Of a stretch of DNA of 64,000 nucleotides, positions 1 to 64,000 are shown piece after piece. The stretch covers positions 186,001 to 250,000 of the forward strand of contig JACPVF010000013.1 of the NCBI GenBank assembly GCA_016191845.1. Direction: 5' to 3'. The notes under the pieces are model-generated. The model had not been told where the DNA came from and did not search any database. It saw nothing but the letters and a program-made list of their open reading frames with translations. The DNA is from Chloroflexota bacterium (GTDB lineage: Bacteria; Chloroflexota; Anaerolineae; Anaerolineales; Villigracilaceae). Numbering within the stretch: position 1 is the first letter of the stretch; every line of letters starts with the position of its first letter. A program made the position numbers and the translations under genes.

Positions 1-1
1 C

Positions 2-445
2 CAAACCGTGGACACACCCTTCGGAAAACTGAGCGCGGTCATCTGTTGGGATGCCGACTTTCCGACCGTTATCAAACAGGCAGGGCAGCAGCATGTTGAC
101 CTGCTCTTCGTCCCCTCAAACGACTGGCTGGAAGTGAAAGACATTCATGCGGGCATGGCCTCCTTCCGCGCTGTGGAAAATGGCCTGGTGATCTTCCGCC
201 AGACAGGGGAAGGTGTCTCGTCGGTAGTAGATGCTTACGGTCACGAACTCAACCGAGTGGATCGCTTCGAAGAAAATGCCTCTGGCTTCACGGGCATCCA
301 AAATATTCAGGTCCCTCTTAGCACGCTGAACACTCTGTACCCGTCAGTTGGCGACCTGCTCGGAAATGCCACGCTGGTTGGGTTGGCGGGTCTGTTGATC
401 GCGTTCTGGTTGACCAGAAAAAAGAAATCCCAGCCTGCCATATAG
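2..445 (+). CDS. Apolipoprotein N-acyltransferase-like carbon-nitrogen hydrolase, C-terminal part
   Basis: The 5' end lies outside the window; the frame is open from base 2. The visible 147 residues are the C-terminal half of a nitrilase-fold (carbon-nitrogen hydrolase) domain: the nucleophile motif ICWD (Cys at visible residue 15), then PSNDW and the RAVENGLVIFRQ segment that in Lnt proteins follows the active-site cysteine. One membrane helix (LLGNATLVGLAGLLIAFWLT) and a short basic tail close the protein, as in Lnt, whose last helix follows the catalytic domain. Lnt transfers the third acyl chain to lipoproteins at the outer face of the membrane, and several lipoproteins are encoded in this window. 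Without the N-terminal half, a related membrane amidohydrolase cannot be excluded. Confidence 0.75.
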   Translation, partial: QTVDTPFGKLSAVICWDADFPTVIKQAGQQHVDLLFVPSNDWLEVKDIHAGMASFRAVENGLVIFRQTGEGVSSVVDAYGHELNRVDRFEENASGFTGIQNIQVPLSTLNTLYPSVGDLLGNATLVGLAGLLIAFWLTRKKKSQPAI

Positions 446-488
446 AAATAGGCTTACAAAGCCATCCAATATCCTGCTTTTGTATCGA

Positions 489-517
489 TTTGACCAATGG
501 ATTTTATTGTGTATAAT
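489..517 (+). promoter_or_regulatory. Sigma-70 type promoter of the small HTH-like gene
   Basis: TTGACC (489-494) and TATAAT (512-517) are separated by exactly 17 bases, a near-consensus housekeeping promoter. It predicts a transcript starting near 524, with a leader of about 43 bases that contains an AT-rich palindrome (525-534). Confidence 0.8.
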
Positions 518-566
518 AAAAAACAATTTAAATTTCCAACAATATCAATAAGCAGGAGTGATGAAT

Positions 567-791
567 ATGCCCAGTCGAATCCAAACCCTGGCCAAACGAA
601 TCAACATGTCCTACGACGAGTTCGTGGGTGAAATGCGAAAGCGTGGTTGCAGTGAGCCTACAGCCGAAAAGTTGTGGAATGGTGTGTACGAACAGTTCGA
701 AGCCTACAATGACAACGACATTTATCTGAGCAACCTGCGCAAGGCCGCCGATGTGCTCAAGGTTCGCACGGGTCGTCTTCTGGACGACTAG
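567..791 (+). CDS. Small helix-turn-helix-like protein (74 aa)
   Basis: Unrecognised small protein. The start at 567 is chosen because AGGAG (554-558) lies 8 bases upstream; the ATG at 561 is too close to that site. The C-terminal half (TAEKLWNG, then YLSNLRKAADVLKV and GRLLDD) has the spacing of a Cro/C1-type HTH, with a helix pair followed by the leucine-rich fourth helix, so a DNA-binding role is possible but weakly supported. The gene is a single transcription unit between a strong promoter and a strong terminator, which suggests substantial expression. The palindrome just downstream of its predicted transcription start also occurs upstream of hsdR (see findings). Confidence 0.6.
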   Translation: MPSRIQTLAKRINMSYDEFVGEMRKRGCSEPTAEKLWNGVYEQFEAYNDNDIYLSNLRKAADVLKVRTGRLLDD

Positions 792-811
792 ATGCCCCTT
801 CCACGAGTTCA

Positions 812-839
812 AGAGACCGTCCCTGCGACGGTCTCTTTT
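812..839 (+). terminator. Rho-independent terminator
   Basis: Perfect 10-bp stem AGAGACCGTC / GACGGTCTCT with a 5-base loop and a T run (836-839). It closes the small gene ending at 791. Confidence 0.9.
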
Positions 840-855
840 CATTCATCCCATCGGG

Positions 856-861
856 TATAAT
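856..861 (+). promoter_or_regulatory. -10 box for a leaderless sigma-factor mRNA
   Basis: Perfect TATAAT ending 9 bases before the ATG at 871, with no Shine-Dalgarno between. Transcription would start at or next to the start codon. Confidence 0.65.
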
Positions 862-870
862 TCGGCGCAC

Positions 871-1509
871 ATGAACGCACGCACTAACGAATCCTGGCTG
901 GAGGACCTGCGCACACCGGGCCCAGTCCGTGACGCGGCGCTGGACGACCTGCACGCCATCGTCAGCAAGGGACTGCCTTACGCCCTGTCGCGCTGGCTCT
1001 CGCCCGACGATCCCCTTTTCACGCCCCTGGTGGAGGAAGTCTCCCAGGAGACTCTTCTGCGCGTCCTCGACCAACTGGATACGTTCGAGGGCCGCTCGAT
1101 GTTCACCACCTGGGTGCACAAGATCGCCATCCGCATCGCGCTGACCGAACTCCGCCGCAAACGTTGGCAGGATTCCTCCCTCGACGAATTGGTGGACAAC
1201 GAGGAGAATCCCGCCCCTGAGCGATTGATGGCTGACCCCCAGGCTGGTCCCGAAACCTCCACGGAGCGCGCCGATATGCTGACCCGCATCCGCCGCATTC
1301 TCGACGAGGAGTTGACCGAGAAACAACGGCAGGCTCTTGTCCTGCTCGGCTTGCAGGATCTGCCCATGGAGGAGGCTGCGCGCATCATGAAAACCAACCG
1401 CAACGCTCTCTACAAACTTCTGCACGATGCGCGTCTGCGTCTCAAGCGGCGCCTGGCTGCCGAAGACTTGAATGCACAGGAAGTTCTTTCCGCGTTCGAG
1501 AGCAGGTAA
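871..1509 (+). CDS. RNA polymerase sigma factor, ECF-like
   Basis: A 212-residue sigma-70 family protein of ECF size. Region 2 lies at about residues 40-95 (PLVEEVSQETLLRVL, then FTTWVHKIAIRIALTELRRK, the -10-recognition/melting helices). Region 4 lies at about 150-200 (LTEKQRQALVLLGLQDLPM, then the recognition helix MKTNRNALYKLLHDARLRLK). The acidic Pro-rich linker is typical. The start at 871 directly follows a TATAAT box. The gene is followed after 63 bases by a small protein with a ZAS-type zinc motif, its probable anti-sigma factor. The stimulus is unknown. Confidence 0.9.
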   Translation: MNARTNESWLEDLRTPGPVRDAALDDLHAIVSKGLPYALSRWLSPDDPLFTPLVEEVSQETLLRVLDQLDTFEGRSMFTTWVHKIAIRIALTELRRKRWQDSSLDELVDNEENPAPERLMADPQAGPETSTERADMLTRIRRILDEELTEKQRQALVLLGLQDLPMEEAARIMKTNRNALYKLLHDARLRLKRRLAAEDLNAQEVLSAFESR

Positions 1510-1572
1510 GATTAAACTGACATTAATCGTCCAGGTTGCAGATTATCAACAAAAAGAAATCTGGAACAAAAA

Positions 1573-1836
1573 ATGACCCAACCGCAAAATGACACAGACC
1601 GACTTCCCGATGAGCTGATCGAAAACCTGATCCGCTCCCTCGAGCATACCAAGGAAGAGGAGTGCACCTGCGACGAGGTGTATGCTGTGGTGGACCAGTA
1701 TGTCGAGGCCGAATTCCGCGGCGAGGATGTGCAACGTCTCATGCCGCTGATCAAGCAGCACATGGAATTATGTCACAACTGCTGCGAAGAATACGAAGCC
1801 TTGCTCGATATTCTCGAAAAAAACGATCCCGCCTAA
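1573..1836 (+). CDS. Putative zinc-binding anti-sigma factor (87 aa)
   Basis: The small acidic protein carries HMELCHNC, a match to the H-x3-C-x2-C zinc signature of ZAS anti-sigma domains (His63, Cys67, Cys70), plus Cys31, Cys33 and Cys71. The segment YVEAEFRGEDV before it corresponds to the helix that precedes the HxxxCxxC in zf-HC2 proteins. No membrane helix is present, so this would be a soluble, possibly redox-responsive anti-sigma factor. Its place directly behind the ECF-like sigma gene supports the pairing. The function is inferred from motif and context only. Confidence 0.7.
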   Translation: MTQPQNDTDRLPDELIENLIRSLEHTKEEECTCDEVYAVVDQYVEAEFRGEDVQRLMPLIKQHMELCHNCCEEYEALLDILEKNDPA

Positions 1837-1840
1837 AAAT

Positions 1841-1865
1841 CAGGGTCTCCGTCTCGGAGACCCTG
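1841..1865. terminator. Bidirectional terminator between convergent genes
   Basis: Perfect 11-bp stem CAGGGTCTCCG / CGGAGACCCTG with a 3-base loop. It lies between the plus-strand gene ending at 1836 and the minus-strand gene ending at 1871; A-rich sequence before it gives a U run on the minus transcript. Confidence 0.85.
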
Positions 1866-1870
1866 TTCAC

Positions 1871-2383
1871 TTAATGCTCGGGGTGAAAGATTTTTTCTCC
1901 CGCACGGATGGGGATCTTGAGCCGATTCTCGAACGGGGTGATCGGGCAGGACCACATCTCATTGTAGGCGCAGTAAGGGTTGTAGGCCAGGTTGAAGTCC
2001 ACGAGGAAACGGTTACCAGGTAGCGGATCGGGGTCAAGGTAACGGCCTGCGGGATAGGTCTCGCTGCCTGCCAGGGAATCCACAAAGGGCAGGAAAAATC
2101 CATGCTGGCTTTCGTAGATGGTCAATTCCGCCGACTGGCCATCCACCTCAAAACGAAATCGGCCATAGCGCACATATTCCTGCACGTCGCCCGTGGTGGT
2201 TTGCATTTGAACAGAATCCTTCTGCAAGAATTCCTCCACTTGCACCTCCAGCCGCAGAGACTCGTCTTCGGGAAAATAATTGAGGCCGTTGAACGTCTTG
2301 CGCTGCTCACGCGTCAGTGGGCTTTGCGGGTGATGCGCGAAGAACTCATCTTTCTCTTTACGAAACTCTTCCAACTCGGTCAT
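1871..2383 (-). CDS. DUF1684 family protein
   Basis: 170 residues with the hallmark C-terminal motifs of DUF1684: YNPYCAYNEMWSCPITP, then ENRLKIPIRAGEK. The N-terminus is charged and helical (FRKEKDEFFAHHPQSPL). No signal peptide is seen, so it is probably cytoplasmic. The start is supported by GGAGGTGCC directly before the ATG. The family has no well-established biochemical function. It is a lone gene facing the sigma/anti-sigma pair across a shared terminator. Confidence 0.85.
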   Translation of the reverse strand: MTELEEFRKEKDEFFAHHPQSPLTREQRKTFNGLNYFPEDESLRLEVQVEEFLQKDSVQMQTTTGDVQEYVRYGRFRFEVDGQSAELTIYESQHGFFLPFVDSLAGSETYPAGRYLDPDPLPGNRFLVDFNLAYNPYCAYNEMWSCPITPFENRLKIPIRAGEKIFHPEH

Positions 2384-2442
2384 GGCACCTCCAATTCAAT
2401 ACAGCATGGACGGAGGTTTTCACGGGTTTCTTACATTCGCCC

Positions 2443-2471
2443 TTGCAAATTCGCCATTATTATGCTATTTT
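2443..2471 (+). promoter_or_regulatory. Promoter of the response regulator operon
   Basis: TTGCAA (2443-2448) lies 17 bases before TATTTT (2466-2471); the ATG follows 7 bases later. No Shine-Dalgarno is visible, consistent with a leaderless or very short leader. An alternative -10 is TATGCT at 2461. Confidence 0.45.
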
Positions 2472-2478
2472 TGCTCAC

Positions 2479-2871
2479 ATGGATGACAAAAAAACCGTGA
2501 TGATCGTCGAGGATGAGGCCGACGCCGCCGAATTGTTCGCGGAAATGATGCGCGTGGGCGGTTTCCGCGTGCTGAAATATTTCAGCAGCGGCCCTGCCAT
2601 TCCCGCCATCGAGCACGAGAAGCCCGACGTGGTCATCCTGGATGTGATGATGCCCGACATCTCAGGGCTGGAAGTGCTGCGCTACATGCGCCGCCAGCCC
2701 GATCTGGCCTCCATCCCCGTTATCGTGGTCTCGGCCAAGAGCATGCCGATGGACATCAAGATAGGTCTGGATGCAGGCGCCTCGATGTACCTCACCAAAC
2801 CCGTCGGCTACCGTGACCTGATCCAGGCCGTTGACAAGGTTCTGCAAGGGAGCGACGCTCCACAGATATGA
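2479..2871 (+). CDS. Single-domain response regulator (CheY-like receiver)
   Basis: 130 residues making one receiver domain: acidic pocket VEDEAD, phospho-acceptor Asp55 in VILDVMMPD, switch Ser in VVSAKS, and the conserved Lys107 in YLTKP. There is no output domain, so it should act by protein-protein contact, as CheY or Spo0F do. The start at 2479 follows a -10-like element without a leader. It is the first gene of an operon with thpR (ATGA overlap at 2868) and rsfS. No partner kinase is adjacent; a CNB-histidine kinase lies at 35.9 kb. Confidence 0.92.
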   Translation: MDDKKTVMIVEDEADAAELFAEMMRVGGFRVLKYFSSGPAIPAIEHEKPDVVILDVMMPDISGLEVLRYMRRQPDLASIPVIVVSAKSMPMDIKIGLDAGASMYLTKPVGYRDLIQAVDKVLQGSDAPQI

Positions 2872-3461
2872 CACTGTTGCGCGCGTTCATCGCGCTGGAA
2901 ATCCCCGCTCCGATTCGGGAGGCGATCCAACAACAGACCGCCGCCCTGCGAAAATCTGCCGACTCGAGTCTTGTCCGCTGGGTGCCTGCGGGAAATCTGC
3001 ACCTGACCCTCAAATTTCTGGGCGACGTGTCCACTACCAACCTGCCGTTCCTGACCCAAATGCTGTCTCGCGAGGCGGGGCAACACACAGGGTTCTCTCT
3101 ACAGGTCGGCGGATTGGGAGCCTTCCCCAACTCCAGACGCCCACGCGTGATTTGGATTGGGATCCATGCCCCTGAGGAGCTCTCCGCCCTGGCCCGCAGC
3201 CTGGAATCCGCCACCCGACGGCTGGGTTACCCGTCCGAGGAACGACCCTTCTCCCCGCACCTGACGATCGGCCGTATCAAGCAGACAACCTCCCCAGCAG
3301 ACTTGCAGCGGATCAACACTGCACTGGAATCGACCCAGGTTGGCCCGCTCGGAAGCGCAGAGGTAACCGCAGTCCACTTGATGAAAAGCGACCTTCAGCC
3401 GACAGGCTCGGTCTACACCCGACTGTTTTCGGCGCCCCTTTCCGCTCCATACATACAATGA
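2868..3461 (+). CDS. thpR: RNA 2',3'-cyclic phosphodiesterase (LigT family)
   Basis: 197 residues with the two HxTx catalytic motifs of the 2H phosphoesterase superfamily: HLTLKFLG (His45, Thr47) and HLTIGRIK (His131, Thr133). The N-terminal RAFIALEIP strand and the total length match bacterial ThpR/LigT, which opens 2',3'-cyclic phosphate ends on RNA. Its ATG overlaps the stop of the response regulator (ATGA), implying translational coupling. The gene after it is rsfS, so the operon mixes signalling and RNA/translation functions. Confidence 0.92.
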   Translation: MTLLRAFIALEIPAPIREAIQQQTAALRKSADSSLVRWVPAGNLHLTLKFLGDVSTTNLPFLTQMLSREAGQHTGFSLQVGGLGAFPNSRRPRVIWIGIHAPEELSALARSLESATRRLGYPSEERPFSPHLTIGRIKQTTSPADLQRINTALESTQVGPLGSAEVTAVHLMKSDLQPTGSVYTRLFSAPLSAPYIQ

Positions 3462-3469
3462 GGTGAACC

Positions 3470-3814
3470 CTGAACACACTTGAATTTGCCCGCGAAGTCG
3501 TCAACGCCCTGGAAGACAAAAAGGGCGAGGATATCGTTTTGTTGGAACTCAAAGACGTAGTGGCTTTTACCGATTATTTCGTCATCTGTACAGGCACCAG
3601 TGATCGCATGCTTGACGCGTTGGCCGATGCAGTGTTGGAAGACATGCGCAAGAAGCACAAGCGTAAAGGCAAAAAAGAAGGCCTGGCCCGCGACGGCTGG
3701 CAGATCGTGGATTTTGGCAGCGTGGTGGTCCATCTCTTCTCCCCCGACCAACGCGAGTATTACGCATTGGAAGAATTGTGGTCGGAAGGGAAAGTCTTGC
3801 TTCGTTTACAATAG
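3470..3814 (+). CDS. rsfS: Ribosomal silencing factor RsfS (probable CTG start)
   Basis: RsfS binds ribosomal protein uL14 and blocks subunit joining in starvation. Core motifs are LELKDVVAFTDYFVICTG, the basic KHKRKGKK insert, and WQIVDFGSVVVHLF. In this frame the TGA at 3464-3466 is followed by no ATG, GTG or TTG until 3539, and a start there would delete the first helix (NTLEFAREVVNALEDKKGED) that all RsfS proteins have. CTG at 3470 preserves that helix and has GAGGTGA (3460-3466) 3 bases upstream, next to the thpR stop. I therefore place the start at this CTG, giving 114 residues. ATT or ACC starts are less likely. Confidence 0.85.
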   Translation: MNTLEFAREVVNALEDKKGEDIVLLELKDVVAFTDYFVICTGTSDRMLDALADAVLEDMRKKHKRKGKKEGLARDGWQIVDFGSVVVHLFSPDQREYYALEELWSEGKVLLRLQ

Positions 3815-3833
3815 CTACCGGCCGATGCATCAT

Positions 3834-3867
3834 GCCCTGTGGAGAATACCTCCGCAGGGCGTTTTTT
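3834..3867 (+). terminator. Rho-independent terminator of the thpR-rsfS operon
   Basis: Stem GCCCTG-T-GGAG / CTCC-G-CAGGGC with loop AATAC, followed by TTTTTT (3862-3867). Confidence 0.92.
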
Positions 3868-3955
3868 ATTCCACAAGAAACACATAATCCTGCGACAGGT
3901 TGGTTACATGGGGTCACTACAATCCGTTCTGTATCAAAATTCATGAGGCTACAGA

Positions 3956-4645
3956 ATGAAACGCGGAATTGTCCCCACCCTGCTCGCCCTGACCGCCATC
4001 GGAAGTTTGCTGCTATCCGCTTGTGGCGTGGAAGAGACAGCCACCCCGTCTGCCGAAAATGCGGTGGACCTGCTCTACACCGCCGCCGCGATGACTCTCA
4101 CCAGCAATCTGCCCGTTCCTGCCGCCACCCCTACCCTGCCTGCTACCCTCACCCCCTGGCCGACGCAAAATACCGTCCCGCCGCTGACAACCAACACACC
4201 GTCCTATACCTACAATGTCTCTTCCAGCACCGCCTGTGACAATTCCGCCTACGTCAGCGATATGACCATCCCCGACGGGACCGAGGTCGCTGCGGGCGAG
4301 TCCTTCACCAAGACTTGGGCCATCCTCAACACGGGCACCTGCACCTGGACCACTGACTATAGCATTGACTTCTACAGCGGCAACGATTTGGACGGTTCAG
4401 CCACCGCCCTGACCGAATCCGTGGCGCCCAACGAGACCGTGTACATTTCCGTGGACATGGTCGCCCCCAGCACAACAGGCGATTACGTCGGCTACTGGCG
4501 CATGCATAATGCAAGCGATGCAGACTTCGGCGCGTCGGTCTACGTGATGATCACCGTCACTACAGCCTACACGTCCACGCCAACGGTTACTGAAACCGAG
4601 GAGCCCACCAGCACACCCACCCCTACGGTCGAGGCATATCCCTAG
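3956..4645 (+). CDS. Lipoprotein with NBR1-type Ig-like domain
   Basis: 229 residues. A lipoprotein signal peptide ends at LLSAC (lipobox, Cys about residue 23). A Thr/Pro-rich linker follows, then an NBR1-type Ig-like (Trp-containing) domain at about 95-205: TIPDGTEVAAGESFTKTW, NTGTCTW, and VGYWRMHNASDADFG. A Thr/Pro/Glu-rich tail ends the protein. Such surface lipoproteins are common in Anaerolineae; the Ig-like domain probably binds protein or carbohydrate at the cell surface, but no ligand can be named. It is a single gene between the rsfS terminator and the ndk terminator. Confidence 0.85.
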   Translation: MKRGIVPTLLALTAIGSLLLSACGVEETATPSAENAVDLLYTAAAMTLTSNLPVPAATPTLPATLTPWPTQNTVPPLTTNTPSYTYNVSSSTACDNSAYVSDMTIPDGTEVAAGESFTKTWAILNTGTCTWTTDYSIDFYSGNDLDGSATALTESVAPNETVYISVDMVAPSTTGDYVGYWRMHNASDADFGASVYVMITVTTAYTSTPTVTETEEPTSTPTPTVEAYP

Positions 4646-4682
4646 TTGACACTCCGAAGAAAAGAGGTCTCATGCAAAACAA

Positions 4683-4709
4683 AACTCGGGCGGCAAAACC
4701 GCCCGAGTT
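4683..4709 (-). terminator. Terminator of ndk
   Basis: Perfect 11-bp stem AACTCGGGCGG / CCGCCCGAGTT with a 5-base loop. On the minus strand it is followed by TTTTGTTTTG, so it ends the ndk transcript; it may also serve the plus-strand lipoprotein gene. Confidence 0.88.
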
Positions 4710-4722
4710 GCATTGCGTGGAT

Positions 4723-5175
4723 TTACTTCTCGAAGATCCACTTGTCGTTGTCGCGGGACCAGTCCACGAGTTCCTCGGGTTTGAACCACAAGGCAACTTC
4801 GCCCGCACCGTTCTCAACGGAGTCCGAGGCATGGGTCAGGTTGCGGCCCACTTCCAAGGCAAAGTCGTGGCGCAGGGTGCCGGGCGCGGCTTCGGTGGGA
4901 CGGGTGGCGCCCATCGTCTGGCGGACAGCCGCCACCGCGTTGGGACCCTCCCACACCATCGCCATCACAGGCGCGGACGTGATATATGAGATCAAGCCGT
5001 CGTAGAAGCCCTTGCCTTTGTGAATGGCATAGTGCGTCTCGGCCAGTTCCTTGCTGACCTGAATGAACTTGGCGGCCACCAGGCGCAGGCCGCGGCGCTC
5101 CAGGCGGGCAATCACTTCACCGATCAGGCCGCGCTGAACACCATCAGGTTTTACCATAACAAACGTTCGTTCCAC
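4723..5175 (-). CDS. ndk: Nucleoside diphosphate kinase
   Basis: 150 residues of the canonical NDK fold: TFVMVKPDGVQRGLIG at the N-terminus, the catalytic phospho-His115 in NLTHASDS, and RPTEAAPGTLRHDF in the nucleotide loop. The enzyme transfers gamma-phosphates between nucleoside di- and triphosphates. It starts with GTG at 5175, supported by GGAGG 6 bases upstream. It may be transcribed alone; the large TPR gene lies upstream on the same strand, with an 11-bp hairpin between. Confidence 0.96.
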   Translation of the reverse strand: MERTFVMVKPDGVQRGLIGEVIARLERRGLRLVAAKFIQVSKELAETHYAIHKGKGFYDGLISYITSAPVMAMVWEGPNAVAAVRQTMGATRPTEAAPGTLRHDFALEVGRNLTHASDSVENGAGEVALWFKPEELVDWSRDNDKWIFEK

Positions 5176-5198
5176 AAAATCCTCCAGAGATTCAAAAT

Positions 5199-5227
5199 CG
5201 TAGGGCGACTGGTTGGGTCGCCCTACG
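5199..5227. repeat. Intergenic hairpin (REP-like or terminator)
   Basis: Perfect 11-bp inverted repeat CGTAGGGCGAC / GTCGCCCTACG with a 7-base loop between the TPR gene and ndk. It resembles the GTAGGGGCG hairpin at 40545-40573. No strong U run follows on either strand, so a REP-like element is as likely as a terminator. Confidence 0.6.
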
Positions 5228-5230
5228 GGT

Positions 5231-8188
5231 TTACCGTAGCAATTCTTCCGCCTTGGTGTAGGCGTCGAGCGCCTCCTGCAGGCGGTTTTCGCGCATAAAA
5301 GCGTCGCCCAGGGTCTGCCAGATGGTCACCTCCACAGGGTAGCGGTAGAGGGCATCGCGCAGATCGCGGATGATCTCCTCCAGCCACTTGCCGCGCTTGA
5401 TCAGACGGCCGTAATGCTCGAGGGCGGCGGGAATGTCACCGCGATTCATCTCAGCCTGGGCAGCCGCCAGCGCGGGATCCACCGCAGGAGTCAACATGCC
5501 TGTGAAGCGTCGGACGGGGGCCTGGCGGGTGGGCTCGGGCGTCGAGGCGGGTTTCTCCACGCGGGTGGGTTTCCGCTTGGGCGCAGGAGCAGGCTTCGAG
5601 GCAACAGGCTTGGGCGGCTCGGGTTTGAAGTCGATCGGCTTGATCTCGAGTTCAGGCTCGGACTTGCTCTCGACTGCGAAATTCACAGGCTCAGGCGTAG
5701 GTTCCACTACAGGAGCGGGAGCAGGCGGGGGTGTCTCGAGCGGCGGGCTGTAAATGATCTCAGGAGCCTGCTCGGGCACCAGCGGGGGACTGAAGACGAG
5801 ATCCGACTCAGGTTCTGCGGGATGCCAATCGGACGGGGTGATGGGCTCGGGCTGGGCAGGTGGCTCAGGCTCGCCCTTCAACCAGGACGGTAACTCGTCG
5901 GTGCCAATGCGGGTGGCGGGCGCAGTCTCTTCTTCTTTGTCAAGGCCCTGCAGCCAGTCGGGCAGGCTTTCTGCTTCGGCGGCGAGTGGCTCCAATGGAG
6001 CAGCAGGCGCAGCCTCGGTCTCGTGCGGCGGCATGACCACCTCGGCGTTGTCCAACTCATTCAACCAGTCGGCCACGTCAAGCGCGGGGCCTGTCACCTC
6101 AGCCTGGGGTGCAGCAGCAAACAAGTCTTCGTCCGTTGTCTCTTTTTCGGATAAGTCACGCAACCACACACCTGTCTCATCGGTGACAGGTACAGGTGCC
6201 GGCTCGATTACAGGAGCAGGCGTTTCAGGTTGGGCCTCGCTCAACTCACGGGCCTGGGTCACCCATTCGGGCGGGGTTTCTTTGCGGGCATTCGGGTCGG
6301 TGACCAATTCTTCAGGTTTGGCGCCATGCTTGGACGCCAGGCTTTCCAGCCAGGCGATGGCGTCATCCTGCTCCTGCGCGGATGTACCAAGCGTATCGAG
6401 CGAGGCGGCGGGAGCCGCTGGAACAGGCACGGGCGGAGTGACAGGCTCGGCGGGGACTTCCTGCGGGACGGGCGCAGCAGGTTGAACCGCAACAAACTGG
6501 TCCTCATCCATGCGGGCTTCGCCCAACTCGCGGGCCTGGGTCACCCATTCGGGCGGGGTCTCTTTGCGGGCGTTCGGGTCGGTGACCAACTCTTCAGGTT
6601 TGGCGCCATGCTTAGACGCCAGGCTTTCCAGCCAAGCGATGGCATCATCCTGCTCCTGTGCGGACGTACCGAGCGTATCGAGCGAGGCAGCGGGAGCCGC
6701 GGGTGGAGGTGTGACCACTTGCGGGGTCGGAGCGGGTGTTGGCGTGGGTTCAGGTTCGGGCATCAGCCAATCGGGGAGGTCGTTGTTGTCGGTCGGCACG
6801 ATAGGCTGGGACTCGTCCAAGCCTTTCAGCCAGTCGGCAATATTCTCATTAGACGCAGTGGCAGACATAGGCTCTTCAGCAGCCGCAATGGGCGTGACAG
6901 GCTGAGATTCATCCATACCTTTGAGCCAATCGGGGATATTTTCATCGCCAACTGGCTGGACTTCATCCATGCCTTTCAGCCAATCGGGGACATTCTCGTC
7001 AGCGACAGGCTGGGGGGCGGCGGCTGTCGCCGCACCTGCGACAGCACCGGCAGCGGCAAGGCCCTTGAACCATTCTTCAGCCTCAGCGGGGGTGTCAGCA
7101 ACGGGGGCGGCAGGCTCGTCAGGAGCCATGGCCTTCAACCAGTCAGGCATGTTAGCAGGGGCCAGATTCTCATCCGCACTGGATTCGTCGAAGGAAACGG
7201 GCTGCTCGGGGCCAGTAGATTTCGTCCAGCCCGCATCGCGCAGGAAGTCGGGGATATGATCCCCTGAGGCTTCGGCCGCGACAGGGGCCTGCTCCATAGG
7301 TGTGCTGACCACAGACGGATAGTCGGCGGTCAACCAGTCAGGTTCGACCGCACGAGAGTCGGAGGCCGAGAGTTCGATACCCGCCGCGCGCCAGGTACCC
7401 TGGTCCACTTCAGCACCTGCGTACTCGAAGCGCTCCAGGTTAATGGCCGCGTCGGAGACTTCGTTGGAACGGAAGATCGACCCCTGCACGAAGTTGGCAT
7501 ACGGGTCGAGTTCGCCCACGCGATGACGATAGACCTGCGTGGTCTCAACGCTATCCGAACTTTGCAGGAGTTCAACCATGATGCGGTTGGCATCCAGACA
7601 GTAGGGGTAACGTTTGAGCAATTGCTGGCAGATATCAGAGGCATCCGCTCGCTGGCCCGCATGGAAATAAGCCTGCCCCAGCAGAACCTTCATATCATCG
7701 CGATCTGCTTCCTGACCGAGAACAGCCTTGATCTCGGAAATGGCCTGCGGATACAACTCACCCTGCACGTACATATGCGCGAGTGCGCCGCGCGTCATGC
7801 GGATCTTGGGCGGCTCCATCCCATCGCGGCGGCCGAACAGTCGGCGCAGTTCGCCCTGGATGGCGGAGTTCGATGGCTGGCACTCGAAGGCGCGCTGCAT
7901 GTGCCAGATGGCTTCATCTAGTTTGCCCTGCTCATCGCGGATGATGCTCATGCCTACGTGCGATACAAAGTCGTCGGGGACAGCCATGAGCGTACGCGAG
8001 AAGATATCCACAGCTTCGTCATATCGTTTCGCCTCCAGGTAGGCCTTGCCAAGCAGGCGATACGTCTCGAGGTGTTTGGGGAAGGTCTTCAGGATATGAC
8101 GACAATGCGCGATGGCCTCATCCAGGTGGCCCTGGTCGATGAGACCTTCGATATCTCGGTTATATATTCGCAGAGAAACTTTAGCCAT
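5231..8188 (-). CDS. Large TPR protein with DWLKG-type short repeats
   Basis: 985 residues. The start at 8188 (MAKVSLRIYNRDIEGLIDQG) is preferred because an AGGAGC site lies just before it. Residues about 1-220 and 890-985 are tetratricopeptide repeats (for example LGKAYLEAKRYDEAVDIF and LGDAFMRENRLQEALDAY). The 650 residues between are Pro/Glu/Ala-rich and contain about 15 copies of a short acidic-aromatic motif, [LIV]-P-[DE]-W-L-K-G-[ML]-D-E or close variants (IPDWLKGMDE, IADWLKGLDE, LPDWLQGLDK, AIAWLESLAS, PPEWVTQAREL). A 185-bp direct repeat encodes two almost identical ~60-residue blocks. No signal peptide or membrane helix is seen. It is likely a cytoplasmic scaffold; partner unknown. 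Confidence 0.85.
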   Translation of the reverse strand: MAKVSLRIYNRDIEGLIDQGHLDEAIAHCRHILKTFPKHLETYRLLGKAYLEAKRYDEAVDIFSRTLMAVPDDFVSHVGMSIIRDEQGKLDEAIWHMQRAFECQPSNSAIQGELRRLFGRRDGMEPPKIRMTRGALAHMYVQGELYPQAISEIKAVLGQEADRDDMKVLLGQAYFHAGQRADASDICQQLLKRYPYCLDANRIMVELLQSSDSVETTQVYRHRVGELDPYANFVQGSIFRSNEVSDAAINLERFEYAGAEVDQGTWRAAGIELSASDSRAVEPDWLTADYPSVVSTPMEQAPVAAEASGDHIPDFLRDAGWTKSTGPEQPVSFDESSADENLAPANMPDWLKAMAPDEPAAPVADTPAEAEEWFKGLAAAGAVAGAATAAAPQPVADENVPDWLKGMDEVQPVGDENIPDWLKGMDESQPVTPIAAAEEPMSATASNENIADWLKGLDESQPIVPTDNNDLPDWLMPEPEPTPTPAPTPQVVTPPPAAPAASLDTLGTSAQEQDDAIAWLESLASKHGAKPEELVTDPNARKETPPEWVTQARELGEARMDEDQFVAVQPAAPVPQEVPAEPVTPPVPVPAAPAASLDTLGTSAQEQDDAIAWLESLASKHGAKPEELVTDPNARKETPPEWVTQARELSEAQPETPAPVIEPAPVPVTDETGVWLRDLSEKETTDEDLFAAAPQAEVTGPALDVADWLNELDNAEVVMPPHETEAAPAAPLEPLAAEAESLPDWLQGLDKEEETAPATRIGTDELPSWLKGEPEPPAQPEPITPSDWHPAEPESDLVFSPPLVPEQAPEIIYSPPLETPPPAPAPVVEPTPEPVNFAVESKSEPELEIKPIDFKPEPPKPVASKPAPAPKRKPTRVEKPASTPEPTRQAPVRRFTGMLTPAVDPALAAAQAEMNRGDIPAALEHYGRLIKRGKWLEEIIRDLRDALYRYPVEVTIWQTLGDAFMRENRLQEALDAYTKAEELLR
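6234..6418 (-). repeat. Internal direct repeat, copy 2 (within TPR gene)
   Basis: 185 bp almost identical to 6516-6700 (offset 282 bp), encoding SLDTLGTSAQEQDDAIAWLE through PPEWVTQAREL. Most differences are synonymous, so the duplication is recent or is kept homogeneous. Confidence 0.9.
6516..6700 (-). repeat. Internal direct repeat, copy 1 (within TPR gene)
   Basis: Partner of the repeat at 6234-6418; in frame with it, so copy-number change would add or remove 94 residues without a frameshift. Confidence 0.9.
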
Positions 8189-8257
8189 CGATGCGCTCCT
8201 GATGCAAGTATGCCCGATTCTTAACAATTACGCAAGACCAAAGGTCATATTTTGAGA

Positions 8258-8285
8258 AAATTCCCGCGTTTTGGCGCGGGAATTT
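8258..8285 (-). terminator. Terminator of the pyrimidine-nucleoside phosphorylase gene
   Basis: Perfect 11-bp stem AAATTCCCGCG / CGCGGGAATTT with a 6-base loop; on the minus strand it runs into TTTCTCAAAAT. Confidence 0.85.
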
Positions 8286-8290
8286 GACTC

Positions 8291-9586
8291 TCAGGCGTAA
8301 AACAGCGGAAGTGGCGGAACAGGCTCGTCGCTGATGACGTGCGCCGCCGCCACCCGCGCCTGGACCTCGGGCTTGACCGCCGCGTTATTGGCATGGATCG
8401 TGAAAAGCGGCTGACCCGCTTCGATCTTGTCGCCGACCTTGTGATGGATGATGAAACCGACAGCGTGATCCACAGGTTCGCCTTTCTTCGCACGGCCCGC
8501 ACCCAACGAGACAGCCGCCTTGCCCACCTCGCGCGCATGGATCTGCTGGATCCAGCCACTCTTCGGCGCGCGGACGACTTCCACCATACCGGCCTTGGCC
8601 ATCTTGTCGGGATCGTCCACGTACGACACATCCCCGCCCTGGGCGCGGACCAACTGGCGGAGCTTCTCGAAGGCGCGGCCCTCGGCAATGGCTTTTTCCG
8701 CCATGGCGCGGCCCTCTGCAAGATCCCTAGCCTTTTTACCGGCCACAAGCATCTCGGCACACATGTGTAATCCATGTTCGCGGAAATCAGCAGGGCCGCC
8801 GCCGCGCAGTGCATCGATGGCCTCGCGGACTTCCAGCACGTTGCCCACAGCTTCACCCAAAGGCTGATTCATGTCCGAGATCACCGTATGAACGTCACGC
8901 CCCGCCAGTTTTCCGATGGCGGTCATGGCTTCAGCCAGTTTACGCGCATCTTCGAGGGTCTCCATGAAGGCACCGTTGCCCGTCTTGACATCCAGCACCA
9001 TGGCATGCGCTCCGCCCGCGATCTTCTTGCACATGATCGAGGAAGCGATCAGCGGGATGCACGGCACCGTGCCCGTCACATCGCGCAGGGCATAGAGCTT
9101 CGCATCAGCAGGCGCCAGTTCTTTCGACTGGCCCGTCAGCACAATGCCGATCTCCTTTAACTGCTTCTCGAACTCCTGCATGGATAAATCCACGCGATAG
9201 CCAGGGATGGACTCAAGCTTGTCGAGCGTGCCGCCCGTGAAGCCCAATCCGCGGCCCGACATTTTCGCCACGGGCAGGCCGCAGGCGGCCACGGTCGGGA
9301 GCACGAACAGCGAGGTCTTGTCACCCACACCGCCCGTGGAGTGTTTGTCCACGGCGATGTCCATCAGATGAGAGAGGTCCATGATATCGCCGCTATGCGC
9401 CATGGCCATGGTCAAGTCGGTGGTCTCGCGGTCGGTCATGCCGTTGAGCAGCACGGCCATGGCCCACGAGGACACCTGATAATCAGGGATGCTCCCCTCA
9501 GTAAACCCCTTCACGAAGAAATCGATCTCTTCTTTTGTCAGCTCGCCTTTGTCGCGTTTTTTGATGATGATATCTACTGCGCGCAT
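8291..9586 (-). CDS. Pyrimidine-nucleoside (thymidine) phosphorylase
   Basis: 431 residues. The start at 9586 has AAGGAG 6 bases upstream. The family signature SGRGLGFTGGTLDKLE is intact, with the phosphate-binding KHSTGGVGDKTS and the C-terminal biotin-lipoyl-like domain of class II nucleoside phosphorylases (FIIHHKVGDKIEAGQPLFTI). It cleaves thymidine, uridine or deoxyuridine to base and (deoxy)ribose-1-phosphate in salvage. Whether it is DeoA (thymidine-specific) or Pdp (broader) cannot be decided from sequence alone. It ends in its own terminator. Confidence 0.94.
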   Translation of the reverse strand: MRAVDIIIKKRDKGELTKEEIDFFVKGFTEGSIPDYQVSSWAMAVLLNGMTDRETTDLTMAMAHSGDIMDLSHLMDIAVDKHSTGGVGDKTSLFVLPTVAACGLPVAKMSGRGLGFTGGTLDKLESIPGYRVDLSMQEFEKQLKEIGIVLTGQSKELAPADAKLYALRDVTGTVPCIPLIASSIMCKKIAGGAHAMVLDVKTGNGAFMETLEDARKLAEAMTAIGKLAGRDVHTVISDMNQPLGEAVGNVLEVREAIDALRGGGPADFREHGLHMCAEMLVAGKKARDLAEGRAMAEKAIAEGRAFEKLRQLVRAQGGDVSYVDDPDKMAKAGMVEVVRAPKSGWIQQIHAREVGKAAVSLGAGRAKKGEPVDHAVGFIIHHKVGDKIEAGQPLFTIHANNAAVKPEVQARVAAAHVISDEPVPPLPLFYA

Positions 9587-9650
9587 TCGCAACTCCTTGT
9601 GAAATTCAACGCAGGTATTTTATCGCATTTTGTCAGACAGGTTAAAACAT

Positions 9651-9673
9651 CAGCGGAGGGATGCCCTCCGCTG
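9651..9673 (-). terminator. Terminator of the S51-like gene
   Basis: Perfect 10-bp stem CAGCGGAGGG / CCCTCCGCTG with a 3-base loop; the minus-strand tail is ATGTTTTAAC. Confidence 0.85.
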
Positions 9674-9678
9674 GAAGA

Positions 9679-10722
9679 TCATGCCTTGACGATCTTCTGT
9701 CCATCCTTGCCATCTTGCACCTGCCATCCGAGAGCAAGGATCTGGTCGCGTAATCGGTCCGAAGCAGCAAAGTCTTTTGCAGCGCGGGCCGCAGCGCGCT
9801 GCTCGACCAGGGCCAGCACTTCCGTAGATGGTCCCTCCGCTTCGAGCGGTGGTGCCTCAGTCACCATCTGCCAGGCCCGCGGTGAGATGCCCGCACTCAA
9901 GTCCTCGGGCTGAAGGAAGCGCCCGATCTCTTCGAGCGGAATCTTCGCACCCGAGGGGAAGATCTCGGGATTGCAGGCCCGCACCAGCGAAACGCTGCTC
10001 ACCCCGCTGACCTCGCACGTGTCCGTCTCAAAGTCGAAGATGATGCCCGTGTGTTCGTCCAGGCCAAGGGTGACGTTCTCAGGTGGCAGCAGATTACACC
10101 ACTCGGCGAAACGGTCCATGCCCACAAAGCAGCGACTGGTGTCGAGGTCCATGCCGCCTTCGGCGTTGTTCCAGTGCGGAATGAAGGACAACGTCACGCC
10201 ATAATCAGCAAACAGGCTCAGCCCAGGCTTGACGTGCACATCCTCGCCGACCTTGTAGATCTCGTACACAGGCAGTGCATGGGCGCCGACAGCAATTGTC
10301 GCAGCGGAGGCAAACACCAGCGTGGTTCCGAGACGGTGTTTCGCGCGGATCACATCCCAGGCAAGCGTCCCCGCCAATTGACGGGCGGCATAGGTCGGGC
10401 TGCCGGGTCCCATAAAGATGATGTCGGCATACAAGAGCGGCTTGAGGATCTCGGGGTTGTCGGGACTGAACTCTGTGCCGCGCTTACGGGCGGGGATAAC
10501 GTCCACAATGGGTTTGTAATTTTGCAGGCGGGTCTTGAGGAAGTCTGCCACACGGCCCGCCACCAGGTTCGAGTTCAGTTCGAAACCCGCCGTGGTTTCG
10601 AGCACGGCAATACGCAACGGGGAAGCATGCTTGCGGGCCACGGCTTCGAAGATGCGGCCGCCCGCCAGTGATGTCTCGCCCGAACCAAGAAAGGCGATCT
10701 GTCCAAGGGTGTGATGAGTCAT
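9679..10722 (-). CDS. Peptidase S51/cyanophycinase-like protein fused to a CysRS C-terminal-like tail
   Basis: 347 residues in two parts. Residues about 5-270 form a class I glutamine-amidotransferase-like fold of the peptidase S51 type: IAFLGSGETSLAGG, IFMGPGSPTYAARQL, a probable nucleophile Ser in FASAATIAVGAHALP, and SFIPHWNNAEGG. Residues about 305-345 (ALVEQRAAARAAKDFAASDR, then LRDQILALGWQVQDGKDGQ) match the C-terminal helical tail of cysteinyl-tRNA synthetases (the ERxxARxxKDFxxAD-x-R-D-x-L signature). No catalytic CysRS domain is present. The tail may bind tRNA or be a reused fold. Substrate unknown. Confidence 0.8.
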   Translation of the reverse strand: MTHHTLGQIAFLGSGETSLAGGRIFEAVARKHASPLRIAVLETTAGFELNSNLVAGRVADFLKTRLQNYKPIVDVIPARKRGTEFSPDNPEILKPLLYADIIFMGPGSPTYAARQLAGTLAWDVIRAKHRLGTTLVFASAATIAVGAHALPVYEIYKVGEDVHVKPGLSLFADYGVTLSFIPHWNNAEGGMDLDTSRCFVGMDRFAEWCNLLPPENVTLGLDEHTGIIFDFETDTCEVSGVSSVSLVRACNPEIFPSGAKIPLEEIGRFLQPEDLSAGISPRAWQMVTEAPPLEAEGPSTEVLALVEQRAAARAAKDFAASDRLRDQILALGWQVQDGKDGQKIVKA

Positions 10723-10726
10723 ATTT

Positions 10727-11215
10727 TTATGATGTGATATTAAGCTGATCTATTACACCTAGCAGCACTTCATTATCAGGGATATCAGACATGCTTGCGC
10801 CAAAATGGGCATAGCGGATGCGGCCTTCCTTATCCACCACACACACCAACGGCATGCGACCTAACTTGAAGATGTTCACTTCCTGGCGGTACTTGCGTGC
10901 CACCTTGTGATCGGGGTCGGGCAAGCCAGTATAGGGGATCTTCTCGTTCGCCCAATAGCGGACAAATTGCGGCGGTTTATCGGGACCGACGGCTAATATT
11001 TCCGCGCCGTGATCGACGAAGGCCTGATGATCGTCGCGCATACGCGCCAACTGCGCGCGGCAGAATGGTCACATGAAGCCGCGCAGGAAGGCCAACACCA
11101 CGGGCTTCGATCCGCGATAACTGGAAAGGCGCACAAGATTACCCTGTATATCGGACAACTCGAAGTCGGGGGCAATCTCCCCAGGGGTGATGAGGGCAGT
11201 GGGATTCATACTCAT
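10727..11215 (-). CDS. Selenocysteine-containing peroxiredoxin (in-frame UGA at codon 49)
   Basis: 162 residues of the AhpC/TSA (peroxiredoxin) fold. The N-terminal part ITPGEIAPDFELSDIQGNLV and SSYRGSKPVVLAFLRGFM leads into TGA (11069-11071), and the frame continues as PFCRAQLARMRDDH through to a normal end. The TGA sits where the family has the peroxidatic cysteine of the FxCPxC motif, giving UxxC (Sec49, Cys52), as in known Sec-containing bacterial peroxiredoxins such as PrxU. A 6-bp hairpin follows at the right distance (see SECIS), and selB lies at 19.2-21.1 kb. The ATG overlaps the stop of the upstream alpha/beta hydrolase (ATGA). A standard gene caller would split or truncate this gene. 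Confidence 0.85.
11042..11071 (-). promoter_or_regulatory. Putative bacterial SECIS element with its UGA
   Basis: On the minus strand the UGA (11071-11069) is followed after 10 bases by a 6-bp stem, GCGCGC (11058-11053) and GCGCGU (11047-11042), with the apical loop AGUUG. The loop begins 16 bases after the UGA and has G at its second position. These values agree with the published bacterial SECIS consensus (a short stem-loop within the coding region just after UGA, with G in the first two loop bases). GC-rich alternatives could compete for pairing. Confidence 0.65.
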
Positions 11216-11946
11216 TTTACAAAGGAGGCCAAAAATTGAACAACCGCCGCCACGACCTGGGCTTGTTGGTCCGGGCGTGAGATGGTCGCCTCATTATCAC
11301 CAGGCTGCGAGCCGTAATTGCCAAATTGGGCATGGTTTCCGCCGTCGACGACCACATACTGTGTGGAGGCGGGATTCAACGCGCGAGTTTCATCGAACTT
11401 GGCCATGCCCGCCATATCGCGCGTGCCATAGATGGACAGCACACGCAGGTCGGAATTCTTGATCGACTCGTCGGCGGGATACGAAGCCCAAAAGACCAGT
11501 CCCTGGACTTGAGCATGGCTCCCCGCAAACAGCGAGGCTGCCACCCCGCCCAGGGAATGTCCGCCCACGACCCAATGCTCAATCTCGGGATGCGTGGCAA
11601 AGACGGGATCGGCAGCATTGACATCGAAGAAGGCCAGGTTCAGGCGCACGGGCACCAATACCACGAGATACCCTTGCGCGGCGATCTCGTGCAGGGGTGG
11701 CGCATAAGAGCGCGCATCCACACGGCCACCAGGGTAGAAAATAAAGCCAACCGAGGGACGAGAATTTGCAGGTTCGAAGGTGATAAACCGATCCGCAGTC
11801 ACGGTCACTTGCGAATCAGATTGCAGCGCAGTCAACGCCTCGGGCCCAGGACCCAACGGGGTCTCGGCCCAAAATACGAATCCACCCACGGCCAAAAGGA
11901 TGAGGATGCTTAGTGCATAAAAAATATAACGAACTTTGAACTTCAT
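11212..11946 (-). CDS. Membrane-anchored alpha/beta hydrolase (dienelactone hydrolase-like)
   Basis: 244 residues. The start at 11946 (MKFKVRYIFYALSILILLAV) gives an N-terminal membrane anchor and a 4-base overlap with the upstream glycosylase gene. The hydrolase fold shows the oxyanion segment FIFYPGGRVDARSY, nucleophile Ser in GGHSLGG, an acid in SIYGTRDMAG and the catalytic His in DGGNHAQFG. Such proteins are esterases or lipases of unknown substrate. It lies in a minus-strand chain: uracil-DNA glycosylase, this gene, Sec peroxiredoxin, all with 4-base overlaps. Confidence 0.85.
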   Translation of the reverse strand: MKFKVRYIFYALSILILLAVGGFVFWAETPLGPGPEALTALQSDSQVTVTADRFITFEPANSRPSVGFIFYPGGRVDARSYAPPLHEIAAQGYLVVLVPVRLNLAFFDVNAADPVFATHPEIEHWVVGGHSLGGVAASLFAGSHAQVQGLVFWASYPADESIKNSDLRVLSIYGTRDMAGMAKFDETRALNPASTQYVVVDGGNHAQFGNYGSQPGDNEATISRPDQQAQVVAAVVQFLASFVK

Positions 11947-12608
11947 TCCATCTCCAAAAGGGACCTGGCTCTGGCCCACACTGCGTCGAACATCTCGACC
12001 GTCAACTTGCCTGTCAGAGTATTTTGCTGGCTGGGATGGTACGAACACACCAGCCACGGACCCGTGTCGAGGCGGTAGGTCGCACCGTGGGCGAACTTCC
12101 AGGCCGAATTTCGCGCGGAATATATCCGCAGCACCCTCTCAAATGCTATCCGACCCAGGACTACGATCACTTGTGGCTTCAAAATTTCTATTTCGCGCTC
12201 GAGATACGGTTGGCAGGTATTGAGTTCCTCAAGCGTGGGTTTGTTGTCAGGCGGAACGCAGCGGCCCGCGGCGGTAATGTACAGGTCGGACAGAGTCAGG
12301 CCGTCGTCCAGGGAGGTCGCCACAGGCCGATTGGCGAATCCCACGCGATGCAAGGCGGAATACAAAAAGTTGCCCGAGGCGTCGCCCGTGAACATGCGTC
12401 CTGTGCGGTTGGAGCCGTGCGCCCCAGGGGCGAGCCCCACCACGAGCACGCGCGCACGCGGGTCACCGAAGCCAGGCACGGGTTTGCCCCAATACTCCTG
12501 GTCGCGATAGGCTTTGCGCTTGACGCGCGCCACTTCCTCGCGCCATTCCACCAGGCGCGGACATTTACGACAGGCAATAATTTCAGCGTTTAGCATTTTC
12601 AAATTCAT
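11943..12608 (-). CDS. Uracil-DNA glycosylase, 4Fe-4S type (family 5-like)
   Basis: 221 residues. Motifs of the iron-sulfur UDGs are visible: an N-terminal CRKCPRL Cys pair and later cysteines that would complete the cluster, the active-site loop GLAPGAHGSNRTGRMFTGD, VLGRIAFERVL, and the leucine-loop motif SYHPSQQNTLTG. The loop has Ala where family 4 has an acidic residue, which favours family 5 (UDGb). It removes uracil (and in family 5 also hypoxanthine) from DNA. The start at 12608 is set by TACAAT 6 bases upstream, a leaderless arrangement. Confidence 0.9.
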   Translation of the reverse strand: MNLKMLNAEIIACRKCPRLVEWREEVARVKRKAYRDQEYWGKPVPGFGDPRARVLVVGLAPGAHGSNRTGRMFTGDASGNFLYSALHRVGFANRPVATSLDDGLTLSDLYITAAGRCVPPDNKPTLEELNTCQPYLEREIEILKPQVIVVLGRIAFERVLRIYSARNSAWKFAHGATYRLDTGPWLVCSYHPSQQNTLTGKLTVEMFDAVWARARSLLEME

Positions 12609-12614
12609 GAGATG

Positions 12615-12620
12615 ATTGTA
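12615..12620 (-). promoter_or_regulatory. -10 box, leaderless uracil-DNA glycosylase mRNA
   Basis: TACAAT on the minus strand ends 6 bases before the ATG at 12608; it lies just past the queA stop and no Shine-Dalgarno is present. It would drive the glycosylase-hydrolase-Sec peroxiredoxin operon. Confidence 0.6.
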
Positions 12621-12637
12621 CCCCTCACATCCCCAGA

Positions 12638-13663
12638 TCACACGATCAGCATTGCGTCCCCGAATGAGTAGAAGCGATACCCCATACGGATGGCGGTTTC
12701 GTAGGCAGAGAGGATGTGCTCCCGCCCCGCAAAAGCGCTGACCAACATGATCAGCGTGGACTTTGGCAGGTGGAAGTTGGTGATCATTGCGTCCACGACT
12801 CTGAACTGATAGCCTGGAAGGATGTAGATGGAGGTCGGGCCAAGGAAAGGCTGGACGGTGGAAAATGGGTCATGGACCTTCTGCTGGCCCGCAGTTTCGA
12901 GCGTGCGCACAGAAGTTGTGCCCACCGCGATGACTCGCCCACCTGCAGCACGAGTCGCGTGGATGGCGTCGGCGGTGGTTTGTGGGAGTTCGCACCACTC
13001 GGTGTGAATTTTGTGTTCTTCGGGGTCATCTTCAGTAACGGGCGCAAACGTATCCAGCCCAACGTGTAGAGTGACGTAAGCAATCTTCACCCCTTTGGCC
13101 TGAACCTCTTCCAGCAGGCGCGGCGTGAAATGCAGGCCTGCCGTCGGCGCGGCGGCGGAACCAGGCTCACGCGCGTACACGGTCTGATAGCGTTCAGGAT
13201 CCGACAGCTTCTCGTGAATGTACGGCGGTAGGGGGACGTTACCCACTCTGGGGAAATAGGGCTCGATCAGTTCACTGAAGCGGATCAGCCGCTCGGAGCC
13301 GTTAAGCAGTTCGACGATCTCTGCCTGAGGGCCATCCTCCACAACGACCTTCTTCCCGACACCCAATCCTTTTCCGCCTACCAGTGCCTCCCAAGTCAAC
13401 GCATCGCGGCGGCGCAAAAGCAGCAATTCAACCTTGCCACCTGTCTCTTTGCGGGCGAAGATGCGCGCAGGGATGACGCGCGTCTGGTTAAGTACCAGCA
13501 GGTCACCCGCACGCAAGTAATCCGTGATCTCGCGGAAGATTCGATGGTCGAGTTCGCCCGTGGCGCGATCCAACACCAACAGGCGCGATGAGTCGCGCGG
13601 CTCGGCAGGCGTCTGCGCGATGGAGGATTCGGGGAGGTGGTAGTCGAAGTCGGAGGTTTTCAT
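12638..13663 (-). CDS. queA: S-adenosylmethionine:tRNA ribosyltransferase-isomerase
   Basis: 341 residues, the usual QueA length. Diagnostic stretches are FDYHLPESSIAQTPAEPRD at the N-terminus, LLVLNQTRVIPARIF, APTAGLHFTPRLLE, and VGTTSVRTLE. QueA transfers and isomerises the ribose of SAM to preQ1-tRNA, making epoxyqueuosine in the queuosine pathway. No other queuosine gene is in the window. There is no Shine-Dalgarno before the ATG; the 5' side holds a GC-rich hairpin (13670-13691) and a TACAAT box (13694-13699). Confidence 0.97.
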   Translation of the reverse strand: MKTSDFDYHLPESSIAQTPAEPRDSSRLLVLDRATGELDHRIFREITDYLRAGDLLVLNQTRVIPARIFARKETGGKVELLLLRRRDALTWEALVGGKGLGVGKKVVVEDGPQAEIVELLNGSERLIRFSELIEPYFPRVGNVPLPPYIHEKLSDPERYQTVYAREPGSAAAPTAGLHFTPRLLEEVQAKGVKIAYVTLHVGLDTFAPVTEDDPEEHKIHTEWCELPQTTADAIHATRAAGGRVIAVGTTSVRTLETAGQQKVHDPFSTVQPFLGPTSIYILPGYQFRVVDAMITNFHLPKSTLIMLVSAFAGREHILSAYETAIRMGYRFYSFGDAMLIV

Positions 13664-13669
13664 AAGAAA

Positions 13670-13691
13670 GCGGCGCGGGAGTCCGCGCCGC
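13670..13691 (-). terminator. GC-rich hairpin between the M23 gene and queA
   Basis: Perfect 9-bp stem GCGGCGCGG / CCGCGCCGC with a 4-base loop. On the minus strand it follows the M23 gene stop by about 20 bases and runs into TTTCTT, directly before the queA ATG. It may terminate the upstream gene or act as a structured queA leader. Confidence 0.6.
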
Positions 13692-13710
13692 CGATTGTAT
13701 CAGGGATTGG

Positions 13711-14901
13711 CTAGGGGGGCGGCAGCACATCCCACGGGCTGATCACCACCGTGGCCGTGCGGACCTCGAAGTGCAGGTGGGGACCACTGGAATTGCCCGT
13801 AGTACCGACCGCGCCGATGACCTGGCTTTGGCTGACATTGTTCCCACACTCGACAAAGATCTGGCTCAGATGCGCATACAACGTCTGGAAGCCCGTGCCG
13901 TGATCGATCATGATCATGTTGCCGTAGCCATAGTTGTTCCAGCCTGCATACACCACCACGCCACCGTCGGAGGCATATACATTCGCGCCCTCCAGACCCA
14001 TCAGGTCGATACCAAGGTGATTGGTCTTGGTGGAATAGTCAAAGCCCGAAAGGACGTGCTTGTCGGTCGGGTAAACAAAGGTTCCCGTACCAACCGCACC
14101 GCCGCTGATGGGCGGGCAGGAACCAGGTCCCGCCACCTGGGCCGAAGCAGGGGTGTCGCGGGTAATGCCCAAAGGCATCCCACCAGGGGTATGATATTGG
14201 TACACGCCATTGGGCACGATCAGGAACTTGCCCGTCGGGACATTGGCATTGACGTAGTCCGCACCCACGCTGGCAGGATCGATGTTATTGGGCGGGTAGT
14301 TGATGATGTCCTCAGGCTTGACCTTGAAGTATTCGGCCCACTGTCCAAACGGGATGCCACCCTGCCATTCCCAATACACGCCATCCACGGGCAGGATGCG
14401 CAGGGTCTGATTCGGACGCAGACTGTGCGGATCATCTTGCAGCACGTCGAAGTTGGCGGCAAAGATGGTGGCGGGCTGTAGGCCGTATTTCTCCGCGATA
14501 CCCGAGACGGTGTCCCCTTCCTGGACGGTGTAGGTCTCGATCTGTTGACGCGGGCGACTCGGAACGATGGTGTGAAGCTGCGCCAGACGCGTGATCCCCA
14601 ACGGGGAAGAATCGGCAGGCCCAGCGGGAGGCGGATTCACCGCCGCAACCTGAGCAACATCGGGGGTGGCTGCCGCAGCATCTGCATTGAAGGCACCCTG
14701 ACGGTAGAACATCTGCACCAGCCAGATGACCACCACGATGGCAATCACAGACAGGACGTTCGTGCTGGTACGCAGCAGGGATTCCCCCAACCCCATCTGA
14801 AGCAGGAGATTTGTCAGCCGTGAAAACAGGCCTGGAGCCCGATCTCTTTTCTCGTTTTTGGTTGCATCCCCTGAAGGATCCAGGGGCAATTTATTGTCCA
14901 T
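13711..14901 (-). CDS. LysM and M23 peptidase domain protein (cell-wall endopeptidase)
   Basis: 396 residues: a basic cytoplasmic head, one membrane helix at about 47-66 (NVLSVIAIVVVIWLVQMF), a LysM domain at about 122-170 (YTVQEGDTVSGIAEKYGL), a second LysM-like stretch near 185-230, and a C-terminal M23 domain with zinc ligands in NHLGIDLMG and GPHLHFEVR. It is predicted to bind and cleave peptidoglycan cross-links outside the membrane, or to be a non-enzymatic activator. The first-His motif HxxxD and the HxH motif are both intact, so activity is plausible. Confidence 0.9.
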   Translation of the reverse strand: MDNKLPLDPSGDATKNEKRDRAPGLFSRLTNLLLQMGLGESLLRTSTNVLSVIAIVVVIWLVQMFYRQGAFNADAAAATPDVAQVAAVNPPPAGPADSSPLGITRLAQLHTIVPSRPRQQIETYTVQEGDTVSGIAEKYGLQPATIFAANFDVLQDDPHSLRPNQTLRILPVDGVYWEWQGGIPFGQWAEYFKVKPEDIINYPPNNIDPASVGADYVNANVPTGKFLIVPNGVYQYHTPGGMPLGITRDTPASAQVAGPGSCPPISGGAVGTGTFVYPTDKHVLSGFDYSTKTNHLGIDLMGLEGANVYASDGGVVVYAGWNNYGYGNMIMIDHGTGFQTLYAHLSQIFVECGNNVSQSQVIGAVGTTGNSSGPHLHFEVRTATVVISPWDVLPPP

Positions 14902-14974
14902 ACAGATTTAAACTCTCCACGAAGTATCATAACAGGGCGATTTCATCCCCGTCAAGCCGAACGCTCATGCTGTA

Positions 14975-16231
14975 TTAACCCTCGGCAGCGCGCAAGGATG
15001 GGTTGAACAGGTGGATCAGGGCAAAGGTCGCCAGCAGGAAGAGTCCGCTGGCCAACATGGTTGTGGCCAATCCCCACGACTGCGCACCCCATCCCACCAG
15101 CAGGCTTCCCAGTGGCGCCACGCCCTGCAGGGCCCACAGGTAGAAACTGAACACCCGCCCGCGCAGGTCATTGGGAACCTGCAATTGCACCAACGTGTTC
15201 ATGGTCACCAACTGCGTGACCGATCCCCAGCCAACAATAGCCAGCACAACCAGCGCCAGCGGCAGATAACTGATCCTGCTGAGGATGATCATACCCACCG
15301 TGAAGGAGGCCTGCCCGAGCGTGAGCACCAGCCCCTTATGACGCGTGCTGCTGAAGTAAGCCGCCAGCAAGGCTGCCACCAATGCACCGACTCCCTGGGC
15401 GATGTAAACTTGACTTGTGCGAAGTGCCACCAACGCCTCGGTATCCTGAAACGTCTTCAATACGTCGCGCGCCAGGGCAGGCAACTGCTGTAAGAGCGGT
15501 AGCCCCAGAGCACCCAGCAAGCCAGCCATCAGGACGATGGAACCGACCACCTGATTGCGCGCGATATAACCCGCACCTTCGCGGAACTCGCGCACTAAAT
15601 CGCGTTCACCTTTCACTTCATGCGGGATCTGATAGCGGGTCCGCGCAAAGAACAGCCCAACGATCACGAACAAGAAGCTAAATCCATTCAACAGGAAAGC
15701 ATTGCCTTCGCTGCCTGTTGCCATGAAAGGAGCTGCCAGACTGGGTCCCAGCACTCGTCCCAGGTTGAAGGCGGTCGTTTGCAAGGCAATGGCACTGGGA
15801 AGAGCGTCGCGCCCAACAAGCTCGATTAGCATGGCCTGACGGGCGGTGATTTCCACTGCACTGGCCGTGCCGAAGACGAAGGCGATCAAGGTGATGTGCC
15901 AGATCTGGATCTGATGGCTAAATGTCAGTATAGCAAGGACGAAAGCCAGCACCGCCATAACAGATTGCAGGATGATGACCGTCTTACGCTTATCCCAGCG
16001 CTCGACCAGCACCCCTGCGGGTAGGGCCAGCAGGAAGGTCGGCAGGGTCGAGGCGGCGCCGATCAGCCCCAGGTCGAGAGAACTGCCCGAGATTTGATAG
16101 GCCAGATAAGGCTGGGCCGTGTTCTGCATCCATGTGCCGATGACAGAAAGGAACTGTCCAATGATGAACAGCACAAAGTCCCGCGAGGCAAGGGCGGGGA
16201 AACGGTTGATAATCGTGGATTTGATGTTCAT
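14975..16231 (-). CDS. MFS transporter (EntS/MFS_3-like exporter)
   Basis: 418 residues with about 12 hydrophobic helices. The start at 16231 (MNIKSTIINRFPALASRDFV) is preferred over an upstream in-frame ATG because it matches the usual cytoplasmic head of the family. Typical motifs are FVLFIIGQFLSVIGTWMQ in helix 1, LALPAGVLVERWDKRKTV (loop 2-3 motif) and VLGPSLAAPFM in helix 5. MFS_3 members export siderophores, macrolides or other small molecules; the substrate here is unknown. Confidence 0.9.
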   Translation of the reverse strand: MNIKSTIINRFPALASRDFVLFIIGQFLSVIGTWMQNTAQPYLAYQISGSSLDLGLIGAASTLPTFLLALPAGVLVERWDKRKTVIILQSVMAVLAFVLAILTFSHQIQIWHITLIAFVFGTASAVEITARQAMLIELVGRDALPSAIALQTTAFNLGRVLGPSLAAPFMATGSEGNAFLLNGFSFLFVIVGLFFARTRYQIPHEVKGERDLVREFREGAGYIARNQVVGSIVLMAGLLGALGLPLLQQLPALARDVLKTFQDTEALVALRTSQVYIAQGVGALVAALLAAYFSSTRHKGLVLTLGQASFTVGMIILSRISYLPLALVVLAIVGWGSVTQLVTMNTLVQLQVPNDLRGRVFSFYLWALQGVAPLGSLLVGWGAQSWGLATTMLASGLFLLATFALIHLFNPSLRAAEG

Positions 16232-16299
16232 AGTGGAACAGTAAGGATACGGCCAGGCCTGATAAAACTGCAAAGGCACCCATCCCGCAACACCCTTAC

Positions 16300-16968
16300 C
16301 TACACAGGGACAACCAATTCAGGGCGATCGTTGGCAGGGGTGTTGACCAGCGTCGAAACGGGGTGAGCGGACATCTTATCCGCAGGGAAAGGCTTGAGTA
16401 GAGGCTGCAAGCTCTCGGGCGTACGCGGTGCGGGGTCCAGCCATTCAGCATAATCCGAAGGATCGAGGATGACAGGCATACGGTTGTGCAGCCTGGACAT
16501 CAACTCATTCGGCTCGGTTGTGATAATAGTCGCTGAACGGATCGAGCCGCCGTCGGGCGAGTGCCATTCATCCCATAAACCCGCAAAGGCAAAGGGGCGA
16601 CGGTCACTGAGGAAGATGAAATGCGGGACCTTGGTCTTCGCACCGGGCTGGGCCTGCCACTCGTAGAAACCATCCGCCAGGATCAGGCAGCGCTTGTATT
16701 TGAATCCGCCACGGAAGGAGGGCTTTTCACCCAGCGTCTCGGCACGCGCATTGATCAGGCGCTGGCCGATCGTCGGATCCTTCGCCCAGGAGGGGATCAA
16801 CCCCCAAACAAAGAAATCGGCTTTACTCTTTGCGTCGTTGGGAATGGCCAGGATGGGCTGAGTCGGCGCGATGTTGAAGCGCGGGGCAAATTGGGAGGGA
16901 AAGGTAAATTCAGTAAAGGCGTCTTTGAATTCGGCAGGGTCAACGGTTAAGGTGAAACGTCCGCACAT
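16300..16968 (-). CDS. SOS response-associated peptidase (YedK/HMCES family)
   Basis: 222 residues beginning MCGRFTLTVD; Cys2, exposed after Met removal, forms the covalent thiazolidine with abasic sites in ssDNA. Other conserved positions are the NARAETLGEKPSFR stretch, the catalytic Glu in RCLILADGFYEWQ, and RMPVILDP. The protein shields abasic sites in single-stranded DNA from strand cleavage. The ATG lies 7 bases downstream of the stop of the gene before it on the minus strand. Together with the uracil-DNA glycosylase 4 kb away it adds base-damage handling to this region. Confidence 0.93.
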   Translation of the reverse strand: MCGRFTLTVDPAEFKDAFTEFTFPSQFAPRFNIAPTQPILAIPNDAKSKADFFVWGLIPSWAKDPTIGQRLINARAETLGEKPSFRGGFKYKRCLILADGFYEWQAQPGAKTKVPHFIFLSDRRPFAFAGLWDEWHSPDGGSIRSATIITTEPNELMSRLHNRMPVILDPSDYAEWLDPAPRTPESLQPLLKPFPADKMSAHPVSTLVNTPANDRPELVVPV

Positions 16969-16974
16969 ATCTCA

Positions 16975-19134
16975 TCATCTCTCTTTCCTTGGAAATAGTC
17001 GAGGGCGAAACAACAAAAGAATCCAAACAATCAGGGAAACAATACTAACGGCATTATACACACGACCATGGGGGAACTCAAAATGCGCGTGCATTTCGTA
17101 CTCCCCAGCAGGCAGCATCCAAGCTCGAAAGAAACCATTCACAGAAAACGCATTAATCACCGTGACATCGCCGCCAGAAACAAGAGAAGCCGACCATCCT
17201 GGAAAATAGACTTCATTTTCAACCATTATCGTCGGTCTGGGCAGCAATATCTTATAGTCAATTTCATTTATTCCGTATCGGACTTGCTGCACGTTAAACA
17301 GATCTACTTCGGTTCTTGAAAGAATTTCAGCCCGTAGAGATTTCGGGGGGATGTTAATATCAGATCCGTTCGTTTCGACAGAACGGGGATCAACCAATAC
17401 AGGCGACCAAGGGTTTAGCATGTACTGTTTATATACAGGATCATCCAAGGCTATGGATGTGTTCTTCAACATATCGGGGGACTTATAATCATTGAGAGTA
17501 TATTTCCCATCAACAAAACCCTCCCTTCCAAAATCGGTCGGGTCTTGTTTCTCGATGCGGGCGGGACGTCGCTGTGGGATATTCTTTAGAATCGAATAGG
17601 TCACTAAACGGTCATCATTTTCCAATTCCCAGCCTTGAGTCTCGTACAGCATACTAAATGCAGAAACCTGCCAGGTACTGAGGGTCAAACCATCTGGCTG
17701 AGGAAAAACCATCTCAGAAAAAACCTTTGCTGCATCAAGAATTACCAAAAATAGCAAAATAAGGATAATACTCATTAAATTCCCCATAGTCTTTATACCA
17801 AATTTAATCATAAGGGTAATGGAAATTAGAACCATAATAAAAATCATTATGGATTTATAAGAAGCAGAACCAAATTGTCCCGAGTATCCTATATAAAGAC
17901 CCAAGAAAAACCAGATTAATATTATTACGAATCGAACAAAGAAATCCTTTAAATTAAATTCACCATTGACGATCGATTCCAAAGATTTTACTGAAAAGAA
18001 AATGGCAACTACAGCTATAAAAATTCGATAATCACTGGATGGAAATCTGGAATATCCAAGTGGAGGCAGAATCTTAACCAAGAGAGACCATAAAAAAGTT
18101 CCGGGTCCGAAAGCCATGATCAATGAAAATAGAAAGGCACCCACCAACGGCCAATTTTGTTTCAGCGCACGAATAGAAACAAAGCTCAATAGAATTAACG
18201 CAGGCAGGGTGATGTAAGATGATGTCATTGAAATTTGCCCTGGAACAACAGTGTTCTCAAGGAAAAAGGAGGGAAAGTGGGCTAGTTTTAGCGTAGCCAT
18301 CCCTGTAAAATTCCCAACTTGCTCATTCCGTACCAGAAAATCCTTATAAAGCATAATAGGGCCAAGATGATAAAAGGCCAGACCAATTCCTAGTAGGGAC
18401 AGGATAATTATGTGAGTAGAAAATTTAATAAGACTCGACCACTCTAGTCCGAGTCGCCGATACTCAATTAACTGAAAAAGGAAATAGAGACTTGCTACAA
18501 TCGAAGTGGATATGATATTTCCTGGATATCCACCTGTCATCAGCAACACAATCATTACGGGTATGGAATAATACCTTTTGCCAAATCTCTCAAAATCAGT
18601 AGAGGTAACAGAAAAAAGATACAAAAACCAGGGAGAGAAAGAGAATGCACGCACAATATCTGCATGCTGGGCATTGGAATAAAACCCGCCGAAGAATTGG
18701 AATATGAAGGCCGAAAAAAATGCATAAAGATGGGAGTTTTTTGTGGTCCCAAACAATAACTTTGTAAAAAAGACCATGCCAATGGCCCCAAATAAAACAT
18801 GAAGGCATTGGATGATCACAGCTGCATGGGGGGAATATTCGACTCTAAAAAGCGGAAAAAGCCACAAAGGGGGGTAATGTGACCCTGTTTGAAGAAGAAG
18901 GTCAAACGGCATCCCCATCGAATAATAAGGCATCCAAGCAGGATAAATCCCCTGACCAACCAGGGTGGTCCAAAATGCCGTCATGGGATAATAACCGTTC
19001 ACAAAGTCCCATGGAAAACCAAAATCATTGAAATAATGATCACGGAAAATAATCAGGTTTTGGACAACAAGCAACAAAATACCCCCCGCAAAGACAACCA
19101 TCAAATTCCTAGTACTCTTATCACCGCCTACCAT
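16975..19134 (-). CDS. YfhO-like multi-spanning membrane protein, low GC
   Basis: 719 residues from the ATG at 19134 (a TTG two codons earlier is possible). The N-terminal ~480 residues hold about 12 membrane helices with the first extracytoplasmic loop rich in aromatic residues (DFVNGYYPMTAFW, PAWMPYYSMGMPFD), as in YfhO/GT-C-like proteins. A soluble extracellular domain follows and one last helix near 700-716. YfhO-type proteins are linked to glycosylation of cell-envelope polymers. The base composition is clearly lower in GC than that of the neighbours, and A/T-ending codons are frequent, indicating recent transfer. Function inferred by fold only. Confidence 0.7.
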   Translation of the reverse strand: MVGGDKSTRNLMVVFAGGILLLVVQNLIIFRDHYFNDFGFPWDFVNGYYPMTAFWTTLVGQGIYPAWMPYYSMGMPFDLLLQTGSHYPPLWLFPLFRVEYSPHAAVIIQCLHVLFGAIGMVFFTKLLFGTTKNSHLYAFFSAFIFQFFGGFYSNAQHADIVRAFSFSPWFLYLFSVTSTDFERFGKRYYSIPVMIVLLMTGGYPGNIISTSIVASLYFLFQLIEYRRLGLEWSSLIKFSTHIIILSLLGIGLAFYHLGPIMLYKDFLVRNEQVGNFTGMATLKLAHFPSFFLENTVVPGQISMTSSYITLPALILLSFVSIRALKQNWPLVGAFLFSLIMAFGPGTFLWSLLVKILPPLGYSRFPSSDYRIFIAVVAIFFSVKSLESIVNGEFNLKDFFVRFVIILIWFFLGLYIGYSGQFGSASYKSIMIFIMVLISITLMIKFGIKTMGNLMSIILILLFLVILDAAKVFSEMVFPQPDGLTLSTWQVSAFSMLYETQGWELENDDRLVTYSILKNIPQRRPARIEKQDPTDFGREGFVDGKYTLNDYKSPDMLKNTSIALDDPVYKQYMLNPWSPVLVDPRSVETNGSDINIPPKSLRAEILSRTEVDLFNVQQVRYGINEIDYKILLPRPTIMVENEVYFPGWSASLVSGGDVTVINAFSVNGFFRAWMLPAGEYEMHAHFEFPHGRVYNAVSIVSLIVWILLLFRPRLFPRKER

Positions 19135-19231
19135 AGACAAAAAGCCTCATTATCGATTCCCCGAAGAGGAGTTCTACATTGGGCCGATTTTTGTTTCATT
19201 ACCGCGGAAATTTTAGTAATCATGAATACAC

Positions 19232-21145
19232 CTACCCTTTCCTCAACTTCCTGAAATCTCCATCGCGCATCGTCATGCCGATGGTGTCCAGATGTTCGAG
19301 CAAGGCTTGGGCGTATTTGCGGCTGGTGTTGAACAGGTCGCGGACCTCGGCCAGGGAGATCTGTCCGTTTTGAGTAAGCGCCATCTTGACCTTTGTCACC
19401 ATCGCATCATAATCTTCCTTGTGGAAGATGACCTCCTGCGAGACGCTCATCAATTGACCCGAGTCGATCAGCGCATTGAGCAGTTCATCGCCGACCTCGA
19501 TCTGGCAATCCTTAATGGAAGGCGGTGTGTACGGGTTGGCTGCGAACTTACTCAGCAATGCCTTGACTTTAGCCTGTTGGTCATCATCGAAGCGAACTTC
19601 GTGTGCAGGCAGGCTGACCACGATCTCGGTTTTGGATTTGCGATGTTCAACCAGCAATCCGCGTGAAACGATCTGCGTCAGCAAAGCATTGAAGACGCGC
19701 GGCTGGAGTTTGAGCTTGGACTTCAATTCCTCGCGCGGGACGCCGCGCCGCAACGGATAGGAACGATGGTAGTCCACTACAAGTTGCAAGGTCTTTTCTC
19801 GCAGGGAATTCCAGTGTGGCAAGGCCAGGGCCAGCAAATCAGAGGCAATGGACAGCGCGCCGTCTTCCAACAGAATCAACTTTCCGTTTTCCAACAATTC
19901 TGTCAGGGCTTCCATTGCAAGTGCAGACTCGAGCCGTGAACGGGTTACCATCTCTTTTAGCGAGGCAACCTGGAGCGCCAGGGCCGCCTCAAACAGCACA
20001 TCGGTGGGCGAACCCTGCGCCAGCGATTCGAGCGACTTGAGCACCGCCTCGTCCATGCGCTTGTGACGGCCTTTAGGTTGATTATCCATAATGACGCCAC
20101 CACCCAGAGTCTCGCTAGGTGAGGGACGGCGCAGGATGTAGCGGTCGCCACGCACGGCCACCACCGGGTCACGCAGTTCGAGCTGAATCCAACCCTCTTG
20201 CCCGGGCTCAAGTTCTTCCACACCAAGCAAACGCAGCATAGCTACGGTCTCACTTGCGCCAACAAAAACCTTGACCTCGCTGCCATGTTTGAGTGTAGAA
20301 GAAACATCTTTCAACAAGCGGAAACGCGCGTCGATACGGCGCGTAGCCTGATATTGATTCGGATGAACCACCACTTCGCCGCGACGCACATCCTCGGTAT
20401 TCACGCCTGAGATGTTAACCGCCGTCCGTGAACCAGGCGCAGCCCGGTCTTCCTTCTTTTTATGAGTCTGCAATCCACGCACACGGCCTGTTAACCCGCT
20501 CGGCAATATTTGCACTTCATCGCCAATCGACAATGTCCCGTCGCTGAGTGTGCCCGTCACGACGGTGCCAAATCCGCTCATCGTGAAGACACGGTCGATC
20601 GGCAGACGCGGACGGCCCAGGTCAGGACGAACAGGTTTGGTTTCGAGGAGTTGGGTCAGGGACTGGAGCAAAATGTCCAATCCAATTTTATTACGAGCAG
20701 AGACGCGTACGATAGGCGCATCTCGCAGGATGGTATCTGCCACGGCAGTACGGACATCCGCTTCTATCAAATTCAGCCAATCGGGGTCGGGGGCTAAATC
20801 GATCTTGGTCAGGACGATCAACCCTGCAGGAATCTGCAACAGGTCGAGGATGGCAACATGCTCGCGGGTTTGGGGCATCACGCCCTCATCGGCAGCAATG
20901 ACCAAAAGAGCGGCATCGATCCCACCAATGCCCGCCAGCATGTTCTCGATGAAGTCGCGATGACCAGGCACATCCACAATGCCGATCTCTTCACCGCTCG
21001 GCAGGGCCATCCAGCCAAAGCCGAGCTCGATGGTCATTTCGCGGGCCTGTTCCTCCTTGAGGCGATCGGGATGTGTACCCGTCAGCGCCGCGATCAATGT
21101 GGACTTGCCGTGATCGACGTGACCAGCAGTGCCGATAACTCGCAT
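19232..21145 (-). CDS. selB: Selenocysteine-specific translation elongation factor SelB
   Basis: 637 residues. The start at 21145 (MRVIGTAGHVDHGKS) fits the family. GTPase motifs: G1 GHVDHGKS, G2 region EMTIELGF, G3 DVPGH, G4 TKID. The switch sequence differs from EF-Tu in the SelB way (DRLKEEQAREMTIELGFGWM). EF-Tu-like domains 2 and 3 follow (TMSGFGTVVTGTLSDG), then winged-helix domains at about 365-637 that in SelB bind the SECIS hairpin. SelB carries Sec-tRNA to ribosomes stalled at UGA. It sits 2 bases after the coiled-coil gene, in one operon. selA, selC and selD are not in the window. Confidence 0.95.
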   Translation of the reverse strand: MRVIGTAGHVDHGKSTLIAALTGTHPDRLKEEQAREMTIELGFGWMALPSGEEIGIVDVPGHRDFIENMLAGIGGIDAALLVIAADEGVMPQTREHVAILDLLQIPAGLIVLTKIDLAPDPDWLNLIEADVRTAVADTILRDAPIVRVSARNKIGLDILLQSLTQLLETKPVRPDLGRPRLPIDRVFTMSGFGTVVTGTLSDGTLSIGDEVQILPSGLTGRVRGLQTHKKKEDRAAPGSRTAVNISGVNTEDVRRGEVVVHPNQYQATRRIDARFRLLKDVSSTLKHGSEVKVFVGASETVAMLRLLGVEELEPGQEGWIQLELRDPVVAVRGDRYILRRPSPSETLGGGVIMDNQPKGRHKRMDEAVLKSLESLAQGSPTDVLFEAALALQVASLKEMVTRSRLESALAMEALTELLENGKLILLEDGALSIASDLLALALPHWNSLREKTLQLVVDYHRSYPLRRGVPREELKSKLKLQPRVFNALLTQIVSRGLLVEHRKSKTEIVVSLPAHEVRFDDDQQAKVKALLSKFAANPYTPPSIKDCQIEVGDELLNALIDSGQLMSVSQEVIFHKEDYDAMVTKVKMALTQNGQISLAEVRDLFNTSRKYAQALLEHLDTIGMTMRDGDFRKLRKG

Positions 21146-21147
21146 GG

Positions 21148-22353
21148 TTAGCGGCTGGATTTCTTGGTTGGTTTCTTGCCGTGGCCCATAATACGCTCGT
21201 AAGAAGTCAGCCATTCATGGGCGACATTCATCAATTCCTGCAATTGCTTCTCAGTGGTCTCTGTGACCTGGTTCATCTGGTCCTGCAACACCTGCACAGC
21301 GTCATCCAGGTTGGCCGCACGAGACTCGTAGCGCTCCATGTCCTTACGCAGGTCGCGCATGGATTCTTCTTGCGAAAGCGAATACCCCGTCCAGCGTTTC
21401 TGGTCGTCGGCCTTGAACGTGACCCACTCCTGGCGGACGCGGTCCTCAGCCAGGCGCTGCATCTCGGAGACCTCAGTAATGCGGCGTTCAAGTTTGGTGT
21501 TGAGTTCGGTATAAGTCTCCTGCACCTTCTTGGCTGTGCGCAAAGTCTCGTCGATGGCGGTTAACTGCGTATCGAGGGTATGGCTGGTCGTCTTGAATTC
21601 CTCGAGCTTTTCGTTCCAGGCCTTAAGGGCTCGATCTCGTTCCAACTGCGCCAGGGACTGCTGCTCGATGAAAGTCTGCTGGGTGGTCTTGCGCTCGGAT
21701 TCGGAAGCCAGCAACTCACTGATGCGATTCTCCATGTTGCGGACGGCATCATTGCTCAGGTCCGAGCGACCACGCACCTCGTCGATACGTTTGCGCAGGG
21801 CGGTCACTTCGCCTTGCAGATCCGCCACCCGCTTGACGTCCTGGCGGCGGTTCTCGTCGAGGATGCGCTGGGTACCCTTGACCTCTTCATAGACCTTAAG
21901 CACGTCGTCGATGCGAGGCTTGACCTCGGCCACCGAATCGGCCAGGCGCAATTGATCGGCGAAACGAACCTTGAGGTCCGCTTTGACGGCGGCAATCTCG
22001 CCAGGTAGAGTCTTCTTCAGTTTCTCCACCTCCACCTGGACGGGTTCCAACTCTTCCAAGTGGCGCTTGGTGGCCTCGCGCTCACGGCGTTGATATTTCT
22101 TCTCCAGGTCATCCAGTGCCTTGTTGAAATCATCCCGCTGCTTGGACAGCAATTCCGTGAACTGATTCAGGCGCGCCGCCGCGGACGAAATATCTGAGAT
22201 GTCCTTGCCAAGAGCCTTGACCTGCTTGGATACGCCATCCACACTCGTCTCGATGGCCGTCAATTTGTTTTCAACAGCCGCAATGCTAGCCTTGGTCTTG
22301 CGCTGCTCGGTCTCCAGCCAATCCAGGCGTTTGATAATCTGCTCGAATTCCAT
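21148..22353 (-). CDS. Coiled-coil protein upstream of selB
   Basis: 401 residues, almost entirely charged alpha-helix with heptad character (LEKKYQRREREATKRHLEEL, LQDQMNQVTETTEKQLQELM) and a basic tail (HGKKPTKKSSR). No signal peptide or membrane helix is visible, so it is cytoplasmic. No family is recognised. It has a good start: GGAGGAAG 2-3 bases before the ATG and a TATAAT box at 22382-22377. It is the first gene of an operon with selB, which begins 2 bases after its stop; whether it has any part in selenocysteine insertion is unknown. Confidence 0.85.
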   Translation of the reverse strand: MEFEQIIKRLDWLETEQRKTKASIAAVENKLTAIETSVDGVSKQVKALGKDISDISSAAARLNQFTELLSKQRDDFNKALDDLEKKYQRREREATKRHLEELEPVQVEVEKLKKTLPGEIAAVKADLKVRFADQLRLADSVAEVKPRIDDVLKVYEEVKGTQRILDENRRQDVKRVADLQGEVTALRKRIDEVRGRSDLSNDAVRNMENRISELLASESERKTTQQTFIEQQSLAQLERDRALKAWNEKLEEFKTTSHTLDTQLTAIDETLRTAKKVQETYTELNTKLERRITEVSEMQRLAEDRVRQEWVTFKADDQKRWTGYSLSQEESMRDLRKDMERYESRAANLDDAVQVLQDQMNQVTETTEKQLQELMNVAHEWLTSYERIMGHGKKPTKKSSR

Positions 22354-22371
22354 ACTTCCTCCGAAAATATT

Positions 22372-22391
22372 CGGGCATTATAGCATGCCCG
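22372..22391 (-). promoter_or_regulatory. -10 box inside a 7-bp dyad (coiled-coil/selB operon promoter)
   Basis: CGGGCAT (22372-22378) and ATGCCCG (22385-22391) form a dyad around the minus-strand TATAAT (22382-22377). The same dyad lies about 20 bases after the stop of the minus-strand gene ending at 22413 and is followed by AATATTTT, so it could be a terminator for that gene, an operator, or both. Confidence 0.55.
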
Positions 22392-22412
22392 ACTTTTTGG
22401 TCGTTCCGCGGC

Positions 22413-23813
22413 TCAAGGGCCGAAATGGATGAACATCAGTGGGAGATTCTCCAACAAGGGACGTACCACCTGTGGAAACAATCCCAGGATAAATAAGCCA
22501 AGCACCCCGACCCCCAGCATGATCCGCTGGACCCAGGTCTCGCCCAGCCCCCAGGGGGAATATTCGGGCGCCATGACCAGGACCGCCAGGGAGCGAAGAG
22601 CACCCGTCAGTAAGCCCAGGATTCCGATCAGCAGCCAGAAGGCCAGCAAAAGAGAATTCCCGGCCAACCCTTCCCATAGCGTGAGGCGGGGCGGGAAGCC
22701 TGCTAACAAGGGGAAACCCGCTGCCGAAAGGTGAGCCAGCACAACGCCCGACACCGCCAACGGATAAGTGCGGGCCACGCCTTTGACGGAACCAAACCGC
22801 AGCGAGTCCACACGCCTCAACAGGATGGTGAGCGCCAGGGCCCATACCGCCAATCCAAGTCCGCGGGGAATCATACTCAGGAAGACGACCTCCAACGCAC
22901 GCGCAGGCGGCTGAATACTGAGCGCGAGGATGGCAAATCCCGTCTCAACCACGGCCACATACGCCATGATGCGTCCGAGGTGCCGCTGGAAGGCCGCCCA
23001 CAACCCACCAGCCACCACCATGAGAATTCCTGAAAGCTGAAGGGTACTCGAAAGAGCAGCCGAAGTCCGCAGCCAGGTGTAACGGTCGAGAAAGCCCAGA
23101 CCAAAGATGATCGTGATGGTCGGAAGTCCCCAAAACAGGAAGCCCATCACATAAGGAGAGGATTCCTCAGCCAGCATGGGCATCCAACTGTACAACGGAA
23201 AGACCGCTAGCAGGAAGGCAAACCCCAAGCCCAACATGGTGGCGGCCTGTAAGGTCAACGCAAAATCGCCAGGGCTGGATTCCACGCCTGCCAACATCCA
23301 ACCCGCAAAGAGGATGAACGGCATGGCCAGGGTCTGATGTACAAGGAAACGCAAGGCCCCACGTCCAGGCATTTGTCCGGCAGGGGTAAGAAGCGGGATT
23401 CCCAACAAGGCGGCCATCTCGATGAATATGGCCGCATACAGGAACGGCTCGACCGCAATCGACGCGACCAGCAGTGCTATGATTCCCAGTCCATACGGGA
23501 CCAATCTGCGCGCTACACCTGCCGCCTCCGAGCCGAAGAACCATAACGCCGCAATGCCATACAAGATGACCAGCAGGGATCCATCCGCTGTAGTGAGAGT
23601 CAGATTGCGGCCAAAGATCTGAAGAGAGGCAGAAATCTTCAATGAGATGGGTCCGATCAACAAAGCCGAGTCGATCGGGATAAACAAAGCGACGACACTC
23701 AGGCTAAGGGCGGTCAACCCACCCAGGCCCGCATTGAAGCGCTCGTTCGGGATGAATAAGGACAACGCCGCTACCAACAGCGGGATGCCGATCCATAACA
23801 AGGGGGCATTCAC
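22413..23813 (-). CDS. NuoN/MrpD-like proton-translocating membrane subunit
   Basis: 466 residues with about 13-14 membrane helices. The middle part resembles the antiporter-type subunits of complex I and Mrp transporters: FLLAVFPLYSWMPMLAEESS (the helix with buried charge before the broken helix), GRIMAYVAVVETGFAILAL, and SAAGFPLLAGFPPRLTLWEG. The conserved Lys in the mid-membrane HxLGR/K region is not obvious, so proton pumping is uncertain. Its ATG overlaps the stop of the preceding gene (ATGA at 23810-23813). With the two genes before it, it makes a membrane-only operon without recognisable redox subunits. Confidence 0.75.
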   Translation of the reverse strand: MNAPLLWIGIPLLVAALSLFIPNERFNAGLGGLTALSLSVVALFIPIDSALLIGPISLKISASLQIFGRNLTLTTADGSLLVILYGIAALWFFGSEAAGVARRLVPYGLGIIALLVASIAVEPFLYAAIFIEMAALLGIPLLTPAGQMPGRGALRFLVHQTLAMPFILFAGWMLAGVESSPGDFALTLQAATMLGLGFAFLLAVFPLYSWMPMLAEESSPYVMGFLFWGLPTITIIFGLGFLDRYTWLRTSAALSSTLQLSGILMVVAGGLWAAFQRHLGRIMAYVAVVETGFAILALSIQPPARALEVVFLSMIPRGLGLAVWALALTILLRRVDSLRFGSVKGVARTYPLAVSGVVLAHLSAAGFPLLAGFPPRLTLWEGLAGNSLLLAFWLLIGILGLLTGALRSLAVLVMAPEYSPWGLGETWVQRIMLGVGVLGLFILGLFPQVVRPLLENLPLMFIHFGP

Positions 23814-24421
23814 AGAAGCCCCTCCTCTTCCTCAACCTCAGGGTTGGATTGCAAGATCAGATAAGACCCCGTCAGGGCCAATCCCAGCGTGACTGCCGAA
23901 AGCAAGGCAGCCACCAAAATAGAGGTTTCAACAGCGGCATACAGAATTTCAAAACCTGCAAGGATGATAAGCAATACAATGACTACGCGCAAAACATCAG
24001 AAGTCATCCCCAAATGGAATAAGCCAACGCCAACCAAGGCCAAACCGCCAACGAGAACAGATTGACCGATACCAGGGATCACCGCTTCGATACGTGGCGT
24101 GGCGCTTACCACCAACAGAATCACCATACCCGCGCCAAACAATCGGAAGGGACTGCCTTCCACAAAGAAAGACCTCCTCCCATCCTCATCCAATGAACGG
24201 TTGAGCAGGGTCATACCAAGCGCGGCTGTTCCCATCCAGCCCGTGACTAGTTTGACCACACTCATGGCAAGCGGCCAATGTTGCAACACAAGGAGGAAGA
24301 CGGCCAGGTAGATTGCAGCCAGCAAACCAAGCATCCAGCGCCAGTCGCGGACCACGGTCAGCGTAGGAACGGCCAGGAGCAGGATTCCCACCGCCAGCCA
24401 GGAGAAGATCGTCGAAGTCAT
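23810..24421 (-). CDS. Hydrophobic membrane protein of the complex-I-like operon
   Basis: 203 residues, about 6-7 membrane helices. The start at 24421 (MTSTIFSWLAVGILLLAVP) overlaps the stop of the upstream gene. Helices such as FRLFGAGMVILLVVSATPRI and GLFHLGMTSDVLRVVIVLLI recall HyfE/NuoK-type small subunits of energy-converting hydrogenase or complex-I-related enzymes, but the match is by general layout, not by a diagnostic motif. The tail is acidic (NPEVEEEEGLL). Confidence 0.65.
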   Translation of the reverse strand: MTSTIFSWLAVGILLLAVPTLTVVRDWRWMLGLLAAIYLAVFLLVLQHWPLAMSVVKLVTGWMGTAALGMTLLNRSLDEDGRRSFFVEGSPFRLFGAGMVILLVVSATPRIEAVIPGIGQSVLVGGLALVGVGLFHLGMTSDVLRVVIVLLIILAGFEILYAAVETSILVAALLSAVTLGLALTGSYLILQSNPEVEEEEGLL

Positions 24422-25983
24422 CAGCGTCCCACCTGCGACATATAAGAAATGAACAGGGCCAGGAACAACAGACTCCACATCACGCCACCCTCGCCTTCGA
24501 GCGCGTTGGTAATAACATCACTCATTCGTCCCACCCCTTGATACAAGGACCACAATCCACGATATAGAAAATCTACCCAAGAGGCGCCCGAGGGGCGAAT
24601 CCAATGAGCGCGGATCGGGTTGAGGAAAGGCAAACGCGGGGCGGCCCAAACCAGGCCCACGGTCAGAAGGAAAACAAGCAAAGCGGGAATCCAATTCCCC
24701 ACTTGCAGTGCACCATCCCAACCTACAAATCCTAGAATGAGGATAGTCAACAACAGCAGCCCGATTCCCAATGAATGGAAGATACGCACGAAAGATGGAC
24801 GGGTATCAAGCAACTCACGGCTACCTGGACGCAGAGCATGGCGGGCAAAGCCTGCAATGGTCATGGTCTGCGCGGCAATCAGAAGCGGCCAGGCAAGGAA
24901 GAAGACAGGCGCACCACCATCCCATGCGCTGGCCGTCAGCGTGAACGGCAGCGTGGAGAGGGCCAATGCTCCGATCAATACAGCACGGTTCAACCAAATC
25001 TGCTGGGCTGAGTTCAGGAACAAGGCACCGCCTGCCAGCACGAGCGCCACACCCCAGCCCGTCACACCCGCAGGGGATGCGCTCAATGCGGAAGCCAACG
25101 CCAGCGCTGCCAGGCTAAGCACCCAAAACGGACGACCAGCCAGTTCATCGGGCGCGCGCAGCCAGGTCCATGAACTATAAACAGCGGCAGCAGCAACCAA
25201 CACAAAAAGATAAGGCGTCAGCGGAGAAGCCACGCTCCCGGGCGGGATGCGCGTCAGCAGAACCAAACTGGAAGCGGCCGAGGTCAGACGCATGGCCGTC
25301 CCCACACCACGGCGCAGTTTCGACTCAGAGGCATATGGAAGGTGAAGCGGAAGCACGCCCAGGCGGAGTCCCGCCGCCACAAGTAAGAACAGACCCGCGT
25401 CAGCAGGCATGGAGGCAAAGTCGAGGCGGCTGCCACCCAGCACACTGAGCACATTAGCCCACAACACCAAGCCAATGCCCGTCACGCGGCTGGCAAAGGC
25501 CACCACAATACGCTCGCTGGCCTCAGGGGTCTCGACCGAACGCAGTTGCGTGAGCAGTTCCGACAAATCGAGCGCGGCCCAGACCAACACCAGGGTCAGC
25601 GGGTTGTTGGCGGTAACAGCCAATACGCCCACGCCCGTCAGCAGGAGCGCCCCCGCCCAAGGCATGGGGTCGGTCAAATCCTGCCGCACCACAGCGGTGA
25701 GAACGATGGACAGGGCCAGAGTCCCCAGGCTGATGGCAAACGGCCAGGACAGGCCATCGGCAGTGAAAGTCGGAGCATGGAAGAACAGGTCCGCAGGTTG
25801 CCAACGCGGCAGTTGGAAAACAAGCGGCAGCCGCGCCAGCCAGATCCACAGGCTGATCCAACCCAGCAGGCCCCCGCCCAGGGCGATCAGCCAGAAAAAA
25901 CGGAAATTCGGCCGTAAAATGCGCAGAATTACCAGCGCCAAGGCGGGGAGGATGAATAGCAAAACCGTAATCGGGATCAACAT
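24421..25983 (-). CDS. NuoL-like antiporter-type membrane subunit
   Basis: 520 residues with about 14-15 membrane helices, first gene of the three-gene set. Segments typical of the antiporter-type complex-I subunits are WAGALLLTGVGVLAVTANNP, LTLVLVWAALDLSELLTQLR and LRLGVLPLHLPYASESKLRR (compare the PLHxWLPxA motif). The lack of a recognisable quinone- or nucleotide-binding partner suggests an orphan ion-translocating module or part of an unusual complex. The start at 25983 follows TACAAT by 10 bases with no Shine-Dalgarno. Confidence 0.75.
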   Translation of the reverse strand: MLIPITVLLFILPALALVILRILRPNFRFFWLIALGGGLLGWISLWIWLARLPLVFQLPRWQPADLFFHAPTFTADGLSWPFAISLGTLALSIVLTAVVRQDLTDPMPWAGALLLTGVGVLAVTANNPLTLVLVWAALDLSELLTQLRSVETPEASERIVVAFASRVTGIGLVLWANVLSVLGGSRLDFASMPADAGLFLLVAAGLRLGVLPLHLPYASESKLRRGVGTAMRLTSAASSLVLLTRIPPGSVASPLTPYLFVLVAAAAVYSSWTWLRAPDELAGRPFWVLSLAALALASALSASPAGVTGWGVALVLAGGALFLNSAQQIWLNRAVLIGALALSTLPFTLTASAWDGGAPVFFLAWPLLIAAQTMTIAGFARHALRPGSRELLDTRPSFVRIFHSLGIGLLLLTILILGFVGWDGALQVGNWIPALLVFLLTVGLVWAAPRLPFLNPIRAHWIRPSGASWVDFLYRGLWSLYQGVGRMSDVITNALEGEGGVMWSLLFLALFISYMSQVGR

Positions 25984-25993
25984 GGGCGGGTCA

Positions 25994-25999
25994 ATTGTA
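25994..25999 (-). promoter_or_regulatory. -10 box, leaderless complex-I-like operon
   Basis: Minus-strand TACAAT, 10 bases before the ATG at 25983. It lies in a divergent region with the plus-strand DUF3048 gene, whose own -10 box is at 26059-26064. Confidence 0.55.
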
Positions 26000-26058
26000 T
26001 CAGTTTTTGCGGGTACAGATTGCAAGGCAGTCGTCATCCTGATATGGGGCGGCTTTGG

Positions 26059-26064
26059 TAAAAT
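26059..26064 (+). promoter_or_regulatory. -10 box, leaderless DUF3048 lipoprotein mRNA
   Basis: TAAAAT ends 7 bases before the ATG at 26072; no Shine-Dalgarno. Confidence 0.55.
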
Positions 26065-26071
26065 CCCAACC

Positions 26072-27367
26072 ATGTCCAGACCTGTAACTCTTTATCGGTC
26101 CCTGTGGTGGGCTGTGTCTGTTTTGACCGTTCTCACACTGTGGATGACCGCCTGCGCCCCCGCTTCGACCCCCAGCCCGGTCCTGGTCGAACGGACGGAC
26201 ATCACCCCCACACCCTTCCAGCCTCAGACCTCCGCTCCCGACTCGCCCTTTAGCCTGCCTGTGGATGCTCCGCCCGTAGAAACCATCACCCCCGTCTCCC
26301 CCGCCATCGTCAAAGGAGATGGAGTGATCCCTGCCCGCGTGGTGCCACCCACGCCCGACGGCAGCCAATCCGTTTACGAAATCAATCCACTGACAGGCCT
26401 GCCTTTTCCCGATCCAGCCCTGGCGGAACGCCGACCGATCGCAGTCAAGATCGGCAACTCACCCGATTACGTCCGCCCACAATCAGGACTCACCCTGACC
26501 GATGTGGCCTTCGAATATTATATCGAGTGGGGCGATACGCGTTTCATCGGCGTGTTCTATAGTAATGATGCTAAAAAGGTTGGTCCAATTCGCTCAGGAC
26601 GATTCTTCGATGAACACGTGTTGCGCATGTACCATGCCTTCCTGGTATACAAATATTCTGACCCGCGCGAGAAGGCTTACTTCTATAGCAGCGACTTTGC
26701 CCCTTACCTGACCGTGCCTGGCTACATCGGCCTGAACAATTGTCCACCCTTCTTCTACGCGCCCGCCAAGGATAGTTACAACAACATCTTCTTCGACACG
26801 AGTCGCATGGCGGCCTGCGCGGCCAAGCACAAGGGCGTGGACAACCTGCGTCAGGACCTGCGCAACGGATTCTTCAGCGAAAAGATCCCCGAGAACGGCC
26901 AGCCAGGTACGCGCATCTTTACCGATTATTCCATTTACAATTACAACTACTGGGAATACGACCCCGCCACGCACCGTTACTTCCGCTATCAGGAAGCCAA
27001 TGACATGGTCAAGGATCAACCCCGCGCCTATGCACCGATGTACGATGCAGCCACGGGACAGCAAGTCAACGCCGACAATATCATCGTCATCTTCGTCCCC
27101 ACCTCGTTTACCAACCAGTACGACGAGGAAGACCAGGTCTATCATATCGACCCCGTGGACAACGGCCTGGCCTACGTCTTCCGCGATGGACAGGCCTATC
27201 CCGCGCGTTGGTACCGCACCGACATGGACCAGCCGCTCTTTATTGCCGATGAGAACGGCGTACCGATCTACCTGCGCCCAGGCCGCACCTTCTACGAGGT
27301 CATTGGCGAGTCGTCCCAGCAGGCGCAGAATGGTTCCGATTGGTATTTCACCTTCCATATCCCATGA
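26072..27367 (+). CDS. DUF3048 (YerB-like) lipoprotein
   Basis: 431 residues. A lipoprotein signal ends at LWMTAC (Cys about 28). A Thr/Pro/Ser linker is followed by the two-part DUF3048 domain: NPLTGLPFPDPALAERRPIA, VKIGNSPDYVRPQSGL, then FIGVFYSNDAKKVGPIRSGR, and the C-terminal part with YHIDPVDNGLAYVFRDGQ. The start is placed at 26072 directly after a -10 box. The protein is anchored outside the membrane; the family, including Bacillus YerB, has no settled function. It is transcribed divergently from the complex-I-like operon. Confidence 0.9.
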   Translation: MSRPVTLYRSLWWAVSVLTVLTLWMTACAPASTPSPVLVERTDITPTPFQPQTSAPDSPFSLPVDAPPVETITPVSPAIVKGDGVIPARVVPPTPDGSQSVYEINPLTGLPFPDPALAERRPIAVKIGNSPDYVRPQSGLTLTDVAFEYYIEWGDTRFIGVFYSNDAKKVGPIRSGRFFDEHVLRMYHAFLVYKYSDPREKAYFYSSDFAPYLTVPGYIGLNNCPPFFYAPAKDSYNNIFFDTSRMAACAAKHKGVDNLRQDLRNGFFSEKIPENGQPGTRIFTDYSIYNYNYWEYDPATHRYFRYQEANDMVKDQPRAYAPMYDAATGQQVNADNIIVIFVPTSFTNQYDEEDQVYHIDPVDNGLAYVFRDGQAYPARWYRTDMDQPLFIADENGVPIYLRPGRTFYEVIGESSQQAQNGSDWYFTFHIP

Positions 27368-27426
27368 GCGAGCGTTGGACTTCACGGGGTTTGCGGGTAG
27401 AATTGGATTAACCCTCCGAGGCGACC

Positions 27427-27948
27427 ATGACCCTTGACCCAACTTTTCTCAGCAGTTTCCTGCTCGTGCTCACAGCCTTCGGCGGCGCATTCCTCGTCGC
27501 CTTGTGGATCGCGTTGATCATCTGGACCTACCGCGACATCCGCGCCCGCGCGCGCGATCCCTTCGTGCAGATCCTCTCTGCGCTGTTGGTGGCCGTGCTT
27601 AACCTGCCTGGCATCCTGGTCTATCTGATCTTGCGCCCACCGCGAACTTTGGAAGAGGAATATCAGCGCACGCTCGAAGAGGAAGCCCTGCTCCAGGCGC
27701 TGGAGGATCTTCCGCTTTGCCCAGGCTGCGAGCGCCGCGTGCGGGATGAGTGGCAGGTCTGTCCGAACTGTCACACCAAGCTCAAGAAGAGTTGTCACAA
27801 CTGCGGCAAGTTGATGGAACTGCCATGGAATATCTGTCCCTTCTGCGGCACGCCTGCGGTGGGCGTCCGCCGCGAAAGTGTCAGCATGGACGAGGCGCTG
27901 AAGGGATTGCAACTGGGCGAGGATGCAGGCGAGGTCAAGATCGAATAG
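27427..27948 (+). CDS. Membrane protein with double zinc ribbon
   Basis: 173 residues: two N-terminal membrane helices (LLVLTAFGGAFLVALWIALI and ILSALLVAVLNLPGILVYLI), a short acidic helix (EEEYQRTLEEEALLQALEDL), and two zinc ribbons formed by four CxxC pairs, CPGC, CPNC, CHNC and CPFC, at about 98-142. Zinc-ribbon membrane proteins of this layout are common in Anaerolineae and lack a known function; the ribbon probably mediates protein or nucleic-acid contacts in the cytoplasm. A terminator follows. Confidence 0.85.
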   Translation: MTLDPTFLSSFLLVLTAFGGAFLVALWIALIIWTYRDIRARARDPFVQILSALLVAVLNLPGILVYLILRPPRTLEEEYQRTLEEEALLQALEDLPLCPGCERRVRDEWQVCPNCHTKLKKSCHNCGKLMELPWNICPFCGTPAVGVRRESVSMDEALKGLQLGEDAGEVKIE

Positions 27949-27972
27949 CCTGCGAGCAAATCAGGAATCAAG

Positions 27973-28001
27973 GCCAGGCAGTTCAACGCCTGGCTTTTTT
28001 T
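27973..28001 (+). terminator. Rho-independent terminator
   Basis: Stem GCCAGGC / GCCTGGC with an 8-base loop and a run of seven to eight T. Confidence 0.9.
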
Positions 28002-28062
28002 CAAAGTGCATTGCGAGGGTCATGGACCCAAAGCAACCTCTTGTTATCAAAGAGAGCATCGT

Positions 28063-29175
28063 ATGAAAATCGAACAGATCACGTTGAATCTCATCCGCAT
28101 GCCGCTGGTCGCACCGTTCGAGACCTCCTTCGGGCGCGAGACCGAGCGGGAGTGCATCCTCATCACGATCCGCTCCGAAGGGCTGACGGGCTATGGCGAA
28201 TGCGTGGCCGACGCAGATCCTGGCTATTGCTATGAGACCACAGGCACAGCCTGGCATATCCTCCATGATTTCATCGCACCGTTGCTGCTCGGCCAGGACG
28301 TGACCGACCCCGCCGACTTCCAGCGCCGCGTGGAGGGCATCCGCGGACATAACCTGGCCAAGGCGGGCGTCGAGATGGCGCTATGGGATTTGATCGGCAA
28401 GCGCGAAGGCAAGGCGCTGCGGGAGCTGTTCGGCGGCGTGCATGACAAGGTGCAGGTCGGCGTCTCGGTTGGGATTCAGGCTTCGCCGTCGGCGTTGGTC
28501 GAGACCGTGGACCGATATCTGGCCGATGGATATCGGCGCGTCAAGCTCAAGATCAAGCCAGGGCGTGACGTGGCCGAGACATCTGCCGTGCGCGCGGCTC
28601 ATCCTGACCTGCGCCTGCAAGTGGATGCCAACTCAGCCTACACGCTCGAAACGGCCGAGGCGCTGCGTCCGCTCGATGACTTGAATCTGCTGCTGATCGA
28701 GCAGCCGCTCTTCGAGGATGACATCTGGGATCATCGCAGACTCCAGGCACAAATGAAGACCCCCATCTGCCTCGACGAAAGCGTGACCTCGCTGCGCCAC
28801 GCGCGCTATGCGCTCGAGATGCAGGCCTGCCGCATCATCAACATCAAGGCGGGGCGCGTGGGCGGACTCAGCCAGGCGCTCGCCATCCACGACCTGTGTC
28901 GCGCCAATGACATCCCCGTCTGGTGCGGCGGGATGCTCGAAACGGGCGTGGGCCGCGCCTCGAACCTGGCACTGGCCGCCCTGCCTGGCTTCACCCTGCC
29001 AGGCGACATCTCTGCCTCAGACCGCTACTACACGCGCGACATCACGAACGAACGCTTCACCCTCAACGCGGATAGTACCATCGACGTTCCCACCGCTCCC
29101 GGGCTGGGGGTTACAATCGACCCGCAAGCCCTCAAAACCTTTACTCTCAAAGAAACCGAACTGACCCCTCAATGA
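28063..29175 (+). CDS. menC: o-Succinylbenzoate synthase/N-acylamino acid racemase-type enolase
   Basis: 370 residues of the enolase superfamily, MLE/OSBS subgroup. Catalytic lysine in KLKIKPG, metal ligands in VDANSAYT, IEQPL and CLDES, the second lysine in NIKAGRVGG, and the hallmark WCGGMLETGVGRASN of OSBS/NSAR proteins. The reaction is dehydration of SHCHC to o-succinylbenzoate in menaquinone synthesis, or racemisation of N-succinylamino acids; many members do both. No other men gene is adjacent, so NSAR activity is a real alternative. The CapA-like gene overlaps its stop (ATGA). Confidence 0.82.
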   Translation: MKIEQITLNLIRMPLVAPFETSFGRETERECILITIRSEGLTGYGECVADADPGYCYETTGTAWHILHDFIAPLLLGQDVTDPADFQRRVEGIRGHNLAKAGVEMALWDLIGKREGKALRELFGGVHDKVQVGVSVGIQASPSALVETVDRYLADGYRRVKLKIKPGRDVAETSAVRAAHPDLRLQVDANSAYTLETAEALRPLDDLNLLLIEQPLFEDDIWDHRRLQAQMKTPICLDESVTSLRHARYALEMQACRIINIKAGRVGGLSQALAIHDLCRANDIPVWCGGMLETGVGRASNLALAALPGFTLPGDISASDRYYTRDITNERFTLNADSTIDVPTAPGLGVTIDPQALKTFTLKETELTPQ

Positions 29176-30920
29176 AATTTCTCCCCCGCCTCTTCCTGTG
29201 CGGGCTGACAGCGGTCCTGCTGCTCTCGGCCTGCGCGCCTGCCAACACCCCAACCAGCGACACCGCGCCTGCGGTTCCCCCCGTCGTCACCGCCGTTCCG
29301 CTCGAAGCAACCATCACACCCTCCACCCCCAAAAGCGGATTGTGGTTCGACCCGTCGGCGCCCGCCCAACTGACAGACGCCGCCTCCGCCTGGAACCTGC
29401 CCGCCGCGACAGATGCCGTCTCTGCCGCCGTCCGTTTGGACCTAGTCCAACCTGCCCCCTCTGACCCGAACCAGATCCTATGGGTTTATGCGCTCGTTGC
29501 ACCCTTCCCCACCATCACGGACGGCGTCTCGACCTACGAGTTACGCTCGGCCTGGAGTGGAAAGCCGTCGCCCGGTTTCGAGGGGCACACGCTCCTGGTG
29601 ACAGAGTCCACTCGGGCGGCGTTCGCGGCCTTGTGGGGCGAACCAGACTCAAAGTCCGTGAAGGTGCTGCCCGCTGACGAATTAGAATCCACCGCCTGGG
29701 CCGACCTGAAATCCTGGGCCGTCCTCCCATTCGAGGAATTGAACTCGCAGTGGAAGGTCCTCAGCATCGACGGTCAGTCGCCCATCCACAACGACTTCGA
29801 CCCGACAAATTATCCGCTGCTGGCGGGATTCCGCCTGAGCGCCGCGGATGCCAGCTACAGCCTGCCCGCCACCAACCGCGACGCCAGCAAGTTGACCACC
29901 GTCCTGATGACGGGTGTGACCGCGCTGGTACGCGCCACCGCCAAGACCATGGAAATGAAGGGTGTGCTCTACCCTGGCCGCAACATCCGCGACATCATGC
30001 GCCAGGCCGACATCGCCCACGTCAGCAACGAGATTCCCTTCTACAGCAAGTGCAGTCCGCCCAACCCCAGCCAGACTGCGCTGGTCTTCTGCTCCGACCC
30101 CAAGTACATGGAGTTGTTGACCGACATGGGCACGGACGTGATCGAGTTGACGGGCAATCACTTCGGCGATTACGGCCCCGTGGCCATGCTCGAAACCCTT
30201 AAAATGTACAACGACCTGGGCATCCCCTACTACGGCGGCGGCGCGGACCTGACAGATGCGCGCAAACCGCTCAAGCTGGAAAACCATGGCAACAAGATCG
30301 CCTTCGTGGGTTGCAACCCCGTGGATGTGGCGAACTTCGAGGTGGCTGCGCCCAACCGTCCAGGCGCCAATCCATGTGACATGAAATTCCAGGCTTCGCA
30401 AATTCGCGAGTTGCGCGCCCAGGGCTACGTGGTGATCGCCACCTTCCAGTATTTCGAATACTACTCGCCCGATGCACGATTCTGGCAGCAGGACGACTTC
30501 CGTCTGATGGCCGATTCGGGGGCGTCCATCGTCAGCGGCAGCCAGGCGCACTTTGCGCAGATCATGGAGTTCCGCGACGGCTCCTTCATCCACTATGGCC
30601 TCGGCAACCTGTTCTTCGACCAGATGGGCGACATCCCGCCACAGCCTGGCATCCGCCGCATGTTCATGGATCGCCATGTCATCTATGACGGGCGCTACAT
30701 CAGCACCGAATTACTGACAGGCATGATGGAAGATTACACGGGTCCGCGCCTGATGACACCCGACGAGCGCGCCGCCTACCTGCAGGAATACTTCGCCTAT
30801 AGCGGATGGCTGCCCGCCGTTTCGACGCCCACCCCCGCGCCCACCGTCACCCTCACACCCATGTCCCTGCCTGGGACTTCGGGCCTGGTCCCGACTTCCA
30901 CGCCGACTCCCGTCCCATAG
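29172..30920 (+). CDS. CapA-family lipoprotein
   Basis: 582 residues. A lipoprotein signal ends in LLLSAC (about residue 21), followed by a Thr/Pro linker, a ~190-residue unassigned domain, and a CapA-type metallophosphatase-like domain at about 240-540: MTGVTALVRATAKTM (in place of GDxMLGR), HVSNEIPFYSKC, VIELTGNHFGDYG, VVIATFQYFEYYS, and GSQAHFAQIMEFRDG. CapA/PgsA proteins act in poly-gamma-glutamate or capsule export. The first metal motif is altered (Thr-Gly-Val instead of Gly-Asp), so catalysis is doubtful. It overlaps menC by 4 bases. Confidence 0.82.
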   Translation: MKFLPRLFLCGLTAVLLLSACAPANTPTSDTAPAVPPVVTAVPLEATITPSTPKSGLWFDPSAPAQLTDAASAWNLPAATDAVSAAVRLDLVQPAPSDPNQILWVYALVAPFPTITDGVSTYELRSAWSGKPSPGFEGHTLLVTESTRAAFAALWGEPDSKSVKVLPADELESTAWADLKSWAVLPFEELNSQWKVLSIDGQSPIHNDFDPTNYPLLAGFRLSAADASYSLPATNRDASKLTTVLMTGVTALVRATAKTMEMKGVLYPGRNIRDIMRQADIAHVSNEIPFYSKCSPPNPSQTALVFCSDPKYMELLTDMGTDVIELTGNHFGDYGPVAMLETLKMYNDLGIPYYGGGADLTDARKPLKLENHGNKIAFVGCNPVDVANFEVAAPNRPGANPCDMKFQASQIRELRAQGYVVIATFQYFEYYSPDARFWQQDDFRLMADSGASIVSGSQAHFAQIMEFRDGSFIHYGLGNLFFDQMGDIPPQPGIRRMFMDRHVIYDGRYISTELLTGMMEDYTGPRLMTPDERAAYLQEYFAYSGWLPAVSTPTPAPTVTLTPMSLPGTSGLVPTSTPTPVP

Positions 30921-30929
30921 GAGTTCCCG

Positions 30930-31565
30930 ATGCGCATCCTCGATATCTCCCTACCCGTTTCACCGTCCCTGCCCGTCTGGCCAGGTGACCCTGCCATCGA
31001 ACTGGAACAAATTTCCTCGATAGAGTTAGGGGCGGAGTACAACCTGACCAAGCTGAATTCCAGCGTCCACATCGGCACCCACGTGGATGCACCCCTGCAC
31101 TTCCTCAGCGATGGCCGCAGCGTGGACCAACTTCCGCTCGACGTGCTGACGGGCCTGTGTTACGTTGTCCAACTCCCAGATGGCGTGGACGCCATCACCG
31201 CCGAGGTGCTGGATGGCATCCCCCTGGCCGAAGGCACCACGCGCATTTTGTTTGGCACACGCAACTCACACGGGTGGGCCAGCGGCGAGACGGAGTTCCA
31301 GCCCGATTTCGTCGCCATCACCGAAGATGGCGCGGAGTGGTTGGTGGCACGCGGCGTTCAACTCGTCGGCGTGGATTACCTCTCCGTGGCGCCCTACGAG
31401 GACCCAGTTCCCACCCACAGGGTTTTGTTACAAGCGGGTGTGATCGTGGTCGAAGGCTTGAACCTGTCCCAGGTTCCGCGCGGATTCTATGACCTGTACT
31501 GCCTGCCGCTGAAACTCGTCGGCGCGGAAGGCGCTCCCGCGCGGGCGGTTTTGGTTTCAAGATAA
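30930..31565 (+). CDS. Cyclase family protein (kynurenine formamidase-like)
   Basis: 211 residues with the metal-binding signature HIGTHVDAPLHF (HxGTHxDxPxH) and DISLPVSPSLPVWPGDP at the N-terminus. Family members are zinc- or manganese-dependent amidohydrolases such as KynB and isatin hydrolase. No tryptophan-degradation gene is nearby, so the substrate is left open. It starts 9 bases after the CapA-like gene, with AGGAG before the ATG, and the next gene begins 10 bases after its stop, suggesting a menC-to-32370 operon. Confidence 0.9.
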   Translation: MRILDISLPVSPSLPVWPGDPAIELEQISSIELGAEYNLTKLNSSVHIGTHVDAPLHFLSDGRSVDQLPLDVLTGLCYVVQLPDGVDAITAEVLDGIPLAEGTTRILFGTRNSHGWASGETEFQPDFVAITEDGAEWLVARGVQLVGVDYLSVAPYEDPVPTHRVLLQAGVIVVEGLNLSQVPRGFYDLYCLPLKLVGAEGAPARAVLVSR

Positions 31566-31575
31566 AGGAGACAGC

Positions 31576-32370
31576 ATGACCAGAAGACGCTCCAGACGAA
31601 TCCTTGGAATGACCGTAGCCCAACTCCTCATCCTCGCCTGCATGGGTCTCGTGCTATGCGGCACGCTGGGTGCAGGCGTCTGGATGGTTTCCAGCGCCTA
31701 TGGCGTAGCCCTCGCCTGGCCGACGCGCGTCGTCCCGCCGACGGCCCTCATCATCCCGACCTCCACCTCGATTCCCACGGTCACCCTCACCCCCAAGCCG
31801 ACACTGACTCCCACCGCCACGCCCATCCCCTACGAGGGATACGTCCCTGCGGGCTGGAAGCAATACAAGACCGACAAGCTCGAGATCTGGCTGCCCGACA
31901 CCTTCGCCTTCGTGGAAGATCCCAACGGCTTCAACCAAGAATTGACCACCAAATACACCCAGATCGGTCTGGGAGATCTGGCCAAGCAGCGCGAGAAGAA
32001 TCTGACAGTGTATGAATTGCTCTTCCGCTACGGGCCACCCATCAGCAATGGGTACATCCCAACCGTGTTTGTCAAGGAGTTTGCCCGCAACGGACTGACC
32101 CTCTCCCAATTCGTGGATAAGGCCATTTCGGTGCTGGAAGTCAACACCATCCTGGTCGAGCGCAAACCCTTCGACTTCTATCATGCCAAGGGGGAACGCG
32201 TCATCGTGCAGACCAATTACAACAACATCTACATCAGCTTTGTGTACTATTTTGTTGTAGATGGAAATAACATCTGGGAGATCGGCAGCGACGCCAACCT
32301 CGATAACTTCTACACCTTCCTGCCCACCTTCGACGATATTACCCGCACCTTCCGTCCCGTCAAACCATAA
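31576..32370 (+). CDS. Secreted or membrane-anchored protein, function unknown
   Basis: 264 residues. A basic head and one N-terminal membrane helix (LLILACMGLVLCGTLGAGVW) are followed by a Thr/Pro linker (about 55-85) and a ~170-residue extracytoplasmic domain beginning GYVPAGWKQYKTDKLEIWLP, a start like that of PsbP/DUF1795-type domains. The rest alternates beta strands and contains VYYFVVDGNNIWEIGSDAN. No catalytic motif is seen. Last gene of the operon; a long terminator follows. Confidence 0.78.
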   Translation: MTRRRSRRILGMTVAQLLILACMGLVLCGTLGAGVWMVSSAYGVALAWPTRVVPPTALIIPTSTSIPTVTLTPKPTLTPTATPIPYEGYVPAGWKQYKTDKLEIWLPDTFAFVEDPNGFNQELTTKYTQIGLGDLAKQREKNLTVYELLFRYGPPISNGYIPTVFVKEFARNGLTLSQFVDKAISVLEVNTILVERKPFDFYHAKGERVIVQTNYNNIYISFVYYFVVDGNNIWEIGSDANLDNFYTFLPTFDDITRTFRPVKP

Positions 32371-32380
32371 CTGCTTTTTC

Positions 32381-32430
32381 AAACAAACAGACTCGCCTAC
32401 GAAGAAAATTCGGGGCGAGTCTGTTTGTTT
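32381..32430 (+). terminator. Long-stem terminator
   Basis: Perfect 17-bp arms AAACAAACAGACTCGCC / GGCGAGTCTGTTTGTTT with an inner CGAA/TTCG pair in the loop. The A-rich left and T-rich right arms allow termination on either strand. Confidence 0.88.
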
Positions 32431-32450
32431 CTTCTGTCACAAAGTAGGCG

Positions 32451-32456
32451 TATACT
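32451..32456 (+). promoter_or_regulatory. -10 box, leaderless MFS gene
   Basis: TATACT ends 7 bases before the ATG at 32464, with only a pyrimidine stretch between. Confidence 0.6.
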
Positions 32457-32463
32457 TTCCCCC

Positions 32464-33624
32464 ATGAACAACACAATCACCTTTCATCGCGACCGTTTCA
32501 CCTGGCTGGCCTACTTGTTGCTGGCCCTCTATGGCTACTTCATCAACATCCTCGGTCCGCTGACTCCCTTCCTTAAAGATGAGTTGGGACTTTCGTACAC
32601 GGTCAGCAGCCTACACTTCACGGCCTTTGCCGCGGGCATGTTGCTGGTGGGATTGAGCGGGGGGATCATCATCCAACGCATCGGGCGCGGACCTGCGCTT
32701 TGGCTGGGGGCATTCGGGATCGGCATCGGCGCGATCCTGCTGCTGCTTGGGCGGACGGCCGTCCTGACCATTGGCGCATCCTTCCTGATGGGGCTGATCG
32801 GCTCGTTGATCCTGGTCATCGTCCCCTCGGCGCTATCGGACGAGCACGGCGAGGCGCGCGCGGTGGCTCTCTCGGAAGGGAACGTCATCGCTTCGGCCTT
32901 TTCGATGGCCGCACCACTGATGGTCGGCTGGACTGCTCCGCTGCCCCTCGGCTGGAGGCTGGCACTGGGCTTCGCCGCCTTCCTGCCGCTTCCGTTGTAT
33001 CTGATCTTTCGCAATGTGGCCCCGCCTCAAAGCACAGCCCAAACAAGCTCGACTTCGGCGCGGAAACCGCTGCCCTTCCTGTTTTGGGTCTATTGGGTTG
33101 CCATCGTGTTGGGCGTATCGCTGGAATTTTGCATGATCTCGTGGAGTGCTGATTACCTGGAGAAGACCCTTTCCATTCCGCGCGCGGATGCAGCCCAGGC
33201 TGTCAGTCTGTTCCTGCTGGCGATGATCTTCGGGCGGATGGCGGCCAGCCGACTGGTGCAACGCTTCTCCGTGCACCGCGTGGTTATCGGCTTCATCCTG
33301 ACAGCGGCCCTCGGTTTCAGCCTGTTCTGGCTGACGGGGTCCCGCCTGTCCAGCCTGGCAGGGTTGTTTCTCACAGGCCTGGGCGTGGCAGGACTGTATC
33401 CCCTGCTGCTCTCGATAGCAATGGGCGTCACGACCGACACTACCCAAGCCAGCGCCCGTTCCACCCTGGCCTCGGGCACGGCCATCCTGCTCCTGCCGCT
33501 GACCCTGGGCCGCCTGGCCGACCTGGTGGGAATCCAGCAGGCCTATGGGGTCGTGGCCGTTCTATTGGTGTGTCTCCTGGGAATCGTGCTGGCGGCGGGA
33601 AGAAAAAATACGGGCCACGCGTGA
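32464..33624 (+). CDS. MFS transporter
   Basis: 386 residues with 12 predicted helices in two halves. It opens with FTWLAYLLLALYGYFINILG, and the loop 2-3 motif is GGIIIQRIGRGPALW. The second half begins near residue 205 (FLFWVYWVAIVLGVSLEFCM). The layout resembles YfkF/Bcr-type or cyanate-permease-like carriers; no substrate can be assigned. It is a single gene between two terminators, started from a leaderless-type promoter. Confidence 0.88.
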   Translation: MNNTITFHRDRFTWLAYLLLALYGYFINILGPLTPFLKDELGLSYTVSSLHFTAFAAGMLLVGLSGGIIIQRIGRGPALWLGAFGIGIGAILLLLGRTAVLTIGASFLMGLIGSLILVIVPSALSDEHGEARAVALSEGNVIASAFSMAAPLMVGWTAPLPLGWRLALGFAAFLPLPLYLIFRNVAPPQSTAQTSSTSARKPLPFLFWVYWVAIVLGVSLEFCMISWSADYLEKTLSIPRADAAQAVSLFLLAMIFGRMAASRLVQRFSVHRVVIGFILTAALGFSLFWLTGSRLSSLAGLFLTGLGVAGLYPLLLSIAMGVTTDTTQASARSTLASGTAILLLPLTLGRLADLVGIQQAYGVVAVLLVCLLGIVLAAGRKNTGHA

Positions 33625-33636
33625 GGCGTGACCCGT
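33610..33636. terminator. Hairpin between convergent MFS and phosphoesterase genes
   Basis: 11-base arms ACGGGCCACGC / GCGTGACCCGT with one mismatch and a 5-base loop; it overlaps the 3' end of the MFS gene and precedes the minus-strand stop at 33644. Confidence 0.65.
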
Positions 33637-33643
33637 TCAGATT

Positions 33644-34630
33644 TCATTTCCACGGACGAAGGATGAGTGAGGTGGCATCGTCCTTGGCATGGCCAAGGTA
33701 CGGCAGCCCCCAGGCCTCGGCAATCGTCTTCAGCAGGGAGTAGTGCGAGTAGGGCGTATCATCCTGGAAATTGGACTTGGCCTGCGGCGAGATCAGGATG
33801 GTGGCGATCCGTCCGCCCGCCTCGGGGGGCAGGCCGCAACAGGAGTGATTGCCCTGCCCTTCATCCCAGGTGAGAACGATCAGGTACGGTTCGGCCGTGG
33901 CATCCAGGGCAGGGACCAACCTACCCACCAGGCTGCTCAGCCAGGCATCCGTGAGTTCGATGGCGCAGTCATGCGCGGAGTAGCATAGGTTGGGCGTGAT
34001 GAAGACAAAGTTCGGCAGGGTTCCTTCGGCCAGGTCGAGATCGAGTTGCTCCAATGGAACGATGCTGCGCTTGCAACGCTCTTCATCCAAACGGATGGGA
34101 TCGAAATAGATGAAGGGGTTATGCTTTTGGGCGTAAGCTGCCGTGCTGCCAACGAAACACGGTGACGGCATACTCTGTTGATAGGTGCGCCAGGTACGTC
34201 CACTCTTCTCGATCAGGTCGGGCAGGCTGGTGGCATCGACAAAACAATCCTCGCAGTCGCTGGTGATGCCGAAGGTGTCGCCGCCGATCAGGGCCAGGTA
34301 GTTCGGCAGGCTGGGATGTGTGGGGGCGTAATACTGGGTCAACAGGGTATTGGTCTGCGCCAGCACGTTGAAGTACGGCATGTTCTGGCTGCCAATGACC
34401 GTGCCGAATTCCTTGTTCTCGAAGATGACAATGACGATGTGCTTGAAGTTCGGCACCAGCGGCTCGGGCGTGGAGGTGACCTCGGCTACGGAGACAGTTG
34501 TCGGCGTGGAGGTGGGGGGCGGCGGAAAGGTCGGTTGGGGTGGGATCGGGGACAGGGTCGGGGTCGCACTGGGCGTGCAGGCACTCATCAGGATCGGGAG
34601 CAGCAGGAGGGCTTTCCAAAATCGGGACAT
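33644..34630 (-). CDS. Phosphoesterase-family lipoprotein (phospholipase C/acid phosphatase-like)
   Basis: 328 residues from the ATG at 34630. The lipoprotein signal is SRFWKALLLLPILMSAC (Cys 18). After a Thr/Pro linker, the domain shows motifs of the PLC/AcpA superfamily: HIVIVIFENKEFGTV (the metal-binding ExN region), APTHPSLPNYLALIGG, and LTWDEGQGNHSC near the C-terminus. It would hydrolyse phosphate esters or phospholipids outside the cell; the exact substrate is unknown. It diverges from the adenosine-specific kinase gene across 76 bases. Confidence 0.88.
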   Translation of the reverse strand: MSRFWKALLLLPILMSACTPSATPTLSPIPPQPTFPPPPTSTPTTVSVAEVTSTPEPLVPNFKHIVIVIFENKEFGTVIGSQNMPYFNVLAQTNTLLTQYYAPTHPSLPNYLALIGGDTFGITSDCEDCFVDATSLPDLIEKSGRTWRTYQQSMPSPCFVGSTAAYAQKHNPFIYFDPIRLDEERCKRSIVPLEQLDLDLAEGTLPNFVFITPNLCYSAHDCAIELTDAWLSSLVGRLVPALDATAEPYLIVLTWDEGQGNHSCCGLPPEAGGRIATILISPQAKSNFQDDTPYSHYSLLKTIAEAWGLPYLGHAKDDATSLILRPWK

Positions 34631-34706
34631 TGCAACCTCATTAATCTTTTTTTCGTTGGGAATCGTTGTATCATAAAAGATATCAATCCGCAATTCGGGA
34701 GGCTCC

Positions 34707-35192
34707 ATGGAAATCCAGACCGTCAAGATCGAAAAACCTGAAGACATCAATTTCATCCTCGGACAGTCTCACTTTATCAAGACCGTCGAAGACATGCACG
34801 AGGCGTTGGTCAGCGCGGTGCCTGGCATCAAGTTTGGGCTGGCCTTTTGCGAGGCCTCGGGCAAATGCCTGATCCGCTGGTCGGGCACGGACGAGGCCAT
34901 GATCGAACTGGCCAAGGCCAACGCCCAGGCCGTCGGCGCAGGGCACTCGTTCATCCTGTTCCTCGGCGGCGGATTCTTCCCCATCAACGTGCTGAACCTG
35001 GTCAAGGCCCTGCCCGAGGTAGCGCGCGTCTACTGCGCCACTGCCAACCCGACCGAGGTGCTGGTGGCCCAAACCGAGCAGGGACGCGGCATCCTCGGCG
35101 TGGTGGACGGCTTCTCGCCCAAGGGCGTGGAAGGTCCCGAGGACCAGGCCTGGCGCAAGGACTTCCTGCGCATGATCGGGTATAAGTTCTAA
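34707..35192 (+). CDS. Adenosine-specific kinase family protein (Adenosine_kin, DUF355)
   Basis: 161 residues covering the whole domain: INFILGQSHFIKTVEDMHEA, GIKFGLAFCEASGKCLIRW, HSFILFLGGGFFPINVLN, RVYCATANPTEVLVAQTEQG, and RGILGVVDGFSPKGVE. An archaeal member of this family binds adenosine and AMP; the cellular role in bacteria is unsettled. The start is supported by GGGAGG 5 bases before the ATG. No signal peptide is seen. Confidence 0.92.
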   Translation: MEIQTVKIEKPEDINFILGQSHFIKTVEDMHEALVSAVPGIKFGLAFCEASGKCLIRWSGTDEAMIELAKANAQAVGAGHSFILFLGGGFFPINVLNLVKALPEVARVYCATANPTEVLVAQTEQGRGILGVVDGFSPKGVEGPEDQAWRKDFLRMIGYKF

Positions 35193-35303
35193 TCTTCGTT
35201 CCGAGCGGAGGGCCGAAGATTCTTGGGGCCCGTAGTCGAGGGACGCGATTGAAGCCTGTGCATGTGCGCCTGCGGCCCAGTACAGGCAGGGCGAAAGGAT
35301 CAC

Positions 35304-35849
35304 ATGAAAAGTTACGATTACCAGCATCGTCAGGGCGTCGAGGAAATCAGTTGGGAGCGCTTCGCGGCGCTCTCCGCCCAACTGACCGAGGTGCTTGCCA
35401 CGCATAGGATCGACATGGTCATCGGCATCGCCCGCGCAGGCCTCTTCCCCGCCACGGCGGTGGCCTGCGCCCTGCGCCGCGAGTTGACGCCCGTGCGCAT
35501 CACCCGTCGCGTGGATGACGTGGTGCAATATGCCAGCCCCATCTGGCGGGTGGACGTCCCCTCGACAGTGATCAGACAGCGCGTGGCTGTGATCGACGAG
35601 ATCGCCGACACGGGCGAGACGCTGGCCCTGGTGGCGGCCCGCGCCCTCGAACGCGGCGCCCACACCGCCCTGACCGTCAGCCTGGTCAGCCACTCGTGGG
35701 CCGATCCCCGCCCCAACGTCACCGCGCTGGTCAGCGATGCGCTGATCGTCTTCCCGTGGGATCGCCGCGTGTACCAGGACGGGGCCTGGCGGACCCACCC
35801 CGAGATCGAGGCCGCCCTCGCGGCGCAAAAATCTAGCCCGAATGGGTGA
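35304..35849 (+). CDS. Phosphoribosyltransferase-domain protein
   Basis: 181 residues from the ATG at 35304. The PRPP-binding motif is VAVIDEIADTGETL, and the first loop is IGIARAGLFPATAVA. The C-terminal VFPWDRRVYQDGAW resembles the hood of Gpt/xanthine-guanine type transferases, as does the ITRRVDDVV flexible-loop region. It probably salvages a purine base with PRPP, but a regulatory PRT cannot be excluded. It lies between a nucleoside-related kinase gene and a sensor kinase gene on the same strand. Confidence 0.82.
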   Translation: MKSYDYQHRQGVEEISWERFAALSAQLTEVLATHRIDMVIGIARAGLFPATAVACALRRELTPVRITRRVDDVVQYASPIWRVDVPSTVIRQRVAVIDEIADTGETLALVAARALERGAHTALTVSLVSHSWADPRPNVTALVSDALIVFPWDRRVYQDGAWRTHPEIEAALAAQKSSPNG

Positions 35850-35917
35850 AAGCCTCCGAAAAGCGGCGATGATAGAATTTTCTGAAATCTCCCGCTGATC
35901 AGCCCGCCCGAGGTCCC

Positions 35918-37087
35918 ATGACCACCATCCGCACCCCCAGCAAGATCATCCCCCGCGCCTTCCCAGGCATCAAACCGAAAGAGATCGAGCAGGTCATCTC
36001 GAAGAGCCGCGTCACCACCTACAAGTCGGGGACCGTGTTGTGCCGCGAGAACGCCGTCGAGCAGACCTTTTACATGATCCTCGAAGGCGACGTGGAGGTC
36101 AGCAAGGGCATCAACCAGCAGGAGACGCGCCTGCTCAAGACGCTCACCGCGGGCGATTTCTTCGGCGAGATGGCGCTCATCCACAATGCGCCACGCGCCG
36201 CCACGGTCACCGCCAAAACGGACGTGGTCGTCCTCGAACTGGACAAGGCGGAGTTCGACCAGATCCTCGAGCAAAGCCCGAGCGTGTCGATGGCGATGGT
36301 GCACGAGATCAGTCAACGTCTGCGCCAGAATGACGATCTGGCCATCGAGGACCTGCGCGTGCGCGCCGCGGAACTGGCCGACGCCTATCAACGCCTGTCG
36401 GAAGAAGATCACACCCGCCGCGAATTGCTCACCAACATCGCCCACGAATTGCGCACCCCGCTCATGGCCGCCAACGGCTATTTGCAGATCCTGCAAAAAG
36501 GGACCCTGCCACCCGAGCAGATGAACGAGGCCATCAACACCACAGCCCGCAATGTGGAACAGATCGTCACGCTGGTCAACGATATCCTGTTCATGCAGGA
36601 GGTCGAGCTGGTCATGCCCGAATTCGAACCCGTGGACCTGGCCGCCATCGCCGACCGCGTGGTGGAGGCCTACGCCAAGAAGGCCCTGGCGCGCCGCGTC
36701 CGCCTGGCCGTCCGCAAGGATCGTCACCTGACGCCCGCCGCGGGCGATCCGCGCTCGCTGGAGCGCGCGCTGACGGCGCTGGTCGACAACGCCATCAAGT
36801 TCAGCCCGAACGGCGGCGACGTGGAGATCAGCCTGACCAGCCGCGCCGACCAGGTGCTGGTCCTCGTCAAGGATGAAGGCATCGGCATCCCGCCCGAGAT
36901 CCGCGCGCGCATCTTCGACCGCTTCTTCCACGTCGAGAAGAACGGCGACCACCTCTTCGGCGGACTCGGCCTGGGGCTGTCCATCGCCAGACAGGTCATC
37001 CAGCAGCACAAGGGCACGCTGACCGTCGAAAGCGTCGTCGGGCGCGGCAGCACCTTCCGCATTGCCCTGCCTGGTTGGCGGCGCTAA
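35918..37087 (+). CDS. Histidine kinase with N-terminal cyclic-nucleotide-binding domain
   Basis: 389 residues, soluble. Cyclic nucleotide-binding domain at about 25-135 (YKSGTVLCRENAVEQTFYMI and the phosphate-binding cassette FFGEMALIHNAPRAATV), a short coiled coil, the HisKA domain with phospho-His176 in NIAHELRTPL, and HATPase_c with N box ALVDNAIKFSP, G1 DEGIGIP and G2 GGLGLGLSIA. It should phosphorylate a response regulator in response to cAMP, cGMP or another ligand. No regulator is adjacent; the orphan receiver at 2.5 kb is one candidate, but distance gives no support. Confidence 0.93.
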   Translation: MTTIRTPSKIIPRAFPGIKPKEIEQVISKSRVTTYKSGTVLCRENAVEQTFYMILEGDVEVSKGINQQETRLLKTLTAGDFFGEMALIHNAPRAATVTAKTDVVVLELDKAEFDQILEQSPSVSMAMVHEISQRLRQNDDLAIEDLRVRAAELADAYQRLSEEDHTRRELLTNIAHELRTPLMAANGYLQILQKGTLPPEQMNEAINTTARNVEQIVTLVNDILFMQEVELVMPEFEPVDLAAIADRVVEAYAKKALARRVRLAVRKDRHLTPAAGDPRSLERALTALVDNAIKFSPNGGDVEISLTSRADQVLVLVKDEGIGIPPEIRARIFDRFFHVEKNGDHLFGGLGLGLSIARQVIQQHKGTLTVESVVGRGSTFRIALPGWRR

Positions 37088-37148
37088 ATTCCCTTCGTCC
37101 TTCGACTTCGGGACTACGCCCCTCCGCTCAGGACGAAGCAATCTCAAA

Positions 37149-37649
37149 TTATTCCGCAAAGACCATCTGCAAATTCCCACTCTCGTCATAAAACGAACGC
37201 GCCGAAAAGGGCGGACTGCTCGGCATCATGGCGCGGATGCGTTCCAGCATCCAGGCCACATCTTCAAGGAGCGGCAGCGACGACAGGTCCGCGAACGGGA
37301 TCCATTCCGCGTGCCCCTCATCCGAGGGGATCGGCTCACCCTCGGGGCATTCCCCCGTGAAGACGTAGATGCCCACGCCGATGGCGGGCTCCACGTCCAC
37401 AGCCACCACCCCACACAGCCGCAGCGCGGACCGTAAGCCTGCCTCCTCCCACAACTCGCGCCGCGCCGCCGAAAGCGGATCCTCGCCCCGCTCCACGTGT
37501 CCGCCCAGCCCGTTGTACTTCCCTGCCCACAGACGCTTGGTCGGTGCACCCTTGAGCAGCAAGACGTTCTCTCCGCGCGTCAGGAAGATCAGCACGCGCG
37601 GGATCAGCAAATAACGGTCACGGTTGACACCCTGGTCAGAGCGAGGCAT
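37149..37649 (-). CDS. Nudix hydrolase
   Basis: 166 residues. A full Nudix box, G-x5-E-x7-REUxEExGU, is present from GGHVERGEDP through RRELWEEAGL (about residues 48-71). The N-terminal part YLLIPRVLIFLTRGENVLLL and the following KYNGLGGH resemble 8-oxo-dGTP diphosphatases of the MutT type. It cleaves a nucleoside-diphosphate-linked substrate, possibly oxidised nucleotides. The 60 bases between it and the kinase gene hold a degenerate half of the dispersed repeat (GAAGCAATCTC). Confidence 0.9.
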   Translation of the reverse strand: MPRSDQGVNRDRYLLIPRVLIFLTRGENVLLLKGAPTKRLWAGKYNGLGGHVERGEDPLSAARRELWEEAGLRSALRLCGVVAVDVEPAIGVGIYVFTGECPEGEPIPSDEGHAEWIPFADLSSLPLLEDVAWMLERIRAMMPSSPPFSARSFYDESGNLQMVFAE

Positions 37650-37830
37650 GGGGAAAGTCCTTTGAGGGAAAGTTGTTGTCGAAATTATGGATTAGCTATA
37701 TAGTAAATAAGAGCACGGGAAACTAAAGATAAATTCCCATGCCAACAGATTATACCGAAACACATCGTGCAATTGGGTTCCCGTCCTGCCACACACAAAT
37801 AGAGCAAACGTTGGTAACTGTCGAAATAAA

Positions 37831-38463
37831 ATGATGAATCTCAAATTTCACAAAAAATCGTTAGAGTTGATAGGTTATCAACCAGAATTTGGCGACAAAA
37901 CCTATTTTGATTTACCTGCTTCGGTATCAGAATGGTTTTCTCTTGTGAAAGGCGTAGAATTATTGAAGAAATACAGCAACCAAGATGTGCCTGTCTCGCC
38001 CTCCGAGTTTGAAACTTACAAGCACAATGACAAAGAGTTTGTTGTTTTTATGTACGAAAATCAAGGAGTGGTTTGGTGGGCGTATGAAAAATGCAACAAT
38101 GATGACCCACCCGTCTACATAAACTTCGACCCGCCTCCTAATAATTGGCAATTTGAAACAAAGACATTTTCAGAATTCATTTACACATGGATCTTCGACC
38201 ATTGTCATTGGGTTGACGATGCACTATTTATGATGGAGAGCGGAAAAGTTATTGACGACAGCACTTTGGCGATTTTGCAAAAGGAATTTTTTCAAGAGCC
38301 AACATCTTTTGATTGGAACAAGCGAGTAAAGCATAGATTTTCACACAATGATCAAAAAGTTACAATTATGAGTGACGGTACTCAATCAGATTGGACATTT
38401 TCAGCAGATACATCAGAGTCCTTGAAAAACGTCTATGAAAAACTTAAGCACTTGCTCCAATAA
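37831..38463 (+). CDS. SMI1/KNR4 (SUKH)-like protein, low GC
   Basis: 210 residues. The opening (LELIGYQPEFGDKTYFDLPA followed by SVSEWFSLVKGVELL) and the central YENQGVVWWAYEKC and PPVYINFDP match the SUKH fold: a helix ending LPxSxxEWF, then strands with the aromatic-rich Q-G-V-x-x-W. Many bacterial SUKH proteins are immunity proteins against nuclease toxins. No toxin gene is adjacent. GC content is far below that of the flanks, so the gene is probably acquired. ATG codons at 37831 and 37834 are both possible. Confidence 0.75.
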   Translation: MMNLKFHKKSLELIGYQPEFGDKTYFDLPASVSEWFSLVKGVELLKKYSNQDVPVSPSEFETYKHNDKEFVVFMYENQGVVWWAYEKCNNDDPPVYINFDPPPNNWQFETKTFSEFIYTWIFDHCHWVDDALFMMESGKVIDDSTLAILQKEFFQEPTSFDWNKRVKHRFSHNDQKVTIMSDGTQSDWTFSADTSESLKNVYEKLKHLLQ

Positions 38464-38543
38464 GTGTTCTAAAATAGCAACAATGGCTACCGATTAAAAG
38501 TAGCGTCAAGGGATGAAAGGAAGATGAAAAAGCAAGAAGAAGC

Positions 38544-38579
38544 AAAAGCGGTTCGGATGATATATCCAAACCGCTTTTT
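38544..38579 (+). terminator. Terminator of the SUKH gene
   Basis: Stem AAAAGCGGTT-C-GGA / TCC-A-AACCGCTTTT with a 7-base loop, followed by T; A and T tails allow bidirectional action. Confidence 0.88.
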
Positions 38580-38596
38580 AGTCTTTGCAAAAAGCG

Positions 38597-38626
38597 GACC
38601 TCCGAAGCATTGCAACTTCGGAGGTC
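38597..38626 (-). terminator. Terminator of the aldolase gene
   Basis: Perfect 11-bp stem GACCTCCGAAG / CTTCGGAGGTC with an 8-base loop. On the minus strand it runs into CGCTTTTTGC. Confidence 0.88.
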
Positions 38627-38633
38627 TTATTTC

Positions 38634-39698
<1,065 letters not shown>

Positions 39699-39711
39699 TG
39701 CGTTTCTCCTT

Positions 39712-39732
39712 GCCTGGCGTTCCCCGCCAGGC
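39712..39732 (-). promoter_or_regulatory. Leader hairpin of the aldolase gene
   Basis: Perfect 8-bp stem GCCTGGCG / CGCCAGGC with a 5-base loop, between the -10 box and the ribosome-binding site on the minus strand. Possible stability or attenuation element; no regulator motif recognised. Confidence 0.5.
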
Positions 39733-39842
39733 GATATGATAGGTTGTCTTGTCGCACGATATCGGCGCGGAGTCGCGCCCGTGAGAAGCCAAGAGTCTTT
39801 GATTTCGGCAGGATTACCGTCTGTGAAATCGTTTACTATCCA

Positions 39843-39848
39843 ATTATA
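39843..39848 (-). promoter_or_regulatory. -10 box of the aldolase gene
   Basis: Minus-strand TATAAT, about 145 bases before the ATG; a clear -35 is not seen. A 7-bp dyad AGGTCAC / GTGACCT at 39894-39916 lies upstream and could be an operator. Confidence 0.5.
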
Positions 39849-39947
39849 CACTTGTCTGAACGAGGTGGGATGAGCAGATTGAAACGCAGATGGAGGTCAC
39901 CCGGGAAGCGTGACCTACGGATATGGCTGATTCCACTTTTCAGGCAG

Positions 39948-39953
39948 TATAAT
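39948..39953 (+). promoter_or_regulatory. -10 box before the molybdenum hydroxylase operon
   Basis: TATAAT on the plus strand, 59 bases before the ATG at 40013. A second AT-rich TATATTAT lies at 39991. No consensus -35. Confidence 0.4.
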
Positions 39954-40012
39954 TAACCTGTTGTTACGAGACCAATCGACATATCGGACGTATATTATCG
40001 CAGGAGGCTCCC

Positions 40013-40537
40013 ATGAGCGATTTCTTTGAAAAAGTAAAATCCCAGGTGGACCCGTTCAAAAAGTTGGTCGGGTTCATCCCAGGCTTCAACGGCTATGTCG
40101 AACGACAGAACCGCCGTGACGCCGACAAGTTGCTGCGCGACACCGTCGCGCGCCGTTTCGAGGAGCAGTGGAAGCGCGCTTCCAACCTGCAGGCCGACCT
40201 GGTCAGCAATGGCATGATCTCCCAGGTGGCCGATATGGAAAAGGCGTCCATCAAGCTGCGCACCTTCATCGACAAGATCAGCACCGCCCCGCGCGGCTAC
40301 TCGGGCCTGTTCGATGCGGTCAAGATCAACGAGAAGGAATTGGAGGCCATTTATCAGTTCGACGCGGCCTTCTTCGACCTGGCCGAGCAGATCGCCCGCG
40401 CCCTTGACAACGTCGAGGCCAGCCTGGGTGACGAATCCGCCCTGCCCGCCGCCATCCGCAATGTCACGTCGCTGGCCCGTCTGGCGGTCGAGACCTACGA
40501 AAAACGCTCCGAAGCCGTCACCGGCGGCGGACAATAA
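40013..40537 (+). CDS. Conserved hypothetical protein at the head of the Mo-hydroxylase operon
   Basis: 174 residues, soluble and mostly helical, opening FFEKVKSQVDPFKKLVGFIP. Repeating helical pairs (KLLRDTVARRFEEQWKRASN, MEKASIKLRTFIDKISTAPR, LDNVEASLGDESALPAAIRN) suggest a four-helix bundle. No known family or active-site motif is recognised. AGGAGG lies 5 bases before the ATG. It is 51 bases upstream of the FAD/FeS subunit gene on the same strand, so co-transcription and an accessory role are plausible, though the GTAGGGGCG hairpin separates them. Confidence 0.75.
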   Translation: MSDFFEKVKSQVDPFKKLVGFIPGFNGYVERQNRRDADKLLRDTVARRFEEQWKRASNLQADLVSNGMISQVADMEKASIKLRTFIDKISTAPRGYSGLFDAVKINEKELEAIYQFDAAFFDLAEQIARALDNVEASLGDESALPAAIRNVTSLARLAVETYEKRSEAVTGGGQ

Positions 40538-40544
40538 AATTCCT

Positions 40545-40573
40545 GTAGGGGCGGACCGATGGTTCGCCCCTAC
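40545..40573. repeat. GTAGGGGCG hairpin (REP-like)
   Basis: 13-base arms GTAGGGGCGGACC / GGTTCGCCCCTAC (one G-T wobble), 3-base loop. Similar in sequence to the hairpin at 5199-5227. It lies between two co-directional genes. Confidence 0.7.
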
Positions 40574-40588
40574 CCATTGAGGTTCATC

Positions 40589-41998
40589 ATGTGGCACGAA
40601 TACGTTAACGCAACATCCACAGATGAAGTCGTGGCTGTGCTGGCTGAGAAGGGGGCGCAGGCTCGCATCGTGGCGGGAGGAACCGACCTGATCCTCGAGT
40701 TGGAACGCGGCGCGCGCAAAGGGGTGAACACCCTCATCGACGTCACCCGCATCCCCGCCCTCGACCTCATCACGCTCGACGAAGACGACATCATCCATCT
40801 TGGCCCATTGGTCACACATAATCATTGCGTTGCATCCAAGCTCATCCGCGAGCGCGCGTATCCGTTGATGCGTGCCGCTTGGGAAGTGGGCGCGCCGCAG
40901 ATCCGCAACCGCGGCACCGTGGCAGGCAACCTCATCACCGCCTCGCCCGCCAACGACACCATCTCGCCGCTCATGGCGTTGGGCGCCTCGGTGACCCTGC
41001 TCTCCAAGCACGGCGAACGTACCGTGCCCTTCAAGGATTTCTACCTGGGTGTGCGCAAGACCGTGATGCAGCCCGACGAAATGATGGTGGACATCTCCTT
41101 CCCCGCCTTGAAATCGACTCAGCGCGGTACCTTCATCAAGCTGGCGCTGCGCCGCGCCCAGGCCATTTCGGTGGTCAACGTGGCCATGGTGCTGGACCTC
41201 GAGGCTGGCTCCGTCAAATCGGCGGCCATCACGCTGGGGGCCGTCGCGCCCACCATCATCCACGCGGAAGGGGCCGAAGCCTACCTGGTCGGCAAACCGC
41301 TGACCGAGGAAGTGATGGCCGAAGCCGCCCGCCTCGCCATGCAGGACTCACGTCCCATCGACGACCTGCGCGGATCGGCAGCCTATCGTCGCGAGATGGT
41401 GCGCGTCTGCACCCTGCGCGGGCTGAAGCAGATCGCCAATGGTCAGGAACAGACGGGGGTCCCGAACCAGCCCATTCTGTTGTGGGGCAAGACCGAAGCC
41501 GCGCCGCCGCCCGTCGCGCATAAATCGCCCGAACCCATCGTCGCCACCGTCAACGGCAAAGAGGTGACCTTCACCAGTGGTCATGACAAGACCTTATTGC
41601 GCCTGCTGCGCGAAGAGGGCATGTTGATCGGCACCAAGGAAGGCTGCGCCGAGGGTGAATGCGGCGCCTGCACCGTCTTCCTTGATGGCAAGGCCGTGAT
41701 GGCCTGTCTCGTCCCCGCCCCCCGCGCGCACGGCGCGAACATCGTCACCGTGGAAGGGCTGGCCGATGGCGACAAACTGCATCCCATCCAGGAAGCCTTC
41801 ATCCAGGACAACGCCGTGCAATGCGGTTACTGCACACCTGGCTTCCTGATGTCTGGTGCGAAACTGCTCGAAGAGAATCCGCGCCCGACCCGCAATGAGA
41901 TCGAGCAGGCCTTCACGGGTAACCTGTGCCGATGCACGGGCTATTACAAGATCGTGCAGGCCGTGGAAGATGCCAGCAAGGCGGTCAGCCATGAGTAG
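40589..41998 (+). CDS. Molybdenum hydroxylase, fused FAD-binding and [2Fe-2S] subunit
   Basis: 469 residues from the ATG at 40589. Residues 1-285 are the FAD-binding (CO-dehydrogenase medium subunit/XdhB) domain: ARIVAGGTDLILELERGA, RNRGTVAGNLITASPANDT. Residues about 315-469 are the small iron-sulfur (XdhC-type) subunit: GCAEGECGACTVF with the plant-type [2Fe-2S] Cys ligands, then QCGYCTPGF and CRCTGYYKI for the second cluster. These are usually separate chains; here they are one protein in medium-small order. It passes electrons from the Mo subunit (42414-44600) to FAD. Substrate is a purine or another N-heterocycle, not determinable here. Confidence 0.93.
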   Translation: MWHEYVNATSTDEVVAVLAEKGAQARIVAGGTDLILELERGARKGVNTLIDVTRIPALDLITLDEDDIIHLGPLVTHNHCVASKLIRERAYPLMRAAWEVGAPQIRNRGTVAGNLITASPANDTISPLMALGASVTLLSKHGERTVPFKDFYLGVRKTVMQPDEMMVDISFPALKSTQRGTFIKLALRRAQAISVVNVAMVLDLEAGSVKSAAITLGAVAPTIIHAEGAEAYLVGKPLTEEVMAEAARLAMQDSRPIDDLRGSAAYRREMVRVCTLRGLKQIANGQEQTGVPNQPILLWGKTEAAPPPVAHKSPEPIVATVNGKEVTFTSGHDKTLLRLLREEGMLIGTKEGCAEGECGACTVFLDGKAVMACLVPAPRAHGANIVTVEGLADGDKLHPIQEAFIQDNAVQCGYCTPGFLMSGAKLLEENPRPTRNEIEQAFTGNLCRCTGYYKIVQAVEDASKAVSHE

Positions 41999-42410
41999 GC
42001 TCGAAGTTCGCCAGGTCTCGAGACAAAAGGGATCCGAGGGTCCGCACCCCGTGTGGAACGGGTTGGGCTGTCTCATGCTGGTGGTCGTGCCTGCCATTTC
42101 CATCGCCTTGAGCGTCGTCGTTCTGCAGGTGATCCAGGCCAACAAGTGGCCCTTCCCCTATCAGCTGATGGGCTACCCGCGCTTCCCCGATTTCCTCTAC
42201 AGTACCAAGGGGCTGTCCCAGTTGTTCGGCGCCATCGATAACATCCAAAACCTGTACGCTTACATTGCCATCTCCCTCATTATCATGGTGATCGTGGGCG
42301 GCATTCTATCCTTTGTGTATGCCCTGATCTATCGTTTCGTCGGCCCGTCGAAATACGGCCCGACGGACGCCCCGCCCGTCAAACTCAAGGTCACCAAGAA
42401 ACAGCGATAA
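41991..42410 (+). CDS. Small membrane protein within the Mo-hydroxylase operon
   Basis: 139 residues. The ATG at 41991 overlaps the end of the FAD/FeS gene by 8 bases, and the stop lies 3 bases before the Mo-subunit gene, so it is translationally embedded in the operon. Two membrane helices are clear: LVVVPAISIALSVVVLQVI and YAYIAISLIIMVIVGGILSF (plus extension). The loop between holds PFPYQLMGYPRFPDFLYSTK. No family is recognised. It may anchor the hydroxylase to the membrane or link it to a quinone-reducing partner; this is inference from position. Confidence 0.78.
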   Translation: MSRLEVRQVSRQKGSEGPHPVWNGLGCLMLVVVPAISIALSVVVLQVIQANKWPFPYQLMGYPRFPDFLYSTKGLSQLFGAIDNIQNLYAYIAISLIIMVIVGGILSFVYALIYRFVGPSKYGPTDAPPVKLKVTKKQR

Positions 42411-42413
42411 GCC

Positions 42414-44600
42414 ATGACTATTCAATCCGTTGGTCAATCCGTTCCGCGCGTAGATGCCCTAGGCAAGGTCAAGGGCGAAGCGTTGTATTCTGGCGACCTC
42501 AGCATGCCAGGTATGTTGTACATGAAGATCCTCTTCGCCGAGCGGGCCTTCGCGCGCGTGAAGAGCATCGACACCTCCAAGGCGGAGGCCGCGCCAGGCG
42601 TGGCGGCGGTCTACACCGCCAAGGACATCCCTGTCAACGAGTACGGACTCCAGATCCCCGACCAGCCTGTGCTGTGCGGACCTGGGGCCGCCAAACCCTA
42701 CACCGACCTGGTGCGTTTCGTCGGCGATCAGGTGGCCGTGGTGGTGGCCGAGACCGAGGCGCAGGCCGCCGCCGCCGTCAAGTTGATCGAGGTCGAATAC
42801 GAGGATCTGCCGCCCCTGCTCGATCCCATCGAGGCCATGAAGCCTGGCGCGCCCCTGCTCCACCCCGATCGCGGCAGCGACAACATCTGTGTGCATTACC
42901 GCATCCGCAAGGGCGACATCGACGAAGGCTTTAAGAAAGCCGATGTCATCGTGGAAAGCGAATACCGCACCCCCGTGCAGGAGCACGCCTACCTCCAGCC
43001 CGAAGCGGGCCTGACTTATATCGATGAAGAGGGCCGTATCGCTGTAGTCTGCGCGGGTCAATGGACCCACGCAGACCGCGATTCGATCGCACACGCCCTC
43101 GGCCTGCCCAACGAACAGGTGCGCGTCATCTATCCCGCCATCGGCGGCGCGTTCGGTGGCCGTGAGGACCTCTCGGTGCAGATCGTGCTGGCCCTGGCCA
43201 CCATGAAACTGCGCAAGCCCGTCAAGATCGTCTGGAGCCGCCGCGAGTCCATCATCGGTCACGGCAAGCGCCACGCGGTCATCCTCAAGGCCCGCTGGGG
43301 CGCCAGCAAGGACGGCAAGCTGGTGGCGACCGAGAGCGAGGTCATCGGCGACGGCGGCGCGTACATGTACACCTCCAACAAGGTGCTGGGCAACTCCACC
43401 ATCACCCACACGGGACCCTACTTCGTCCCCAACATCAAAGCCGACATCTACGGCGTGTACACCAACAACGTGCCGGGCGCAGCCTTCCGCGGATTTGGTG
43501 CGCCGCAGGCCCTGTACATGGCCGAACTGCAGATGGATAAACTGGCCGAGAAGCTCGGCATGGATCCCGTCGAGTTCCGCTTGAAGAACGCCCTCCAGCA
43601 AGGCGACACGATGTCGGTCGGCACGCCCGCGCCCAATCCCGTCAGCATCACCGAGGTCATCCAGGCCGCGCGTGACAAGGCGGACTGGGCCAATCGCGGG
43701 TCGAAGGTCGTGGCGGGGACTCCCCTCGTCCACGGCCGCGGCTTCGCGGCGGGCTTCAAGAACGTGGGCTTCTCGTTCGGCTATCAGGAGAACTGTTGGG
43801 CCAAGGTCGAGATCTACGGGAACGGGCAGATCGAGCGCGCGGTGCTGCATCACGCAGGCGCGGAAGTCGGCCAGGGTACACACACCGTCATGGTGCAGAT
43901 GGCCGCCCACGTATTGGGCATCTCGCCCGACCTGGTCGAGATCCGCACCTCCGACTCGGCCAAACAGGGCAACTCGGGCTCCGTCTCGGCCTCGCGCATG
44001 ACCTTCATGGCGGGCAACGCCATCAAGGGTGCAGCCGAAGCCGCTCTCGAAAAATGGAATGCCGAAGAACGTCCCGCCATCGCCGAGTTCAAATACCTGG
44101 CCCCGCCCACCACCCACATGGATCACGACACGGGTTACTCGATGCCCAACTTCCAATATGCCTACTCGGCCCAGGTCGTGGACGTGGAAGTGGACACCGA
44201 GACGGGTCACGTGCGCGTCACCCGCGTGGTGGCCGCCGATGACGTTGGCAAGGCCATCAACCCCGACCTGGTCGTCGGGCAGATCGAAGGCGCGGTGGTG
44301 CAGGCGCACGGCTATGCCATCACCGAAGAATACAAGACCGACAAGAACGGCAAGGTCATCAGCGACCAGTTCAGCACCTACCTGCTGCCGACCATCCTCG
44401 ACATCCCCGAGCAGGTCGATTCGGTCATCGTCGAAATTCCCGACCCGAACGGCCCATGGGGCGCGCGCGGATTGGGCGAGTTGCCTTACCTGCCCTACGC
44501 CGCCGCCGTGGCCGCCGCCGTCCACGATGCCACGGGTGTGTGGATCCACGAATTCCCCTTCACGCCCGAACGCGTCTTGCGGGCGCTGGGCAAGATCTGA
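42414..44600 (+). CDS. Molybdenum hydroxylase, molybdopterin-binding subunit
   Basis: 728 residues of the XdhA/CoxL-like family. An aldehyde-oxidase a/b hammerhead domain (RVDALGKVKGEALYSGDLSM at the start) is followed by the Mo-binding domains: AIGGAFGGREDLS, PGAAFRGFGAPQALYMAELQ, GAEVGQGTHTVM, SVSASRMTFMAGNA, and the catalytic glutamate in GARGLGELPYLPYA. It hydroxylates a heterocyclic or aldehyde substrate with water-derived oxygen. Because yqeB occurs 3 kb downstream, it is a candidate selenium-dependent (labile Se at Mo) hydroxylase. No Sec codon is involved in that cofactor. Confidence 0.94.
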   Translation: MTIQSVGQSVPRVDALGKVKGEALYSGDLSMPGMLYMKILFAERAFARVKSIDTSKAEAAPGVAAVYTAKDIPVNEYGLQIPDQPVLCGPGAAKPYTDLVRFVGDQVAVVVAETEAQAAAAVKLIEVEYEDLPPLLDPIEAMKPGAPLLHPDRGSDNICVHYRIRKGDIDEGFKKADVIVESEYRTPVQEHAYLQPEAGLTYIDEEGRIAVVCAGQWTHADRDSIAHALGLPNEQVRVIYPAIGGAFGGREDLSVQIVLALATMKLRKPVKIVWSRRESIIGHGKRHAVILKARWGASKDGKLVATESEVIGDGGAYMYTSNKVLGNSTITHTGPYFVPNIKADIYGVYTNNVPGAAFRGFGAPQALYMAELQMDKLAEKLGMDPVEFRLKNALQQGDTMSVGTPAPNPVSITEVIQAARDKADWANRGSKVVAGTPLVHGRGFAAGFKNVGFSFGYQENCWAKVEIYGNGQIERAVLHHAGAEVGQGTHTVMVQMAAHVLGISPDLVEIRTSDSAKQGNSGSVSASRMTFMAGNAIKGAAEAALEKWNAEERPAIAEFKYLAPPTTHMDHDTGYSMPNFQYAYSAQVVDVEVDTETGHVRVTRVVAADDVGKAINPDLVVGQIEGAVVQAHGYAITEEYKTDKNGKVISDQFSTYLLPTILDIPEQVDSVIVEIPDPNGPWGARGLGELPYLPYAAAVAAAVHDATGVWIHEFPFTPERVLRALGKI

Positions 44601-44605
44601 TTTGT

Positions 44606-44631
44606 AAGGGCGGGATCTCCCCGCCCTTTTT
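44606..44631 (+). terminator. Terminator of the Mo-hydroxylase operon
   Basis: Perfect 9-bp stem AAGGGCGGG / CCCGCCCTT with a 5-base loop and five T. Confidence 0.9.
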
Positions 44632-44676
44632 GATAGTCAACGCCAGGGCGCGAGGACCGCGTCCCTCCACAAATCC

Positions 44677-45555
44677 ATGTCCTTTCCATTCTTTGGCGAA
44701 TCCCTCGAACTCAACGAAACGACCCGTGCCGCTGCGGACGGGTCGTTTGTCTCCCTGCCTGACGGCGTGACGCATTACGAGTTTGGCGGCCCTCATACAG
44801 GTGTCCCCGTCGTGCTGGTGCATGGCTTCTCGGTCCCCTACTACATTTTCGACCCAACCTTTGATTTCCTGATCCAGGCGGGTTTCCGCGTGCTGCGCTA
44901 TGACCTGTTCGGGCGCGGGGGATCGGATCGCCCCGACGTTACCTACACGATCGACTTGTTCACCCGTCAATTACGGGACCTGCTGGATGCGCTCGACCTG
45001 CACGGACCCGTCAGCCTGGTGGGGCTTTCGATGGGCGGACCCGTCACCGCGGCGTTCACCGCCCGTCATCCCGAGCGCGTGTCCCACAATGTGTGGATCG
45101 ACCCCGCAGGCGTGCATCCCGTGGCCTTGCGTGGATTGCGCTTGCTGAAGCTGCCCCTCGTCGGCGAGGTGGCGCTCGGGCTGGGTGGCGAGCGCATGGT
45201 CAAGGGCGCGGCCGAAGGCTTCTTCGATCCGCAGCTCGTGGAAGAATTCCAGGCGCGCTATCGGGTGCAGATGCAATTCAAGGGTTTCCGCAGGGCCATC
45301 CTCTCCACCATGCGCAACGGCATGCTGGGCGATTTCTCCGAGACGTATCGGCGCGTCGGCGCGCTCGGCAAACCTGCGCAACTCTTCTGGGGTCGGGAGG
45401 ACACCACCGTGCCCTTCGCCTACAGCGCGGACCTGTTGAAATGGGTTCCGCAGGCCGAGTTCCACGCCTTCGACGGTTGCGGACATACGCCCCACCTCGA
45501 ACGGCCTGACGAATTCAATCAGTTGTTGGTAAAATTTCTTTCCCATTCCATGTAG
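44677..45555 (+). CDS. Alpha/beta hydrolase
   Basis: 292 residues. Oxyanion motif VLVHGFSVPYY, DLFGRGGSDRP, nucleophile elbow GLSMGG (Ser about 118), acid in WGREDTTVPF and catalytic His in DGCGHTPHLERP. The layout is that of lyso-phospholipase, epoxide-hydrolase or haloperoxidase relatives; the substrate cannot be fixed. It starts about 45 bases after the operon terminator and is followed at 36 bases by a DinB-family gene. Confidence 0.9.
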   Translation: MSFPFFGESLELNETTRAAADGSFVSLPDGVTHYEFGGPHTGVPVVLVHGFSVPYYIFDPTFDFLIQAGFRVLRYDLFGRGGSDRPDVTYTIDLFTRQLRDLLDALDLHGPVSLVGLSMGGPVTAAFTARHPERVSHNVWIDPAGVHPVALRGLRLLKLPLVGEVALGLGGERMVKGAAEGFFDPQLVEEFQARYRVQMQFKGFRRAILSTMRNGMLGDFSETYRRVGALGKPAQLFWGREDTTVPFAYSADLLKWVPQAEFHAFDGCGHTPHLERPDEFNQLLVKFLSHSM

Positions 45556-45591
45556 GGCGGAAGGTTTTTCGCCTCTGTCCAAGAAGGCAAC

Positions 45592-46092
45592 ATGAACAAA
45601 CAAGATATTCAGCTGCTCTTTCGATACAACGCCTGGGCCAGGGCGCGCATCCTGAATGCCGCCGAGGGTCTGAGTGACGAACAATTCGTTGCGTCCGCCC
45701 CTTTCCCGCACGGCGGCATCCGCGGCACGCTCGTACATGCCCTGTTCGCCGAATGGATTTGGCGCAATCGCTGGGAAAGCAATTCGCCCGCCGTCCGCTT
45801 TAAGGAAGCGGACTTCCCCACCTTGGCGTCCCTGCGTGCCCGCTGGGAGCAGGAGGAAAAGAACCTGCAGATCTTCCTCGAAACCCTGACGGACGAACGC
45901 CTGAACGCTCCGTTCGAATACCAGACCACCCGCGGCGAACCGATGCGCGAACCCGTCTTGTGGCCCGTCATGGTCCACGTCGTCAATCACGGGACCCAGC
46001 ATCGTACCGAAGCGGCCGCCCTGCTGACCGACCTGGGCCGCTCGCCTGGTGATATCGACCTGATCGTCTTCCTGCGGGAACAGGGAAAATAA
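45592..46092 (+). CDS. DinB-family protein
   Basis: 166 residues in the four-helix DinB/YfiT bundle. The three metal-binding histidines are visible: LVHALFAEWIW (His49) and VNHGTQHRTEA (two His near residues 130-135). The first helix is YNAWARARILNAAEGLSDEQ. Members are thiol-dependent or metal-dependent transferases such as bacillithiol transferase relatives and maleylpyruvate isomerase; the specific activity is unknown. Confidence 0.9.
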   Translation: MNKQDIQLLFRYNAWARARILNAAEGLSDEQFVASAPFPHGGIRGTLVHALFAEWIWRNRWESNSPAVRFKEADFPTLASLRARWEQEEKNLQIFLETLTDERLNAPFEYQTTRGEPMREPVLWPVMVHVVNHGTQHRTEAAALLTDLGRSPGDIDLIVFLREQGK

Positions 46093-46151
46093 AGGGGTGG
46101 GCGCGCGGTTGTGCGCTCATCTCCACACAACCCAATCGGGGCGGAAAATGC

Positions 46152-46157
46152 TACAAT
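46152..46157 (+). promoter_or_regulatory. -10 box, leaderless DUF1361 mRNA
   Basis: TACAAT ends 7 bases before the ATG at 46165; no Shine-Dalgarno between. Confidence 0.6.
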
Positions 46158-46164
46158 GGGCGCC

Positions 46165-46872
46165 ATGTTCCAAAAAATACTGCCTTTCCTGAAAAGAAAT
46201 CGCTACAAATTGGCCATCTTCGGCCTGATGGCGGGGGCCTCGCTGATCTGCATCATGTTGGTTGGTGCGCGCATCACCGTCAGCGACTCGGGGCGTTATG
46301 CGGGCCTGGTCTGGAATCTGTTCCTGGCATGGATTCCCTTCCTGCTGGCCTATGCCGCCTATACCCTCTCGTGGAGCCGCCGCTGGCTGTACATCGTCAT
46401 CCCCGTCACGGCCTTCCTGTGGCTGATCTTCTTCCCCAATGCGCCCTACATCCTGACCGACCTGCAGCATCTGGCGCGCCAGTCGGTGGATACGCCGCTT
46501 TGGTACGACGTGATCATGCTGGTCTGGTTCTCGTGGACAGGCCTGCTGCTTGGGCTGGTCTCGATGTACCTGATGCATGAGATCCTGCAGCGCACCTTCA
46601 ACAGGACGGTGGGCTGGGGCTTCGTCTTCCTCGTCTCGGGGCTGAGCAGCTTCGGGGTCTACCTGGGACGCTTCGTGCGCTTCAACTCCTGGGACATCCT
46701 GCAGGACCCCAGCGAGGTGGCCGTGACTGTCCTCGGCCTGGTGATCGATCCGTCGCTGCGGATGGTGGCTTTCACGGCCCTGTTCGCGGTCTTCTACCTG
46801 TTCGTTTATCTCACCTTGTACTCCTTCGGGCATCTCCTGCAGGAAAAGGAAAATCCCGTCCATGTGGGCTGA
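46165..46872 (+). CDS. DUF1361 membrane protein, copy 1
   Basis: 235 residues with about 6-7 membrane helices. Typical DUF1361 segments are LVWNLFLAWIPFLLAYAAYT, FLWLIFFPNAPYILTDLQHL, GVYLGRFVRFNSWDILQDPS and the C-terminal LYSFGHLLQ. The start at 46165 is taken from the -10 box just upstream. Function is unknown; the family is often found in pairs or next to sugar-related membrane genes. It overlaps the second copy by 11 bases. Confidence 0.88.
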   Translation: MFQKILPFLKRNRYKLAIFGLMAGASLICIMLVGARITVSDSGRYAGLVWNLFLAWIPFLLAYAAYTLSWSRRWLYIVIPVTAFLWLIFFPNAPYILTDLQHLARQSVDTPLWYDVIMLVWFSWTGLLLGLVSMYLMHEILQRTFNRTVGWGFVFLVSGLSSFGVYLGRFVRFNSWDILQDPSEVAVTVLGLVIDPSLRMVAFTALFAVFYLFVYLTLYSFGHLLQEKENPVHVG

Positions 46873-47557
46873 CCTGCGCACGCGTTTCGCAAGCAACAAA
46901 TACCGCCTGTTCATCGTCGCCATCCTGGCGCTGGCCTCGCTGGTATGCATCGGGCTGTTCCGCTGGCGCGTCTCGCTGACAGGCAAGGAAAACTACGCCT
47001 TCCTGATCTGGAACCTGTTCCTGGCGTGGATCCCTTTCCTGGTGGCCTACTTCACCTACACCTCCAGCCTGCAGCCTACGCGGATGCGGGTCCTCGTGCC
47101 CGTCGCCGCCTTCCTGTGGCTGATCTTCTTTCCCAATGCGCCCTACATCCTGACCGACCTGCAGCACCTGGCGGTGGCCAACTGGCAGGATATCGACACC
47201 TGGTACGACGTGTTGATGCTGGTCTGGTTCGCCTTCACGGGACTGCTGCTGGGCATGGTCTCGCTGTTCATGATGCAGGAGATCATCCGCCGCGAGTTCG
47301 GGCGTTGGATCGGCTGGGGCTTCGTGGCCCTCGTCACCGCCCTGACGGCGGTGGGCGTGTACGTGGGCCGCTTCCTGCGCTGGAACTCGTGGGACATCCT
47401 CTCGCGTCCGCGTGAACTGGCGGATTTCACCCTGGCTCACGCCGTCGACCCGAGCGGACGCTCCATCGTCTTCACCACCATCTTTGCGGCACTCTTCCTG
47501 TTCCTCTACCTGACCCTGTACGCCTTCGGTCACTTGCTGCAGGAACGACATATTTAA
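46862..47557 (+). CDS. DUF1361 membrane protein, copy 2
   Basis: 231 residues, a clear paralogue of the preceding gene: LIWNLFLAWIPFLVAYFTYT, the identical FLWLIFFPNAPYILTDLQHL, VYVGRFLRWNSWDILSRPRE and LYAFGHLLQER. The two copies share the full length, so they arose by tandem duplication and may form a heterodimer. The start (ATGTGGGCTG) lies inside the end of copy 1, pointing to translational coupling. Confidence 0.88.
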   Translation: MWADLRTRFASNKYRLFIVAILALASLVCIGLFRWRVSLTGKENYAFLIWNLFLAWIPFLVAYFTYTSSLQPTRMRVLVPVAAFLWLIFFPNAPYILTDLQHLAVANWQDIDTWYDVLMLVWFAFTGLLLGMVSLFMMQEIIRREFGRWIGWGFVALVTALTAVGVYVGRFLRWNSWDILSRPRELADFTLAHAVDPSGRSIVFTTIFAALFLFLYLTLYAFGHLLQERHI

Positions 47558-47560
47558 TCG

Positions 47561-47653
47561 ATGTCGTTGCGAGGAGCCCTGCAAGGGCGACGAAGCAATC
47601 TTTTTGAACACGGAGGTTGCTTCGTCGGGCATATACCCTCCTCGCAACGACAT
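47561..47653. repeat. Dispersed palindromic repeat, isolated copy
   Basis: Begins ATGTCGTTGCGAG and ends CTCGCAACGACAT, a 13-bp terminal inverted repeat, with the internal motif pair GAAGCAATCT / GGTTGCTTC. 93 bp, shorter than the copies at 59.2-61.1 kb. It lies between the DUF1361 pair and yqeB. Confidence 0.9.
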
Positions 47654-47667
47654 CACCAAGGAGAACT

Positions 47668-48480
47668 ATGCGACCTGAATTGATCGTCCTGCGCGGGGGC
47701 GGAGACCTGGCCTCGGGCGTGGCCCTGCGCCTCTTCCGCGTGGGCTTCCCCGTGTTGATCCTCGAACTACCCCAGCCCCTGGCCGTGCGGCGCACCGTCT
47801 CGTTTGCCGAAGCCGTCTATGAAGGCTCGTGGACCGTCGAAGGCGTGACGGGCCGCCTGGTTTCGCCCGACCAGTTGCAGCACGTCCAGGAACGGGGCGA
47901 GATTCCCGTCTTGGTCGATCCCAACGCCAACCTCCTGTCCAACGCCTTCCTCACCAGCCCGCAGAAGACCATCGTGGTGGACGGGCGTTTGCTCAAACGC
48001 GAGCCCGATCCCCTGCCCGCCCGTCCGCTGCTGCACATTGGGTTGGGACCGGGTTTCACGGCGGGCATGAACTGCGACGCCGTGATCGAGACGCGTCGCA
48101 GTCACACCCTGGGACGCGTTTACTGGGATGGCCCGACCCAGTCCGACAGCGGACAACCCGAGGGCGACCCCAGGCGCGTCCTGCGCATGCCCGTCGAAGG
48201 CAGGTTGAAGGCGCGCGTCCAGATCGGCGAACACGTGGAGGAAGGCCAGGTCCTGGCCGACCTGCTCTCGGAGGGCGGCAGCCAGCCCATCGTCAGTCCG
48301 TTATCAGGCATGTTGCGCGGACTGCTTCACGACGATGTGACCGCCCCCCAGAACATGAAGATCGGCGATGTGGACCCGCGCGACGACGCCAGCGTCTGCT
48401 GGCTGGTCTCGGACAAGGCGCTTTCCATCGGCGGCGGCGTGCTGGAAGCGATCCTTTCGAGGATTAAGACAGAAGCTTGA
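47668..48480 (+). CDS. yqeB: YqeB, selenium-dependent molybdenum hydroxylase accessory protein
   Basis: 270 residues. The Rossmann-like opening LIVLRGGGDLASGVALRLFR, then FPVLILELPQPLAVRRTVSF, SPQKTIVVDGRLLKR, HIGLGPGFTAGMNCDAVIET and the lipoyl-like C-terminal part (VEGRLKARVQIGEHVEEGQV) match the EF2563/YqeB family. YqeB is the known genomic marker of hydroxylases that need a labile selenium atom on molybdenum. It lies 3 kb downstream of the hydroxylase genes, on the same strand. AAGGAG 4 bases before the ATG sets the start. The dispersed repeat directly precedes it. Confidence 0.92.
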   Translation: MRPELIVLRGGGDLASGVALRLFRVGFPVLILELPQPLAVRRTVSFAEAVYEGSWTVEGVTGRLVSPDQLQHVQERGEIPVLVDPNANLLSNAFLTSPQKTIVVDGRLLKREPDPLPARPLLHIGLGPGFTAGMNCDAVIETRRSHTLGRVYWDGPTQSDSGQPEGDPRRVLRMPVEGRLKARVQIGEHVEEGQVLADLLSEGGSQPIVSPLSGMLRGLLHDDVTAPQNMKIGDVDPRDDASVCWLVSDKALSIGGGVLEAILSRIKTEA

Positions 48481-48633
48481 ACCCAGGCGAATTCCCACTT
48501 GAAATTAAGCCAATTTCGTATAAACTGAAGGAAGCACCATTTCTGGCCGAATTTTAGGCTGTGCACCGCGAGATCAGATTAATTTACAGATAAAAGAACA
48601 CCAATCCTTTGCAAAGACGTCGCAGGAGATGCC

Positions 48634-50949
48634 ATGTCTGGAAAATTTCACGGGATTTTCATCGGTGTCAACGAATATCTGGATGCTCGCAATTTACGCA
48701 CCTTGAAATTCGCAGAAAAAGATGCTCAAGATATCTACAAGACTTTCACCGATCCCGCGATCGGATTTTCGAATCCTGGGGAAATAAAGGTTCTGTTAGG
48801 GCAGCAGGCAACAAAACATAATATCGAGGGCACCCTTCATACCATGCTCGTGAAGAATGCCAGGCCCGACGATACAGTGATCGTGTATTATTCGGGACAT
48901 GGATTTTTGGCCGGTGAAGAGAAGACAGCCTATCTGGGAGCATTCGATACCCAGATCGCTGATATTGCCTTCAATCCGAATTCCGGCCTGCGAATGTCTT
49001 ACATCTATCAGGACATCTTCCACAGATCCCCGGCGAGAAATATTCTCTTCATCCTCGATTGCTGCAACAGCGGCGCCTTTATACCGCCCACGCTGGTCAA
49101 ATCCTCCGCTGGCGCAGAGAATCCGCTGGAACAGGTGTCGAGCACCAAGGAATTGATCGACGGAAAGCTGCTGGCATTCCCGGACAATGATCACACCATG
49201 GCTCGTGCGGTCATGTTCTCCTCCCCTTCCGGCGTTGAATCGCGCGAGCATGAACAATATCAGAATGGAGTTTTTACCTATTACCTTCTGAAGGGGCTAC
49301 GGGGGGATAAACTCGCCGTTGAGGCGGGTGAAGGCGAAGTCACGATCGATAGTTTGAATTCCTATATAAAAAGAAAGGTGCCGGAGAAGCAGCCCTCGGG
49401 ATTTGCGGGAAAGGTCATCTCACGTTTTGTACTGACACGTAATCACGGGAAGCGGGAGGCAGCCCCAAGCGTCCAGGTCGACAGCGAAATGGTCGATTCG
49501 AATGCGCACCTGCCAATCAGCATCATCGCTTCGCCGCTCGCCAGTCCGTTCGACTCAGCATATCCATTTATAAGGAATATAACGACTCGCCTCGGGGATT
49601 TCAATTCCGCTCTGGGAATGGAGCCTGGGACGGTGATCCTGAACATCATTCGGGATTTGTACGATGCAAAAATCGTGTTCCTGCTGCACACCTCGGGGAA
49701 GGAACCAGCCTTCAACCGATTCAGCAGTCAGATGACCGGCAAGGACGTGACCGAGAGCGAACTGGTCAGTATGGCGGCAAACCGCATCGCCCAGGGCATC
49801 GAGGAAAAGGTTTTCGAGGCAGGGAACAAGGGCATATCTCACAACATCCCCTCCAGGCAGATCGCCAAGTACGAAAAGATCATGGTCGTGCCGATCGACA
49901 AGGATGATTTCCTGGTCATCTTTGCGACCTCGGTGGATATCTATATCGGTGAAGTGTATGCCTGCATCCTGCGTTCCATTTACTATGCCACGGATGAATT
50001 TACCTATATCTCCCCGGAGTTGGAAGCCAGCATCCTGGATGAGTTGAAGAAGACCTATGGGTATATTCCGTTCAAGATGTACGAACAAAGGTTCAAACTA
50101 TTCGATGACAGCCTGAATAACGACACGGTTTTCTTTGAACCGATCCTGTTTCTGGATTCGAAGAACCTGGATATCAACGGCTGGGAGGCGCTTGCAAGAG
50201 AGGCCCAGGCGGAGCATGCACCCGTCAATCTTTTCCAAGCCGCGGAACTGTGGGGGGACAAATTCATGATCCAATTGGACTCGTATTTTCTGCGTCTGGC
50301 GACGGAGCGTTACCGCGAACAATTGAAAAAAATGGGCAAACGGCCAAACGAATTTCTGCCCTTGTCCGTCAATGTCTATCCAGCCTCGCTGATGCGATCG
50401 GCATACCGCAAAACACTGGACGATGTCATCAATAAGGACAAATCCATCCCAGGCCATAAGATCATTCTTGAAATCTCCGAGAAACTGCCGGTTTCCTTTG
50501 ATGGAGAAGAGAATACCGTCGCCGGGTTGAGGCATTTTCGGGAGCAATTATTTGACCTGACCAAAAGCTTCAGTGTCAACTTTGCAATCGATGACTTCGG
50601 CAGCGGATATTCCTCGATCTCTCGTTTTGCCAGCTTGAGGCCAAAATATGTCAAGATCGACCGCGACATCCTGCTTCAAAAGGATATTTGCGATATTACG
50701 CTCCAGTACATTCGCCAAATGACTGCCATCAAGGAGACCTCAGCCACCTACGTCATCGTGGAAGGTTTCGACGGCAGCAGCGACATGGCCGTCAGCCTGC
50801 AGCAGATCTACGAATACGATATCCGTTACGTGCAGGGATACATCATTGGGCGGGCGGGACCCGAACTCTACGATCTGGATGAGGCCGCCGCCAGGCGCCT
50901 GGTCGACATGCTCACGGGATACAAAAAAAATGAACGAGTACACCTTTGA
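48634..50949 (+). CDS. Caspase-like peptidase fused to GAF-like and EAL domains
   Basis: 771 residues in three parts. Residues 1-270 are a caspase-fold (C14) domain: IFIGVNEYLDARNLRTLKFA, catalytic His89 in YYSGHG and nucleophile Cys144 in LDCCNSG. Residues about 290-455 resemble a GAF/DICT-like sensor. Residues about 500-765 are an EAL domain with its usual catalytic set: FEPILFLDSKNL, EAL in GWEALARE (about 518), VNVYPASLM (Asn), ILEISE (Glu), DDFGSGYSS (both Asp, about 651), VKIDRD (Lys), VEGFD (Glu) and VQGYIIGR (Gln). So both protease and c-di-GMP phosphodiesterase activity are plausible. It overlaps the next gene by 20 bases. Confidence 0.85.
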   Translation: MSGKFHGIFIGVNEYLDARNLRTLKFAEKDAQDIYKTFTDPAIGFSNPGEIKVLLGQQATKHNIEGTLHTMLVKNARPDDTVIVYYSGHGFLAGEEKTAYLGAFDTQIADIAFNPNSGLRMSYIYQDIFHRSPARNILFILDCCNSGAFIPPTLVKSSAGAENPLEQVSSTKELIDGKLLAFPDNDHTMARAVMFSSPSGVESREHEQYQNGVFTYYLLKGLRGDKLAVEAGEGEVTIDSLNSYIKRKVPEKQPSGFAGKVISRFVLTRNHGKREAAPSVQVDSEMVDSNAHLPISIIASPLASPFDSAYPFIRNITTRLGDFNSALGMEPGTVILNIIRDLYDAKIVFLLHTSGKEPAFNRFSSQMTGKDVTESELVSMAANRIAQGIEEKVFEAGNKGISHNIPSRQIAKYEKIMVVPIDKDDFLVIFATSVDIYIGEVYACILRSIYYATDEFTYISPELEASILDELKKTYGYIPFKMYEQRFKLFDDSLNNDTVFFEPILFLDSKNLDINGWEALAREAQAEHAPVNLFQAAELWGDKFMIQLDSYFLRLATERYREQLKKMGKRPNEFLPLSVNVYPASLMRSAYRKTLDDVINKDKSIPGHKIILEISEKLPVSFDGEENTVAGLRHFREQLFDLTKSFSVNFAIDDFGSGYSSISRFASLRPKYVKIDRDILLQKDICDITLQYIRQMTAIKETSATYVIVEGFDGSSDMAVSLQQIYEYDIRYVQGYIIGRAGPELYDLDEAAARRLVDMLTGYKKNERVHL

Positions 50950-51310
50950 ACTCATCCTCAAGAACGATCAGATCCCACCCCGCGAACTTGAAAAGTCTGC
51001 CGTCGCCTTTGAGACAGAGGCGGCCAAAAATTTTGGGGATATCCACCGCAGCAGGGAGGCTCCCTCAAAAGATATCGATCCCCTGGCATTCGCCACGTTA
51101 TCCATTGCAATTGCCCCAATCGTGGCAACAAAGTTCTTTGAATTCCTGAATACCTGGGCGCTCCGCAGGGAGAATCGAAATATCAGGATCAAGATCCAGG
51201 TCGGCAAGGACGAGTCGATCGAGTTCGAGGGGTCGGAGACCCTTTCCAAACAGGACGTAGAAGAGTGGATTGAAGCCATCGCCCGCGCCATGAAAAAGAG
51301 AAGAAAGTAG
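50930..51310 (+). CDS. Small EACC1-like membrane-associated protein
   Basis: 126 residues, overlapping the caspase gene by 20 bases (ATG at 50930 in an A-rich tract). The order is an N-terminal strand-helix part (ELILKNDQIPPRELEKSAVA), a hydrophobic helix (LSIAIAPIVATKFFEFLNTW) followed by LRRENRNIRIKIQV, and a C-terminal beta-alpha part ending SKQDVEEWIEAIARAMKK. This layout is that of the effector-associated constant component EACC1, which accompanies caspase and trypsin effectors in predicted bacterial conflict systems. The assignment is by pattern, not by alignment. Confidence 0.65.
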   Translation: MNEYTFELILKNDQIPPRELEKSAVAFETEAAKNFGDIHRSREAPSKDIDPLAFATLSIAIAPIVATKFFEFLNTWALRRENRNIRIKIQVGKDESIEFEGSETLSKQDVEEWIEAIARAMKKRRK

Positions 51311-51328
51311 ATAATCACCCATCCCCTT

Positions 51329-51363
51329 GCAAGCCGACATCCCTGCGAGTCGGCTTGTTTTTT
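51329..51363 (+). terminator. Terminator of the caspase-EACC1-like pair
   Basis: Perfect 9-bp stem CAAGCCGAC / GTCGGCTTG with a 10-base loop and seven T. Confidence 0.92.
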
Positions 51364-51414
51364 TATGTCCTCGGGCAGGCAGGCCACCCACGCATCCTCC
51401 GTCGTTCATGGCTT

Positions 51415-51442
51415 CTTGAATCTGCGCATAATTTCCTTATAA
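51415..51442 (+). promoter_or_regulatory. Promoter of the membrane protein gene at 51.6 kb
   Basis: TTGAAT (51415-51420), 16-base spacer, TATAAT (51437-51442). The predicted leader is about 130 bases; AAGGAG lies shortly before the ATG at 51581. No riboswitch fold is recognised in the leader. Confidence 0.6.
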
Positions 51443-51580
51443 TGAAGATAATCCATTAGAAATATCTTGCGGGGGAGAACGGTTGGGTGAGGTCCTCGTT
51501 GTGTTCCCACAGGAGGTGCCAGACAGAAAACAAAGGCCGCGTTCCGTTGCCATTCTGCTCACACAACCCAAGGAGAAATA

Positions 51581-52492
51581 ATGAAAACATTTGCTGTAAC
51601 AGGCATACCCGATAAACCTTCAGGGGAAAACAAAGGCAAGGATAAAGAAAAGGATCAAAAAACCGAGCTCAAAGGGTGGGCGGCCTTCAAAGCCAACAAC
51701 AGCTGGCCGCGCACGATCCTGATCCTCCTGATCGCGGTGTTTATAGTCAGCCTGACCGTGCGGACCCTCCAGGAACCAGCGCATATCGGCTGGCTGTTCG
51801 GACCCAATGGCGCCAGTGACATCAAAAACGCGCCACCCCCATCGGACGGCGGAGCTGAAAAACAAGCCAACGACACGCAAAACGATATCGCCATTGCCCT
51901 GGGTCCGATCCTGGCGCTGGCGCTGGCCATCGAACGCCTGATCGAAACCATCTTCGACATGTTCGAGACCCAGGTCGAGAATATTGCCAAAAAGATAAAA
52001 AACACCACGGAAGTAATGGGGTCGATAGAATCAATCCAGGGGTTGTATTCCCTGCAATTGAAGCAGGCGGAAGAGTCCCTCAGGAAAGCGTTGGGCGATC
52101 CCAATATCGCAGACGCAGAGAAGGATAAACTTCAGACCTTCCTGAGCCAGGCGCAACAACGGGTCTACGAGGCGGGGGACCTGCTCCAAAATCTATCCAA
52201 GGACCCGATCTATGTTGGATGGAAGCGGGCTCTCAGTATCTGGCTGGGCCTCGTACTGGGCATGGTGGTCGCGGTCTTTACCGACAAAGGCGTTTTCTAT
52301 TACCTCGGCATGGGGGTGCCGCGCATCTTTGACATGCTGATCACGGGCTTCGTGCTCGGCGCTGGCTCGGGTCCCCTGCACTCGCTGATCGGCATCCTGC
52401 AAAGCGCCAAGGACACCCTCGCCAACATGGGAAAGATCGCCGATACCACGGCCCTCAAGGACGAGATTCGCGCCCTGCGAGCCAGGCTGTAA
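51581..52492 (+). CDS. Membrane protein with coiled-coil middle, function unknown
   Basis: 303 residues: a charged cytoplasmic head rich in Lys/Glu, a membrane helix at about 45-62 (TILILLIAVFIVSLTV), a second near 103-120 (ALGPILALALAIERLIETIF), a coiled-coil region at about 120-210 (LQLKQAEESLRKALGDPN), and two more helices near 217-265 (LSIWLGLVLGMVVAVFTDKG and the following one). No family is recognised. It stands alone on its own promoter behind the caspase module, sharing with it a membrane link but no proven connection. Confidence 0.75.
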   Translation: MKTFAVTGIPDKPSGENKGKDKEKDQKTELKGWAAFKANNSWPRTILILLIAVFIVSLTVRTLQEPAHIGWLFGPNGASDIKNAPPPSDGGAEKQANDTQNDIAIALGPILALALAIERLIETIFDMFETQVENIAKKIKNTTEVMGSIESIQGLYSLQLKQAEESLRKALGDPNIADAEKDKLQTFLSQAQQRVYEAGDLLQNLSKDPIYVGWKRALSIWLGLVLGMVVAVFTDKGVFYYLGMGVPRIFDMLITGFVLGAGSGPLHSLIGILQSAKDTLANMGKIADTTALKDEIRALRARL

Positions 52493-52506
52493 GACGGGCA
52501 CCCCGC

Positions 52507-52535
52507 TTGAATTCTCCCCTCAAGTGACCTATACT
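52507..52535 (+). promoter_or_regulatory. Promoter of the LysM protein gene
   Basis: TTGAAT (52507-52512) and TATACT (52530-52535) with a 17-base spacer; GAGGAG lies a few bases before the ATG at 52608. Confidence 0.7.
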
Positions 52536-52607
52536 TTTTGTGTACAAAACCGAGACAACGCAGCCGAAGGTCATCGCTCTGAATCGTAAGAGAAAGAGGA
52601 GAAGCGT

Positions 52608-53198
52608 ATGGCAAGAAAGACGATCTTGCGTTCGTTTGTATTGGCCGCCGTCCTGCTGGCGTGCTTCGTGCCGGGCATGAGCGCCTACGCGGGCGGAGTA
52701 TGCGGCGGGCTCTACACCATCCAATGGGGGGACACGTTGTGGGGCGTCGCCAACATGTGCGGCACCACCGTCGACGCGATCTATGCGGTCAACCCAGGCC
52801 TGGGTTGGTGGCTGTACGCGGGACAGGTCATCAACCTGCCCTCGGCACCCGTGGACTATCCCCCGCCCCCGCCGCCGCCCGTCTATTACAACCCGCCCGT
52901 GGCGGGCACGAATTACGTGGTGCAGCCAGGGGACACGCTCGGCAATATCGCCGTCCGCATCGGCTCGAGCGTGCAGGCCATCCTGGCGGTCAACCCGCAG
53001 ATCTGGAATCCCAGCCTGATCTACGTGGGACAGGTCATCTACCTGCCCGCCCTGCCCGTCTATTACACCGTCTGTTATGGCGACACGTTGTATTTGATCG
53101 CGGTACGCTACGGTACGACCGTGGCCAGCCTGCAAGCCTTGAACGGACTCTGGAACCCGAACTGGATCTACGCAGGTCAGGTCCTGCGCGTGAGGTGA
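52608..53198 (+). CDS. Secreted protein with three LysM domains
   Basis: 196 residues. The signal peptide ends near SAYAGG (about residue 28). Three LysM repeats follow: YTIQWGDTLWGVANMCGTTV (about 36-80), YVVQPGDTLGNIAVRIGSSV (about 103-148) and YTVCYGDTLYLIAVRYGTTV (about 152-196), with a proline-rich linker after the first. LysM binds glycan chains of peptidoglycan or chitin. No catalytic domain is attached, so it may be a wall-anchored or spore-coat-like binding protein. It ends in a terminator shared with the convergent GGDEF-EAL gene. Confidence 0.93.
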   Translation: MARKTILRSFVLAAVLLACFVPGMSAYAGGVCGGLYTIQWGDTLWGVANMCGTTVDAIYAVNPGLGWWLYAGQVINLPSAPVDYPPPPPPPVYYNPPVAGTNYVVQPGDTLGNIAVRIGSSVQAILAVNPQIWNPSLIYVGQVIYLPALPVYYTVCYGDTLYLIAVRYGTTVASLQALNGLWNPNWIYAGQVLRVR

Positions 53199-53216
53199 GT
53201 TTCCCTGGGAACCAAA

Positions 53217-53242
53217 AGGCCGACTCTCGCTCGAGTCGGCCT
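53217..53242. terminator. Terminator between convergent genes
   Basis: Perfect 10-bp stem AGGCCGACTC / GAGTCGGCCT with a 6-base loop, between the LysM gene (ends 53198) and the minus-strand gene ending at 53265; AAAA on its left gives U on the minus transcript. Confidence 0.85.
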
Positions 53243-53264
53243 GTATGATTCTTTCGGATGCCCG

Positions 53265-55766
53265 CTACGCACGCAGGTGTTCCACCAGCAGGGCATGCGC
53301 CTCGTCGACGCTCAGGGCGGGGGCCAGGACATTCCCCTGGGCATACTGACAACCCGCCTCCCGCACGAAATCCAGTTGCGCCTGCGTCTCCACGCCCTCG
53401 GCCACCACCGCGATCTTCAATTCGCGGGCCAGGGCGATGATGGCGCGCACGATGGAGGCCACCTCCGCCGCCTCGGTGGTGCGGCTGATGAAGGAGCGGT
53501 CGATCTTGAGCACGTCGATGGGATATTGCGTCAGATAGCTGAGCGAGGAATAGCCGATGCCGAAATCATCCAGGCTGACCTTGACGCCCAGCCGCCGCAT
53601 ATCGCTGAAGACACGCTTCGCCAGGTCCACCTCGTCGAGCAGGGCTGTCTCGACGATCTCCAGGTTCAACTGACTGGGCGACACCGAGTGCAGGTTCAGG
53701 GACTGCTCGAGCCAGTGCAACAGTTCGGGATGGCGCAGGCACAACGGGGACAGGTTGACGCTCAACGAAAGCGGACCCAGCTCGGGCGGCAGCATGGATT
53801 GCCAGGTCGAGACCTGCCGACAGGCCTCGTGCAGCAGCCAATGGGTGATCGAGTTGACGAATCCGCTCATCTCGGCGATGGGGATGAACTCGGAAGGGCC
53901 GATCAGGCCGCGCGCGGGGTGATGCCAGCGGATCAGGGCCTCGAAGCCGTACAGCCTGCCGTTCTCGAGGCAGTAGATCGGTTGGTAGTACAGGGCCAGC
54001 TCGTTCCAATCCAGGGCGTGGTGCAGCTCCGACTCGAGCGTGAGGCGGTTGAGGGCGCGGTGACGCATCTCGGTCGAGAACAGGGTGAAACGGGCCTTGC
54101 CGCTGGTCTTGGCGGCGTACATCGCCAGGTCGGCGTCGCGCAGGATGTCCACTGCGCTTTGATATTCGGGGCTGGAGATCACCACCCCGATGCTGGCCGT
54201 GACGTAGATGGCATGCCCGCCCAGGTCGAACGGTTCGAGGAAGGAATCCAGCACACGCTGGGAGGTGGCGGAAACGTAGCTCTCTGAATGGAGGCCCTCC
54301 AACAGGACGATGAACTCGTCCCCGCCCAGGCGGGCCACCGTATCGGACGAACGCACCAGCGAGGTGAGCCGCTGACCGATCTGGATCAGCAGCTGGTCGC
54401 CGACGAGATGTCCCAGGCTGTCGTTGACCACCTTGAAACTGTCGAAATCAAGGAAGAGCACGGCGTAGCGTTCCTCGGGGCGGCGGGACAGGCGCTGGAT
54501 GGCCTGCTTGAGGCGGTCGACCAGCAGGGAGCGGTTGGGCAGGCCCGTCAGGGCGTCGTGCAGAGCGAAGTGAGCCAGTTTCTCCTCGCGCTCACGCAGC
54601 ATCATCTCGATGCGGCGACGCTCCTCCATCTCGCGGCGCAGCTCATAATTGGTGAGGGTCAGGCTGGAGGCGCGCTCGGCCACGCGCTTTTCGAGATCGT
54701 CGTTCAGGCCGCGCAGCTCGGCAGCCAGGCGGTCGTTCTCGAACGTGATGACCACCTCGCGGACCACCAGGAGCAGCAAAATGCCGCTGATCCAGGCCTC
54801 CTGGCGCAGGTAATTGCTGGTCACCCAATCCCGTTCGCTGATGTGGATCAGGATGTAGGCCAGGATCAGCCACAGGAAGGGAAGGACCAGACGCATCAGT
54901 TTGAGCGGTCCCTCGTAGCGCTGGAAGGGGGTGGTCCTGGTCTCCTGCACGGCGCGTTGGGCTGCGACGGCCTGCGCCAGGCCGCTCAGCATGAAGAGCA
55001 ACGGCGCGGCCGCGAAGAGCAGGTTGAAGAACAGGCTCGAACTGAAGGTCAGGTTGAGGTTGGAGAAGGAAAACAGGATGTCGGCCAGGGCGGTGAGGAC
55101 CTGTCCCGCCAGCATCCACGACAAAGCCGCGAACCATTGCGGGAGGCGCGGCTGGAAGAGGATCAGCGTGATGGACAGGACCAGCATCAGGTCGCCGAGG
55201 GGGTAGGCAGCCGAGGCCAGCAGGAAGGCGGGCGAAGGCGGGAGTCTGAAAGCCTCGGACAGGCTCAAATTCCAGAAGACGCCTGCGGCCGAGAGCATGA
55301 TGATGAGCACATCCAGCCACAGCCAGCGCAGCCCCTCCCCGATCCCAGGCTGACGCGGGAAGAGCAGCACGCCCGTCAGGAAGAGCGGATAGGCGATGAG
55401 GTAGAAGAAATCTGCGATTGAGGGGTAGGGAGACAGGCCATATCCGAGTTCGAGGATCAGCCAGAGCAGGTCGCCCAGCATCCAGCCGAACATGGCCAAT
55501 GCGAAGAAGGTCCACGAGCGCCCCAGGCGTCGATCGAGGCGCGACGACCAGTAGGCGGCGAAGGTCATGGCGACAAAGGCAGACAGGCTTCCCACGAGGG
55601 AAGCCCAATCGTTCAAAGCCACGCGCATCGAGGGGTCTCCCCTCAGCAGCACCCACAATAAGGCCTGTCCCCCGACAAGCGTCGCGGCCAGAATCATCCC
55701 CACTTTGTAGGCGGTCTCGGGCGGCAGGCGCCGCGCGGCCGCGCGCACGGAAAAAAACGCGCTCAT
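53265..55766 (-). CDS. Membrane GGDEF-EAL protein
   Basis: 833 residues from the ATG at 55766, which lies 9 bases after TATAAT. Residues 1-330 hold about nine membrane helices (a MASE-like sensor). A short coiled coil follows (ERASSLTLTNYELRREMEER). The GGDEF domain at about 405-560 has an intact RLGGDEF active site. The EAL domain at about 575-825 has YGFEALIRWHHP, DDFGIGYSSLSYL, DVLKIDRSFI and EGVETQAQLDF. Both c-di-GMP synthesis and breakdown are therefore possible. It lies 2.3 kb from a second EAL protein fused to a caspase. Confidence 0.94.
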   Translation of the reverse strand: MSAFFSVRAAARRLPPETAYKVGMILAATLVGGQALLWVLLRGDPSMRVALNDWASLVGSLSAFVAMTFAAYWSSRLDRRLGRSWTFFALAMFGWMLGDLLWLILELGYGLSPYPSIADFFYLIAYPLFLTGVLLFPRQPGIGEGLRWLWLDVLIIMLSAAGVFWNLSLSEAFRLPPSPAFLLASAAYPLGDLMLVLSITLILFQPRLPQWFAALSWMLAGQVLTALADILFSFSNLNLTFSSSLFFNLLFAAAPLLFMLSGLAQAVAAQRAVQETRTTPFQRYEGPLKLMRLVLPFLWLILAYILIHISERDWVTSNYLRQEAWISGILLLLVVREVVITFENDRLAAELRGLNDDLEKRVAERASSLTLTNYELRREMEERRRIEMMLREREEKLAHFALHDALTGLPNRSLLVDRLKQAIQRLSRRPEERYAVLFLDFDSFKVVNDSLGHLVGDQLLIQIGQRLTSLVRSSDTVARLGGDEFIVLLEGLHSESYVSATSQRVLDSFLEPFDLGGHAIYVTASIGVVISSPEYQSAVDILRDADLAMYAAKTSGKARFTLFSTEMRHRALNRLTLESELHHALDWNELALYYQPIYCLENGRLYGFEALIRWHHPARGLIGPSEFIPIAEMSGFVNSITHWLLHEACRQVSTWQSMLPPELGPLSLSVNLSPLCLRHPELLHWLEQSLNLHSVSPSQLNLEIVETALLDEVDLAKRVFSDMRRLGVKVSLDDFGIGYSSLSYLTQYPIDVLKIDRSFISRTTEAAEVASIVRAIIALARELKIAVVAEGVETQAQLDFVREAGCQYAQGNVLAPALSVDEAHALLVEHLRA

Positions 55767-55775
55767 GTGAAGGCG

Positions 55776-55781
55776 ATTATA
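55776..55781 (-). promoter_or_regulatory. -10 box, leaderless GGDEF-EAL mRNA
   Basis: Minus-strand TATAAT ends 9 bases before the ATG at 55766; no Shine-Dalgarno. Confidence 0.6.
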
Positions 55782-55927
55782 TGGCATTCCCCCGCTCCGC
55801 GGGGCGGCAAATCAATACAGTCTTGTAAGGTGAATGGAGCCAGCAAGACGCGCCCCGAAATCATTCCTTCATGGGCGCGCCAGGGGCTTCGAAGACACAG
55901 CGGACCCGTTCCACGCGGAGACGCGAA

Positions 55928-55959
55928 GGCCGCGAAGAGTCTTTTTCGTCTTCGCGGCC
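55928..55959 (-). terminator. Hairpin downstream of the HU-like gene
   Basis: Perfect 11-bp stem GGCCGCGAAGA / TCTTCGCGGCC with a 10-base loop, 70 bases after the HU-like stop on the minus strand. The rest of 55782-56028 shows only shorter GC-rich dyads and no gene. Confidence 0.6.
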
Positions 55960-56028
55960 CTGGGGTTCCGAAAGGCCCCTGCGCCTGAATTCAAGGCTAT
56001 GGGTGAATGAACGGCAGGGGCCGATCGC

Positions 56029-56430
56029 CTAGGTTGGGATCGGATTCTCGGGATGTTCCTGGTTCCATTGGGCCACCAGGTCGTCGGAGGTCTTGCCGAT
56101 GTTCTCACGGTTGAGGATGGTGCCCGTGAAGGTGCCTGGCATGTTGATGCCGAAATTCAAGGCGGGGTCGGGGCGGAAGGAGATCGAGAGGGTGCCGTCG
56201 AGGTCGATGTTGGGAGAGAAGGTCCCCAGGCCATCCACCTTGACGGCGCGGCCTGCGCGGTTGAACTCGATAATGTGATCACGCAGCTCCTTGGTGGCCT
56301 GGTCGATGGACCCTTCCACCAGCCCTGTGGCGCGCGAAAGGGCGCGGATCAGTTCGGGCTTCTGGACGGTATTGCCCTGCTCGATGCGGGGACGGTAGGC
56401 GTTGATCGCCTGGATACGGGGTGCGGCCAT
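56029..56430 (-). CDS. HU-like DNA-binding protein
   Basis: 133 residues from the ATG at 56430, with AAGGAGG upstream. The N-terminal helical part (KPELIRALSRATGLVEGSID) and the strand AVKVDGLGTFSPNI-DLDG match the HU/IHF-type fold as found in the DUF4469-associated HU family, where the DNA-binding arm (here SISFRPDPALNFGINMPG) differs from classical HU. It probably binds DNA as a nucleoid-associated or regulatory protein. Its -10 box is at 56539-56534, leaving a leader of about 100 bases. It diverges from hsdR. Confidence 0.78.
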   Translation of the reverse strand: MAAPRIQAINAYRPRIEQGNTVQKPELIRALSRATGLVEGSIDQATKELRDHIIEFNRAGRAVKVDGLGTFSPNIDLDGTLSISFRPDPALNFGINMPGTFTGTILNRENIGKTSDDLVAQWNQEHPENPIPT

Positions 56431-56533
56431 GATACGGGTTCCTCCTTTACATGGTGGGGCGGACGCTTGGACCTGCGGGGGAAAACCTTCGTTGCGCGCT
56501 GTCGATGCCCCCTCAGGGTGTGACACGATGATC

Positions 56534-56539
56534 ATTATA
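56534..56539 (-). promoter_or_regulatory. -10 box of the HU-like gene
   Basis: TATAAT on the minus strand about 103 bases before the ATG; no consensus -35. Confidence 0.5.
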
Positions 56540-56873
56540 TAGAGCAGTCCATGCTTTGTGTTTTGCGTTTTTGTTATTTTGGGGAATCCGCTATAAGCCA
56601 CACATTACAATTTTATAAACCGAGCCCCTTTAAGCGGGTTCGAAAATTCCCTTATAGGGAAAATTTTTTTCTAACCAGGGATGAGTCGATTTCCAATAAG
56701 GAAATGGGGGAATTCTTTCCTTGAAATTTAAATTTCCTTCCTAGAAATTTAAATTTCCAACAAGGGAATTTTGAAACGTTTTCGCCAAAAAACGGCCGTT
56801 TTCGAGGGAGGGCTGCCAGGCTTGCGTTGTATCGGTTTTCTTGTATACTTATGGTATTGGATCAAGAAGGGAT
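56540..56873. other. AT-rich divergent intergenic region with palindromes
   Basis: About 330 bases without a gene between the HU-like and hsdR promoters. It holds a hairpin TTCCCT / AGGGAA with a T run (56647-56670), and two identical 14-bp palindromes GAAATTTAAATTTC at 56723-56736 and 56744-56757, spaced 21 bp. The hsdR promoter is probably TTGCGT (56822-56827), 16 bases, TATACT (56844-56849). The GC content is well below that of the flanks. Confidence 0.75.
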
Positions 56874-59207
56874 ATGAACGAAGCTGACACCTGCCGCACC
56901 TACATTTTGCCAAAATTGAAATCTGCTGGATGGGAGGATGACTTCATCACCGAGCAGATGGTATTGACGCCTGGACGTATCGTGCCGATTGGCGGTCGTC
57001 ATACCCGCAAGGAGGGACTTCGCCCTGATTACGTCCTCTCCATTCGACAAAATATTCCCATCGCCGTGGTGGAAGCCAAGGCAGAGTATAAAAGCCCAGC
57101 AGCGGGGTTGCAACAAGCCATCCAGTATGCGGAAATGATGGGGTTAAAGTTTGCCTATTCGAGCAACGGCAAAGGCATTGTGGAGCACGATTTCATCACG
57201 GGCCTGGAGCGGGACCTCGACGCGTTCCCATCGCCTGATGAGTTATGGGGACGACTAAAAGGCACGTTCAATTTTCGAAACGAGAAAGAAGAAAAGGATG
57301 CCCTCTCCGCCTACTGGCAGGAGGTGGGCGGGAAAGCGCCGCGCTATTACCAGCAGGTGGCAATCAACAAGGCGGTGAACGCCGTACTGGCGGGACAAAA
57401 CCGCATCCTGTTGACGATGGCGACGGGCACGGGCAAGACCTTCGTGGCGTTTCAAATCGTCTGGCGGCTGTGGAAGTCGAAGCGCAAGAAGCGGATTCTG
57501 TATCTGGCTGACCGCAACGTGCTGATCGACCAGGCAAAGGACAGGACCTTCTCACCGATGGGTCAAGCCTTGCAAAAGATCCAAGGCAGGGCAGTCAAGA
57601 GCCGCGAGGTGTATTTTGCCCTGTATCAGGCGCTGGCCAACCCTGTGACGGGGGAAAACCTGTACGAGAAATATCCGCGCGATTTCTTCGACCTGATCAT
57701 TGTGGACGAGTGTCATCGCGGGTCGGCGAATGAGTTTGGCAGTTGGCGCAAGATACTGGAGTATTTCGAATCCGCGACGCAGATCGGCATGACCGCCACC
57801 CCGAAGCGGACAGACAACGCGGACACCTACGATTATTTCGGCGAGCCGATTTACACCTACAGCCTGAGACAGGGAATCGACGATGGTTTCCTCGCGCCGT
57901 ATCGGGTGTATCGCGTCATTCCCGATGTGGACGCCAGCGGTTTGCAGATCGACCCAGGGGTGCTGGATCGGTTCGGGCGCGAGATCCCCGCTGATTTGTA
58001 CGGGACGAAAGACTTCGAGCGATTGATCTCCCTGCTCTCGCGTACGGAAGTTGTCGCCAGACATTTGACCGAATACCTCAAGCGCACCAACCGCATGGAC
58101 AAGACCATCGTCTTCTGCGTGGATCAGGAACATGCGCTGGACATGCGAATCGCTTTGAATAATGCAAACGCCGATTTGTCGAAAATTCACGTGCATTACG
58201 TGGAACGTGTCGTTTCTGTGGAAGGCTCGGTTGGGCGTGGACATTTGGATGATTTCCAAGACCCCGAGGAGGACGTGCCCGTCATTCTGACCACTTCGCA
58301 AATGCTGACCACAGGCGTGGATGCTCCCACCTGCCGCAATGTGGTCTTGTTCCGCGCCATCAACTCGATGACGGATTTCAAGCAGATCATCGGGCGCGGG
58401 ACACGGGTTTCGGAAGAGCATGACAAGTTCTGGTTTACGATCATCGATTATGTAGGCGCGACGCAGTTGTTCTATGATCCTGCCTTCGATGGCGACCCTG
58501 TGCGCGTGACGAAGACCGAGATCGACAAGGATGGGAATGAGACCAAGGTGGAGGACAGTGAGGAAGGGACGCTTCAAGAAGAGCAGGTGACAGGCACTTC
58601 AGAAGTGCCTGTCACCTTGGGTATCGGCGAGTTGCCCCGCAAGTATTACCTCGATAATGTGCAAGTATATATCGCAGGCGAACAGGCGTTTGAACTCGAC
58701 CCCGATGGGCACATCCTCAAGACCGTCGAGTTTACCGATTATGTCACGCAGAACATCCGCCGCTTGAACTTGACGGCGGAACATTTGAAGCAAAGTTGGA
58801 CACAGGCAGAGCAACGGATTGAGATTTTAAACCAGCTGCGTGCCCGCGGCATTGACCCCGACCATCTCGCCAGAGTCACGCACCACGAAGAAGCCGACGC
58901 ACTGGATTTGCTTTTGCATGTGGCGTACAACGCGCCGTTGGTGAGTCGCCGCGAGCGGGCGGAGAAGTTACGCCAGAAGAAGGCGAATTTCTTCAATACG
59001 TTTACACCTGCGGCAAGGGAGATTTTGGATACCCTGCTGGAGAAGTACGCGGATTATGGCATTGGCGAGTTTGACCAGTTGCCGCGCGTGTTGCAGGTCT
59101 CGCCGTTCGACCAGTACGGGACGACGCACGATATTTACCGTTTATTTGGCGGGGCAGAGAAGTTGTTACAGGCGGTGGATGAGTTGCAGAAGTTTTTGTA
59201 TGAATAA
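56874..59207 (+). CDS. hsdR: Type I restriction enzyme, R (motor/nuclease) subunit
   Basis: 777 residues from the ATG at 56874 (AGAAGGG upstream). The PD-(D/E)xK nuclease lies at about 40-75 (RPDYVLSIRQN and VVEAKAEYK). The SF2 helicase follows: Walker A ATGTGKT (about 184), DECH box (about 278), GMTATPKR, TTSQMLTTGVDAP and IIGRGTR. The C-terminal part binds HsdM. The enzyme translocates DNA and cuts it at a distance from the recognition site. The layout matches the EcoEI/HsdR_N-short type. A 33-bp perfect palindrome is inserted in frame at 58585-58617. hsdM lies 2 kb downstream, separated by repeats and two genes. Confidence 0.96.
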   Translation: MNEADTCRTYILPKLKSAGWEDDFITEQMVLTPGRIVPIGGRHTRKEGLRPDYVLSIRQNIPIAVVEAKAEYKSPAAGLQQAIQYAEMMGLKFAYSSNGKGIVEHDFITGLERDLDAFPSPDELWGRLKGTFNFRNEKEEKDALSAYWQEVGGKAPRYYQQVAINKAVNAVLAGQNRILLTMATGTGKTFVAFQIVWRLWKSKRKKRILYLADRNVLIDQAKDRTFSPMGQALQKIQGRAVKSREVYFALYQALANPVTGENLYEKYPRDFFDLIIVDECHRGSANEFGSWRKILEYFESATQIGMTATPKRTDNADTYDYFGEPIYTYSLRQGIDDGFLAPYRVYRVIPDVDASGLQIDPGVLDRFGREIPADLYGTKDFERLISLLSRTEVVARHLTEYLKRTNRMDKTIVFCVDQEHALDMRIALNNANADLSKIHVHYVERVVSVEGSVGRGHLDDFQDPEEDVPVILTTSQMLTTGVDAPTCRNVVLFRAINSMTDFKQIIGRGTRVSEEHDKFWFTIIDYVGATQLFYDPAFDGDPVRVTKTEIDKDGNETKVEDSEEGTLQEEQVTGTSEVPVTLGIGELPRKYYLDNVQVYIAGEQAFELDPDGHILKTVEFTDYVTQNIRRLNLTAEHLKQSWTQAEQRIEILNQLRARGIDPDHLARVTHHEEADALDLLLHVAYNAPLVSRRERAEKLRQKKANFFNTFTPAAREILDTLLEKYADYGIGEFDQLPRVLQVSPFDQYGTTHDIYRLFGGAEKLLQAVDELQKFLYE
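58585..58617 (+). repeat. Perfect 33-bp palindrome within hsdR
   Basis: 16-base arms AGGTGACAGGCACTTC / GAAGTGCCTGTCACCT around a single A. It is 11 codons long and so keeps the frame, adding roughly QVTGTSEVPVT near residue 572, in the region after the helicase core. Confidence 0.95.
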
Positions 59208-59213
59208 AATTCC

Positions 59214-59319
59214 ATGTCATTGCGAGGGCGATAGCCCGAAGCAATCTCCTGATTATTGATGTATTCTGCGAGAAGAGGAGGTTGCTTCGTCGGGAAGAAC
59301 ACTCTCCTCGCAACGACAT
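59214..59319. repeat. Palindromic repeat, unit A
   Basis: 106 bp, from ATGTCATTGCGAG to CTCGCAACGACAT, with internal GAAGCAATCTCC and GGTTGCTTCGTC. Directly follows hsdR. Confidence 0.88.
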
Positions 59320-59329
59320 ATATCCAAGC

Positions 59330-59436
59330 ATGTCGCTGCGAGCGGTTGTTGCGAAGCAGTCTCCTGATTAGCGAAGTGCTCCAACAACAATGAAGTTGCT
59401 TCGTCGCTCACTATCGTTCACTCCTCGCAACGGCAT
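59330..59436. repeat. Palindromic repeat, unit B
   Basis: 107 bp, ATGTCGCTGCGAG to CTCGCAACGGCAT; more diverged than unit A. Confidence 0.85.
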
Positions 59437-59454
59437 GAGTAATTGGGAGTTTTG

Positions 59455-59751
59455 ATGTCAGTTGGCAAGCAATATTGCGTTTATATTATGACCAATGCCC
59501 ACAATACTGTTTTGTATACGGGTGTAACCAACAATTTGGCGCGCAGGGTGTATGAGCATAAAAACGGAATAGGCAGTGTGTTTGTCAAGAAGTACAATGT
59601 TCATAAGCTGGTTTATTATGAAGTCGGAGATAATATCCATTCTGCGATCGCAAGAGAAAAACAGATTAAAGGCGGCTCGCGGAAGAAGAAGATTGATTTG
59701 ATCAATAGTCTGAATCCTGAGTGGAAGGATTTGTATGAGGAGATAAAGTAA
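59455..59751 (+). CDS. GIY-YIG nuclease superfamily protein (UPF0213/YhbQ-like)
   Basis: 98 residues, a single GIY-YIG domain: YCVYIMTNAHN (in place of GIY), LYTGVTNN (YIG position), the catalytic-site Arg in LARRVYEHK, and Glu in AIAREKQIKGGSRKKK. Small stand-alone members have weak or unknown nuclease activity and are often spread with mobile DNA. It is framed by palindromic repeats on both sides, inside the type I RM locus. Confidence 0.9.
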   Translation: MSVGKQYCVYIMTNAHNTVLYTGVTNNLARRVYEHKNGIGSVFVKKYNVHKLVYYEVGDNIHSAIAREKQIKGGSRKKKIDLINSLNPEWKDLYEEIK

Positions 59752-59756
59752 TTGGA

Positions 59757-59861
59757 GGTCGTTGCGGTCCCCGAGTAGGCGAAGCAATCTCCTATTTATA
59801 GGAGTACTTCAAGTACGAGGAGATTGCTTCGGGCGGAAGTGCCCCGCCCTCGCAACGACAT
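59757..59861. repeat. Palindromic repeat, unit C
   Basis: 105 bp, GGTCGTTGCGG to CTCGCAACGACAT, with GAAGCAATCTCC and GGAGATTGCTTC forming a 12-bp inner inverted repeat. Confidence 0.85.
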
Positions 59862-59873
59862 GCAAATGCCAAG

Positions 59874-59995
59874 ATGTCGTTGCGAGCGACTGAAAGGAGC
59901 AAAGCAATCTCCTCGTAAGTGGAAGACTGCTTCGTCGCAAAGAGTACACCTGCCCTGGCAGGCGGCGCCAGGGAGAGCACTCCTCGCAGCGACAT
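59874..59995. repeat. Palindromic repeat, unit D
   Basis: 122 bp, ATGTCGTTGCGAG to CTCGCAGCGACAT. A right-half fragment (GGAGATTGCTTCGGGCGG and following) continues at about 60004-60044. Confidence 0.85.
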
Positions 59996-60054
59996 GGATG
60001 GAATGAGGAGATTGCTTCGGGCGGAAATGCCCCTCACAATGGCATAAACCAACA

Positions 60055-60088
60055 GTAGATGAGTTGCAGAAGTTTTTGCGTGGATAAT
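60055..60088 (+). pseudogene. Duplicated 3' end of hsdR
   Basis: GTAGATGAGTTGCAGAAG and the next eight bases repeat 59175-59200, the end of hsdR, with one difference; the reading VDELQKFL then diverges to a TAA. It follows a partial repeat unit, so a block containing the hsdR end and repeats was probably duplicated and eroded. Confidence 0.8.
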
Positions 60089-60104
60089 CTCGTTGCGAGT
60101 AGTT

Positions 60105-60659
60105 ATGCGAGAAAAACCAAACTTCAGTAAAAAGGCTTCTTCTAATGTACAGGCCCGAAATCATGACGATTGGGGGTGCGTCTGGCTTCCATTTGTCATT
60201 GCAGGTGGATATATCGTTTCGTCTGCGATTGTGCGCGTAAATTCTCATACAGGGAGTTGGCTTGATCAAATCATTTGCTACGGAATATTGATCGGTATTG
60301 TGGCTCTGTTTATTCTGGGAGCCTGGGCGCAGAAAAAAGAAAAGGAAAGGCTCCATGAAGCAAGACAGGAGTGGAAGCGAGCTTGCAAGTCTGTCGAGGT
60401 TGCCATCGTAAGTCGACATGGCTACCCTGGCGGATCATACGAGGATGAGTATGGTGACCTTCATACTACCCGCCCCTATTATTATTTGGATATTGCGCCA
60501 GGCGCTGACCAGTTGGAAGTTTCTCCGAATCAAGCCTCTTTTCAGGTAAAGGTAACTGGTGAGATCTTCGAGAAGCTGGAAAAACGTGATACGGTCCGTA
60601 TTTATTACAAGCCCGAATCTCCATTGGAATTCCTGCTTGAAGAAGAACTCTCATTATGA
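60105..60659 (+). CDS. Small membrane protein, function unknown
   Basis: 184 residues from the ATG at 60105. Two membrane helices (WLPFVIAGGYIVSSAIV and IICYGILIGIVALFILGAWA), a basic connector, and a ~95-residue cytoplasmic or external domain (VEVAIVSRHGYPGG, TRPYYYLDIAPG, FQVKVTGEIFEKLEKRDTVR, YKPESPLEFLLEEEL). The end resembles DUF2500/DUF3592-type domains in which RIYYxPxxP-like strands recur. It lies within the RM locus between repeat arrays; a link with restriction is not evident. Confidence 0.7.
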   Translation: MREKPNFSKKASSNVQARNHDDWGCVWLPFVIAGGYIVSSAIVRVNSHTGSWLDQIICYGILIGIVALFILGAWAQKKEKERLHEARQEWKRACKSVEVAIVSRHGYPGGSYEDEYGDLHTTRPYYYLDIAPGADQLEVSPNQASFQVKVTGEIFEKLEKRDTVRIYYKPESPLEFLLEEELSL

Positions 60660-60660
60660 T

Positions 60661-61131
60661 ATGTCGTTGCGAGCCTTGTCCTGAAAGATAGCAAAGGAAC
60701 AAGCGGAGCAGCTCCCGATTAATAAGGAGATTGCTTCGGGCGGAAGTACCCCGCCCTCGCAACGACATGCAAATGTCGAGATGTCGTTGCGAGCGACTGA
60801 AAGGAGCGAAGCGATCTCCAGTTAAGTGGGATAGCTTCAACAGAGAGAGGGTTGCTTCGGGCGGAAGTGCCCCGCCCTCGCAACGACATGCAAATATCGA
60901 GGTGTCGTTGCGAGCGACTGAAAGGAGCGAAGCAATCTCCTCGTAAGTGGGGTAGCTTCAACAAAGAGAGGGTTGCTTCAGGCGGAAATGCCCCACCCTC
61001 GCAACGACATGCAAATGTCGATATGTCGTTGAGAGTGACTGAAAGGAGCGAAGCAATCTCCAGTTAAGTGGGATAGCTTCAACAAAGAGAGGGTTGCTTC
61101 AGGCGGAAATGCCCCGCCCTCGCAACGACAT
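60661..61131. repeat. Tandem array of four palindromic repeats (units E-H)
   Basis: Units at 60661-60768, 60781-60889, 60902-61010 and 61023-61131, period 120-121 bp. Each starts (A/G)TGTCGTTG(C/A)GAG and ends CTCGCAACGACAT; between units lies a constant 12-13-base link (GCAAATGTCGAG or close variants). Units F to H are nearly identical. No open spacer variety is present, so this is not a CRISPR array. No gene is seen in the region. Confidence 0.92.
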
Positions 61132-61151
61132 GTAAATATAAAGACATGGGA

Positions 61152-61157
61152 TAAAAT
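61152..61157 (+). promoter_or_regulatory. -10 box, leaderless hsdM mRNA
   Basis: TAAAAT ends 6 bases before the hsdM ATG at 61164; no Shine-Dalgarno. hsdM and hsdS may thus be transcribed independently of hsdR. Confidence 0.55.
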
Positions 61158-61163
61158 AGCAGA

Positions 61164-62705
61164 ATGCCTAAAAAGACCACACCACAGCCTCAACACAACA
61201 CGAAAGCGTCTCTCTCCTCCCTGATCAAATCGTCCCGTGACATTATGCGGAAGGATGCAGGGTTGAATGGGGATTTGGATAGACTGCCGCAGTTATCGTG
61301 GATTCTGTTTTTGAAGTGTTACGATGATTTGGAGATGCGGCGCGAGGAGGATGCAAAGTTAGAGCGCAAGGCGTATAAGCCTGTGATTCCGTCGCCGTAT
61401 CGGTGGCGGGATTGGGCTTCGGATGAGGATAACGGGGCGACGGGCGAGGATCTGGTCAAGTTCGTCAATGATGGGTTGCTGCCTGCGCTGCGCGGGTTGA
61501 CGGGGTCGGATGAACGGCTGAAGGTGGCGGAAGTGTTCAAGGAGACGTACAGCCGCATGTTGAGCGGGTATCTGCTGCGGGATGTGGTCAACCTGGTGGA
61601 TAACATCCACTTTCAGTCGAAGGATGAGATCTTCACGCTGGCGCATTTGTATGAGTCGATGTTGAAGGAGATGCGCGACGCGGCGGGCGATTCGGGCGAG
61701 TTCTATACGCCCCGTCCCGTAGTAAAGCTTATAGTAAACCGAGTCAAGCCGCGGCTGGGAGAGACCGTTCTTGATCCCGCTTGTGGCACGGGCGGGTTTT
61801 TAGTCGAGTCGTATGAGTATCTCAAGCCGCAGGCGAAGCAATCCAAAGAGCAGGAAACGCTGCAAACGAGGACATTGTTTGGGGTGGAGAAGAAGCCGCT
61901 GCCGTATCTGTTGAGCACGATGAACCTGTTGCTGCACGGGATCGAAACGCCCAACATCCGCCGCGATAACGCGTTGAAGAATCCGCTGAACGAGATCGGG
62001 GAGAAAGACCGCTTCGATGTGATCGTGACGAACCCGCCCTTTGGCGGCGAGGAGGAGGCGGGCATCCAGTTGAACTTCCCCGAGAATACGCGCGCCAGCG
62101 AGACCGCGCTGTTGTTCATGCAGTTCGTGATGCGTTCGCTCAGGCATGGCGGTAGATGCGGCGTGGTGGTGCCGAATGGATTTCTGTTCGGCGACGGAGT
62201 GGCGGCGCGGGTGAAGGCGCAGATGCTGCGGGACTTCAACCTGCATACGATCATCCGACTGCCCAACGGGGTGTTTGCGCCGTATACGTCCATCCCGACC
62301 AATTTGCTGTTCTTCGATCGTCCTGGTCTCGATACGCCCTTCGCAAAGAGCGCTCAGGGCTACTCGACTAGCGAGATTTGGTATTACGAGCATATTCTCC
62401 CCGAAGGCGTGAAGAACTATACCAAGACGCGCCCGATGCAGTTCGAGGAGTTCCAGCCGATTTTAGATTGGTGGGATGCTCGTGTCGAAAACGAACGCGC
62501 ATGGAAAGTGCGCGCCGCAGACGTGATCCAGACTAACGGGGGCGGCGATGTGGTGAGCGTCAATCTCGATATCAAGAACCCCAGTCGCAAAGAGGACTTG
62601 GAACACCTGCCGCCTGTCGAGTTGGCGGAGAGTATTCTCGCCAAAGAGAAACAGATTGCGGCGATTATGGATGAAATCAAGTCTTTGCTGGCAAAGGAAA
62701 ATTAG
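61164..62705 (+). CDS. hsdM: Type I DNA methyltransferase, M subunit
   Basis: 513 residues. The N-terminal helical HsdM domain (about 10-150: LPQLSWILFLKCYDDLEMRR) is followed by the N6-adenine methyltransferase domain: FYTPRPVV, SAM-binding DPACGTGGFLVES (about 204), catalytic NPPF (about 290) and GVVVPNGFLFGDG. It methylates adenine in the site chosen by HsdS and is a structural core of the restriction complex. The hsdS gene overlaps its stop by one base. Confidence 0.97.
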   Translation: MPKKTTPQPQHNTKASLSSLIKSSRDIMRKDAGLNGDLDRLPQLSWILFLKCYDDLEMRREEDAKLERKAYKPVIPSPYRWRDWASDEDNGATGEDLVKFVNDGLLPALRGLTGSDERLKVAEVFKETYSRMLSGYLLRDVVNLVDNIHFQSKDEIFTLAHLYESMLKEMRDAAGDSGEFYTPRPVVKLIVNRVKPRLGETVLDPACGTGGFLVESYEYLKPQAKQSKEQETLQTRTLFGVEKKPLPYLLSTMNLLLHGIETPNIRRDNALKNPLNEIGEKDRFDVIVTNPPFGGEEEAGIQLNFPENTRASETALLFMQFVMRSLRHGGRCGVVVPNGFLFGDGVAARVKAQMLRDFNLHTIIRLPNGVFAPYTSIPTNLLFFDRPGLDTPFAKSAQGYSTSEIWYYEHILPEGVKNYTKTRPMQFEEFQPILDWWDARVENERAWKVRAADVIQTNGGGDVVSVNLDIKNPSRKEDLEHLPPVELAESILAKEKQIAAIMDEIKSLLAKEN

Positions 62706-64000
62706 TGAGCAGTTCTATTTTCCCAACGCCTTACAAATTAACGCGTGAAGAATTATTACTTTCTTCAGCGGCTACTGTTATTTTCAAAACCCTTTTAGAT
62801 TCTGGTCGCGAAAATTTATCCGTATCTGATATTTGTGAACATCCACAATATGGATATACCGCTTCGGCAGAAACTATAGCAAATGGTCCAAGATTTGTTC
62901 GTATTACAGACATAAAAGGTGGAACCATAAATTGGGATACCGTCCCTTATTGCACTTGTGACGAGCCTGATAATTACCTAATCAAAAAAGGCGACATCCT
63001 AGTTGCAAGAGCAGGCTCAATTGGGAAATCCTTTCTTGTAAAGGATGTTCCAGAAATTGCTGTATTTGCTTCCTACATGATTCGATTGCGGGCAAGAGAT
63101 GGAATTATGCCTAATTATGTATATTGGTTTTTTCAATCTCAGCAATTTTGGCTTCAAATAGAATCTACTCATAGAGGCTCAGCAATGAGCAATATCAACG
63201 GCAAAATGTTGGCGAGCCTGATTTTGCCCAAGTCATCATTTGCTGAACAGCAGAAAATATCAGAGTTTCTTGGTGTTTTCCGAAGAAGGCTTTTTGGCGA
63301 GAAAATTGAATTACCTGAATTACCTTCTCCCATGCAAGATGTACGCCGCATTGTGGCACACATCGAGTCGCTGGCGGCGCGGGTCAATGAGGCACAGCGT
63401 CTGCGGGATGAGGCTGATAAAGAAGCGGGAAACCTTCTCAAGGCAACACGAAATGCAATAGTTGAGAAATTACGTAACACTTATCAGACTATGGCTTTGA
63501 ATGACCTGTGTACAAAAATAACAGATGGTCCTCATGTTTCGCCCGCCTATGTTTCAAAAGCGGAAGGTGTAGCCTTTATTTCAGCCAGAAACATTTCTGA
63601 AACAGGTTATGATTTTTCAACTGCTCAATATGTCTCTCGAAAAGATCATGAAGAGTTTTCAAAAAGGGTGAATATTGAGAAAGGGGATGTGCTGTTAATA
63701 AAAGTTGGAGCAACAACTGGAACTGCTCGTCGGGTTGACATTGATATAGAGTTCAATATCTGGGTAAATGTAGCGCTATTGAAACTACGTCAAGATATTA
63801 TTATTGATGCCTTCATGGAGCACATGCTAAATGCACCATCCATAAAAGAACACACTTTATCAATGACCTTTGGTTCGGCAACGCCATATATCGGTTTAGG
63901 GAAAATCGGCAAGATAGAAATGCCCGTTCCCCCGCTCGACGAACAGTGGCGCATTGTCGCTTATCTGGATGGGTTGCAGGCGAAGGTCAATGTGTTGCGG
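62705..64000 (+). CDS. hsdS: Type I specificity subunit, truncated by the window edge
   Basis: Open from GTG at 62705 (TAGTG overlap with the hsdM stop) to the last base, 432 codons and no stop. Two target-recognition domains are visible: the first at about 30-190 (YGYTASAETIANGPRFVRIT, GDILVARAGSIGKSFLV, STHRGSAMSNINGKMLASL), then a conserved central helix (RRIVAHIESLAARVNEAQRL), and the second at about 270-420 (LNDLCTKITDGPHVSP, KGDVLLIKVGATTGTA, GSATPYIGLGKIGKIEMPVP), then DEQWRIVAYLDGLQAKVN, the start of the second conserved helix. TRD sequences are lower in GC than the helices, as usual for exchanged TRDs. Confidence 0.93.
   Translation, partial: MSSSIFPTPYKLTREELLLSSAATVIFKTLLDSGRENLSVSDICEHPQYGYTASAETIANGPRFVRITDIKGGTINWDTVPYCTCDEPDNYLIKKGDILVARAGSIGKSFLVKDVPEIAVFASYMIRLRARDGIMPNYVYWFFQSQQFWLQIESTHRGSAMSNINGKMLASLILPKSSFAEQQKISEFLGVFRRRLFGEKIELPELPSPMQDVRRIVAHIESLAARVNEAQRLRDEADKEAGNLLKATRNAIVEKLRNTYQTMALNDLCTKITDGPHVSPAYVSKAEGVAFISARNISETGYDFSTAQYVSRKDHEEFSKRVNIEKGDVLLIKVGATTGTARRVDIDIEFNIWVNVALLKLRQDIIIDAFMEHMLNAPSIKEHTLSMTFGSATPYIGLGKIGKIEMPVPPLDEQWRIVAYLDGLQAKVNVLR

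Follow-up and report, generated by a model that had tools for sequence, protein, structure and literature searches.

A predicted peroxiredoxin-like UxxC selenoprotein of Anaerolineae and the conservation of its in-frame UGA codon

Introduction

Selenoproteins that combine a PF00578 domain with a UxxC or UxxU motif are described as peroxiredoxin-like (Prx-like) thiol:disulfide oxidoreductases (PMC1088965, PMC2398784, PMC13188914, PMC9312934). UxxC proteins are filed as Prx-like, while the name Sec-peroxiredoxin is kept for TxxU proteins (PMC1088965, PMC13188914), whose full motif is PxxxTxxU (PMC13188914). The family has been called "Prx-like" in the Sargasso Sea data and "Prx-like 1" in the GOS data, with WP_010940744.1 as a representative. 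The Sargasso Sea family comprised 22 Sec and 4 Cys forms (PMC1088965), GOS "Prx-like 1" 225 Sec versus 2,740 Cys forms (PMC2398784), and a survey covering over 5,200 organisms counted 32 Prx-like UxxC selenoproteins in 28 of them (PMC5029168). SelL has also been termed a Prx-like protein (PMC2398784). For Chloroflexi, three selenoproteins in three families have been listed (PMC1794560); the string "Chloroflex" is absent from the main texts of PMC13188914, PMC2398784, PMC5029168 and PMC9312934, and in listings from a largely open-access literature, judged by titles and the first lines of abstracts, none dealt with a Prx-like selenoprotein from Anaerolineae.

The window analyzed here is a stretch of 64,000 nucleotides from a Chloroflexota bacterium of the Villigracilaceae (assembly GCA_016191845.1). 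A first-pass annotation had proposed that a minus-strand frame at 10727-11215 hides a selenoprotein, namely a peroxiredoxin of the PrxU type with UGA at the peroxidatic cysteine. Our analysis indicates that the locus is very probably a selenoprotein gene of the Prx-like kind, the layout being that of the published Prx-like thiol:disulfide oxidoreductases (UxxC) and not of Sec-peroxiredoxin (TxxU).

Gene structure and neighbourhood

The features of the locus are as follows:
10727..11215, minus strand: Prx-like selenoprotein gene, 162 residues including Sec49-Pro-Phe-Cys52 (predicted from the frame, the Pfam match and the TGA across genomes)
11069..11071, minus strand: in-frame TGA, predicted Sec49 (126 of the 129 loci fetched have TGA at this column)
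11060..11062, minus strand: TGC codon, Cys52, aligned to the peroxidatic Cys of peroxiredoxins (128 of the 129 loci fetched have Cys here)
11212..12057, minus strand: alpha/beta hydrolase ORF directly upstream, with ATGA overlap (ORF list, Pfam)
9679..10722, minus strand: downstream gene with a C-terminal CysS_C domain (28.7 bits, cut-off 23)

The frame runs from the ATG at 11215 to a TAA ending at 10727 and is interrupted by one TGA only, at codon 49; with UGA taken as Sec, the local sequence is FLRGFM-U-PFC. The Pfam AhpC-TSA domain (PF00578) spans the UGA, covering residues 11-135 with 95.9 bits (cut-off 26). Under the standard code (table 11) the sole open part is a 107-aa ORF at 10727-11050, as given by the ORF listing and not by a gene caller, and its TTG start at 11050 falls inside the proposed SECIS loop. 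The ATG of the gene overlaps the stop codon of the hydrolase, a TGA at 11212-11214, as ATGA, and the next two upstream ORFs, 11943-12641 and 12638-13663, have four-base overlaps too. In all these respects, i.e., the start, the single TGA and the normal stop, the UPFC motif, homology continuing across the TGA, the four-base overlaps within the operon and the 107-residue remnant of the standard reading, the first-pass annotation was accurate.

The hydrolase is not a fixed neighbour: in relatives its adjacency was not constant, or no hydrolase was found in the flank. The search for the downstream neighbour covered loci L012-L060 (the copy L081, of the window's clade A defined below, lay outside this range); a homologue of the 9679-10722 gene is directly downstream in all 38 loci L012-L049 and in one of the 11 others (L060). 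The CysS_C domain of its product is a C-terminal domain of the cysteinyl-tRNA ligase type, and a Pfam search with the rest of this protein gave no match.

Selenocysteine decoding genes

The genome to which the window belongs (4.63 Mb, 99% complete) possesses all four components taken as the bacterial Sec-decoding set, selA, selB, selC and selD, each matched above its cut-off. One of them is encoded in the window itself, about 8 kb from the gene, as the first-pass annotation had noted:
19232..21214, minus strand: selB, Sec-specific elongation factor (TIGR00475, 327.2 bits, cut-off 242.25; SelB winged-helix domains)

The other three, which that annotation had suggested looking for and whose absence it had named as refuting evidence, were found in this genome: selC (tRNA-Sec, 70.4 bits, cut-off 47; identified by ARAGORN as SeC with anticodon tca), selA (532.3 bits) and selD, whose match (348.1 bits) contains one TGA. 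The selD locus (L010, G000:C11:231350-232282 plus flanks) has its TGA near the start, in the context CAG-U-ASK, followed after 33 nt by a GUU-loop hairpin akin to the AGUU loop of the Prx-like gene.

The profile searches were calibrated on 14 control genomes. At E <= 0.001, tRNA-Sec, selD and selB were matched in all 14 and selA in four; above the cut-offs, the numbers were 5, 2, 2 and 1 of 14 for tRNA-Sec, selD, selB and selA, respectively. As evidence we accepted a match only if it exceeded the cut-off or, for selA, lay far below 1e-50. Strong selA is present in 108 of 116 genomes with a TGA copy versus 207 of the 280 remaining genomes (Fisher p 5e-6, with genomes treated as independent and counts read by hand). 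The eight TGA genomes without strong selA are drafts of 200 to 1110 contigs, and in seven of them selB is over the cut-off; in the remaining one, G275 (1110 contigs), neither selA nor selB exceeded the cut-off in profile searches. In G427, which carries a Cys copy, selB is over the cut-off as well.

Conservation of the UGA codon

Homologs were collected from three overlapping genome draws. The same-family set (152 genomes) yielded 132 matches at E <= 1e-30 in 108 genomes; 131 of them contain the TGA, two of these having a second stop, and one has no stop at all. In the class draw (396 genomes) a match at E <= 1e-30 was found in 117, with TGA in 116 and a stop-free copy in G427; three of the 116 best TGA matches have an additional stop. 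In the phylum draw (151 genomes) TGA is present in all 18 matches at E <= 1e-20, which come from 17 genomes, five of them outside the class. The 129 loci that were fetched are a chosen subset, with L062 and L063 put in deliberately as Cys copies and some TGA copies left out. Of these loci, 126 have TGA in the Sec column and three (L062, L063, L140) have TGC; at the second position of the motif 128 have Cys, the single exception having Ala. The pattern exceeds chance, since the TGA column is conserved over many genomes. Random stops at this site in close relatives, named by the first-pass annotation as evidence against Sec, did not occur.

Comparison with the same-genus copy L013 shows that the sequence is maintained as coding on both sides of the TGA, with pN/pS of 0.155/0.578 before it and 0.123/0.705 after it; before the TGA the values are 0.206/0.723 against L016 and 0.239/0.718 against L019. 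L020 and L026 were left out of the pre-TGA comparison, being one residue short there (ungapped pN about 0.6).

Cys forms were sought by a contig scan whose pattern held Cys in the Sec column and could thus detect only such forms. It returned eight loci: two from Anaerolineae/Anaerolineales and six distant ones, namely one from Bacillota, one from Rhizobiales and four from Sphingomonas. The Cys copies L062 and L063 belong to genomes of the same family (G053) and the same order (G427), respectively. In a tree of the 129 copies, built on few columns with unsettled bootstrap and a midpoint root, the window copy falls in a supported same-family clade beside the same-genus copy, and the three Cys copies occur as isolated tips, requiring three changes for three rows, equal to shuffles. 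The simplest reading is that of rare Sec-to-Cys losses.

Several other TGA copies were observed. The genome itself has a second one (L061, G000:C15:9012-10058) with UPFC, 51% identity and a hairpin with an AGUU loop 25 nt past the UGA. A distant sister group from three same-family genomes (L064, L065 and L066) has TGA, the motif UMQC and an AGUU hairpin loop. One TGA copy (L137 in G272) reads UPFA, its second Cys being replaced by Ala, and hence has a lone Sec.

Proposed SECIS element

A hairpin was proposed downstream of the UGA:
11042..11058, minus strand: proposed SECIS hairpin, 6-bp stem and 5-nt loop AGUUG (11048-11052), 16 nt past the UGA

A weaker lower stem extends it to 11037 and 11062. 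The published model of bacterial SECIS requires a stem of 4-16 bp, a loop of 3-9 nt with G in the first two loop positions, a distance of 16-37 nt from the UGA and an MFE <= -7.5 (PMC13188914, including the legend of Fig. 2); the window hairpin agrees with it in all respects (6 bp, AGUUG, 16 nt, -10.0 kcal/mol for a 19-nt stretch). By itself this model is loose. Among the 123 TGA copies scoring >= 240, on which the SECIS tests were made, 118 match it when the stem must have 5 bp or more, versus 628 of 1599 control positions, and 121 when 4 bp suffice, versus 1057 of 1599; L083 and L088 fail even the loose form.

The position of the loop divides the copies. In clade A (39 copies, including that of the window) the loop AGUUG, closed by a 6-bp stem, stands 16 nt past the UGA; its sister group B (62 copies, including L061) has AGUU closed by a stem 9 nt further along, at 25 nt. 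Over all 123 copies AGUU starts at 16 nt in 34, at 25 nt in 76 and at neither distance in 13. In the loop count, which took these 39 and 62 copies and left out 22, the loop Leu is encoded by TTG in 35 of 39 (clade A) and 62 of 62 (group B), while the share of TTG among other Leu codons of the same genes is 18.6% and 17.6%, respectively. Neighbouring codons are frozen too, e.g., Ala GCG in 39 of 39 clade A copies (this count used a slightly different filter for group B, 57 rows). In addition, the 48-nt stretch following the UGA is more stably folded than its synonymous-codon shuffles (mean z -1.19, n = 123), against mean z from -0.13 to -0.28 in four control windows of the same genes. For the window copy alone, 44-70 nt compared with dinucleotide shuffles showed no excess stability (z 1.41, 1.06 and 0.00).

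In clade A no double change was found in any of the nine pairs; pairing is 95.2%, a level equalled in 500 of 500 shuffles, and it is still 83.8% when the 3' side is slid by 2 (GC repeat). In group B pairing reaches 99.5%, with two double changes, both in single cells, a number reached by 1 of 500 shuffles; a slide of +3 gives two double-change pairs too. With covariation absent in clade A and slight in group B, it is the frozen synonymous sites and the recurring loop, more than paired changes, that carry the case for a SECIS. A search of the whole window with Rfam at gathering scores gave no match, which is no argument against a SECIS within a coding region. In the TGC copy L062 (G053:C52), a different stem, GUUCC/GGAAC around CAGUUAA, lies at the place of the SECIS; possibly this single case is a SECIS fossil.

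Fold and position of the predicted selenocysteine

Profile alignment places Cys52, and not Sec49, at the position of the peroxidatic Cys, with Sec49 predicted to lie three residues before it. In the HMMER alignments with 2ywn and 2cx3, Cys52 falls on the Cys of the PxxxT/SxxC motif, Sec49 on its Thr/Ser and Arg45 on its Pro, and Pro122 falls on the Arg before the next strand. These Pro, Thr/Ser, Cys and Arg columns hold the catalytic residues of peroxiredoxins. The CxxC of ResA aligns to residues 49 and 52. An alignment of 46 rows (A3) was drawn from 122 usable copies, with L083, L135 and L139 excluded because they have a second stop; in it R45, P122 and the Sec/Cys of column 49 do not vary, and C52 hardly does.

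The AlphaFold model (pLDDT 92.6) has a helix beginning at residue 50, directly past Sec49. In fold comparison by VIA-align the AhpE and Bcp rows have Z of about 22 (AhpE 22.4), and Prx rows rank above ResA rows. Residues 5..153 of AhpE align onto 12..160 with an offset of 7 at either end, which, if there is no gap between, would place Cys52 on AhpE residue 45, the peroxidatic Cys of that protein. The assignment of Cys52 is based on the HMMER alignments and the end offsets of the VIA rows. Two statements of the first-pass annotation find no support in these results: a UGA at the position of the peroxidatic cysteine, which the alignments place three residues further on, and a UxxC layout shared with PrxU, Sec-peroxiredoxin being given as TxxU (PMC1088965, PMC13188914) and the PrxU model NF040737 giving 23.7 bits (cut-off 270).

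Alternative readings of the UGA codon

The conserved TGA, the sel genes and the SECIS-like hairpin strongly support the hidden selenoprotein of the first-pass annotation. Were the UGA a real stop, the locus would be a degraded gene or encode a 107-residue protein from the TTG at 11050, and table 11 indeed opens nothing but this ORF. This is very improbable: the column is TGA in nearly all fetched loci, pN is well below pS upstream of the TGA, the TTG at 11050 coincides with the codon in the loop of the proposed SECIS, and a 107-residue product would lack the first strands of the fold together with residues 49-52. Degradation by a stop codon was rejected given the conserved TGA column and the coding constraint before it. 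Even less credible is a UGA read as tryptophan or by general read-through, for which there is the open frame and nothing beyond. The upstream hydrolase frame itself ends in TGA, all three exceptions at the site are TGC and none TGG, and both sel genes and a SECIS-like hairpin were found; on these grounds the reading as Trp was rejected.

Another reading keeps the selenoprotein and makes it a true Sec-peroxiredoxin of the PrxU type, in which Sec49 would be peroxidatic and Cys52 resolving. It is consistent with the Prx fold and its high Z to AhpE and Bcp, with the Pfam AhpC-TSA match and with the rank of Prx rows above ResA rows in the fold lists; moreover, a Sec at the N-terminus of a helix could well reduce peroxides, as in GPX. 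However, the alignments with 2ywn and 2cx3 (Cys52 on Cys, Sec49 on Thr/Ser, Arg45 on Pro, Pro122 on Arg), the AhpE offset that would put Cys52 on residue 45, and a PrxU model score of less than a tenth of its cut-off make this reading unlikely.

Under the preferred reading, a Prx-like selenoprotein, the gene would yield a peroxiredoxin-like protein of thioredoxin fold, with the UGA of codon 49 decoded as selenocysteine by SelB and Sec-tRNA acting at the UGA and the hairpin. Sec49 could be the attacking residue of the UxxC pair and form a selenenylsulfide with Cys52, which a thioredoxin-like partner would reduce again. As no signal peptide was seen by eye in the window protein, it may be noted alongside that the predicted role is that of a cytosolic thiol:disulfide oxidoreductase or GPX-like peroxide reductase, distinct from classical peroxiredoxin chemistry. 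Judged from the sequence, this chemistry and role are somewhat favoured, with considerable reservation.

Comparison with known systems

A selenoprotein gene found in more than 100 genomes (116 in the class draw) shrinks to a 107-residue ORF under the standard code. Prx-like UxxC selenoproteins are already known; in the literature searched, a lineage with nearly fixed Sec and two hairpin positions was not met. We give even chances to the view that Chloroflexota harbor such a Prx-like family, with Sec nearly fixed in the class, a SECIS moved by three codons within the coding sequence (16 versus 25 nt from the UGA) with AGUU kept, and a Cys copy (L062) with an apparent hairpin fossil. The family offers a well-sampled SECIS whose recognisable loop occurs at two positions. 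Replacement of Sec by Cys is rare here, so that the reason for keeping Sec is open to testing, and, if the view is true, the family would lend itself well to studying why Sec becomes difficult to replace.

With the Prx-like oxidoreductase selenoproteins the window protein shares the PF00578 domain and a thioredoxin-like UxxC in place of TxxU, a likeness of domain and motif. GOS "Prx-like 1" is mostly Cys, whereas the window's family is almost all Sec; the Sargasso Sea family is likewise Sec-predominant (22 Sec, 4 Cys; PMC1088965), so this predominance has a precedent and is not unique to the window's family.

Sec-peroxiredoxin (PrxU) has the AhpC/TSA fold in common with the window protein. In the latter, however, Sec occupies the Thr position, the Pro, Thr and Arg of peroxiredoxins correspond to Arg45, Sec49 and Pro122, and the motif reads R45xxxU49xxC52 instead of PxxxTxxU. 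No NCBIfam model reached its cut-off with the window copy, the best match being NF040769 (SelL-related redox protein, 71.1 bits, cut-off 120). SelL has UxxU, while the window protein has one Sec and one Cys. In the ResA/TlpA thiol:disulfide oxidoreductases, the CxxC of ResA aligns with residues 49 and 52; the window protein differs in having Sec and no N-terminal anchor visible by eye, and ResA stands lower in its fold lists.
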